This document shows, one piece after another, positions 1 through 64,000 of a stretch of DNA of 64,000 bases (position 1 is the first letter of the stretch; the number at the start of each line of letters is the position of its first letter). The notes beneath the pieces were generated by a model that had not been told where the DNA came from, did not search any database, and worked only from the letters and a program-made list of their open reading frames with translations. This stretch comes from Antedon mediterranea (taxonomy: Eukaryota; Echinodermata; Crinoidea; Comatulida; Antedonidae), in the NCBI RefSeq assembly GCF_964355755.1, contig NC_092680.1, positions 21,739,001-21,803,000 on the forward strand, written 5' to 3'. The position numbers and the translations under genes are program-made.

Positions 1-16
1 ACATTTTATTTATTAG

Positions 17-3000
17 TGAGCCATCCATCACATAGAGTTGAACCAGGTGTGGTTTTAACCATTGGGCAAGGAGATGTTGGTCAGTTAGGCCTAGGTGAAG
101 ACATAAATGAAAAGAAGAAGCCAGGTTTAGTGGTGTTTCCAGCAGAAGCCCAGGGTAATATAGTACAGGTGGTTGCTGGTGGCATGCATACAGTTTGTCT
201 CACATCAAGTGGAAAGGTAAGTCCATGCTTTTGATTTATTGTTGCTCATCTTACGATATTTTATGGATTATTTTTTTGTTTAAAACGCTTAGAAACATTG
301 TATTAGGTGAAAAAATATATTATTAATGGTTTATAAATCCAAAGGCAAATTACTTAAAAAATGACAATGCTCTAGGTATCAGTCGCTGGATCTCAATAGA
401 GATACAAAATAAAATAAGCACTGAAAAAATGACAATGCTGTGGGTATCAGTGGCTGGATCTCAACAGAGATACAAAAAAAGCGAAAAGCTAAATCTAAAC
501 GATAAAGTAAAACAGCCAGAAAAATTAATGGTTTATATACATACACTGCTTTAAAACACAGTATTTCCAACCAGCTGATTTTAACCACTTGTTTTCTCAA
601 TGCACTCTTTAGTTTCCTCAGCTCATAACGATACTCTTTTAATTATGCATTTAATTTGAATAATTTTAGGTTTTTACATTTGGTTGCAATGACGATGGTG
701 CTCTTGGTCGGGATACGACGGTGGAAGGGTCAGAGTTTGAAGTACGAGAAGTTGAGAATTTGAATGTAAGGGTTGTACAAATAAGTGCTGGTGATTCACA
801 CACAGCTGCTCTCACAGATGATGGTATAGTCTACATTTGGGGTTCATTTAGGGTAAGGCATCTATTTTTTTCCAATGATTGCTAAAATCATGACTGTAAA
901 TAGTTACATTCTACATTCCTGCCCAACAAATTTGACCCACACCCTAAAGATTACCCCACCCTAGAAAGTCATAAATGTCATTATCTTTCTATTGTGTTTT
1001 GTCACATGTTCTTTGTGTGAAGTTAAATGTTATTGTGCTGCAAAATTAACACATTTGTAATGGATAAGATAGCTTTAGTTTGTAATGGATAAGATAGCTT
1101 TAGTTTGTAATGGATAAGATAGCTTTTGTTTGTAATGGATAAGATAGCTTTAGTTTGAACTAAGTTATATAACTACTATACAATACTAACAATGCAGCAA
1201 CTAACAATTAAATAATTAATGATCAATATAACTTGTTTTCTCAAATTGTAACTTAATGATATTCTTCTCAAATAATGAAAAATCTAGAAGAAATGTTGGA
1301 TTACTAACAAAATTATATGACAACATAAAGCAGTGATTTTATATGACAACATAAAGCAGTGCAATGCTAGCGCATCAATACAAATTTTCAACAAATCATC
1401 AAAATAGTCATTTTTAAATAATATTTATCGCATAACATACAATCTACAATAATTTAATTAATTGATGTAAAAATCATTATACCCAATTTTTAACCCTTGT
1501 TATTTTTTTGCAGGATGGAATGGGTGTCATTGGATTAACGTTAAAGGGTGTAGTGAGGGAGCCCTTTCATTTACCATTAGATCATAAAATAGTTCAGATA
1601 GCATCTGGAAATGACCATCTATGCTTACTGACCGATAAAGGCATGATATTCAGTATGGGCTGCGCTGACCAAGGCCAGTTAGGACGAGTTGCAGAATGTT
1701 TTTCATTGAGAGGCGGTCGTAAGGGTCTTGGTAAGTATCTGCTATTAGAACTATGTCTCTTTTGCTACATTGCAGCTGGCTTTAAATGGCATAAAATTCA
1801 TCATGCTTCTCTTGAGCATGGGATGCAAGGACAAGTAGGTTAATAAACGACAGTTCAAATAATCTATCACTTGTGATTGGTCAGTTCAAATAATCTATCA
1901 CTTGTGATTGGTCAGTCAAATCATTTATTGCGTTGCTTAGTGTGTGAAAAAGCAACCAAAGTTGTAAAATGTTTTCATGAATCTCTGTTCTACCACAACC
2001 AAATTAATTTCCTCAGAGTTCGGGATTTGAATTCTTGTATTAGGAGAATTTACATTTAGAGTAAATATCATTTATACAAAATGACACGTCATTTTCTTTT
2101 TTATTCCACTAGGTTTAGTTTTGAGTCCAACACAAATTCGTTTCAAGCCAATACGAGGGTCTGGACCACCGGTATTCAGTAATGTGTGGTGTTCTTCGTA
2201 CTGTACCTTCGCAAGCACTAACGAGGGCGACGTTTATGGATGGGGATTAAATAATTATCACCATCTTGGAATCAAAGACACTAGGACGTGGTTTGTACCT
2301 CAGAAGGTGAAAGGTTTCTCCAATATTGAAGTTGAATGGATTTGTGGTGGCCAGCATCACACTGTACTTCTTGATACTAAAGGTTAGTAATAGTAAAATA
2401 ATAGTTCGTTTTTATAGCAGTGATGACAGCTAAGATAACAACATGCGGGCAAACAAAAAAATCATAGATTCTTGAAACTCTTTTGATATACAGTTTCCTT
2501 TTAATCATAATTTTCTCAAAATACACTTTTTATCAAATACTTGTTAGCATCAATGACAAATTAAATGTGTCAAAAATAAACTACTGATAACAAATTCTTT
2601 TTAAAAATGTAATAATATTTGTTTATTTTGTCCTTTTAGGTAAAGTTTATTCTCTAGGTAGGATTGATTATGGACGACTGGGACTTGGAGGAAACGTTGA
2701 AGAGTCACACGTTCCACGAATGTTGGAAAAAATAAAAAAGAGCAACGTGACAAGTGTTGACTGTGGAGCTAGCATGAGCATAGCATCAACTAAAGAAGGT
2801 ATGGACAATATTTTAGCTTTTCCTCTCAAATTAAGAAACTTAGAAAATTAGAATTGTATCGTGCTACTACAGTACTACTTTAGAATATTGAGGTGACAAT
2901 AAATGATGCATTTTTTGCAGGCGAGGTTTACTCATGGGGAATGGGGAGCAGTTTACAACTTGGAACGGGAGAAGAAGATGATGAACTAACGCCTGTACTT

Positions 3001-3087
3001 ATTAAATCCAAACAACTCGAAAATCGTAAAGCTATTATGGTATCAGCGGGAGGACAACATACTGTTATACTAGCAAAGGACAAGTGA
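17..3087 (+). CDS. RCC1: RCC1, regulator of chromosome condensation (5' partial)
   Basis: Nuclear seven-bladed propeller that is the guanine-nucleotide exchange factor for Ran. Exons seen: 17-216, 670-852, 1514-1730, 2113-2382, 2640-2798, 2921-3087 (TGA). They join in phase to give 398 codons including the stop; the start and probably a short basic N-terminal tail lie upstream of the window. The RCC1 repeat signature recurs throughout: [13 protein letters not shown] near the start, [51 protein letters not shown], and [16 protein letters not shown] with [12 protein letters not shown] at the end. The Asp of GNDH and the His of GGQHH correspond to residues known to matter for Ran exchange in vertebrate RCC1, so the protein looks functional. 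The first exon begins in phase 1 after an AG at 15-16. Close similarity along the whole length, including the C-terminus, makes generic RCC1-like superfamily members less likely. Confidence 0.95.
356..478. repeat. Short tandem duplication in RCC1 intron
   Basis: Two imperfect copies about 68 bp apart, recognisable by the motif atgacaatgct followed by ggatctcaa and agatacaaaa. It sits in the intron between the exons ending at 216 and starting at 670. No coding potential is seen in the intron. Confidence 0.75.
1054..1159. repeat. 25-bp tandem repeat, about 4 copies
   Basis: Four nearly identical copies of a 25-bp unit containing tgtaatggataagatagc, in the RCC1 intron 853-1513. The rest of that intron is AT-rich with no feature I can support. 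Confidence 0.85.
1851..1916. repeat. 31-bp tandem duplication
   Basis: Two copies of a unit containing aatctatcacttgtgattgg in the RCC1 intron 1731-2112. Confidence 0.75.
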
Positions 3088-3190
3088 ACTACACATCGCA
3101 ATTGACAAATAAGAACACAACTGACCTTCAAAATAACTTACCCTGAAGGCGAAGTGGTCAATAATACCCATAAAGAATAATACAATGTAA

Positions 3191-3329
3191 AGCTCTGTCT
3201 ACACTATCAAACTTTATGTTACAAAAAAATGTGATAAGCCCATATATGGACTTGATGATGTCATATCACTACCATATTTGGGCACATCACACTTTTTGTC
3301 AAACAAGTTTGATAGTGTAAGACAGAGCT
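3191..3329. mobile_element. MITE family A, copy 1 (in RCC1 3' UTR)
   Basis: Short inverted-repeat element bounded by agctctgtctacactatcaa and its reverse complement, with a near-palindromic interior containing tgtgataagccc and gggcacatcacac. It is flanked by TAA on both sides, which fits the 3-bp TWA target duplication of PIF/Harbinger elements. No coding capacity. Confidence 0.85.
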
Positions 3330-3524
3330 TAATATATTATATATATTTATGATCTTCTATGCAAAATGATACCTGACATGAAACCTAGTAGTAGTCTTAA
3401 TGGTAGAACTCCATTGCCAATGAGTACAGTAGTCCATGGATTTACCCTTGTATAAATGCTAACATTAACTTTCATTTGACATAATTCACAATCTATGAAA
3501 TGATTTGGAATTACGACTTCAATT

Positions 3525-3663
3525 TATAGCTATTTTACATCTGTGAAATGTTATACTTATTATGTTGTTGTATAGCTATTTTACATCTGTGAAATGTTAT
3601 ACTTATTATGTTGTTGTATAGCTATTTTACATCTGTGAAATGTTATACTTATTATGTTGTTGT
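3525..3663. repeat. 46-bp tandem repeat, 3 copies
   Basis: Three near-identical 46-bp units beginning tatagctattttacatctg, inside the RCC1 3' UTR. Confidence 0.85.
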
Positions 3664-4176
3664 AAACCTGTTTTTAAAACATAAGGAAATAGAAACAAAA
3701 AAGGCTGTATGAATGAATAGGAATTGTAAAAAAAAGGACTCGTGTAAATTTTCAAAACTTTTAAATGCTGTTGTATTTAATGCATGTTTAGCATGAGACA
3801 GAGGAATGCATATTTCAAATTTGATATGAATCGAATGAGATGGTTGGTGTGAATGTAATGATGAGAGATTGAATGATGGGTAAATTGAGGTATCTCACTT
3901 TCCACTCATTTATGAACCTAATAGATAGAGCATTAATTGTTTTATGTGAAGCAGAATTAAACTAAATGTCAACATGAAATGTCTACCAAAAATGAGCATT
4001 TCTTATTTTTATAAATATAAACGTTGATTCATTCAAGTGTAGATTAATTAGAAATATTTTTTAACCAACCAGAATCGAAAGTTGTTTGTTTTACTGACAT
4101 TTAATTTTCCAAATATGTTTTTTTTTATTGTAATGTATCTTATTATTATTATTTTTTGTAAATGACTACCTTTTTC

Positions 4177-4199
4177 AATAAATACTGTATTTCAATAAA
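4177..4199 (+). terminator. RCC1: Poly(A) signals of RCC1
   Basis: Two AATAAA hexamers (4177-4182 and 4194-4199) downstream of the RCC1 stop, the first clear pair after the coding region. The actual cleavage site cannot be seen. Confidence 0.55.
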
Positions 4200-4269
4200 T
4201 TAATTTGCCCGTCTCTCAACTCTATTTTTATCTTTCGCATTTCACTAAAGATTATACCAGCCGATTTCA

Positions 4270-5089
4270 AAGGCATTTTTGGCGTTCCATATTATAACTT
4301 CTGCGCACAACAACATCAAACACTTCCGCGCTCCGCCGTCCGTCCTGTTGTTGATTCCTTTTTGCAGTGATTTCCTCTCTTTTCCTTTCATGTTTTTTTC
4401 CCATTGAAAGTCAATGAAAAGAAAGGTCATATGATAAGCTAATCTGCTCAGCAAGTTTTTTTGTGATTAAGGTGTAATTAATCATAAAGAGGTTTGTGTT
4501 AATTTTCTACTGAAAGTGACAGGCCAGCCTCGGCCATCGTCAGATGACTGGTCACGGGATTAGATTCTCTTCCGACGTCCTCTAACTAGGCCTAGTTAGG
4601 CCTTATTAGCCTAGGCCTACCTGGGTAATACTAGATACTTAGCTAGGCTAGGCCAATTAACAGACACAGTGGGTTTACTTTTCTAGGTGGGTTGTAAAAG
4701 ATTTTAGCCTAGGCTAGGCCGTGTTTATTTTGGAATCTATCTTACACTAGGCTAGGGAGGTATAAAATTAAATTTTTTATACCTCCATCATGGTTTGAGA
4801 ATAGAAAACCTGACATGCCATTTTTTTAGACCATACCGATTGATATTCGATAGTAAAACAATGGTATGGCCACTTTTAGTAAAGAAACTTGAAGACCAAG
4901 GCCCAGGCATGGAGTACTCCATGACCAAGGTAATAATGTGTAGTAACTGTTTATTAAGCTTTTTTTTTATTTATACTGCCTATTTCAGTTAAAACTAAAA
5001 GTAAACAATTTTGAAATCGTTTTGATGACGGCTCTAACTTTTCAAAGATGTTACATTCATAAATTGTTGATTCATATTTTAGTAATACC
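4270..5089 (+). promoter_or_regulatory. WASHC5: WASHC5 upstream region and probable 5' UTR intron
   Basis: A comparatively GC-rich patch (about 4280-4570, with gcgctccgccgtccg) lies between RCC1 and WASHC5 and is the best promoter candidate. A good donor at 4930 (caag|gtaata) and an acceptor at 5081-5082 (ttttag) predict a 5' UTR intron of about 150 bp ending seven bases before the WASHC5 ATG. A small ORF at 4861 would then sit in the 5' UTR. No TATA box was evident. Confidence 0.45.
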
Positions 5090-8000
5090 ATGGCTGACTT
5101 TCTAGCTGAAAACAATGCCTGCGGGCAAATTATTGTGAAGTTGGTTTCCCGTGGAAATGCAATCATTGCTGAGTTGTTGCGACTGGCAGACTTTATTCCA
5201 CCTGTGTTCCGTTTGGAAACTAAGCATGATCAAATGAAGTACTCAGAAATCTTGTTTGATTTTAACTATTTCAAAGCCTCTGATTATTATGATAACAAGA
5301 TTGATGCAAAGCCAGTAAGATTCTTATATTTTACTAAAATACTTACTTAAAATGTAATCTATAATTTGTTAAAATGAACACATGATTAGTTGTACTGTAA
5401 GTTGGATGCTCGGCCAATTTATTACCTCAGAAAAAATGGTGAACCACTCCATATGTGTAACCAAATTCAGTTCCAGATAGTTTAATTTATGACAATTACA
5501 AAAGATACAGTAGGTAACATTTTTGTTTGTAATTGTAATTTTTTTTCTCTCTCTCATCAGGAATTGCAGGATATAGATGAGGAATTCCGTGAAAATAATA
5601 TTGATATATTGCGAAGATTTTATCTAGCATTTGAAAGCATTCACAAATACATTTCAGATTTAAACAGGTTTACAGGATTTTGTTGTTTGTTTATTTGTAT
5701 TTAAGTTTCCATGTATTGAAAGTTTTCAAGAAACATAGAATAAGTATAAAACCTAAAACATACTAATAAAATATAACAAATGACTCAAAGCTGAAATCTC
5801 TAATGTTGAAAGCAATTATGAAAATCAGTTTTTGTATAAGCAATTGCTTGTAGCTTTTTGAAAAAAAATATGCAAAATAAAACCAATTTTTTAATGTCCG
5901 TTATCCTTTCAGATTTTTAGACGATTTAGATGAAGGCGTGTTCATTCAACAAACACTTGAAAGTGTATTATTAAATGAAGATGGCAAACAACTTTTGGTA
6001 AATATATTAAATGTTAATATATTGATTGTAATCGTGTGTGAACTTTAAACCCAGTTCATCATTTTCGAGGCGTGTAGGGTGTTACCCCGGTGAACTGGTT
6101 CACAAAACAGTCCCTGTAACACCACCTACTGTATCTAATAGGACAGTGATTAATTTACTTCGTCTGAAGCCATGAAAAAAAAATAAATAAAAATTTAAAA
6201 AAAAATAATATTGTATAATAATAATAATAATATTTTTTTATACACATAGTCAATAAGCAGACCATTGAAATAAGCAAAGTATTGATTTGTACAGTATTTG
6301 TATTGTTTGTAGTGTGAAGCCCTGTACCTGTATGGTGTGATGCTTATTCTAGTAGACATGAGAATAGAAGGTATCGTTAGAGAGAGAATGCTGGTGTCTT
6401 ATCATCGCTACAGGTAAGTTGACTCGCTTGGTTTCTTCACAATAGTACACAGGCAGAGGATCCCATACACGTTGCACACAGACACATGTTTCAACATCAT
6501 CATCATCAAGCAGACGTATCTGAGATGAAGTTCACAATGCAACACGACAGTCATTTGTTTATCTTCTGATTTGGTAGTGAATAAATTGACTGGTGTCTCT
6601 TGCAACACAGTCAACATACAGTAGTTCATTGGTCTTCTTCCCCAGATAGCGAGAAATCTACCTGTCCAAAGTAGGTAAGATTGACCATAAAGATTAGGCT
6701 AGCTTATTATATATTTTTATTTAACTCATTTACAGTGCTGCACGTGCTGCAGTTGATTCCAACATGGATGATGTTTGCAAGCTACTAAGAAGTACTGGCT
6801 TCTCAACTCATCCAAACGCTAAGAGAGTACCTAACTATCCAGAGTCATACTTCAGGTAAACTATACTTAAGTTGACCAACTTAATATATACCATTCATGA
6901 AGTCATAAGATGTACTTGGTTCTCAACTCATCCAAATGCAAAGAGTCATACTTCAACTAAGCACTTACACAGACCAACTTAAATACTATTTACAAAGTTA
7001 GAAATCTAATTCACTTATCTGGGTTACTGGAAAAGAAAATCGTTCATAAAAATCCTTTTTTTTTTTCAGTCGAATACCAGTTAACAAGATGTTTGTAAAC
7101 ATGGTAATTGGTCGATTAAGGTCAGATGATATTTACAATCAGATATCCGCATACCCGCTACCGGAGCATCGTAGTACAGCTCTTGCAACCCAAGCGGCTA
7201 TGCTGTACGTCATTCTTTATTTTGCTCCTGAAATATTGGCAACGCAACAATCGAAGATGCGAGAAATTGTTGATAAGCACTTTCCAGACAATTGGGTAAT
7301 CATCTTCTTTTTTGCTCACCACGTTTTAATATAAATATATTTGTTGTTGCTAAAAACTTGTTTATACCTTCCTTGGCACTTTGCTATTTTTCACAAGCTG
7401 CCAGTCCTAGTTTGATTGTTGCTAATATACATAAGAGAAATGCTAGATGTAATTATTTAGATTATAATTTATCCTTGTTTGTATATAACTATAAATATGG
7501 ACCTTGGTAGATTTTGTATATTTTGTTTTGCATTTTAAATTTTTGTATTTTGTATTTCAGGTGATTAGTATTTACATGGGGATTAGTGTAAATCTGATGG
7601 ATGCCTGGATGCCATATAAGGCAGCGTATACTGCACTCACTAATACAGTTGATCCGACTAACATCAAAGAGCTGGTAAGTATACTTCTTGTCAGTTTTCC
7701 CCAAAACAATGGGGAACAAAGCATTATATTTCTATACCAATGTATAATCAAATTTACTACACATTTTAAGGTATACTCTTTGAAGGCCTACATCTTCAAT
7801 AAATACTATGTAGGTGGTCTATCGCTGCTTTTACATGTTTTTTCACTTCAACAGCAAACAATCATGAAGCCTTTTTTTTATGAACAGTGAATGTCCACTA
7901 CAACCAATATCAATAACTAAAAATAATTCATTTAAATTGGACACTACTTAAATTTTACAAATGTATATATGTATATATTTGTCATTTTAGAGCAATCGAT

Positions 8001-11000
8001 ATGATGAGCGTATACGTAAAGTGCGTAAAGCAACCAAACATTATCTGACGGAGGGCTCATTGACGGAGGAGTATGTACTTGATAACATACCTAAGTTAAT
8101 GAACTGTCTTCGTGAATGTAATGTGACCATGCGATGGCTAATGCTGCACACGGCTGAGGGATGTATGTATTATCTTTTATACTGCTTTTTCAAAACTCAC
8201 AACATTATTTTTGATTTTGTTAATTCAACTTCCCAATATAAAAGCAAAATGATAGATATAGTTACTTTGTTACCAAACTAGAATTCTAATAAATCCATAA
8301 CCATAACCATGATGTATTTCAATTTAATTTTTACTTTAGTTTGAGCAATCAATTAAATATATTTTTGTGTTTAAAATTAGGAGAGTGAGTCTTGTTCAAT
8401 TCTAAATTTATTTTTACTTTAGCATGGGACACGAATAAGAAGTGTTTTAAAGTGAGAGAGCAAGTCCTGTTTGATTCTAAGTTTAATCATCAACAACTAT
8501 TTGAACTGCTTCTTGATACGGCTCAACTTGAATTTAAATTAAAAGAGGTTAGTTACTGCTTTATGCTTGATAATTTGTTATCTTTATTTACTTAACTTAT
8601 ATGTAAAACACTTTGTCAAGGATTATTAGTGTAATGTGGGCCAACCATACATAAGACAGAATACATAGATCAGGGAGTTGTAACAACTCCCTGCATAGAC
8701 TAGTATGTAGTAGCCGCAACAGTGAAAGGTATGGTGAAAAATAACCAATTAAACTTTGTTTTAGATGTTTAAGAAAATGCTGAATGAGAAGCAGGAGAAG
8801 TGGGAGGATTACCAAAAAGAAGGAAGAGAAAGAATGGAAGAACTTGGAGATGTGTTCTCAGGAACTAAGCCACTTACCAGGATTGCCAGGAACGGTATGA
8901 CCTGCTTCCATCTATGCATTTAAATATATTTATTATTTATTTATTTTTTTATTTATTTCATACACATCCAGTTAGCACAAACTCAACTATTACAGGATGG
9001 ATAAACTTGGATAAAAGTGTACAACATAAAAATAAAATATAAAAAATGTGCACATGATACAATACGATATTATATATTGTCATTTTATGGTATAAATGAA
9101 ATCTAGTTGGTTGGTTTACATTTTGATTTACACACAATATACAATGAAGGATTGGGAAAACAACAACATTAATCCTGATCATTGCTTTCTATTCATCAAT
9201 GGGATCACACATGGAATTACTTACTTTATAATCCTGATCATTGATCATCCTAATCATTGCTTTCTATTCATCAATAGGATCACACATGGAATTACTTACT
9301 TTATAATCCTGATCATTGATCATCCTGATCATTGATCATCCTGATCATTGATCATCCTGATCATTGCTTTCTATTCATCAATGGGATCACACATGGAATT
9401 ACTTACTTTATAATCCTGATCATTGATCATCCTGATCATTGCTTTCTATTCATCAATGGGATCACACATGGAATTACTTACTTTATAATTTTTAGTGGAA
9501 TAATAATAATGTTCAATTTAATATAGCACAATAGCGCTGAACAATCAACAGAAAGAAGAAAAAAATACCAAAAAATTAATGTTGAAAGTACAAATTAAAA
9601 AGGCGGGATTTGAGGAGTTGTTTGAATGTCACATTGTGGCGAATGATTCATGTATGTCTATGTAAAGAAAAGACAATGAGTTCATTTTCAGTGAAAGTAA
9701 CAAGTTTTAGGATCGATTTTGTTGCTACTTTAGATAATCTTAAGATGTGGTTTAGTGAGATGGCAAAACAGATTGGATCGTTGGATTACGATGACTCAAC
9801 ATCAGCTGGACGGAAAATTATTCAACTCATTCAAGCTCTCGAAGAGGTACATATGAAGACATTATTATTGTGATGATATTTTTATAAAAGGCTTAACAGT
9901 TACCTACTGCTGTTATAGCAAAATAGGTTTTATATAATAGATAGTGGATTATGCTTTTTAAACTCTACTGTGTATGTTGGTAAATTGAAATTGAGAAGTA
10001 AAACTGGTGTATAACAAGCAATTTAAATTGGAGTCCATTGGAAATAAGCTGTTTCAACATTATGGGTCATCATGGTAAGGTTTTCATGTTTACTGAATAA
10101 AACAAATTAACTTATTTCAGGTTCAAGAGTTCCACCAGTTAGAAGCCAACCTACAGGTGCGTCAATTCCTGGCTGAGACGCGGACGTACCTTCACCAGAT
10201 GATTCGCACCATCAACATCAAAGAAGAGGTTTTGATCACAATGCAGATTGTAGCTGATTTGTCGTACGCATGGGAGTTGATTGATAGGTACACAAACTAC
10301 ATGCAGGCTGGAATTAAGAGCAATCCAGCTCTTGTCACTAAGCTCAGGGCAACATTCTTAAAGGTTTTTAATTGTTATTTTTAAAGTTTATTTTAGCCGT
10401 ATAATATTACAACCAACTATACATATTATCTTTGTTATTATATTAATGATATATTGTCCAACAAAAACATGAAAAAATGAAGATTAATAAAATCAGACTT
10501 TAAATAGGCCATTTTGCAGTTTTAATAAAGTTATTCAAAACAAAACAAAATAATTATTTCACTTAAAAAGACAAACGAAACCTTTAAACGAAATCATTTA
10601 ATTTCCAGCTTGCGTCAGCTCTTGATCTGCCACTGCTCCGTATCAATCAAGCACAAAGTCCTGACCTTGTTAGTGTATCTCAGTACTACTCAGGTGAACT
10701 CGTTTCATACGTACGTAAAGTGCTTCAGATTATACCACGTACCATGTTTAGTCTGTTATCCCAGATCATCCAACTACAGACCAATTCAATTAAAGAGGTT
10801 CCAACAAGGCTAGAGAAAGATAAACTTAGAGACTTTGCACAGCTTGATCTTAGATATGAAGTAAGTCAATTTTAGTTTTTGCATTCATCCATCTTTTTAT
10901 CCATGATCATACAAATGGTGAAAATCTGTAATTAGGACAAGTATCAAAAGCTACTACTGTACCTTATTGCTAAAATCATATCAACAATTTGATATTGTAT

Positions 11001-14000
11001 ATGAATTACAAAACTTTGTTAAATCCATTGTTGATTCAATCCGAGTAAAATCCCATCCTTTGATTTTGTCCAAATTCCATGCCCAGAAATGCCGCATGGA
11101 CTATACAATTTAACTTATCGCCACTGACTCTCAGTAGAACTTGAACCCTGATTTTGTACTTTGTACTAACAATGTAAGTCTTTGTTTAGGTTGCCCGCTT
11201 AACTCATTCCATATCCGTGTTCACTGAGGGCATACTGATGATGAAGACCACACTAGTTGGAATTATCAAGGTAATCAGTCATTAATAGTTATTTATTGAG
11301 ATTATTATTAAACAAGAACTTTATGATTATCAAGCCTTAATATTTACTTTACATATTTTTATCTCATTGAATATCTTTCTTTTTGTTGAATGTACAAAAA
11401 ATAAATAACAAATATGCTTGGTTACATTTTAGTAACTTTTATTACTTACTTGATACTATAATACAGTACATGTATCTTATTTTTAAGTTTCACATCATTA
11501 ACAAATTAAAGTAAATCACTAATTATTCTCATACAAAACTGTGTTTTCATCATCAGTTGTATTCAATTCAATTTCTTTTTATTTCGGAAATATCATCCAT
11601 ATTAATAAACTTATAAACAGAAAAATCTCTAAACTTAAGTATATAGAATGCTTCTCCATCTGCAATACATTTTAGAGTTATGGAGCATATGTTTGCAAAC
11701 ACAAGCAACAAGGATGTTACCACTATTCAACATATGTTGAGTGTGCATATAGAAATTAATTGTTTTTCTGCTAGTTTGAAGTATATAAAATGTGTTATTA
11801 ATAATTGTATATTTTTACATTGTTAGTATACCAGTTTGCTACAGCAACCCTTCTTGGTTGGTTAGAGATTATTGCAATTCCATAAGGAAGATTTAACCTA
11901 CCATTATCTATTACCATTTTTATCAAATAACTGTACAGTAATTTGTGATTACTTGATACCAGTATGTTTTCCTCAGAATCTATGGCTACATAATGAGGAC
12001 TATAAACATGACCATCTTTCTTACCACTGCCTACAAGAATTCTCATAAATTCTCATTTGCATCAAACATTTGTATTCTGTGATTACTCAAGTCTGCAACA
12101 ATTATGTTTCCTTCCTTTGTAAGAGTAACATCTTCAGGTTCATTCATTTCTTCTTCATTGCTACCGTATGAGGCTATTTTACAAAGAAGTTTGCCATTAT
12201 CAACATTAAATTTAAACACACAGTGATGCTCACTATCTGCAACATACATAGTTCTAGTGTTTTTATTCACTGTCAATCCACGAGGTTGTATGTTTTATAG
12301 TTCCTTGTCCAAATGTACAAATTTGTTGAAATTTATCATCATACATGACAACAGTTTTGTTCATTTTGTCAATATAAACGATTCGGCCATTATCTATTTG
12401 ATGCATGCAAGAAACCTGTACATCTTCTGGTACCTCTATTTTACCCATAAATAAATAATCTTGGTTAAACTTTAATACATCTTTACTCAAACTAGATACA
12501 ATTAAATATCCATCATTAACTTTGTTATTCTTATCATGTATTTTAAGATATTGTATGTCATTAATGGTATGTACCAGTCATACTGCTTCTACCTTAATAT
12601 TCATACTGGTCTCCTTTATTTTGTACTCTTCATTTCCTACGCATTCCACTTCAGTGGCTGATTGTTTACCTGACTCGTTAATTAAAGTGACAGACAAGTG
12701 AGATGTCTCACTTTCTACTGATCTGGACATAACTTTCACTTCAACAGACTCTCCTGTTACAGATCATGCCAGTTACTGCAGTAACTATTTTATTTACTGC
12801 AATCATTTTCGGATTGTTTCAATGTGAAGCATTCACTACAATAAACAAGGTGCATGATTATTATCTTAAAAAGCTTTTGATAATTGCAATAATGTGACTA
12901 GGAGGAAAGGTTTGGTTCCTTAGTAAGTCATACCCAATATTAAATTTAATGAATGGTTGTATGTTTAGATTGATCCAAAGCAACTTCTTGAAGATGGTAT
13001 TAGGAAAGAGCTTGTAATGCAGGTTGCCTCAGCTCTGCACAGTGGTCTGACATTTAATGCTAAAAACAAGGTAAGTAAATTAAGTAAATATATTAGTTAG
13101 CGTTACTGATAAATTAAAATCAAATGTACTGTGGTTGAAATGTACTAGATAGACATTTTCAAGATTTTTAATATTTAATAAAATAAAGTTCATAGATATA
13201 TAAACAAGTGTATTTCCAAACTACCAACTAGATTTAATTATTTTACATTGAAACCAGATGTAATTGTTCACATATTTAATGTTTGTTTCTTTGCAGAATG
13301 GTGATTTGATTACAAGACTGGGCGGCCTAGGAGCGAAGATGAATGGATTTGTGAGGTCATTTGAATATATTCAGGATTATGTCAACATTTATGGACTCAA
13401 AATCTGGCATGAAGAAGTATCGCGCATAATTAATTACAATATTGAGCAAGAATGTAACAGCTTTCTGAGAACTAAGGTAAGAGTTGGTAGCCTGTACTAT
13501 GTACATAATTTATTATGTTGCAATTCAACTGCAAGGAAATTAAGTTATGATTCTTGATGACGGCAACTTCCATTTTTATTCCTAATAATATACCAATAAG
13601 AAGTAGTAGCATGGTAATTGTTAATGTTGTAAGCCCAAAATAATATTTTAATTTGTGCAGGTCCATGACTGGGAGAGTGTGTATCAGTCTCCAACAATAC
13701 CTATCCCAAGATTCCCTCCAGTTGATATTTCCATTAATTTTATGGGCAGACTTGTCAGAGAGATTCTACGGATGACTGACCCACTGTATGTATCCGATTA
13801 AGTTTTATTTTTTAAACACTTTAACTATTACTTGGCAAAATTCCAAGGTATTTGTTTTGCATGTTTATTATTTGCATCCTTTATTGATTTTCAAGAAATT
13901 TGGTAAATTTTATGAATATGAATAATTTTATAATGCCAATATTGGCTGAAATAATACTCAGTTTTTCATTTGACTTATTTTAAAGTAAAATGTGTATTAA

Positions 14001-17000
14001 CATTCCACTGTGTATGGTTTAAAAGAAAAAATGATTTTAAAATGTTATCGTGCAGCAATTTGTTTTGTTCAATGATATTTATTTTTCAGAACGACATCTT
14101 TCATTGACCAAATGAACACCTGGTATGATTTGAAGAACAAGACTGAAGTTCTTGATAAGCGAATCTTCTCTAAAATGCAGGTGAGAAAATATAGCATGCA
14201 AATAAACAATGATTTGTGTATATGTATGTTTATTTCTCATTACCTAAATACAGTACAGTCTATGGTTCACCCATACTGTAGTTCCTGGAAGTTGTAATGT
14301 ATTGTTATTTGGACGTCTTAGACATATCATACTTTCTATTTCAGCAAAGCATTGGTACATGTGGGTTGACTGGAGTTGATCGTCTGCTCTGTTTCATGAT
14401 TGTACGGGAACTACAAAACTTTTTGGCCATTCTAGAACGAGGTGTGCTAAGGGATAAGCAATGGCTGGATATGTTTGGTAGTCTTATGAAATCTCTTAAT
14501 CCTGTCAGAGGATTAGTAGGTAATCTTTTTAAATTTATTTGTCTATTGATTTTTTGAACTTCCCAGTAAAAACACTTATTTATTATGTGTGGTTAATTGT
14601 TTCTATCATATTTATATTCTTTTCTCGTTTTAATGCCAACGTATTTTTTTTTCATTTTAATGCCAACGTATTTTTATTTAGAAAGAGATACTGAATCTAG
14701 TCAACTGCACTTGTTTAGTAAACAGTAACTTTTCACAACCTAAATTTAATACTATCTGGCTGAAGGACGATGATGAATATATCCGTAACATACTTTTATC
14801 AAATGAAAATCAGTGCATTCTACATCCATCTTAATATTAAGACCACAATATTCAATCCTCAAATTCAATTCTGTTAACAATAGTAATACACATAATTAGA
14901 GTATATTTATTAAAAGAAGAACTGGTTTCAGTTTCGGTACATTGATAAAACATTTCAACAACTTTTCTTTTGTACAGCTAACCCAGCAAAGCATTATTCA
15001 CAATTCATAAACAAAGCCAACAAAATGTGGCAGCCTTTTATCATTATGGTGCTAAAAGTGGGACAGATGCAGTTACTACGGCGACTCATTGCTAATGACC
15101 TTAAGTTCACTTGCAAATTTGACTCTAATTTCTTGTCAAATGGATTGGAAACAATGAACAAGTAAGTCTACTTATACAGCAGTTTATATTTATTATTCTT
15201 TATCATAAAACAATAACAAACAAATAACTACAAAGTAAGTGGCAGGAAACACAAAAGGGAACTAAATCCCTATGACAAGAGCCTGTGAATCCTCAAGTAG
15301 CACATAAAGATAAAATATAGCATTTCAATAAATATATCGGCAAACAAAAATATCAAGTGTTTGCCCACACTTACAAATACATTGTATACAGTACGAACAA
15401 TATTTAGCTCTGTCTACACTATCAAACTAGTTTGACAAAAATGTGTGATGTGCCCAAATATAGTGGTGATATGCTCAAATATGGTAATGATATGACATCA
15501 TCATGTCCATATATATATGAGTACATCACATTTTTTACGTCACATAAATGTGATAGTGTAGACAGAACTTTAATTTTAATAAATTTTGAATTTTTAGGGG
15601 ATTACTAAAGGATGTAGAAGCTCACTATCAAGACCCAACTTTACCGTACCCTAAGGAAGAGAACCCACTGATGTATGAACTATCATCTTACCTTGAGTCT
15701 GCTGGGTTCTGCCAACCACTTGCTAAGGTCAATATAAATTACATCTTTAACACATATAAATACAATTATATTAGGTGTACTGTAGCCATGCCATACAACC
15801 CAACCTATTACAATTATATTAGGTGTAACCATGCCATACAACCCAACCTATTACAATTATATTAGGTGTAGCCATGCCATACAACCCAACCTATTACAAT
15901 TATATTAGGTGTAGCCATGCAATACAACCCAACCTATTACAATTATATTAGGTGTAGCCATGCCATACAACCCAACCTATTACAATTATATTAGGTGTAG
16001 CCATGCCATACAACCCAACCTATTACAATTATATTAGGTGTAGCCATGCCATACAACCCAACCTATTACAATTATATTAGGTGTAGCCATGCCATACAAC
16101 CCAACCTATTACAATTATATTAGGTGTAGCCATGCCATACAACCCAACCTATTACAATTATATTAGGTGTAGCCATGCCATACAACCCAACCTATTACAA
16201 TTATATTAGGTGTAGCCATGCCATACAACCCAACCTATTACAATTATATTAGGTGTAGCCATGCCATACAACCCAACCTATTACAATTATATTAGGTGTA
16301 GCCATGCCATAAAACCCAACCTATTACAATTATATTAGGTGTAGCCATGCCATGCAACCCAACCTATTACAATTATATTAGGTGTAGCCATGCCATACAA
16401 CCCAACCTATTACAATTATATTAGGTGTAGCCATGCCATACAACCCAACCTATTACAATTATATTAGGTGTAGCCATGCCATACAACCCAACCTATTACA
16501 ATTATATTAGGTGTAGCCATGCCATACAACCCAACCTATTACAATTATATTAGGTGTAGCCATGCCATACAACCCAACCTAGTACAATTATATTAGGTGT
16601 AGCCATGCCATACAACCCAACCTATTACAATTATATTAGGTGTAGCCATGCCATAAAACCCAACCTATTACAATTATATTAGGTGTAGCCATGCCATGCA
16701 ACCCAACCTATTACAATTATATTAGGTGTAGCCATGCCATACAACCCAACCTATTACAATTATATTAGGTGTAGCCATTCCATACAACCCAACCTATTAC
16801 AATTATATTAGGTGTAGCCATGCCATACAACCCAACCTATTACAATTATATTAGGTTTAGCCATGCCATACAACCCAACCTATTACAATTATATTAGGTG
16901 TAGCCATGCCATACAACCCAACCTATTACAATTATATTAGGTGTAGCCATGCCATACAACCCAACCTATTACAATTACAGTATATTAGGTGTAGCCATGC

Positions 17001-20000
17001 CATACAACCCAACCTATTACAATTATATTAGGTGTAGCCATGCCATACAACCCAACCTATTACAATTATATTAGGTGTAGCCATGCCATACAACCCAACC
17101 TATTACAATTATATTAGGTGTAGCCATGCCATACAACCCAACCTATTACAATTATATTAGGTGTAGCCATGCCATACAACCCAACCTATTATAATTATAT
17201 TAGGTGTAGCCATGCCATACAACCCAACCTATTACAATTATATTAGGTGTAGCCATGCCATACAACCCAACCTATTACAATTATATTAGGTGTAGCCATG
17301 CCATAAAACCCAACCTATTACAATTATATTAGGTGTAGCCATGCCATGCAACCCAACCTATTACAATTATATTAGGTGTAGCCATGCCATACAACCCAAC
17401 CTATTACAATTATATTAGGTGTAGCCATGCCATAAAACCCAACCTATTACAATTATATTAGGTGTAGCCATGCCATACAACCCAACCTATTACAATTATA
17501 TTAGGTGTAGCCATGCCATACAACCCAACCTATTACAATTATATTAGGTGTAGCCATGCCATACAACCCAACCTATTACAATTATATTAGGTGTAGCCAT
17601 GCCATACAACCCAACCTATTACAATTATATTTGGTGTAGCCATGCCATGCAACCCAACCTATTACAATTATATTAGGTGTAGCCATGCCATACAACCCAA
17701 CCTATTACAATTATATTAGGTGTAGCCATGCCATAAAACCCAACCTATTACAATTATATTAGGTGTAGCCATGCCATACAACCCAACCTATTACAATTAT
17801 ATTAGGTGTAGCCATGCCATACAACCCAACCTATTACAATTATATTAGGTGTAGCCATGCCATACAACCCAACCTATTACAATTATATTAGGTGTAGCCA
17901 TGCCATACAACCCAACCTATTACAATTATATTAGGTGTAGCCATGCCATACAACCCAACCTATTACAATTATATTAGGTGTAGCCAAGCCATACAATTAC
18001 AACCCAACCTATTACAATTATATTAGGTGTAGCCATGCCATACAACCCAACCTATTAATGAATGTTTCGTATTCATTGAGTATATTTTCATTTCTAAAGC
18101 TCTGTCTACACTATCACACTAACGCCCGTATTCTTAAACCGGACTTTAGTCGTAGTTCGAGCTAAAACTAAAAAAATGACGTCATTTTAATTCATAAACC
18201 GAACTTCAACTAAATCACCGACTAAATCAGGCCAACCTCGACTAAATCGAGACGGATTTTGATCGATTTTTTTAGTCCTGGAGGGGGCAGACTAAATGGT
18301 CGACTAAATGGTTTTTAAACGATGTTTATAAAAAACGTAACAGTCATTGAGTTGTTATATTGGCCAGATATTGAAGAATGAAATATCTATATTTATATTA
18401 GCTTAATTAAATATACATTGGTATAAATTATAATAATGAAAATCATCTTTATTTACAACTGTATACAAATTACATTATTTTCTTCGCGCAAGTCCGACTT
18501 GAGCTACGTCACGCCATAGCGACAATGGGAGATGCGGCAATTCACCACGCGATGAAATGTTTAGGGGGCCTAGCGCTTTCTTGTCATGCTATGAAGTGCG
18601 TGGTTCGTGGCAATCATACTTTGTTGGGGGCCTAGAAAATATAAAAGTTACCGTACCGCCATGGTTCCTAATTATATTTTTAAGATTTTATTTGTTGTTA
18701 ATCAAATATACTTCACTGTTAAATTAATACTGATATTGTTCTAATAATTAACGATTAAAATTATTTTTCATGTATATAGTCCTGATGCGTAAAAAGTGTT
18801 GTAAGAAATGGAAAGTGATATCAATGCGCAAAATTTCGTCTGCTCCTCAAATACTCTCTTGTCATTGGCCAATGTATAGCCTTTGTTACTCAGACGTGTG
18901 CAACTCGACTAAAAGTTCGACTTCATTAAGTCGAACTGCAAACTTCGACTACTTCGTTTTTGAATCGAATTTGAAGTAATAGCTCGAACTACAACTTTTC
19001 CAAGTCGAACTTCGAACTACGACTAAAGTCCGGTTTAAGAATACGGGCGTAAGTGTGACAAAAAAGTGTGATGTGCCCACATATGGTAGTGATATGCCCA
19101 AATATGGTAGTGATATGAAATCATCATGTCAATATAGGGGCATTTTTTGTCACATAAAGTTTGATAGTGTAGACAGAACTTTACTGTCCTATTCAACTCT
19201 GCAATTTTTCAACTCGTGTAAATATTTAAACCCATTCAACTCATAAACGTTCCTAACTGGTATTTAGTTAAGCATTTTCTTGTATTTTCAATTTGTTTCT
19301 TTTGTAGATTTATATCACAACAAAGCGAGTGCCATATCTGTCTTTAATCACCTTCCTATTTGTGACGTCACAGTTACCAAAACTCCAATATGTCAAGTCT
19401 GTAGGTAAGTGATCAAACTTAGTGTGTTCTATTGTTTATCATCTTCAAATTATTATGCTGAGATGTAAATCCGGAGCGGATCCACAATTTGTTATCATTA
19501 GTCTATCAAAAAGAAGTTTGTATTTTGATTGTAGTTGTCAAACGGAAGGATTGCGCCTATAGTGCTACTGCTGGATCCGCCCCTGGAGATAGTATTTTAA
19601 AATAGTCCTTTCGTCCAGTGCCCACCAGAGGAGAGGCATAAGCCAATACGTCTGAGGCAGATACTAGATGCTATAAGAGTCAGCAGTGCTGATTTCAAAT
19701 GCCTAACAGGACCCCAGCTCCATATACAGCACCCGATATTCTCCCATCCAAGCTCTAACCAGGCCCAACGTTGCTTAACTTCGGTCATCTAACGAGAACC
19801 AGTGTTTCAACATGGTAAGATCTTGCAGTATATCCATGCCAGTTACTTATATATTATATTGTTTGTGTTTACAGGAAGTATGATTGCTCGTCAGATAAAA
19901 GACCCTATTGATGGACCTCCCTTCATTGCTGGAACCATTACACTTCTCAAGCAGTTCCATTCAGAGAACACCGATCAGTTTCTAGCTCTTCTAGGCCAAT

Positions 20001-20705
20001 ATGTCCGATCTCACGTGGAAGCTGCTGCCACCGTGTACGTTCCCCTTCATTACCTTTTTCATCCGTTTTTCTGATTATTTTATTAAAAACTTGTTACTTT
20101 GCTATGGCTTTATGCATAATGCACATATTTATTTATAGAGTTGCAATAATTTCATTCAACAACAGAGTTGATGTGCTGTATCTATTTTTTTGTTTGCCGT
20201 TTTAAAAGATGGATTCATTTTAATTCAAATCTCTCCTGAAAACTCACTTATTTCAATAGTTATTCTTTTCATGTTGGACTGTGAGACTCCAGTAAAAAGC
20301 GCTTTATATTTGATATTATTGTTATGTTGCAGGTCCAAGACTCCAGAACTTCCTATAGAAGCAGTGAATGTTTTGGCCTTTCTTGATGATTTTGTACACT
20401 ACGGCTCCCTGCCTAGAAAGGTAAGTAGCTGCTGTAACTTGTTCTTCAATTTTTTGTCCGTGTCATGTGACCACAAATATCCTGTACTGCCAAAACCAAA
20501 AGATGAAATAAAAATTACAGATGACGGTGTTGGAGGGGAGGTGAGATGGATGAAGAATGAGCGCCCTCTGGTTCTACTACAGCTATTAACATACCTTTCT
20601 GTCTAAGCTTTGTTTGAATTAGCCTAACAATATCTCTTTTTTTTTCAGATGGTAGAAGCTCACGTACCAGCATACATTTTTGATGAATTCAAAAGTAATT
20701 GCTAA
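5090..20705 (+). CDS. WASHC5: WASHC5 (strumpellin), WASH complex subunit 5
   Basis: Large helical scaffold subunit of the WASH complex, which activates Arp2/3 on endosomes. Exons: 5090-5314, 5561-5667, 5913-5997, 6313-6413, 6736-6855, 7070-7295, 7561-7674, 7991-8162, 8423-8547, 8765-8894, 9734-9846, 10121-10363, 10609-10860, 11190-11270, 12969-13070, 13297-13476, 13661-13785, 14090-14180, 14345-14519, 14978-15161, 15598-15727, 19308-19404, 19875-20034, 20333-20420, 20649-20705. They join in phase to 1160 residues, against 1159 for human strumpellin, and similarity is clear along the whole length ([11 protein letters not shown] at the start, [20 protein letters not shown] in the middle, [13 protein letters not shown]-like at the end). 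The ATG at 5090 follows an acceptor by seven bases and lines up with the human start. No catalytic motifs are expected. Exons 21 and 22 are separated by 3.6 kb of repeats; all introns appear GT-AG. Confidence 0.95.
6900..6985 (+). repeat. Degenerate duplicate of the end of WASHC5 exon 5
   Basis: Intron sequence here repeats the end of the exon that finishes at 6855 and the start of its intron: ttctcaactcatccaaatgc, gagtcatacttcaa and the downstream accaactta are shared with 6800-6885. The GT donor is destroyed (ttcaactaag instead of ttcaggtaaa), so it looks like a decayed local duplication, not an exon. Confidence 0.75.
9173..9490. repeat. Compound tandem repeat in WASHC5 intron 10
   Basis: Four copies of a segment containing tttctattcatcaatgggat and cacatggaattacttact, separated by variable numbers of a 14-bp subunit (tgatcatcctgatca). 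Nested repeat of a repeat. The short ORFs across it are a by-product of the periodicity. Confidence 0.85.
11798..12760 (-). pseudogene. Filamin/NHL-repeat (TRIM-NHL-like) retrocopy, broken
   Basis: Inside the 1.7-kb WASHC5 intron 11271-12968, on the opposite strand, an intronless stretch encodes a filamin-like segment (ending [15 protein letters not shown]) followed by NHL-propeller repeats: [66 protein letters not shown]. It is interrupted by an in-frame TGA after the filamin part, a frame change near 12290 and another near 12046. No introns, no start and at least three lesions indicate a processed or captured copy of a TRIM2/3/71-type gene lacking the RING and B-box part. An unprocessed fragment is the alternative. 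Confidence 0.8.
15406..15569. mobile_element. MITE family A, copy 2
   Basis: Bounded by agctctgtctacactatcaa and an inverted copy ending gtgtagacagaact, in the WASHC5 intron just upstream of the exon at 15598. Its right end lies only 28 bp from the splice acceptor. Confidence 0.85.
15757..18055. repeat. 43-bp minisatellite, about 53 copies
   Basis: Uninterrupted head-to-tail array of a 43-bp unit (ccatgccatacaacccaacc then tattacaattatattaggtg then tag). Copies are almost identical; a few carry ccataaaacc, ccatgcaacc or a 3-5 bp insertion (near 16975 and 17995). It fills the 5' two thirds of the WASHC5 intron 15728-19307 and starts about 30 bp after the donor. The donor here is gtcaat, weaker than its neighbours. 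Confidence 0.97.
18098..19180. mobile_element. MITE family A, copy 3, split by another element
   Basis: Left end agctctgtctacactatcac at 18098 and right end gatagtgtagacagaact at 19180 belong to the same ~155-bp family as the other copies. The two halves are separated by a 927-bp insertion at 18123-19049. Removing the insertion and one TAA restores a normal family-A copy. Confidence 0.88.
18123..19049. mobile_element. Harbinger-type MITE, 927 bp, inserted in family A copy 3
   Basis: Long terminal inverted repeats: cgcccgtattcttaaaccgg continuing actttagtcgtagttcgagc at the left, matched by their reverse complement at the right. Exactly flanked by TAA (18120-18122 and 19050-19052), a TWA target duplication as in PIF/Harbinger. 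The left arm holds subterminal repeats of the motif cgactaaat. I find no transposase ORF; the short ORF at 18770-18979 is not convincing. Confidence 0.85.
19466..19592. mobile_element. Small inverted-repeat element with GGCGGATCC ends
   Basis: Ends ccggagcggatccac and ctggatccgcccctgg are inverted repeats about 120 bp apart, in a WASHC5 intron. A related end (caggggcggatccagg) occurs alone at 53544-53559. Probably a non-autonomous DNA transposon; no clear target duplication was resolved. Confidence 0.5.
19600..19816 (-). mobile_element. 5S rRNA-derived SINE
   Basis: Read on the minus strand, 19816 to 19723 is clearly 5S-rRNA-like: accgaagttaagcaacg (A box region), ttgggcctggttagagcttg, then gatgggaga (C box), ending cgggtgctgta. 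The short helix segment normally between gggaga and cgggtgctg is shortened, and the 5' end of 5S is eroded, so it is not a functional 5S gene. About 120 bp of unrelated tail follows (to about 19600). This organisation is that of SINE3-type elements. It lies in the WASHC5 intron 19405-19874. Confidence 0.8.
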
Positions 20706-21660
20706 ACAAAGGACAATTAGAGAGAAGGCGGATGGAATATTAAATTAATCAGCAAAAGATGATAATGGTTAACATTGTTTAAATTAATTAAATTGAGTGG
20801 AAGATGATGGTAAGCCTAGTGATGGCAACAACACTGTTCCAAATCATCATTTATTTATCAGTTTCATTCATGTTAAAGTAAACAGTGTATTGGTGCATGT
20901 TGATACAGTGGTCTCCTAATTAAAAATTATGTCAAATGTATATAATTTAACTACATAAAGGTCAAAATCCAGCCTAATTTGCATACTATGTTTATTCTTT
21001 ACACCTGTCGGCAACCAATTTATTCTTGCTGGCAAAACTAAATAGGAAAACATTGTTTATGTATTAATGTTAAGTGCATGTCATATACTGTAATCAGATT
21101 TGAAAAAGAGACATTTATTTTAAAAGATGCTGCATGATAAGGAACAAAAAACTAAATACAAATGCACCATCTTGTTAGCCTGTTGTACAGTATGTACTAT
21201 ATGGACCAACATACACTTTGACAAAATATTAATAGTACAGGTTTTAACTGTAGTAGAGATTGGTGTTATCACACACTACAGTAATGGCCTCATAATAATG
21301 TATTAATTATGCTCATCATTTTTATAGAAATTATATCAAAGTTTAAAAATATAATTTTATAGGCTGCTGCAATAATTAATGTGTATATATTTTAATTATA
21401 GATAAATTTACTTTATTTGATGAGCTGCTGATACAGTACTTAAATTGAGGTAGTCACAAATATTTGTTTATTTCACCAAAACAAAATATGGTGTCATAAT
21501 CCATTTAAAGAATCCACTTATGGTAAAAACCATGATAGATTTGGACCATAATTTATTGGTATATGCATGAGTGTGTAACAGATGTTTAAGCACGATCTAC
21601 TTCATTTACAGACACTTTGTGGTTTTTTCAAAAAACAAATACTGTATATAATAAAACAGA
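20706..21660 (+). other. WASHC5: WASHC5 3' untranslated region
   Basis: AT-rich, no coding feature. The best poly(A) signal is AATAAA at 21650-21655. The neighbouring gene on the minus strand ends at 22013, so the two transcripts converge with little space between them. Confidence 0.55.
21650..21655 (+). terminator. WASHC5: Candidate poly(A) signal of WASHC5
   Basis: AATAAA within gtatataataaaacag, about 950 bp after the WASHC5 stop. Confidence 0.45.
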
Positions 21661-21842
21661 TGGACTCTTACATTTTTTTTCTTCAAAATGATGTTTTCAT
21701 TTCAAGTTGAAGATAACCTTTTTTTAACATTACTGCAAACTACACTGAGAATTAACTGAAAAGAAACACAGAAAGCAATACATGGCACAAGAAATCATAA
21801 GAACATTACAAATTAGTTTCTCCTGCTGATTCTATAGTGTTC

Positions 21843-21848
21843 TTTATT
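21843..21848 (-). terminator. Candidate poly(A) signal of the phytochelatin-synthase-like gene
   Basis: TTTATT on the plus strand (AATAAA on the minus strand), about 165 bp beyond the minus-strand stop at 22013. It faces the WASHC5 signal about 190 bp away. Confidence 0.4.
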
Positions 21849-22012
21849 TCATTGCCAAAATTCCAAGTCATGTGCAATTATTCTGGGAGCCAGTAACATA
21901 TGATTTCACCCCATTCCACCCAGAAGGTTTGACCCCTTAATGTTGTTGCTTAAAATTGATACAGTAAAAACATGGTTTGCATACAAAGTCATTCTTCCTT
22001 TAAACAATTGAA

Positions 22013-22645
22013 TTATTGTGATACAATGATATAACCACGAGTTTTAGAAGTTGATGTATCAACTGTGTTCATAGAATGAAACAAATGATGAGATGTTACC
22101 CAGCATTCATCAGTTGCAGGCCATGTATCTAAGATAAGGAAGCTGTCGCTGTCCTCGTGGTAGCCACACAAGGGACTAAAATGACCAGAAACAGTCTGAC
22201 CTGGATATATCACCTTTAAATCGTAATTTATAATCACCGAACAACTTGAGTCCTTGTGACTGAGAGCACTTTTTGCTTTTGTACGAAATTCTTCTACTGA
22301 ACTGTCTGCTGCTGGGTGCATAGTTGCTAGGTAACCATGAGCTCTGACCAAGTCTGTGATTTGCTGCAAAGTGCATCCTTCCTTGCTTACCACTGATTCA
22401 GTCAGAATACTGTTAGTTTCTTTCAATGAAAACATGTTTGCTTCACTGAATGGAAGCTGGTCATCGTTGCCATGTTTACCAATAAGATAGGCGTTCATGG
22501 CTAGCACGCTGCTAACTACCCCACAGAACGTCGAGTTGTGTTGCTTCTTGAATATTCTATCAATGATCGGCTGATAGTATGATCTCTCGGAAGCTTCTGT
22601 TTTGAGTCTCTGTCCATCGGGACTATACAGCGGTACCACAGACAT
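22013..22645 (-). CDS. Short phytochelatin-synthase-like cysteine peptidase/transpeptidase
   Basis: Single coding exon of 210 residues. The papain-like phytochelatin synthase catalytic core is recognisable: nucleophile Cys41 in NSTFCGVVSSVLAMNA, His155 in GHFSPLCGYH, Asp173 in FLILDTWP. The His-Asp spacing of 18 equals that of the plant enzyme (His162-Asp180). Canonical enzymes transfer gamma-Glu-Cys between glutathiones to make metal-binding phytochelatins. This protein stops directly after the catalytic domain (RGYIIVSQ) and lacks the Cys-rich C-terminal half of eukaryotic enzymes (usually about 400-500 residues), resembling short bacterial homologues that mainly hydrolyse glutathione. An in-frame ATG seven codons upstream (22666) is less likely as start: a good acceptor (aattaatttcag) lies six bases before the 22645 ATG, implying a 5' UTR intron. 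No signal peptide is seen, so probably cytosolic. Function is inferred from the triad only. Confidence 0.82.
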   Translation of the reverse strand: MSVVPLYSPDGQRLKTEASERSYYQPIIDRIFKKQHNSTFCGVVSSVLAMNAYLIGKHGNDDQLPFSEANMFSLKETNSILTESVVSKEGCTLQQITDLVRAHGYLATMHPAADSSVEEFRTKAKSALSHKDSSCSVIINYDLKVIYPGQTVSGHFSPLCGYHEDSDSFLILDTWPATDECWVTSHHLFHSMNTVDTSTSKTRGYIIVSQ

Positions 22646-22666
22646 CTTAACTGAAATTAATTGCAT

Positions 22667-24538
22667 TAATAATTAATACCTTATGCAATGACATTATTGG
22701 AATGTATTGTATTAAAAATGTTTTTGTTTAAAAAAAATCTACTGTAAAATAATTTATCAGGGTTTTATATTAGAAGATTGTGACATATATATTATAATTA
22801 TATATATGCAGTAGTAGTATGTTTCTGCTATATTGGCGTACCATACCTTACACACATTAAAGTACGAGTAGCCTGGAGCTACAAAATATACCTGTAGCCT
22901 GCTATAAATTTGGGCGTTCCATACTCGGACGGAGCGCCGCCTGTTGATCTGCTTTTCTCAAAATAAAATTACAAGCGGCGGAGCCCGGGAAATATACTCA
23001 TTACTAGCAAGAATTTGTTATCCCGTAATTATCTATTTGACCTAGGCCTAGTACGAAGTTCTTTCATTATCTAATAGCATAGCAAAAAGAACCTTTACTA
23101 ACTATACGGCGTTGTCGATGTGTCCTACTTGTTGTTGATGTCAATAAGATAGAGGGCGTGTATCTCCATAAAAGAGTCGATTATTGGGGGTTGTCTACAA
23201 CCTTATATGCTTACCTACTTTTCAATATTAAATAATAATAATATTAATAATAATAAAGGAATTTTCAACAAGTTAATTAACCAGGGCCGGCCACATTTTG
23301 GCATTCTTGTGACATCATAATACATGATTTAATTTTGTTATAGACACTTATAGTCTATGATAGGCCTAACTAGGCCTATACAACAATTTGAAATTATTAT
23401 TTGATTTCTTTCTATTCTATATAATAATAATTTTTGTTTTTATTGATTCTTGGGCCATGAAAAAGAGACATTCATATGAATCCAACATTGTAGCAAACTA
23501 TAATTATTAGGAATTTTATTATAATAATAATTTTAGAGAGGAGGTGTGTCATAGTATCCTCTGTTGTAATTGGCTTAAATTAAAGAGGCTCGTCACTAAA
23601 TCTATGAATATTCATTAAAGTCACGGCAACACATGATTGATTCATTGAAGAAGAAAGAGCGAGAGGCGATTAACCGAGAATAGAAAAATAATATCATCGT
23701 CATTGTATCAGGAAATTAAATACTTTCTGTTGAAATTTGTACAAAGGTTTATTTATTTCAACACTATAATCAATACACATTTGGAGGATACGACCAAATT
23801 TACGGTAAGTTAATTTTACAACGTTTAATATCGATGACAGATGTCATGGGATACAACGTGTCTCGCACACTAGAGAGAGGCTTGCTGCAGTTTGTTTGTT
23901 TTATAGTAGCGGAGTACAATACACACATTCCATGTCGGCGGAGCCGTAACTCCGCTAACAACTGCAACTGACCACAACGGGCTTAGAGGAAATTGATTTA
24001 AATATGCATGTATGGTTTCTGTATCGAAGCCATGAATGGTCTGTTGGCTGTCTAGATCTATGACAACTTAATTGTTGTGTGTCAATTTATGATTCTTGCC
24101 TAGGCTAACTATAAAAGGCTATTAATATAAGTAAGTATTATACTTTATTTTGAAACTGGACAATTGAAATTCATATTGATTCACACAACATGATATTTTA
24201 TGTCTAATTAGTTATGTTTACACGTTTTAGACATATATTATTAGGCCTACTACAGTAGGCCTAATAATATATGTCTAAAAGACAGAATTTAAAAATAACA
24301 AATTACTATACTCAATTGAATATTTTGTAAAAATGTAAATGTTTTTATGTGAAACTGCTGTGGTATAGGAAAAAAATTGATAAATTAATTTTTTTTGTCC
24401 AAAAATAGGAATTTCCAAGCTTAGGCAGAATTGGTTCTCATGAAAAATTAACATCACTTTTTGTAAAACTGATAATTCAGGTGTGGTTCCCATTAAATAA
24501 TTCCAAGTTTAATTTACTATTAGGGAGAGTGGCAGAGA
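22667..24538. promoter_or_regulatory. Divergent promoter region of the PCS-like gene (-) and TDH (+), with TDH 5' UTR intron
   Basis: No coding exon seen. GC-richer islands occur near 22910-22990 (cggacggagcgccgcc) and 23930-23960 (gtcggcggagccg). An inverted CCAAT (attgg) lies at about 23568. A strong donor at 23805 (tacg|gtaagt) and an acceptor at 24521-24523 (ctattag) fit a TDH 5' UTR intron that ends 15 bases before its ATG. A perfect 26-bp hairpin lies within this intron at 24225-24280. Confidence 0.5.
24225..24280. repeat. Perfect inverted repeat, 26-bp arms, 4-bp loop
   Basis: Left arm 24225-24250 (ttttagacatatattattag then gcctac) and right arm 24255-24280 are exact reverse complements around the loop taca. 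It lies in the predicted 5' UTR intron of TDH. Absence of any mismatch suggests either recent origin or constraint. Confidence 0.9.
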
Positions 24539-29847
<5,309 letters not shown>

Positions 29848-29960
29848 AGAAGAATCTGTTTCATATGGCATTCCCACAATGCATCACTCATCAGCAACAG
29901 TCCGAGGTTAGAGAAGAATCTGTTTCAATATGGCATTCCCACAATGTATAATAATAAAGA

Positions 29961-31974
29961 GAGAATGAATGAAAGAAATTCAATACATCTCTTCTCTTCA
30001 AAGTACCCCCTCTCTCTCTCTTTCTCCCTAGCGATGCAGTGGGGTCAAAGTAATATTATGATAATGAGATGCAAACCGAGCGAGAAACACTGAGCAGAGA
30101 ATGGAACATTTTGTAATGATTGATTTACAATGATTATTTTCTACGTTTTAAGCAGCAGAACTATCATGAAAGGTCGGTGGGTCAAAAACCTATTATATTT
30201 GTGAAATTGATCTGCCTGCCCCCCCCCCCCCCCCTACTTCCCATGTCTATGCTCCTGCTTTAAGTTAATTTAACTATGGTTTGCGTATTAATATGAGGGT
30301 AACTCCAAATAAGGATTAAATGGAAAGATACAGCACTCAAATGAAAACTAGAACTACCATATCTTGCCAATTTATTTATTTTTGTGCCAACTATTTTATA
30401 TAAAGATCTGAATATGTTCAGCGTAATTATTGTTAAGGATATTTTTGGAAAGATGAATGCAGCTGCGCTCTACCATTGTGCCATGTTTTTTATGTTCGCT
30501 ATTTTCAAGATCAAAAAGTATATTTTGCTCTCTTCCGATATAGAATATAGTTATAGATTTTTGCCGATTAATTAGACGTGTATTTAATTAATTGTTTCAG
30601 GAGGTATTCCATGCAAATACAAGATAGAACTGTTGTCTATTTATATGCATTTTCGTTATACACTAACAATTGTTTCCTTTAAATTATTTAATTTTACACT
30701 TTGATATCTATATTTATGGTAAGGTATTTATAAGCATTGTATATAATTTAACTTTGAAGACAATTTGGGTAAAAAATACATGGTAACAGAATTTTACAAT
30801 TTCTATTAAAATACAGTACGTCAAAAACAAAGCATTATACAATGGTACAATACTAACTGGAAGAAAGTTAAAAGTAAATAAACTTATTAAAAATGCTTTG
30901 TAAGTTGGAATGTAAAGTTGGAATACTTGTAAAAGCTGAATTAGACTTTAATTTTGATGTGTGGATGACAATTACATTTATCGCAGTAGTGTAGCTAAGT
31001 TAATATAATGTATACAGCAGCCTTGTTGAGTCAGAAGTAAGGCCCAGTAGAATTTTATGCAAAGCTTTTCAATAAAATAATTTATAGTGTAAAATATTAG
31101 TCTGTTTTTCTGTAATGGATAAGAAGCAATGGATGTAGTAAGATGGAGTAATTGAGAGATGGACAACAAAGTGATGAAATGAATTGATGGATAAAAAAGA
31201 TACAAGGGATAAATCATTGCATTGAGACATCGATTACCATTATCTTTTTTTAAATTTAAAGATGTGTTGTCTCTCGATATGAAAAATGAACTTAATCAAA
31301 TCTCACTCTGAATAGAAGATTTTGAAGTTTTAATAAAGTTATTCAATAAATAAAAATAATGATTTTATATCTAAAAAGAAAAAATAAATGGTTACATTTA
31401 AAAAACCCCTATTGTCTAGGAGACTAACCATTAAAAAAAATAACTTTGGCAACAGTTGTCTTTGACAGCTCTTGTCTCTCCTCAGTGCTCCCTTTTTATG
31501 TATTACTGAAATAAATAAATAAACTTTTTTTAAAAATCAAAATGACATCAAAAAAAAAAATTCAGGGGGACAATATATCTAATAATTTATATTTTCATAT
31601 CAAAAAAAAAAAAATTCAGGGGGACAATATATCTAATAATTGATATTTTCATTATCATTTATGGTTTATAAATGTGGTCGGTCTACTGCACAGCTTCAAT
31701 ATAAAACTCGTTCTCAGTTGGAGGAAAAATGGCAAAATCAGCATTATATATGGTCATGTTATCAAAGCAATATAGTTGTGTTTACTTCTGTATTGATAAC
31801 ACACGTGTTACATAACTACTGAAAAACAAAAATACTAAACACGCGACCTCACTTTCTGATCCGGTCAATGATTGGATGCAATATTGGTGGGAGGCGGGGC
31901 TTAAATCACAGCGCACAGAGAGAGAGACACATGGGTCTCATTACTTGTTCTGTGTTCGCCATAAATCTTAAATA
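29961..31974. other. Intergenic region between TDH and the ferroxidase gene
   Basis: AT-rich, with no exon I can support. It holds a C homopolymer (about 30214-30232), a duplicated segment near 31545-31650 (attcagggggacaatatatc in two copies) and the ferroxidase promoter at its right end. The first part is presumably TDH 3' UTR. Confidence 0.5.
31860..31974 (+). promoter_or_regulatory. Proximal promoter of the hephaestin-like gene
   Basis: Two inverted CCAAT boxes (attgg at 31871 and 31883) are followed at once by a GC box (gaggcggggc, 31891-31900), about 75 bp before the ATG. This is a classic CCAAT/GC arrangement without a TATA box; a start site between about 31905 and 31965 is inferred. 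Confidence 0.55.
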
Positions 31975-34900
31975 ATGTTGCGTTTGGTTTACTTAACATT
32001 GCTGTATTTTTCGCTAAATATCAAACAAATTGATTGCGCTAAGGAACGTACGTACTTTTTGGCGGCCGATGAAATCATATGGGACTACGTTCCGACTGGA
32101 AAGAATGTTGTAACAAATACGTCACTCCCACCAAGGTTAGTCTAAACTTTCTTAGCAAAGAAATAAGATAAGTACCATTACATAGCACGCGCCATGTGGT
32201 ACATCACAGGGCTTACTTCTTTTAGGCCGTGGTGTCTGTACTGTATAAAACCATGGAGTAATTTACTCCATGATAAACTATGATAAATAATAACATTTTC
32301 CCACAGTTGGGAAATATTATAATACAAGTATTGAATATGAAGTCATGGAGGAAGGCTAATAATTCTAAAGCTCTGTCTATACACTATCAGATTTAGATGA
32401 CAAAAAATTTGTGATATGCCAATATATGGACATGATGCTGTCATATAATCACTACTATATTTGGGCACATCACACTTTTTTGGTCAAATTAGTTTTATAG
32501 TGTAGACAGAGCTTTACGCAGTTGCATATTCATACCTGGAAACTAATAACAAAACAAAAACTTAATTTTTTAGCGAAAATGGAATTGGAACAATATTTAG
32601 GAAAGTGGTGTACAGAGCATATAGTGATGATACATTTACAGCGGCTCTAGAGCATCCTGATTGGCTGGGATATCTTGGACCAATCATCTATGCAGAAGTG
32701 GGAGAAACGATCATCATTCACTTTAAAAACAACGCTACAAAAGCAGTCAGTCTTCACCCCCATGGGGTCTTTTATAACAAAGACTCTGAAGGTAAGCTCA
32801 ATTGTTTCAAAATAAAACTACTCCACAAAGAAGATTGGTTGGAGGAGTGGGCGTGGTGGGGGTAAAGAGGCCCACTCTACTCCCTTTTGACAGATTGTTT
32901 CAATAATATACTCCACAAATAAGGGGGTCGGTGATCCAGGGACCCATACTCTTTGCCCATTTGTGACAGCTTTTTTTTTGTTTACAAATATTATTCCAAA
33001 AAGAAGGCAGGGCCAGGGATGTAATTAAGTTAATAAGTCTAAGAATTTCAGCTGGTGTTGTTTGAAAGAGGACGTAGGTTATTGAGATTACTACAACATC
33101 ATCAACATCAAATAAGGTTACACAGTCTTTGCAGTCTTTGTTTGGTAAAATTTGATTCAAAATAATCATTATCTGAGATACTTAAGCATAAGTTATTTCT
33201 CATTAGGAGCACTTTACGTGGATGGTACAAAAGGTAAAGACAAGTTAGATGATGATATTCCACCAAATGGAGAATACAAATACACATGGATTGCTAACGA
33301 GAGAGCTGGTCCAGCTAATGATGATACTAACTGCATACCGTGGATGTACCATTCACATATCAAAAGTCCACACGGAACAAATAGCGGCCTTGTTGGGTCA
33401 ATGATCATTTGCAGAAAAGGTTGGTATCAATTTTTTTCTTTTTCTTGTTGCACTCAACTTTAAATTGAATAATCAAATAAGGCATAGTTTTATGTTTGTT
33501 TTGGTTTTTTTTATTTTTTAACTTTGTATGTGCAATAAGTTAGTCCTGCACTAAATAAATATTTTCAACATGAAGATGACTAATATGGTAACAGCTACCA
33601 ATATTTAGATTGATCAATAATAAGTTTGTTTGACTCGGCCTGAGTATGAAGAAGCTGCTCCAGTCCTCCAATGTATTTTTTTAGTTTTCAAGATTGCATG
33701 ATGTATAATTTTTTCTCTCAATGTTTCTTAAGTCTAAGCAGACCAGGAAACAAGGTTAAGTACAAGAGTATTTTAGCATTATTGTATTTCTATGAACTTG
33801 CTGCACTTCATAGATAACAAGTACTTCAGTTATTTTTAGGTCAAACAATAACTTTTTAACAATAAAAAAAAAGTACCTGAATAATCTGTTATGCAAAACA
33901 GTAACACAACCAGGAAGGAGTGAACAAATAAAGTAATACTTTTCAAAACATGTACTACTTCCTTTTGTTTCTTCATCTAAGTTTGGCACCTTTCCATTTT
34001 ATAATAGTAGGCCTATTCTATTTCTAGAGAAAGTGATTTTCAACTATTTTTTGTAAAATAATTATGATATTCATATTTACAACATGCATGTTGTTTATTT
34101 CAGTATTCAATGATATCAAATAACATAATACAGTAACCCAACACATAAGATTATATTCTTGTCTGATGGAGTATATCATCTGTATTAATATTGTGTTTTA
34201 TGTCCTTTATTATTCAACATAAAAAAGACTGGAGAGATTCAATGGGTTTACCTGGATTGAACAGTAGACAACAAATATAGGACATGGTTGGGTTTACCTG
34301 GATTGAACAGTAGACAACAAATATAGGACATGGTTGGGTTTACCTGGATTGAACAGTAGACAACAAATATAGGACATGGTTGGGTTTACCTGGATTGAAC
34401 AGTAGACAACAAATATAGGACATGGTTGGGTTTACCTGGATTGAACAGTAGACAACAAATATAGGACATGGTTGGGTTTACCTGGATTGAACAGTAGACA
34501 ACAAATATAGGACATGGTTGGGTTTACCTGGATTGAACAGTAGACAACAAATATAGGACATGGTTAGGTTTACCTGGATTGAACAGTAGACAACAAATAT
34601 AGGACATGGTTGGGTTTACCTGGATTGAACAGTAGACAACAAATATAGGACATGGTTAGGTTTACCTGGATTGAACAGTAGACAACAAATATAGGACATG
34701 GTTGGGTTTACCTGGATTGAACAGTAGACAACAAATATAGGACATGGTTGGGTTTACCTGGATTGAACAGTAGACAACAAATATAGGACATGGTTAGGTT
34801 TACCTGGATTGAACAGTACACAACAAATATAGGACATGGTTAGGTTTACCTGGATTGAACAGTAGACAACAAATATAGGACATGGTTGGGTTTACCTGGA

Positions 34901-37900
34901 TTGAACAGTAGACAACAAATATAGGACATGGTTAGGTTTACCTGGATTGAACAGTAGACAACAAATATAGGACATGGTTGGGTTTACCTGGATTGAACAG
35001 TAGACAACAAATATAGGACATGGTTGGGTTTACCTGGATTGAACAGTAGACAACAAATATAGGACATGGTTGGGTTTACCTGGATTGAACAGTAGACAAC
35101 AAATATAGGACATGGTTAGGTTTACCTGGATTGAACAGTAGACAACAAATATAGGACATGGTTGGGTTTACCTGGATTGAACAGTAGACAACAAATATAG
35201 GACATGGTTGGGTTTACCTGGATTGAACAGTAGACAACAAATATAGGACATGGTTGGGTTTACCTGGATTGAACAGTAGACAACAAATATAGGACATGGT
35301 TGGGTTTACCTGGATTGAACAGTAGACAACAAATATAGGACATGGTTGGGTTTACCTGGATTGAACAGTAGACAACAAATATAGGACATGGTTGGGTTTA
35401 CCTGGATTGAACAGTAGACAACAAATATAGGACATGGTTGGGTTTACCTGGATTGAACAGTAGACAACAAATATAGGACATGGTTAGGTTTACCTGGATT
35501 GAACAGTAGACAACAAATATAGGACATGGTTGGGTTTACCTGGATTGAACAGTAGACAACAAATATAGGACATGGTTAGGTTTACCTGGATTGAACAGTA
35601 GACAACAAATATAGGACATGGTTGGGTTTACCTGGATTGAACAGTAGACAACAAATATAGGACATGGTTGGGTTTACCTGGATTGAACAGTAGACAACAA
35701 ATATAGGACATGGTTAGGTTTACCTGGATTGAACAGTACACAACAAATATAGGACATGGTTAGGTTTACCTGGATTGAACAGTAGACAACAAATATAGGA
35801 CATGGTTGGGTTTACCTGGATTGAACAGTAGACAACAAATATAGGACATGGTTAGGTTTACCTGGATTGAACAGTAGACAACAAATATAGGACATGGTTG
35901 GGTTTACCTGGATTGAACAGTAGACAACAAATATAGGACATGGTTGGGTTTACCTGGATTGAACAGTAGACAACAAATATAGGACATGGTTGGGTTTACC
36001 TGGATTGAACAGTAGACAACAAATATAGGACATGGTTAGGTTTACCTGGATTGAACAGTAGACAACAAATATAGGACATGGTTGGGTTTACCTGGATTGA
36101 ACAGTAGACAACAAATATAGGACATGGTTGGGTTTACCTGGATTGAACAGTAGACAACAAATATAGGACATGGTTGGGTTTACCTGGATTGAACAGTAGA
36201 CAACAAATATAGGACATGGTTGGGTTTACCTGGATTGAACAGTAGACAACAAATATAGGACATGGTTAGGTTTACCTGGATTGAACAGTAGACAACAAAT
36301 ATAGGACATGGTTGGGTTTACCTGGATTGAACAGTAGACAACAAATATAGGACATGGTTGGGTTTACCTGGATTGAACAGTAGACAACAAATATAGGACA
36401 TGGTTAGGTTTACCTGGATTGAACAGTAGACAACTAATATAGGACATGGTTAGGTTTACCTGGATTGAACAGTAGACAACAAATATAGGACATGGTTGGG
36501 TTTACCTGGATTGAACAGTAGACAACAAATATAGGACATGGTTGGGTTTACCTGGATTGAACAGTAGACAACAAATATAGGACATGGTTGGGTTTACCTG
36601 GATTGAACAGTAGACAACAAATATAGGACATGGTTGGGTTTACCTGGATTGAACAGTAGACAACAAATATAGGACATGGTTGGGTTTACCTGGATTGAAC
36701 AGTAGACAACAAATATAGGACATGGTTGGGTTTACCTGGATTGAACAGTAGACAACAAATATAGGACATGGTTGGGTTTACCTGGATTGAACAGTAGACA
36801 ACAAATATAGGACATGGTTGGGTTTACCTGGATTGAACAGTAGACAACAAATATAGGACATGGTTGGGTTTACCTGGATTGAACAGTAGACAACAAATAT
36901 AGGACATGGTTGGGTTTACCTGGATTGAACAGTAGACAACAAATATAGGACATGGTTGGGTTTACCTGGATTGAACAGTAGACAACAAATATAGGACATG
37001 GTTGGGTTTACCTGGATTGAACAGTAGACAACAAATATAGGACATGGTTGGGTTTACCTGGATTGAACAGTAGACAACAAATATAGGACATGGTTAGGTT
37101 TACCTGGATTGAACAGTAGACAACAAATATAGGACATGGTTGGGTTTACCTGGATTGAACAGTAGACAACAAATATAGGACATGGTTGGGTTTACCTGGA
37201 TTGAACAGTAGACAACAAATATAGGACATGGTTAGGTTTACCTGGATTGAACAGTACACAACAAATATAGGACATGGTTGGGTTTACCTGGATTGAACAG
37301 TAGACAACAAATATAGGACATGGTTAGGTTTACCTGGATTGAACAGTACACAACAAATATAGGACATGGTTGGGTTTACCTGGATTGAACAGTACACAAC
37401 AAATATAGGACATGGTTGGGTTTACCTGGATTGAACAGTAGACAACAAATATAGGACATGGTTAGGTTTACCTGGATTGAACAGTAGACAACAAATATAG
37501 GACATGGTTGGGTTTACCTGGATTGAACAGTAGACAACAAATATAGGACATGGTTAGGTTTACCTGGATTGAAAAGTAGACAACAAATATAGGACATGGT
37601 TGGGTTTACCTGGATTGAACAGTAGACAACAAATATAGGACATGGTTGGGTTTACCTGGATTGAACAGTAGACAACAAATATAGGACATGGTTGGGTTTA
37701 CCTGGATTGAACAGTAGACAACAAATATAGGACATGGTTAGGTTTACCTGGATTGAACAGTAGACAACAAATATAGGACATGGTTGGGTTTACCTGGATT
37801 GAACAGTAGACAACAAATATAGGACATGGTTGGGTTTACCTGGATTGAACAGTAGACAACAAATATAGGACATGGTTAGGTTTACCTGGATTGAACAGTA

Positions 37901-40900
37901 GACAACAAATATAGGACATGGTTGGGTTTACCTGGATTGAACAGTACACAACAAATATAGGACATGGTTAGGTTTACCTGGATTGAACAGTAGACAACAA
38001 ATATAGGACATGGTTGGGTTTACCTGGATTGAACAGTAGACAACAAATATAGGACATGGTTGGGTTTACCTGGATTGAACAGTAGACAACAAATATAGGA
38101 CATGGTTGGGTTTACCTGGATTGAACAGTAGACAACAAATATAGGACATGGTTAGGTTTACCTGGATTGAACAGTAGACAACAAATATAGGACATGGTTG
38201 GGTTTACCTGGATTGAACAGTAGACAACAAATATAGGACATGGTTGGGTTTACCTGGATTGAACAGTAGACAACAAATATAGGACATGGTTAGGTTTACC
38301 TGGATTGAACAGTAGACAACAAATATAGGACATGGTTGGGTTTGTGAAAGTGGAGAAGTAGGGTATTGATATATTTTTGGTTTGGGATTTCTACACCCTG
38401 CAGAGTGTGATTAGAATGCTTCATCATGATACCACTTGATTTGCACAAATTAATGAAATGTATTGCATCAGGGCCGTTGGTAAGGTTTCAACCTGACCAC
38501 TTTTTCACAAAGCATTTGACAATTCCCTGTTGCTTCAACAGAGTATTGCTCCCCTTTCTTGCGATCAGCTCATCACTTTATTTCTTGTGGCTACACTAGC
38601 TCTGTGCATTGAGGAGAGTTTCTAATTTAATTCAATAACAGGTTCAGTCAATTCTAGCTATGTTCACTTCCTTTCCTTTGTAGAATACTCCAATGGGAAC
38701 AAATAATTTTGCTTTCGGTGTACTGTCTACAGTATCAAAGTATGCGATGTGTCCATAATGGATGATGATGATGATGTCATATCAATATATTTGGGCATAT
38801 TACTACCATATTTGGGTACATCACACTTTTAATTGTTGTCAAATTAGTTTCACAGTGTATACAGCTTTTAATACAATTTTGTATTAAAATACAAAATTGT
38901 TTTTCCTTATTGAGAATTAAAATACTTTACTCTTATCAAATGAATGCCTATATAACTTGGACATGGGCCAATTATGTTTTTTTTGTATTTCGCAATATCC
39001 TATACCTTAAAAAAAAACCGAATGAATCATGTGAGTTTAGAGTTAGGTAAAACAAGATAAGCTTTTCATGTTTGATTTTTAATAGGAATGAGAAAAATTG
39101 TGGGTTAATGTCGCTGTTATCGCCCCTATATCCATCTCACAGTTTGTCAACAACAACATTAATGTAGGCTTAACTTACAGAACTTGATTAAATGTGTAAA
39201 TTCTTCACTAATAATAATCGTTTTTTGCACAGGTATCTTAAATAAAAATGGACAAAGGTCAGATGTAGATAAAGAGTTTGTTTTGATGTTTACGGTAACT
39301 GATGAGAACTTAAGCTACTACTTGGATGAAAACATCCAAGAATTTGCTACTAGCCTCGTTAATAAAGGTAAACAAAGTAATTTATAGTCTGTGAATATAT
39401 AAATAATTTACATTGCTTAAACATGTGTGGTTCCTCTTAGTATAGTGCTTGGTGGTTGAGATACTTGACTACTCAGATCCCATCAGATGTACAGATTTGT
39501 TTTCATGACAAAAAAACATCTCCACCCCCAAAGTTTTGTTTAAGAATTTTAAAACCACCATTAATACTGAATGAATTCTATTAAAATGGGCAACAAGCGT
39601 ATATTATTTAAATGGTGTAACTATTTAATTTGAAAAAAAGGCCTGTAAAAAGTAAACAAAGACTGCAATATTTTCAGTAGTAAATTTAGAGGTTTTACAA
39701 AACATGAGAGTCATTGCTACACATCCTAACTGCCTAATTAGTATTTGATGAGTTTTTATATAGTTTTGCTGGCAGTGTGAATGGGGTATATACTATAACA
39801 GTTATACATGTATCTACATTTCATTTTTTTTTATTTCTTAATTTTATTGGTATTTTAGAAGATGAAGCTTTCCAGGGGTCTCTTCTGAAAGATGGAATCA
39901 ATGGGTATTTGTATGGCAACTTGCCTGGATTGGAGATAAATCAAGGTGATAAGGTTGAATGGCATGTGTTAGGCATGGGCACTGAAGCTGATATACACAC
40001 TGCTTACTTCCATGGCAATATTCTTGTACGTTTTGCAACACATTTTGGTATAATTTCACCTTAGTGATGTTGTTAAATTTGTTTATTTATAATAGAGGTT
40101 CTTAGTTTCCACCAGTACGGTTGGTAAGGTTTCAACCTGACTACTTTTTGACAGAGGTCAACCCACACAAGAGATGAGATTGTTTTCTCTTTTTTCGATC
40201 CTTTACCACTTTAATTCTCGTGGCTATAGAGTTGCTTTTTTTCTTTCAGGATGTCCGAAATCACCGAACTGACTCAATCAGTGTAGAACCAGCAGCGTTC
40301 TTCACAGGTAGAATGGTTGCAGATAACGTAGGGTCTTGGCTCATAACCGATGCGGTCACATCACACTATGAAGGTGTGTATGTGATGTTTCTTTTTAATT
40401 TTAAGAAGTCTGAAAATGTTCTTCCAATAAGCTGTTGGTTAAAAAACTTGGTACCCAATTAAAAACAAGTAGGGTATCGTTTTCTAGTGTTCTAATCTCT
40501 GTAGACACTTCTCATTTCTATTCTATAAATATTTTCACTAGATGGGTCTCAAGCTATTTATACTGTGACCGGACAGGAGCCTACACCAATGACAGGAACT
40601 GTAAGAGAGTATTTTATTGCAGCAGTTGAAATAGAGTGGGATTATTTGCCTATTGGTGAAGATCCACTCACATCGGAAAACAATCTGTGAGTATTTTATA
40701 AATAAATTTAGTATTGTCTTCGTGGTTTATACATTGATTTTTTAACTTCATAAAATGTTTGTTTAATTCAATGTGTTTTTGTTTTACTAAAGAAACATGT
40801 TTCTTGCTATAGCATAAAAGATCATATGCTCAGAACAATGAGTAGTTTATATAAACTATTTAATGTGTAATTGTTCTCAAATGGTTTTCATTTTTCATTG

Positions 40901-43900
40901 TCTTTGTCATTGTCAAACTGTATTATGCCAAAGGTCCTTAATTCAACTGGATGGACTACCCTCGTAAAATATTAGTTGAACAAATAAAATATTTATCTAT
41001 GTGATTTCCTTAGTTCCATTATTGGAAGTTTCATTATAAACATAGAGTTGTGTATTTTGTAGGGAGCCATTTTTCAACAAAGCAGCCAACAGAATAGGAT
41101 CAGTTTACAAGAAAGCTGTTTATCGAGAGTACACAGATGCGACATTCACACAACAAAAAGTGCGAACACCGGAGGAAGAACACCATGGTTACTTGGGACC
41201 TGTCATCAAAGCTGAAGTTGGCGACGTGATTAATGTAACATTCCGTAACCTAGCTACCAGGAATTACAGTATACATGCTCAGGGTGTGATGTATGATAAG
41301 ATGAATGAGGGAATGTTTTATAATGATGGAACTTCAGGTTTGTGGATTATTCATTTTAGGCTGCTTTGTGAATATGATAGATGGATATTATAGGCCTATG
41401 TTTATTAATTTGTAAGTGAAAAAGGTATTGTATTGTTTAGAACCTAGGCCTGTCGTATTAATATTTCATGACTTAAGCTCTGTCTAACTATCAAACTAGT
41501 TTGACAAAAAAACTGTGATGTGCCCAATAGTGATTTACCCAAATATGGTAGTGATATGACATCATCATGTCCATATATTGGCACATCACATTTTTTTTAT
41601 CATATACAGTTTGATAGTGTAGACAGAGCTTTAAATTAAAGGACATTGAACAAATCTTTCAGAGGAAGACAGAGTTGATGCTAATGTGCAGCCAGGCGAA
41701 ACTTACAGTTACTATTTGTCAGTTCCTGATAACTATGGACCAATGGTGGGTGATGAAGATTGCCTTACATGGATGTACTATTCAGGTGTAGATCTTCAAA
41801 GAGATTTGTACTCTGGTCTTGTTGGCCCTTTGATTACATGCAGACCAGGAACATTATCATCCACAACACAGGTAAACATACATGTATGGATTTGTACTCT
41901 GATCTTGTTGGTTCTTATATGAACAATGATGTCTAATATAAATATAATAATTAGTTAACATTGCACCGTTTACACTTTACATTTATTTATGTTTTGTGAC
42001 ATCCAATATGTCAGTTCAATGTATGTAAATTTAATCAGATTTATTTTATTGGAATTTTTGTAGAAATTCCTGTTTTTCTTCACAACTGATGAGAACTTAA
42101 GTTGGTATATTGATGACAACATTGCAGCAAATACAACTGATCCAACGTTGATGAAAGATGATGAAGACTTTATGGCATCCAATAGAATGAGTGGTACGTT
42201 ATGAGTGGCCTGTTGTCCATGCGCCCAATACCCTGAAAACTGGACAGACGTCTATCAACTGAAAAACGGAAATGTGTGATTATTTAGAAGAGCACAATTT
42301 ATAAATACACGAATGATTTTGTTTACATTGATTTGATTTTATATAAATTCGAATTACATTATTCATTCATTCATTCATTTCGTACTTAATATTCATAGGA
42401 TGAAAAAAACAGTACATAATCAACAAAAGTTACTAATCAAATTAGGCAAGAGTTTAAATAAATTATATTTTTTCATTAGTGAAAGTAAACTTGAACGGAC
42501 ATTGATACAAAAACTTAAATTTTCTAGTGATGATACCATGTTTTTCCCTTTGCAGCTATCAATGGATTTTCTTTCTCAAATCTTCCTAGCATTCATGTCT
42601 GTCAAGGTGATGATGTAAGTTGGCATTTGATGTCACTAGGGAAAGAGACGGACCAAACAACGGTCTATTTCCATGGTAACACCTTCATATTCAATGGCGC
42701 CCGCACAGACTCGGTCGCCCTATTTCCTGGAATTTATCAGACTGTGGTAATGACACCAAGCTTATCAGGTTTGCTAACAGTTTTTTTTACCAGAAAGGGC
42801 TTTTAAGGCATTTTTTTTTCTGTTTTTGCCAAATGTCTATAATCAATCCATTTTTTTTACTGAATAATAAGGTCAATGGATTATTGAGAGCCAATCAGCT
42901 GTGCAAAGAGACAGTGGAATGATTGCAAGATTCTTAGTTGGGAACTGTAACAGTCTACCAACTCAAAGCTACAAGGAGCATTGTGATCGTACATACTACA
43001 TTGCCGCTGTAGAGATGCATTGGGATTTTGCTAAGGAAAAATATGATTATATTCGCAATATTTCCCTTCAAGATCCGGACAGGCAAGTTTTTTAACCAAG
43101 ATTTTTATTATTTATGGGTTTTTTTTCGCAAAAGCTGTGATGTAGATGGAGGCCATATACCACAGGCTATGAGATTGATTGTCAAAGTTGATACTGTTAC
43201 CCTATGCTAAGCTCTGTCTACACTATCAAACTAGTTTGGAAAAAAAGTGTGATGTGCCCAAATATGGCAGTGGTATAACATCATCATGTTCATATATTGG
43301 CACATTTTACATTTTGTTGTCACATAAAGTTTGATAGTGTAACAGAGCTTAAAAATACCATATATGACCGAATATCAAGTTACTCAAGTATAATACCACC
43401 CCTTTGATAATTTATTCCGAATACAATCCCACCCCTTATTATTTGTTTATGCTTGATTATATAGTACCGTTGTTAACAATGTACATCTGGTTTGTTATGA
43501 CAGTTCTGGTCACGTCTTTGTCACTCAAACCGAGACATTAATTGGAAGTGTTTACAAAAAGGCCCTCTATCGTCAGTATGAAGATGAAGAGTTCAAAGTT
43601 CAAAGTGAACATGAAACATATCTCGGAACATTAGGACCACTCATCAGGATGCAAGTTGATGAAAAGATCTGCATTGTGTTTAAAAACATGGCCTCAAGAA
43701 ATTACTCAATTGACGGGCAAGGTGTCGTTGTAAGCAATAAAATGAAATCTGTAGCACCCGGTGAAACTTACACGTACGTTTGGAATGCACCTACTAGCGT
43801 CGCTCCAACAAATACTGACCCAAATTGCGTGGCGTATTCATACTATTCAACTACGGACCGTGTTCGAGATATCTATTCAGGCTTGATAGGTCCTCTAGCG

Positions 43901-45625
43901 GTGTGTAAAAAAAATGTTCTTGATAATTCAGGTGCGAGGAAGGATGTTGATCGTGAATTTGCGCTTCTCTTTATGGTTATGGATGAAAATCAGAGCTGGT
44001 ATCTTGATGAAAATATTAACCTATTCACAGACACGCCGGCCATGGTGGATACGTCTGACCCAGAATTTGAGGAGAGCAACTTAATGCATGGTAAATATTG
44101 AGACAATTACAAAAAAAACCATTGTTGATAAATTTAGAAAGACTTTATTCACAATTCTTATAGTTGAATAGCATAGTTATTTTTTTATTCCCAATATGTA
44201 TATTTCAATAGCCAACTTGTAGTGTTCATTCTTGAAATTTTTTCTTTTTAACTAAAATATTAATAATTAAATTCAGTACAGTATCTTCTTGTCTCACGTA
44301 AACAGCCTAATTGACCTAATTGACTGTAACATTATAGAATAGAAATATTATTTACACAAACTTAAAGGGCCTTTGTTTTATTTCAGGAATCAATAGCTTT
44401 ATTTACACAAACTTAAAGGGCCTTTGTTTTATTTCAGGAATCAATGGCTTTATTTACACAAACTTAAAGGGCCTTTGTTTTATTTCAGGAATCAATGGCT
44501 TTATTTACACAAACTTAAAGGGCCTTTGTTTTATTTCAGGAATCAATGGCTTTATTTACACAAACTTAAAGGGCCTTTGTTTTATTTCAGGAATCAATGG
44601 CTTTATTTACACAAACTTAAAGGGCCTTTGTTTTATTTCAGGAATCAATGGCTTTATTTACACAAACTTAAAGGGACTTGAAATGATAAAAGGAGAAACA
44701 GTCGACTGGTACCTGATTTCCATGGGAACAGATGTTGATTTACATTCTGTGCATTTTCATGCTCAAACGGTAACCTACCAGACAGACACGACGCAGCGAG
44801 CCGATGTTTTTGAACTGTTTCCAGGTGTGTTTCAATGTTTACCCTTTCCACACACCTTTTACACACACATACCATACAAAACATCGGTGTTGACACTCTG
44901 TGTATGGAAACACTTGAGTTTTGCTAAATGACGTGGAACTGGTATTTGACCAAATGATGTTTTAATAATTGTCTGTTGTTCTTTGATGTAAAATTTTCTA
45001 TTTTCTTTGATTAGATAATTGTTATGGATTTTGATATTTTCAAATAATTATAATAATATAATTTAAAATTTACAATAAAGTTTTTTTGTCAGTTTAATGT
45101 CGCATACTTTCTGTTTTTCTAATTTACATGAACATGAATATTCATGATATGGTTTACATTGCAGGTGTATACAAGACAATTGAGATGGAGCCAGACAATG
45201 TAGGAACGTGGCTTTTACACTGCCACGTCAATGATCACATCTTTGCTGGCATGGAGGCGCTCTTCACTGTTCAAGGTTAGCATAATTTATATCCTCAAAA
45301 CATCATAATGTCATTTATTTTATTTACAATAATTCTACTTCATATTTTTACCCTGATTTTACCTTATTTCCACATTTAATTATAATTTTATTTCATCATT
45401 AATGTACAAAATTGTTTTTTTACCATGTTTTTTTTACAATTATTTCACTTCCCAATCACATTGTGACTTTTGTTGCCAATGTTGAAATAATACGTATTTG
45501 GATAATAATTATATCTTTGTTCTTTTATAGAAGCTGAAAAAGAACCAAGTCGGTCAAAGGTCAACATATGCTCCAGCTTTCTTACATTTCTTACTTTCAT
45601 CATGGTATCAATTCTAGTATACTAA
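31975..45625 (+). CDS. Hephaestin/ceruloplasmin-like multicopper ferroxidase
   Basis: Extracellular ferroxidase family (Fe2+ to Fe3+ with O2 reduced to water). Exons: 31975-32135, 32574-32791, 33207-33419, 39233-39367, 39859-40025, 40250-40373, 40542-40686, 41063-41337, 41663-41871, 42064-42193, 42556-42768, 42872-43082, 43504-44090, 44642-44824, 45165-45275, 45531-45625; 1058 residues in phase. Signal peptide about 1-22 (ends IDCA), then six cupredoxin domains. All four HxH trinuclear-copper motifs are present: SLHPHG, MYHSHI, HSVHFH, HCHVNDH. A type-1 copper site is complete only in domain 6 ([14 protein letters not shown]); the equivalent Cys is Asp in domain 2 ([14 protein letters not shown]) and Ser in domain 4 ([14 protein letters not shown]). 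The hydrophobic C-terminus ([16 protein letters not shown]-stop) has no cytoplasmic tail, suggesting a GPI anchor. The intron after 43082 begins GC, not GT. Confidence 0.92.
32369..32513. mobile_element. MITE family A, copy 6
   Basis: Starts agctctgtctatacactatc, ends tagtgtagacagagct, in ferroxidase intron 1. Slightly diverged interior (gggcacatcacactttttt). Confidence 0.85.
34242..38343. repeat. 46-bp minisatellite, about 89 copies (4.1 kb)
   Basis: Head-to-tail array of a 46-bp unit (gggtttacctggattgaaca then gtagacaacaaatataggac then atggtt). Nearly all variation is at one G/A position (ggttgggttt against ggttaggttt) plus a rare gtaca for gtaga. The variants recur at multiples of the unit, for example acagtacacaac near 34813 and again 920 bp (20 units) later. 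It occupies most of the ferroxidase intron 33420-39232. Confidence 0.97.
38473..38593 (+). repeat. Dispersed repeat B, copy 1
   Basis: Segment beginning gttggtaaggtttcaacctg and ending near ttcttgtggctac matches 40118-40230 with gaps. Unknown family, not seen elsewhere in the window. Confidence 0.6.
38722..38866. mobile_element. MITE family A, copy 7 (diverged)
   Basis: Degenerate ends (ctgtctacagtatcaaagta and cacagtgtatacagct) but the same interior order: tgatgtcatatca, then ttgggtacatcacac, then gtcaaattagttt. Confidence 0.7.
40118..40230 (+). repeat. Dispersed repeat B, copy 2
   Basis: Begins gttggtaaggtttcaacctg, as at 38473, and ends ttctcgtggctatag, just before the ferroxidase exon at 40250. 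Confidence 0.6.
41476..41630. mobile_element. MITE family A, copy 8
   Basis: Starts agctctgtctaactatcaaa, ends ttgatagtgtagacagagct, flanked by TTA on both sides. It lies between ferroxidase exons 8 and 9, 32 bp before the acceptor. Confidence 0.88.
43210..43349. mobile_element. MITE family A, copy 9
   Basis: Starts agctctgtctacactatcaa, ends gatagtgtaacagagct, in the ferroxidase intron that begins with GC at 43083. Confidence 0.87.
44345..44680 (+). repeat. 51-bp array of splice acceptor plus exon start, 6 copies
   Basis: Each unit holds a pyrimidine-rich acceptor (ctttgttttatttcag) and the first 35 or so bases of ferroxidase exon 14 (gaatcaatggctttatttac then acaaacttaaaggg). Potential exon starts fall at 44387, 44438, 44489, 44540, 44591 and 44642, exactly 51 bp apart. 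The last one continues into the conserved exon. The unit is 17 codons and has no stop in the coding frame, so use of an earlier acceptor would add 17-residue repeats and keep the frame. Confidence 0.93.
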
Positions 45626-46040
45626 AACCTACCACCATGTAATATGTGACTAGCGTTCAATGATCAGCAGTAGGCCTACTTTAAATCCATTTTAGAGAAG
45701 TAGAAATATATTACCTTTGTTTTAGGAACTAGCTTTGTAGTTTTATTTTTGTTTGTTCAGCAAGATTTTAACAGAAATCATAATTTGTGTTATTTATTGT
45801 TATTTAATAATAATACAAGCTACATAGTAAATCTGTAGATTGACATGTGAACTAACTAAATATAATAACAAAATAATAACAAAAGATAACCAATATGTAC
45901 CCAGATTTTGTAATAAAGAATTAAGGAAATGTAGAGTAATTATTTTCTGATCAATAACCTTGTTCACTAATAGATCTAGTTTGTTGATGCTTGCTACTAT
46001 GACTCTATAAGATGTTGACATTTTTAAAAAATTGCAAAAA
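45626..46040 (+). other. Ferroxidase 3' untranslated region and flank
   Basis: AT-rich sequence after the stop at 45623-45625, with no coding feature. A clear poly(A) signal could not be chosen. The repeat complex that starts near 46040 bounds it. Confidence 0.4.
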
Positions 46041-48290
46041 AAAGAGCGTATTTTGGCCATTTAAAAAAAAAATGGCCCAATTTCAACCTTTTTATTTTTC
46101 GACATAAATGGTTACTATACGTCTATAAGATGATTATAATGCAATATATGCGCATATATAGCAATATTACTGCATAATAACAGTATTTTAAAAAGTGCGT
46201 ATTTTGGAAATTTTTGGAAAAAATCCTTGTACTATCTGTGTGACTTAGGCAATTAAGGAGAGCTGACTTATGATCTGCTTAACTCACTGCTTATATCAAT
46301 ATACTATATTTTTTGTGTTTCTGCCTAAGTCAGCTGTGTGACTTAGGCAATTAAGGAGAGCTGACTTATGATCTGCTTAACTCACTGCTTATATCAATAT
46401 ACTATATTTGTTGTGTTTCTGCCTAAGTCAGCTGTGTGACTTAGGCAATAAAGGGGAGCTCACTTATGAAAAATCCCTGTACTATAGTACAAGGATTTTT
46501 TCTAACAAGGCCAACAGCCATAAGTCGCGTGCTAAAACTCATAGTGATACCGGACAGACCGACAGGCCGACCAACAGACATAGTGAACGTCCACTCGACT
46601 AAAAATGGCATTTTTCGACCCTTTTATTTTTCGATAAAACTGGTGTCTATGGTACTATAAGATGATGATAAAGCAAAATATGATCATATAGAGCAATTTT
46701 ATTGCATAATAATTGAATTTTAAAAACTTGATATTTTGGCTATTTTTGGAAAAAATCCCTGTACTATAGTAAGGGATTTTTCGAAAAATGGCCCAATTTC
46801 GACCTTTTTATTTTTCGACATAAATGGTTACTATACGTCTATAAGATGATTATAATGCAATATATGCGCATATATAGATTATTGCATAATAACAGTATTT
46901 TAAAAAGTGCGTATTTTGGCCATTTTTTGAAAAAATCCCTGTACTATAGTAAGGGATTTTTCGAAAAATGGCCCAATTTCGACCTTTTTATTTTTAGACA
47001 TAAATGGTTACTATACGTCTATAAGATGATTATAATGCAATATATGCGCATATATAGCAATATTATTGCATAATAACAGTATTTTAAAAAGTGCGTATTT
47101 TGGCCATTTTTGTAAAAAATCCCTGTACTATCTGTGTGACTTAGGCAATTAAGGAGAGCTGACTTATGATCTGCTTAACTCACTGCTTATATCAATATAC
47201 TATATTTTTTGTGTTTCTGCCTAAGTCAGCTGTGTGACTTAGGCAATTAAGGGGAGCTCACTTATGATCTGCTTAACTCACTGCTTATATCAATATACTA
47301 TATTTTTGTGTTTCTGCCTAAGTCAGCTGTGTGACTTAGGCAATTAAGGAGAGCTGACTTATGATCTGCTTAACTCACTGCTTATATCAATATACTATAT
47401 TTGTTGTGTTTCTGCCTAAGTCAGCTGTGTGACTTAGGCAATGAAGGGGAGCTCACTTATGAAAAATCCCTGTACTATAGTACAAGGATTTTTTCTAACA
47501 AGGCCAACAGCCATAAGTCGCGTGCTAAAACGCATAGTGATACCGGACCGACAGACAGACCGACAGACATAGTGAACGTCCACTCGACTAAAAATGGCCA
47601 TTTTCTACCCTTTTATTTTTCGATAAAACTGGTGTCTATGGTACTATAAGGTGATGATAAAGCAATATATGATCATATAGAGCAATTTTATTGCATAATA
47701 ATTGAATTTTAAAAACTTGATATTTTGTCTATTTTTTGTAAAAAATCCCTGTACTATAGTAAGGGATTTTTCGAAAAATGGTCCAATTTCGACCTTTTTA
47801 TTTTTAGACATAAATGGTTACTATACGTCTATAAGATGATTATAATGTAATATATGCGCATATATAGCATTATTATTGCATAATAACAGTATTTTAAAAA
47901 GTGCGTATTTTGGCCATTTTTGGAAAAAATCCCTGTACTATAGTAAGGGATCTTTGGATGAAAAATGGCCCAATTTCGACCTTTTTATTTTTCGACATAA
48001 ATGGTTACTATACGTCAATAAGATGATTATAATGCAATATATGCGCATATATAGCAATATTATTGCATAATAACAGTATTTAAACAAATGCGTTTTTTGT
48101 CCATTTTTGAAAATTGCCAAATTTCGACCCTTTTATTTTTTTATATTTAACTGGTTGCTATGCCTCTAAAAGATGTTGATAATGCAATATGTGCATATAT
48201 GGCAATATTATTGCATAATCATAATTGAATATAGATATTTTGGCCATTTAAAAAAAAATCCCTGTACTATAGTAATAATAAGTTGATATT
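46040..48290. repeat. Compound repeat cluster (interleaved families)
   Basis: Two unit types alternate. One, about 107 bp, is bounded by inverted motifs (gtgtgacttaggcaatta at one end, tgcctaagtcagctgtg at the other) and occurs in runs near 46226-46440 and 47128-47440. The other, about 180 bp, carries ctttttatttttcgacataa, atggttactatacgtctata and atatatgcgcatatatagca and recurs at least six times. A third block (ccaacagccataagtcgcgt then gaacgtccactcgactaaaa) appears at about 46513 and 47500, 987 bp apart, showing a higher-order duplication of about 1 kb. No coding potential; identity unknown. Confidence 0.8.
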
Positions 48291-48520
48291 TTGGCCTACT
48301 ATATTATTTACTATTCAAATGAATTTATTGAACTTATATAATATTCTCTACGATTAAAATACATGCTGTCTTGACCTAAGCTTATGGTTTATATCTAATG
48401 AACATTACCTATTATGAAATGAATGCTGAACCACCGTGTCTGTTGATATTCTGAACACCGTAAGATATATTGCACAAATTCATTACCACTATCCACTGTT
48501 ATAAATAAATACTATAGTCT

Positions 48521-48661
48521 AGAGTCTTGTCTACACTATCAAACTTTATCTGACAAAAAAAAAGTGATTTTCCCATATATGGACATGATTATGTCATATA
48601 ACTACTAAATTTGCGCACATCACACTTTCTTTCAAACTAGTTTGATAGTGTATACAGAGCT
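48521..48661. mobile_element. MITE family A, copy 10
   Basis: Left end agagtcttgtctacactatc (mutated), right end ttgatagtgtatacagagct, interior gcgcacatcacac. Intergenic. Confidence 0.82.
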
Positions 48662-48913
48662 TAACAATAAGTTATAAAATCTTATAAATACAGAACAATT
48701 ATTAAATATTAAAGATACTGCAAGAATCTGTAATAAAATGCAAATTACTTCTGTACAATATTTCTTCCATTTTCTAGTCTGGGACTATTACTCGTTTTTT
48801 AACTGTTTATGCATGGAGCATCTTGTATTTATATTTAGTCGTTTATTGGTTATTTTTAGATGTTATCAAATTTTATATTACATATTATTCTATCATATAC
48901 TTAATTCCTTTTT

Positions 48914-49548
48914 AGGGCACCCCTATTGTATGTTAGGGCACCCCTATTGTATGTTAGGGCACCCCTATTGTATGTTAGGGCACCCCTATTGTATGTTAGG
49001 GCACCCCTATTGTATGTTAGGGCACCCCTATTGTATGTTTTAGGGCACCCCTATTGTATGTTTTAGGGCACCCCTATTGTATGTTACGGCACCCCTATTG
49101 TATGTTAGGGCACCCCTATTGTATGTTAGGGCACCCCTATTGTATGTTAGGGCACCCCTATTGTATGTTTTAGGGCACCCCTATTGTATGTTAGGGCACC
49201 CCTATTGTATACGATACCTATCGTATGTTAGGGCACCCCTATCGTATGTTAGGGCACCCCTATCGTATGTTAGGGCACCCCTATCGTATGTTAGGGCACC
49301 CTATCGTATGTTAGGGCACCCCTATCGTATGTTAGGGCACCCCTATCGTATGTTAGGGCACCCCTATTGTATGTTAGGGCACCCCTATTGTATGTTAGGG
49401 CACCCCTATTGTATGTTAGGGCACCCCTATTGTATGTTAGGGCACCCCTATTGTATGTTAGGGCACCCCTATCGTATGTTAGGGCACCCCTATCGTATGT
49501 TATTGTTAGGGCACCCCTATTGTATGTTAGGGCACCCCTATTGTATGT
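48914..49548. repeat. 21-bp minisatellite, about 30 copies
   Basis: Unit agggcacccctattgtatgt+t with tattg/tatcg variants, occasional 3-bp insertions and one diverged stretch near 49206-49222. Because 21 is a multiple of three, long ORFs with seven-residue repeats run through it; I regard them as artefacts. Confidence 0.95.
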
Positions 49549-49684
49549 TTCCCTCTTTGTTTTGTGGTTGCCGTGTTCAACTTTTACAATTTTGTTTACA
49601 CAAATTTGAAATAATAAATATCAATATGAAACATCTAAATAACATCTACAAAAGTACAAAGTTAAATTTCATACAGAAAAATAT

Positions 49685-49860
49685 TTACAGATGACACTCA
49701 CAATCCTTGTAAATAATGTTTATCGTCGCAAATAGCTTGATACAGATGACACTCACAATCATTGTAATAATGTTTATCGTCGCAAATAGCTTGATACAGA
49801 TGACACTGCACTCACAATCATTGTAATAATGTTTATCGTCACAAATAGTTTGATAAACGT
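49685..49860. repeat. Tandem repeat of 54-60 bp, 3 copies
   Basis: Units contain agatgacactcacaatc and aatgtttatcgtcgcaaata, next to an inverted-repeat element. The motif gtttatcgtcgcaaatag also appears inverted near 49988-50004, so the array may derive from one end of that element. Confidence 0.75.
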
Positions 49861-49867
49861 AATTGCA

Positions 49868-49981
49868 CAATGCATGATGGGAATGGTTTGGGAGAAAACG
49901 TCACGCAACGCGTACGCACAAACAACAAATCATGTACGTACGCGTTGTGACGTTTGCTCCCAAACCCTTCCCATCATGCGT
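49868..49981. mobile_element. Inverted-repeat element (foldback MITE)
   Basis: Left arm from 49870 (gcatgatgggaatggtttgg, gagaaaacgtcac, acgcgtacg) is matched by a right arm ending cccatcatgcg at about 49981; the arms are about 45 bp and the spacer about 20 bp. The outer edges extend with weaker inverted similarity to about 49830 and 50005. No ORF. Confidence 0.75.
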
Positions 49982-50009
49982 CGTACACGCTATTTGCGAT
50001 AAACCAATG

Positions 50010-51284
50010 GGTGGAAAAGAGACAAGTAAGCAAGGATAATAAAAGAGGTATGCCACAATTTTAAAAGAAATTGATCTTAGGTATAGTGTCACGTATTGTT
50101 ACAAGCAAGCAAGGTATAATATTTAAGGTATTAATAGAAAACATAGTTAAGGATTAAAAGTAGATGAATGTTTTTACATTTAAATAACATATGTTCTTCT
50201 TGGTAGTTCAGTGCTCTACAATTATTATCTGATACCTAGAGCATGTTGATTTTTAACAACAATTATTATTTTGATAATTCAACGTGTACGTATTATTACA
50301 GTAATAATAATACACTGTGTGAGTTATTGCAACAATCAAATGTCTTTAAAATGTCTATTTTCTATTGCACAATAATATTCTAAAATTGAAACACTTACAA
50401 TTACAAATGTACTTTGAAAGTTATACATTATTAATCACTCACATTCCTTCACATTTGTAATCGTGTTGCATTTAGACAAATATTTACAGCATACCTTATG
50501 ATAGTACCACACAATTAGTCTAAGAATTGTTAATACTTCTTTTAAACAATACTGTATCGGTAAATCACTTGAATCAAAATATAAAGGTGTAACTATCTTG
50601 ATCAAATGTAAAGCTTTAGCTTGGTGCAATTACTAAACTAAAAGATCTAATTTCCATTACAAACTCTGTGTATTTAATTAGTTTCTTAATAACGTTGATT
50701 GAAACAAATTTCATTTGACAACGATATTATCAATCTATAACATTAATTGCATATACAATATATTGAATCCTTTTTACATAACTTACTTCTTAAAATAGTG
50801 ATGGTTAATAACATTTGTAAATAAATTATTGCATAATTAAAAAAGATTTGTGTCAAGTACCATAATATTACAAATATCTTACAAAACATTAATCACATAC
50901 AAAATTGTAAGTTGGCTTTTGAGTTAATAATAATATGTCAATGATCTTACCTAGCGCTTAACGCATAAAGGCGCTTTACATCATTCATCTAGGTCACTTT
51001 TGATTTCCTGATCAGTTTTTATTGTTGTTTTTTGATCAAATAAAGAAATAAAATGAAAATTACCCTGGATTGGATCAAACACGACTGGAAACATAATGTT
51101 GCAGCCAGTAATCAGCGCAGTGCAATGATGAACATCCAGTCATATTATTGACTAATAAATAATAGTAGTGCCCTGCTCAAGAGCACCCGTACAAGATCAA
51201 TAGAGTAGTCCACAAATATTTGAACTAGAATTGTGTTGAGGCATGGTTCAGGTAAATAATTACAAAAAGAAAGAAGTGAAAAAT
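50010..51284. other. AT-rich intergenic region / 3' flank of the VWA-Cache gene
   Basis: No gene, RNA or clear repeat recognised. The part nearest 51284 is presumably 3' UTR of the minus-strand gene; a TTTATT (AATAAA on the minus strand) near 51016 could serve as its poly(A) signal. Confidence 0.4.
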
Positions 51285-54200
51285 TCATAAATAAGACGAG
51301 GTAATAAATGTTATAAAGATGAGTAGCAGTAGCAGTTTTCTTTGTACAAGTGTTGTATCAGCACCACTGTATAAACACGGCACCTCAATATCATTTATCA
51401 TGGGACATTTATCTTGTTGAGCTAAACTCTGTTTGTCATCATTGTGTGCACATGTTCCATTGATGATACGAAAAGCTCCTGTTCCAGCAATACTGAAAAA
51501 ATAAACAAAAAACATTGTTATTTACAAATTATTGAAGGTCTAACCAGCAAAATTTAGTAAGTAAGTCTGTAATTGTATTAAAAAATGGACATATGGAAAT
51601 AGATCAAATGTATGTTTTACTGTTGCAGAAGACACGAATTGATGTTTTAGATTTTTGTAAAACCATACAATTACATAATGTCTATAAAACAAGGACATTA
51701 GGTACAAAATAAAGTGAACAGGTGCAGATAAAGTGAACAGGTGCAGATAAAGTGAACAGGTGCAGATAAAGTGAACAGGTGCAGATAAAGTGAACAGGTG
51801 CAGATAAAGTGAACAGGTGCAGATAAAGTGAACAGGTGCAGATAAAGTGAACAGGTTCAGATAAAGTGAACAGGTCCAGATAAAGTGAACAGGTGCAGAT
51901 AAAGTGAACAGGTGCAGATAAAGTGAACAGGTGCAGATAAAGTGAACAGGTGCAGATAAAGTGAACAGGTCCAGATAAAGTGAACAGGTGCAGATAAAGT
52001 GAACAGGTGCAGATAAAGTGAACAGGTGCAGATAAAGTGAACAGGTGCAGATAAAGTGAACAGGTCCAGATAAAGTGAACAGGTCCAGATAAAGTGAACA
52101 GGTCAAGATAAAGTGAACAGGTCCAGATAAACTGTGTATGAAAATCTTGCATTACAGTTATTGTTTCTGCTTTCATGAAGAAGAAAATTCAAGAAGTTTT
52201 ACTTACGCATTTGTAATTTTACAGTTGAAATTGAAGTATTTAGTTTTTTCCTTGGTGTTGCGCCAATTCTCAATAACAAGCAGGTAAAGATTTGTCTTGG
52301 GTAGTGCTGACACATAATAGAAACCAGACTTGCACGGCCCTGATACATTCCCTGTTATAATTCCATTGGCCTCTGCAAATCAAAATATCATTTAATAATT
52401 AAAGAAGATCAGGTTACACACACAAACAGTGGTGTTTTCACATTCCATTGCGTACAGATCAACCTCAGAAGCGATTTAATTTGTGCTTTAAAAATATCAT
52501 TTTAAATACAGCAAAAATGATTTGAGAAAAATAGGTTCCTTAGTCTTGTAGTAAATAAAAGTAAGCCCTGTTGCCATTTCTGAACGTAGGGAAATGAGCT
52601 GTTAGGAGCTCATTGTACTAAGCCTTGGCATTATGTGGTAGAACGTAGGGAAATGAGCTGTTAGGAGCTCATTGTACTAAGCCATGGCATTATGTGGTAG
52701 AACGTAGGGAAATGAGCTGTTAGGAGGTCATTGTACTAAGCCATGGCATTATGTGGTAGAACGTAGGGAAATGAGCTGTTAGGAGCTCATTGTATTAAGC
52801 CTTGGCATTATGTGGTAGAACGTAGGGAAATGAGCTGTTAGGAGCTCATTGTACTAAGCATTGGCATTATGTGGTAGAACGTAGGGAAATGAGCTGTTAG
52901 GAGCTCATTGTACTAAGCCATGGCATTATGTGGTAGAACGTAGGGAAATGAGCTGTTAGGAGCTCATTGTACTAAGCCATGGCATTATGTGGTAGAACGT
53001 CGGGAAATGAGCTGTTAGGAGCTCATTGTACTAAGCCTTGGCATTATGTGGTAGAACGTAGGGAAATGAGCTGTTAGGAGCTCATTGTACTAAGCCATGG
53101 CATTATGTGGTAGAACGTAGGGAAATGAGCTGTTAGGAGCTCATTGTACTAAGCCTTGGCATTATGTGGTAGGATGGCCAGTTCCTTTAATGCCACCTTA
53201 TCATCCCTATTATTTTCAACCAGGTACTCATTTACAGCGGAGTAGACTGGGAGTTGAACCCTGGTTTCTCCGTATGACCTTTAAGTGTCCTAACGACTTG
53301 GCTACCCAACTCCTTAATGTAGTAAATAATGTGTGTACATACCTACAACACTATCATTAGCCTGATAACCAACAACATCTTGAATACATCCAAAAGAGTT
53401 TGAGAAGGAAGGGGTAGGCCCCTTGGTCTTGTAGTAATCATCCAACTCACCAGGTGTCATTGGTATGCCCTGCAGGCTCGCCTGAAACCAAGTAATATAG
53501 ACATTGGACGCATTTATCACATGATTCATTTATAGTACTATTACAGGGGCGGATCCAGGATTTATGCACCAAAGAGGACGGAAGCAAAAAATAGGTATTT
53601 AGAAACTCGGACTGGGCATTCTCAAACCCTAAAGCACCTCTGGGAGAAGAGATTCTGTGAGATAGATGCAGACAGTAGTCTGGCTGTCAACGTAGCCATT
53701 TATCATTGAGTAACAATAATTATAGAAAAAACAAGGGAGCGCTAACATATAATATTAATATAGTCTAACATGGATATAATAAAATAGTTAATAATTTTAT
53801 TTTAGTTGTATATCTATTCAGAGCTATTGCTATGGGGAATTGTGATAAATTGTGTCTCAACATGAAAACAAAATTGCAAATAAAGAGTTAAGAGTTGATG
53901 GTTATTCACCTTTGGTGCGTAAGGAGACACACTGCATGATCCTTGGAAATCAATCTGTTCTTTTCGTACAAAGAATTGGTGTTTGTAGATCAAGTCATGC
54001 ATGACTTCACCCTCTTTCTTGCCAAGTGATACCCGTTTGTATTTACGTTCATCTAATGCTGTTGCTTCCAAAAAGTCTGTATCAATCACAATATTTGCAT
54101 TCTTATCAAACAAGTAGCACCTGCAATGTTGAGATAGAAGGTTTTACAACAAATATTTTGAACTATCCAAAACCATCCTTGGGCAAAATGATTCAGAATG

Positions 54201-57200
54201 GATTCTAAAAAGTTGTGGTTTTTTTAGCTTACAATAATTCTGGTTTACGTTGTTCTCAGTTTAACTGGAACTTCTCATGTGTCTGACTCTGACCATATTT
54301 TTTCTCCTATTCTCATGAATACTGGTGGAGTATTACGTGTCTATTTAATATATTCCTTAGTTACATATGTTAGCTTAGTTCCTACTTAGACAAAACGCAA
54401 CAACAATGCAAGTGAGTTGACCAATCATAAGCAACAGCTTGGGTGATCCATCGCATTGTGATTGGTCAATGCATTCAAGTGGGAAAGAAGCTTTAGTGAG
54501 TATATCACCTGTTTTATGTAAATGAGTTAAGTAGAGCTTCTTGCTACTGTTGACCTGGCATTGCTTGACCCTAAACTTGATATAATACTAACCGTGTTTG
54601 ACAGCCTGGTTCTCCATCAGGACATGGGTATTTGGCTTCACATGAGTGGTTGCCATCACTTGCTTCCATTCGTTCATAAACAGCTTTGTGAAAATCATTG
54701 TAAAGAATATCCAGCGATGTGACAGCTTCAACTCTCTCCATGGCACAGCGAGGGCGTGATCTGTCGGTGTAACTTGGGGCATCACTTACATAGCAACGAG
54801 CTGCAAAAAAGAACATTTATAAACATCTGAAATTATAAATCTACAAATAAAGGATTTCTGACATTTGAATTAGTTCTTTGTCACTTACATGAAGCACAAT
54901 CTGAGTCATGAGTGCAGACACAGCCTCCCATTATCAATTGTCCCTCATTGCCTTCACATTCTGATTTATTGCGTGTTTGCATTCCTTCAAAGATGGCCTG
55001 TGAAATGCTGATAATCTTGCCAGCTCCAGCAGCATCCATGTAAGCTGTTGATATGGATGTTTTGTGAGGACTTACAATCACACGATGATACCATGGACGT
55101 CTAACATAAAAATTCAAAGATAAAATATGACATTGATTTGAGATCTTGAGCGCTGCTTAGTAAATAAGGTAACTTTAGAAATATGGCAAAATGGTGATGA
55201 CAAACATTTGGAGTTGATGCATGATAATGATGCCAATGAATTACAGACAATGATTATGACAACAATGATGTTTTTTTTATTTAAACATTTTATATTCTAT
55301 ACAAATATTGTATTCCTATGCAGTACTTACTTTGTAGGGTCATATGGACGACTTGACCTATGACCTGGATATGTTCTAAATACTCCACTACGGCAACCAA
55401 TATATGTCCACTTGACATCCTTTAAAAGGTCAAAGTTACGCTTCTTCCATATTGCTTCAATCTGTGATGTTATCAATACATCCGCTCTGAGAAAGTTGAT
55501 AAGAATGTACAGTAGTATTATTATATCAGCTTAAAAAGTTGATAAGAAATGTAATATCAATAAATCAACAATAAAAAGTTGATAAGAAATGTAATATAAA
55601 TAAAATCAACAATAAAAAGTTGATAAGAAATGTAATATAAATAAATCAACAATAAAAAGTTGATAAGAAATGTAATATCAATAAATCAACAATAAAAAGT
55701 TGATAAGAAATGTAATATAAATAAATCAACAAGAAAAAGTTGATAAGAAATGTAATATAAATAAATCAACAATAAAAAGTTGATAAGAAATGTAATATAA
55801 ATACTTCAACTACAAAAATTTGATAAGAATGTCAATCAATAGAGTACATAAGAAACTTGTTATTAGAAATATTTGTTTTATAGAATAAATAAAAGTGTAC
55901 TGAGCTGCCTACTTGATATTCTTCTCAAAGGTTCCATTAGGACATCCTGGATTCTCATTTCCGTTCATAAACTCATGAGCCACCACCGTCTTCTGGCCTA
56001 AGTCATCGTCAAAGATGAACTTGTTTGGGTTACAGTAACATTTTGGTGCAAACTTTATTGATGAATGTTTATAAGTGACTGTTAATCCTTTATATCTAGG
56101 TTCTTTGTTCTTTATATCCATCAAATAATATAAAACTGAAGAAAATAACATATTTAAAACATTAACATATCTTAATCACTTTTTGGTAATCATGTGATGC
56201 AGTTTCAACCAATCACGTCACATATTTACATAGGTGTAATAACCCTTCATCATTCACCTCATGCCATTATTTGTACCATTCCACGAATATAAAACATTCA
56301 TTATTTTCTTTATATAACATCTAAATAGATCCTGTCATTTGAATCAGATTCAATAAAAAGTAATTTAAATGCTTTTTTGGTCTAAATTAGTACATATCTC
56401 TCCAAAAATGTACTTCCGTCGTGCTACAATAGAATACACACATCACTCGTAAAATTGCGGCAGAATGGGCTCGCTGTTCGGTTTTTCAAGTAATGGTATT
56501 AAAAAAAAATTTTTTTAAATGTTCGTACACAACATTTTTTTTAAAGTACTATTTAACGATTGTTAAATAGTTCGTACTATTGCATGCCATGTGACCTACA
56601 ATCATCCAATCAATTTATTTAGGTGTTATACAAAACTAAATAATACATAGGCCATTTTGTTCTTTGAAAACATATTTATGGTGATATGTTGTAAATAAGA
56701 GATTTTGTGTAAACAGAGAACTGGTTCCATGCAATTACATTAAAGGAGTGAAATGGGAAAATAAAAATTTCTGAAAATTATAATACAAAACAAACAATAA
56801 ATACTTTTTCCGTCTTTTTTCAGACGTTTCCTAGCCAACGAACTGTTGTATTCGGTTAAAATGTTGAAAACACTCATTGGTAGAGATGACTTATCTTGAG
56901 GTTCATTTGAACGACGGAACGTCTACAACAAATCAGAAATAATGAAATAAATAACGTCTACAACAAATCAGAAATGAAATAAATTACATCATACATTGTT
57001 TTTTTGTAATATTTATTGCTATCCATAAAATACACAATATAATACATTATAGTTTGAAATGAACAAAATCATACAAAAACTAAATAATTATACAGTTATG
57101 GGATAGCAGAGGATAACCCTTTAAGCTGGGAAGCTTGTTATGGGATAGCAGAGGATAACCCTTTAAGCTGGGAAGCTTGTTATGGAATAGCAGAGGATAA

Positions 57201-60200
57201 CCCTTTAAGCTGGGGAGCTTGTTATGGGATAGCAGAGGATAACCCTTTAAGCTGGGAAGCTTGTTATGGGATAGCAGAGGATAACCCTTTAAGCTGGGAA
57301 GCTTGTTATGGGATAGCAGAGGATAACCCTTTAAGCTGGGAAGCTTGTTATGGGATAGCTGCAGAGGATAACCCTTTAAGCTGGGAAGCTTGTTATGGGA
57401 TAGCAGAGGATAACCCTTTAAGCTGGGAAGCTTGTTATGGGATAGCAGAGGATAACTCTTTCAGCTGGGAAGCTTGTTATGGAATAGCAGAGGATAACCC
57501 TTTAAGCTGGGGAGCTTGTTATGGAATAGCAGAGGATAACCCTTTAAGCTGGGGAGCTTGTTATGGGATAGCAGAGGATAACCCTTTAAGCTGGGGAGCT
57601 TGTTATGGAATAACAGAGGATAACCCTTTAAGCTGGGGAGCTTGTTATGGGATAGCAGAGGATAACCCTTTAAGATGGGGAGCTTGTTATGGGATAGCAG
57701 AGGATAACCCTTTAAGCTGGGGAGCTTGTTATGGAATAGCAGAGGATAACCCTTTAAGCTGGGGAGCTTGTTATGGAATAGCAGAGGATAACCCTTTAAG
57801 CTGGGGAGCTTGTTATGGGATAGCAGAGGATAACCCTTTAAGCTGGGGAGCTTGTTATGGGATAGCAGAGGATAACCCTTTAAGCTGGGAAGCTTGTTAT
57901 GGGATAGCAGAGGATAACACTTTAAGCTGGGGAGCTTGTTATGGAATAGCAGAGGATAACCCTTTAAGCTGGGAAGCTTGTTATGGGATAGCAGAGGATA
58001 ACCCTTTAAGCTGGTGAGCTTGTTATGGAATAGCAGAGGATAACCCTTTAAGCTGGGAAGCTTGTTATGGGATAGCAGAGGATAACCCTTTAAGCTGGGG
58101 AGCTTGTTATGGAATAGCAGAGGATAAACCTTTAAGCTGGGAAGCTTGTTATGGGATAGCAGAGGATAACCCTTTAAGCTGGGGAGCTTGTTATGGGATA
58201 GCAGAGGATAACCCTTTAAGCTGGGAAGCTTGTTATGGGATAGCAGAGGATAACACTTTAAGCTGGGGAGCTTGTTATGGAATAGCAGAGGATAACCCTT
58301 TAAGCTGGGAAGCTTGTTATGGGATAGCAGAGGATAACCCTTTAAGCTGGTGAGCTTGTTATGGAATAGCAGAGGATAACCCTTTAAGCTGGGAAGCTTG
58401 TTATGGGATAGCAGAGGATAACCCTTTAAGCTGGGGAGCTTGTTATAGAATAGCAGAGGATAAACCTTTAAGCTGGGAAGCTTGTTATGGGATAGCAGAG
58501 GATAACCCTTTAAGCTGGGGAGCTTGTTATGGAATAGCAGAGGATAACCCTTTAAGCTGGGAAGCTTGTTATGGGATAGCAGAGGATAACTCTTTAAGCT
58601 GGGAAGCTTGTTATGGAATAGCAGAGGATAACCCTTTAAGCTGGGGAGCTTGTTATGGAATAGCAGAGGATAACCCTTTAAGCTGGGAAGCTTGTTATGG
58701 AATAGCAGAGGATAACCCTTTAAGCTGGGGAGCTTGTTATGGAATAGCAGAGGATAACCCTTTAAGCTGGGGAGCTTGTTATGGGATAGCAGAGGATAAC
58801 CCTTTAAGCTGGGGAGCTTGTTATGGAATAACAGAGGATAACCCTTTAAGCTGGGGAGCGTGTTATGGGATAGCAGAGGATAACCCTTTTGTTATGGGAT
58901 AGCAGAGGATAACCCTTTAAGCTGGGGAGCTTGTTATGGGATAGCAGAGGATAACCCTTTAAGCTGGGAAGCTTGTTATGGGATAGCAGAGGATAACCCT
59001 TTAAGCTGGGGAGCTTGTTATGGAATAGCAGAGGATAACCCTTTAAGCTGGGAAGCTTGTTATGGGATAACAGAGATAACCCTTTAAGCTGGGGAGCTTG
59101 TTATGGGATAGCAGAGGATAACCCTTTAAGCTGGGGAGCTTGTTATGGGATAGCAGAGGATAACCCTTTAAGCTGGGGAGCTTGTTATGGAATAGCAGAG
59201 GATAACCCTTTAAGCTGGGAAGCTTGTTATGGGATAGCAGAGATAACCCTTTAAGCTGGGGAGCTTGTTATGGGATAGCAGAGGATAACCCTTTAAGCTG
59301 GGGAGCTTGTTATGGGATAGCAGAGGATAATCCTTTAAGCTGGGAAGCTTGTTATGGGATAGCAGAGGATAACCCTTTAAGCTGGGGAGCTTGTTATGGA
59401 ATAGCAGAGGATAACCCTTTAAGCTGGGAAGCTTGTTATGGAATAGCAGAGGATAACCCTTTAAGCTGGGGAGCTTGTTATGGGATAGCAGAGGATAACC
59501 CTTTAAGCTGGGAAGCTGGTTATGGAATAGCAGAGGATAACCCTTTAAGCTGGGAAGCTTGTTATGGGATAGCAGAGGATAACCCTTTAAGCTGGGGAGC
59601 TTGTTATGGAATAGCAGAGGATAACCCTTTAAGCTGGGGAGCTTGTTATGGGATAGCAGAGGATAACCCTTTAAGCTGGGGAGCTTGTTATGGGATAGCA
59701 GAGGATAATCCTTTAAGCTGGGGAGCTTGTTTCAGAAGGGGTCCTTATTCTTTATCCAGAAAACAATGTACAAACTAGAGTAGTTACTACAAATAAAAAT
59801 GATCATAGATGAAGAATATTTTCGTTCTCAGACAATTATACTTACAGAGTCTGTATCAGCAAGGCTAAAAGCAAATGAATAATCTGATTGGTTGAGAGAT
59901 GTATAGTAATAAGTGGCGGGCATTATTAACACCTTCACACCGTCTGAAAAATCACCCTAAAATTAAAATATCTTGGTTAAATAAGATATATTATATAAAT
60001 AACTATCTGTTAATTTTAACTGATTTGCTTTTTAATGTAGTTTTGCTGTTTATTTATGTATTTTGATGTTCAAATTGTTTTTATGGCCTATAGCAGTAAT
60101 TTTTAATATTTTAAAGTATTTTTAACCAATTGTATACATATTTTGTAAATTGAAACGCAAATCAGCATTTTGCTGCCATGTTTTAATCTTTTTGCTTTGA

Positions 60201-63200
60201 GAATAAATACCAATGAATAAATTAAAAAAAAAAATAAATTAATAAAGAAAATGATAATTTGTCTTACTTTAGGAACTCCACGGACAGCCTCTTTTATGTA
60301 CTTAAATCCACTCTTCCCCGCTTTCATGTCATTCTCTACTTGACTGAATTCTTCAGGTTTTCCATCTCGTTGTTCTAACTTTGATATGGTAATAAAGATT
60401 GGATCATCCGATAACTAAAATATAAATAAACACATTTTATTATTTAGAAAGGATTTGACAGTAATCAGTCATCTTTATTTTCATTATCAAACAGAGAAAA
60501 TTTATATTTTAGGCAAATTGCCAAGGATAACCATAAGCTAATTCATTCACTATCCTTCTTAAAGGTGGAAATCCTGTTCGCAAGACAAACATATACAAGT
60601 CTTATTGCAAATACTGAGGTAGTTTCTTACCTTACTGCTTGGTTTGAGAAGTGGATGAAAGATTGTCTCTCCCTCCTTATTGATAAGAAATGCATAAACT
60701 GACCCCCACTTCTCACTTACAATCAGGTTCTCAATCTCATCTAGGGTTGCGTCAATACCAACCACACCTAATAATCTGAAACAAACCAATACAAAGATCA
60801 TCCAATGAAAAATAATAATTCATGACCATTAGTTAGGACTGAAAAGAAAATTCTATAAAATTTATTTTAACAACCAAACTAGTGTATTTTGGCAACTGAG
60901 ACGATGATTACCCTAGGTTTATCTATATAACCAGTGTTCTCTGTATCCTAATTCAAACTTATTACTTACTTTTTACTTGATGTACTAACAACAGGTATTG
61001 CATATGTAACCATCAAACCAAGACCCCAAGCATCCAGATAAGGACTTACTTTTTACTTGATGTACTAACAACAGGTATTGCATATGTAACCATCTCTAGA
61101 TAAGGACTTACTTTTTACTTGATGTACTAACAACAGGTATTGCATATGTAACCATCAAACCAAGACCCCAGGCATCCAGGTAAGGGGCCGTCCAAAGACC
61201 TTCTTGCGTTACTGAGTTGGTGACAAGAAAATCAAAGTAGTCACTCATTTGCGAGATGAGATTTGTACCGTCCTCCAATTTGCGCATGTGACCACCATTG
61301 TCACATGCTAGTTTACCAGGGAACTCTTCGCCAGCAGAATTGGTCAGATAACTGAATATTCTGGTCTATGAACAGAAATGAAAATGTTGAAATCAACACA
61401 TTTATTAACAAGTGAGAGATTAGTGTAGTCTTTAGAAGTTACTTTTTTTGATGTACCCATATATGGACATGATGATGTTATATCACTACCATATTTAAAC
61501 ATATCACTTCTATATTTGGGCACAACACAATTTTTCACTTCTTCATACCTGGCTTTGTTTTAGATAAAAAAGTATACACAATATAATAAAATGTTTACAA
61601 AAAATTAAAAATACTTACTTTTGGGTTCATGTTTTTATTCATTTGTTCAACAAAATCAAACACCTTTGTCCAGTTATAGCGGCAAATAGGTCCAGGAACG
61701 TATCCACTCCTTGTATAGTAACCTATTTATTAATTAAAATATGGTTATCTTAAATTGAATCATCAAATTCTAACATAGGTCTATATTTACTGAAATTCAC
61801 ATGAATTTTAAATTACAGATTAAACCACCAAATATTAAGATAACACATTAATAACTAGATAAAAGAAAAAACAGAAAACATGAGCACATCCTTGTAATAT
61901 TTGAATTATTGTAGATAGGATGAAGTCAAAAAAAGAAAAAAAATTAACAAAAAAAGTTAAAAAAAAGAAAATTCCATAAAAGAATAATTTACCTGGACCA
62001 CAGCGTACATGCTCACCGTCTGTGTCTTGACCGTCCGTAATAAGGACAATTAAAGTTTGACAACCAGTCCGCGAAGGACCAGTTAAAAGTTCAAAGGCCT
62101 TCTCAAAACCTTTCCTTTAATAAATACAGAAATACAATTTTAATGTACTATGGTTATTATGTTTTGGGTTTTATTCAAATGTACATACAGCCCCTTTGCG
62201 TAACCCCTATTCAGGAGACACCCCAATATAAGGGACACTTTGATGGGTGTACTGTGTTAAACTCTTTCTACACTATCTTTAAGAGACAAAAAAATGTGAT
62301 GTGCCCATATATGGACATGATGATGTCATATCACTACCATATTTGAGCATATCACTACCATATTTGGGCACATCACACATTTTTTTAATAGTATAGACAG
62401 AACTTTAGTTTATACTAACTTGAGCTCACTGGTTCCTCCTGGTACCAAGTTCCCCGTCTTTTCATTTAAATCTTTACGATGTGCTGTTGATGCAGGTACA
62501 AGGCGGTCATCTTTACAGCTTAATACTTCTGTATTATAATAATGCCATCTAAACAGGAAAAATAAAGAAATATAAACAAAGTGGCTGGAATCCCCTTCGA
62601 AGGACAAGTCAATGAGTCTATGGAAACATAAAAGGATTCACAGAATGGCAAGTCTCGCCGATTCACTGCACCCTTTCTAAAAAAGTTTAAAATTAAAAGT
62701 ACAATACAATTTAAATGTACATTACAGCAATATATATTTACATCAATATTGCAGGGATTCTAACAGAGAAAAGTTTGTTTTCTGTAGTCTTAAGAAGTCT
62801 AAAGAAAAAGTTGAGAAAAGTGAGGAAAAATAAACAATATAAATAAAATGTTTAATTAAACCAATAAAATGTAACTTACTTGCCAACCTCGTCCCAATGG
62901 CTAGCTCTAGCACAGATTACATTCACATAGTCCTGTTTTGTGAGCGTGCTCAGTACAGCATTTACCACTTGTTTGGTAATTTCAAATTTTTTGCCTTTCA
63001 TTGAATAGCTGTAAAATATGGATGATATTAATTTTTAATTTTAAATGGGTAGTTGAAGGAACCTATTTTTATTATATTTAATCTTTTTTACACATGGTGA
63101 ATGACTTCCTTGTTACTAATGGCAGTGTTTTACACTTGATTTGTTGCATTTCAGATGAACCAACAAATGAACAGAACCAACCTGCAGTCCATTATAATAA

Positions 63201-63346
63201 CTACATCCTTGGGTCCACTCGTTGCTGCGATGTACCAAGGCCGTACTCGTGGGTCGTAGTCATTGTAAAAACCAGCAAAATTTGTGTCCCATTCACGACC
63301 TGGAAATGTCCACACCATCCCCTCAGAAGAACCAAAATATTGCCAT
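51285..63346 (-). CDS. VWA-Cache protein of the calcium-channel alpha-2/delta / CACHD family (5' partial)
   Basis: Large extracellular membrane-anchored protein; vertebrate relatives are auxiliary subunits of voltage-gated calcium channels. Exons in transcript order: 63346-63182, 63008-62880, 62548-62420, 62114-61993, 61722-61619, 61365-61112, 60775-60631, 60414-60268, 59956-59846, 56922-56805, 56135-55913, 55486-55331, 55100-54889, 54800-54593, 54120-53910, 53481-53343, 52372-52207, 51492-51285; in phase, 981 residues to TGA. The first exon reads RPWYIAATSGPKDVVIIMDC, entering a VWA domain with complete MIDAS (DCSYS, GGTSELK, ITDGQD). Cache-type sequence follows (TAPYLDAWGLGLMVTYAIPV, LLGVVGIDATLDEI, FHPLLKP), then a second sensor-like part (VLITSQIEAIWKK, RPWYHRVIVSPHK) and a Cys-rich region. 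The C-terminus RKLLLLLIFITFITSSYL fits a GPI anchor signal, as in alpha-2/delta. CACNA2D or CACHD1 orthology cannot be decided without the N-terminus. Confidence 0.88.
51715..52130. repeat. 19-bp minisatellite, about 22 copies
   Basis: Unit gtgaacaggtgcagataaa with gtgcag/gtccag variants, in the intron between the last two exons of the VWA-Cache gene. Minus-strand ORFs of 164 and 188 codons here are repeats of 19 residues and not credible genes. Confidence 0.95.
52582..53171. repeat. 59-bp minisatellite with internal hairpin, 10 copies
   Basis: Unit starts gaacgtagggaaatgagctg, then ttaggagctcattgtactaa, then gccttggcattatgtggta. Each unit contains the inverted repeat aatgagct-gttagg-agctcatt (8-bp stem, 6-bp loop). 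One copy has gaggtcatt, breaking the stem. It abuts the tRNA-derived SINE. Confidence 0.95.
53172..53313 (-). mobile_element. tRNA-derived SINE
   Basis: On the minus strand from 53313: ggagttgggtagccaagtcg (A-box-like, tagccaagt..tagg), then an anticodon-arm region, then agggttcaactccc, a good B box (ggttcaactcc). The acceptor stem does not pair well and a non-tRNA body follows (gagtacctggttgaaaataa), so this is a SINE, not a tRNA gene. Intronic, 30 bp from the exon at 53343. Confidence 0.72.
55525..55815. repeat. 40-bp tandem repeat, about 7 copies
   Basis: Units of aaaaagttgataagaaatgt then aatataaataaatcaacaat, beginning just upstream (in transcript sense) of the exon 55486-55331. The motif gaaagttgataagaatgt also forms the acceptor-side intron sequence, so the array grew from the splice-site flank. 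Confidence 0.88.
56923..56990 (-). repeat. Duplicated splice acceptor before the exon ending at 56922
   Basis: On the minus strand the acceptor context tctgatttgttgtag followed by acgtt occurs twice, 34 bp apart (exon start at 56922 or a decoy at 56956). The upstream copy would shift the frame, so the downstream one is the usable site. Confidence 0.8.
57096..59731. repeat. 42-bp minisatellite, about 63 copies (2.6 kb)
   Basis: Unit gggatagcagaggataaccc then tttaagctgggaagcttgtt then at, with g/a alternation at two positions (gggata/ggaata, gggaagc/ggggagc). Rare markers recur 336 bp (8 units) apart: ctggtgagctt near 58012 and 58348, gataaacctt near 58126 and 58462, aacacttt near 57914 and 58250. 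The 14-residue repeat ORFs on the plus strand are by-products. It lies in the intron 56923-59845 of the VWA-Cache gene. Confidence 0.97.
60966..61125 (-). repeat. Triplicated splice donor of the VWA-Cache exon ending at 61112
   Basis: The end of this exon plus its donor (on the minus strand cctgttgttagtacatcaag then taaaaagtaagt) is present three times, with donors at 61111, 61049 and 60969. The middle copy lacks about 20 bp. Reading past the first donor meets TAA at once (AAG TAA), so only the 61111 donor keeps the protein open. Confidence 0.88.
61436..61535. mobile_element. MITE family A, fragment (copy 11)
   Basis: Interior only: tgatgtacccatatatggac, then gatgttatatcactacca, then ttgggcacaacac. 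Terminal repeats are missing. Confidence 0.65.
62261..62404. mobile_element. MITE family A, copy 12
   Basis: Left end actctttctacactatcttt (mutated), right end atagtatagacagaact, interior gtgatgtgcccatatatgga and tgggcacatcacac. It sits 15 bp from the exon 62420-62548. Confidence 0.82.
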
Positions 63347-63460
63347 CTAATGAAATGGATGTTTAAAGAAATCAAGGGTTCATATCAGAAATGAAAATGG
63401 ATGAAACATTGTGAGTGAGAACCATCCTCAGTGGAACAAAAACACTGCCACTCAACAAAC

Positions 63461-64000
63461 ACAATACATGGTATTTAACACAATACATGGTATTTAACAC
63501 AATACATGGTATTTAACACAATACATGGTATTTAACACAATACATGGTATTTAACACAATACATGGTATTTAACACAATACATGGTATTTAACACAATAC
63601 ATGGTATTTAACACAATACATGGTATTTAACACAATACATGGTATTTAACACAATACATGGTATTAAACACAATACATGGTATTAAACACAATACATGGT
63701 ATTTAACACAATACATGGTATTTAACACAATACATGGTATTTAACACAATACATGGTATTTAACACAATACATGGTATTAAACACAATACATGGTATTTA
63801 ACACAATACATGGTATTTAACACAATACATGGTATTAAACACAATACATGGTATTTAACACAATACATGGTATTTAACACAATACATGGTATTTAACACA
63901 ATACATGGTATTTAACACAATACATGGTATTTAACACAATACATGGTATTAAACACAATACATGGTATTTAACACAATACATGGTATTAAACACAATACA
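63461..64000. repeat. 19-bp minisatellite running off the window, at least 28 copies
   Basis: Unit acaatacatggtatttaac, with a tattt/tatta variant in some copies. It begins about 115 bp upstream (in transcript sense) of the VWA-Cache exon 63182-63346 and continues past the window end, so its length is unknown. Confidence 0.95.

Follow-up and report, generated by a model that had tools for sequence, protein, structure and literature searches.

A 51-bp minisatellite with six splice acceptors at an intron/exon boundary of a ceruloplasmin/hephaestin-like gene, probably spliced mainly to the last acceptor

A ceruloplasmin/hephaestin-like multicopper ferroxidase gene in the window (the whole stretch of DNA that was analysed, 64,000 nucleotides long, whose numbering is used throughout) carries a 51-bp minisatellite that straddles the boundary between its intron 13 and exon 14, and that multiplies the splice acceptor sixfold. 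We believe that this array is probably a young, mirage-type VNTR that is spliced mainly to the last of its acceptors and yields hardly any functional ladder of isoforms, or none. The evidence comes from the structure of the array, from the position of the splice junction beside the iron site of the encoded enzyme, from a paralogue that does not carry the array, and from comparison with similar arrangements in lancelets, in humans and in engineered splicing substrates.

Structure and extent of the array

Read unit by unit, the minisatellite occupies positions 44348-44675 of the forward strand and comprises 6.43 copies of a 51-bp unit, TTATTTACACAAACTTAAAGGGCCTTTGTTTTATTTCAGGAATCAATGGCT, which consists, in circular order, of the last 17 bp of the intron and the first 34 bp of the exon. 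Tandem Repeats Finder (TRF) calls the array at 44348-44679, with a period of 51, 6.5 copies, 99% matches and a score of 650. Units 2-6 are identical, while copy 1 (44348) has a single mismatch, G to A; a seventh, partial copy holds the first 22 bp of the unit (44654-44675), after which the sequence continues as unique exon. The original prediction had described an amplification of the intron end and the first bases of exon 14, and both the TRF call and the unit-by-unit reading bear this out; its start at 44345 needs to be moved slightly, since the array proper begins at 44348.

Five identical copies of 51 bp, with a blastn self-match at E 5e-51, rule out chance as an explanation for the array. 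A genome search of the 354-Mb assembly, which covers one haplotype, found it at one locus only; an origin as a dispersed repeat or transposable element was rejected on account of this single genomic locus and because no outlying copies are present in the window. No decayed older copies were found beside the array when its neighbourhood was aligned and compared with shuffled sequence: the left 60 bp score no higher than the mean of the shuffles, and the score of the whole unique stretch of intron 13 lying 5' of the array (44091-44347, forward strand) was reached by 24 of 300 shuffles. As in mirages, the units lie in tandem across an exon-intron boundary and carry its splice signal, and the array shows the high identity that goes with concerted evolution in mirages, where edge copies escape homogenisation: here copy 1 alone is one base off, although six copies are a small sample.

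Six acceptors in an open frame

The six acceptors, TTTCAG/GAATCAAT (a slash marks the splice junction), are identical from -39 to +8, and every full copy presents the same context, CCTTTGTTTTATTTCAG/GAATCAAT; local sequence therefore favours none of them, the last included. Acceptor 1, with its first exon base at 44387 on the forward strand, would define an intron of 296 nt and an exon of 438 nt and would add five units, or 85 aa, to the protein. On the same strand, acceptor 2 (44438) would add four units (68 aa), acceptor 3 (44489) three units (51 aa), acceptor 4 (44540) two units (34 aa) and acceptor 5 (44591) one unit (17 aa); acceptor 6, at 44642, is the start of exon 14, which runs to 44824 (183 nt).

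When exon 13 is joined to any of these acceptors, the frame stays open and no stop is met (6/6), and each additional unit would insert 17 residues; copy 1 reads GINSF. Six equivalent acceptors spaced by 51 bp, and a preserved frame that allows 0-5 extra 17-residue units, had both been predicted originally, and both claims hold. Preservation of the frame is unremarkable in itself, its chance being about 0.2-0.3: a period that is a multiple of three has a prior of 1/3, and when the final 17 bases of other introns in this gene are put into the unit, it is open in 7 of 10 cases, as it is with 97% of random pyrimidine-tract-like ends. The open frame is thus no evidence for selected isoforms, and selection for frame, as it might be read from the 51-bp length, is unsupported.

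No usable donor was found in the 51-bp unit, so that the array can give rise to alternative acceptors only; we rejected cassette exons and recursive splicing inside the units, as there is neither a donor nor an AG/GT junction.

The splice junction lies beside the iron site

Exon 13 (about 43520-44090, forward strand, the upstream end not being fixed) ends CATG/gtaaat and codes for ...EESNLMH+G; its junction with exon 14 is in phase 1. The exon upstream of the array (43604-44089) matches ceruloplasmin (1kcw) in phmmer at E 8.7e-123, while the short exon pieces of the gene were not recognised by Pfam. Exon 14, taken from acceptor 6 (44642-44824, forward strand, 183 nt), ends CCAG/gtgtg, codes for ...ELFPG, and is gap-free against both ceruloplasmin and the paralogue described below; exon 15 (45165-45275, forward strand, 3' end approximate) carries copper ligands together with the equivalent of D1025 of the iron site. 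An exon end elsewhere in the gene, GGACAG/gcaagt at 43080-43089, possibly belongs to a GC-AG intron.

In ceruloplasmin, the iron site of domain 6 is formed by Glu935, His940 and Asp1025 together with Glu272, and mutagenesis of hephaestin showed its counterparts of E935 and H940 to be critical (PMC11817551). The E and H near the end of exon 13 are the equivalents of iron ligands E935 and H940, and the equivalent of Asp1025 (1kcw numbering) is kept in exon 15; with the HxVHFH and HCHxxDH motifs, the domain-6 copper and iron ligands of a ferroxidase are in place. The residue before the join is the His940 equivalent, which places the join midway through domain 6, beside the iron site, and not at the start of that domain. 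The extra segment had been placed next to the start of domain 6, and the 1kcw alignment corrects this: the insertion point is directly behind the His940 equivalent. Only the protein made from acceptor 44642 (with exon 15) aligns gap-free to 1kcw residues 895-1037, and none of the matched ceruloplasmin-family sequences has an insertion at the join point.

An array-free paralogue and the age of intron 13

A second ferroxidase gene, which is free of the array, is found on the same contig near 6.37-6.38 Mb (G000:C11:6378168-6379103). Its domain-6 exon runs unbroken across the site, with no intron there, and it is colinear with the exon sequence downstream of the array's last acceptor; this colinearity indicates that the last acceptor yields the ancestral product. 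An AlphaFold model of domains 5/6 of the paralogue reached a mean pLDDT of 36 and was discarded.

The window gene itself is interrupted by a phase-1 intron at the corresponding site of its domain 4 (acceptor 42556). Because of this homologous intron we do not favour the view that intron 13 was newly gained through the array, even though the paralogue has no such intron in domain 6; its absence there can be put down to intron loss or to parallel gain.

Origin in repeat-rich surroundings

That the copies are nearly identical suggests that they expanded or were homogenised recently. Since the array begins with 22 bp of exon-derived sequence (TTATTTACACAAACTTAAAGGG), it did not start by cleanly duplicating the single boundary seen today, and an earlier partial duplication or a deletion at the edge is needed. 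The window, with a GC content of about 33%, is rich in minisatellites as detected by TRF, and the high rate of tandem duplication in the genome that this implies would be a sufficient cause for the array. A TRF scan of protease, kinase and globin loci (L016-L080) gave no second clear array over a matched exon edge, which is a weak negative because matched edges are not always exon edges.

Very large minisatellites are located at 34243-38343 (46 bp x 89), within an intron of the same ferroxidase gene, at 15781-18057 (43 bp x 53) and at 57095-59731 (42 bp x 63). A 64-bp x 2.2 array at 29803-29946 starts inside an apparent last coding exon and passes the stop codon into the 3' region, and it is the second array in the window that touches a coding edge; from recognition by eye, we take its gene to be threonine 3-dehydrogenase-like. 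The ferroxidase introns also contain similar stretches at 41500-41635 and 43205-43345 (TGATGTGCCCAAATATGG ... GTTTGATAGTGTAGACAGAGCTT), which resemble small mobile-element copies. On G000:C3, at about 19.6-25.1 Mb, more than 15 closely similar myosin-head exon matches (profile 342-408) are spread over 5.5 Mb, which suggests that myosin genes or pseudogenes form a large family of recent origin there.

Choice among the acceptors

We suggest that tandem duplication of the intron 13/exon 14 boundary made the minisatellite, so that a pyrimidine tract, an AG and a possible branch region would come with every unit; this branch region may be the exon-derived ACAAACTTAAAGGG, 20-30 nt ahead of the next AG. 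The spliceosome would then join exon 13 mostly to the last acceptor, since only 44642 has the complete 183-nt exon with its donor behind it, the others having 34 nt of exon before the next intron end, and the five upstream units would be removed together with the intron. Copy number would drift through slippage or unequal exchange; variation between individuals is plausible by analogy with the 6 versus 3 units of a lancelet globin gene. Any minor use of upstream acceptors would place 17-residue insertions behind the His940 equivalent, giving a protein that is probably inactive, and no useful ladder. The conserved frame leaves room for some tolerated use of upstream acceptors, and a mild slowdown of splicing that depends on copy number is possible.

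Originally two outcomes had been offered side by side, a neutral array with one dominant acceptor and a ladder of isoforms, and we favour the former over the latter: the conserved protein results from the last acceptor alone, the others inserting 17-85 residues at the sensitive position, and both the lancelet arrays and the beta-globin analogues point the same way. The ladder, in which several acceptors are used to produce ferroxidase with 0-5 extra 17-residue units in domain 6, the spread being set by the copy number of the allele, is unlikely. It is consistent with six acceptors of matching local sequence that all leave the frame open, and with acceptor 1 being transcribed first; moreover, repeat units in IFI6 do serve as donors (PMC4526556), and transcripts that keep the repeat are frequent among human boundary repeats (PMC2812944). 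However, each insert would come immediately after one of the enzyme's iron ligands, the lancelet mirages in PMC3087553 and PMC3902484 come without reported aberrant mRNA, and matched ceruloplasmin-family sequences are without an insertion at the join. Less likely still is a copy-number-dependent splicing rheostat at the iron site, where all six acceptors would be used measurably and repeat number would either set the isoform ladder or tune the amount of active enzyme.

We give even less credit to a dampening effect, in which identical acceptors bind U2AF and U2 together and slow the removal of intron 13, causing a copy-number-dependent drop in ferroxidase with few variant proteins. Double occupancy does slow splicing in vitro, and some substrates with duplicated acceptors are very inefficient (PMC5389562), but this evidence is in vitro and mammalian only, and the lancelet mirages are described as not disturbing regular splicing (PMC3087553). 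That the repeat number or the whole array is an assembly artefact is very unlikely: one lancelet mirage is reported to have been apparently misassembled in a draft genome (PMC3087553), but at about 330 bp the present array fits well inside one long read, its flanks are clean, it occupies a single locus and its first copy is a variant.

The array constitutes a natural test of how the spliceosome chooses among six acceptors with matching local sequence, the main variables left being position and downstream exon context.

Comparison with known systems

Structures of this kind are already known; the gene is a new one for them, and so, probably, is the lineage. The lancelet mirages (Adh3, BflGb6, BflGb9, TnC and PGBD5) are likewise boundary minisatellites with duplicated splice signals. 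In the lancelet globin gene BflGb6, the 3' end of the intron and the 5' part of exon 2 are duplicated, with 6 versus 3 units in two haplotypes (PMC3087553); the ferroxidase array is similar in affecting the same side of the boundary and in having up to six units. Lancelet Adh3 has somatically unstable units of 10 to 72 bp (PMC3087553), and the 51-bp unit falls inside this range, while it is shorter than the 150-160 bp units of the lancelet globins. RT-PCR suggests regular splicing of lancelet mirages (PMC3087553), and those of Adh, TnC and PGBD5 are described as being without aberrant mRNAs (PMC3902484). The ferroxidase array differs from them in its gene and probably in its lineage: the GC content of about 33%, and a search for the GFP family that gave no hit (though its control was silent as well), speak against a lancelet genome. 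A cytochrome oxidase search turned up no mitochondrial contig.

In the human IFI6 gene (6-16/G1P3) a minisatellite also multiplies a splice site; a pair of downstream repeat units act as donors, so that three mRNA species arise (PMC4526556). There it is donors that are multiplied, and their use has been demonstrated, while the ferroxidase array multiplies acceptors. Variable tandem repeats in human segmental duplications alter intron/exon structure in a comparable way, and among recent human paralogues most boundary repeats that change introns (66%) also have transcript support for the repeat-retaining form (PMC2812944); these cases differ in that they concern recent paralogues and mostly exon-internal repeats or novel introns.

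The beta-globin constructs of Reed and Maniatis (1986), re-used in PMC5389562, resemble the ferroxidase array in that a short stretch of exon lies between identical acceptors. When 14, 55 or 205 nt of exon followed the proximal site, only the distal site was used in vitro, and inefficiently, and concurrent occupancy of two acceptors by U2AF or U2 snRNP made splicing slower in vitro (PMC5389562). Those constructs are engineered and hold two copies only, in contrast to the six natural copies here. A mirage-type array in an iron-metabolism gene, in a genome that is probably not that of a lancelet, would widen a phenomenon known so far mainly from cephalochordates.
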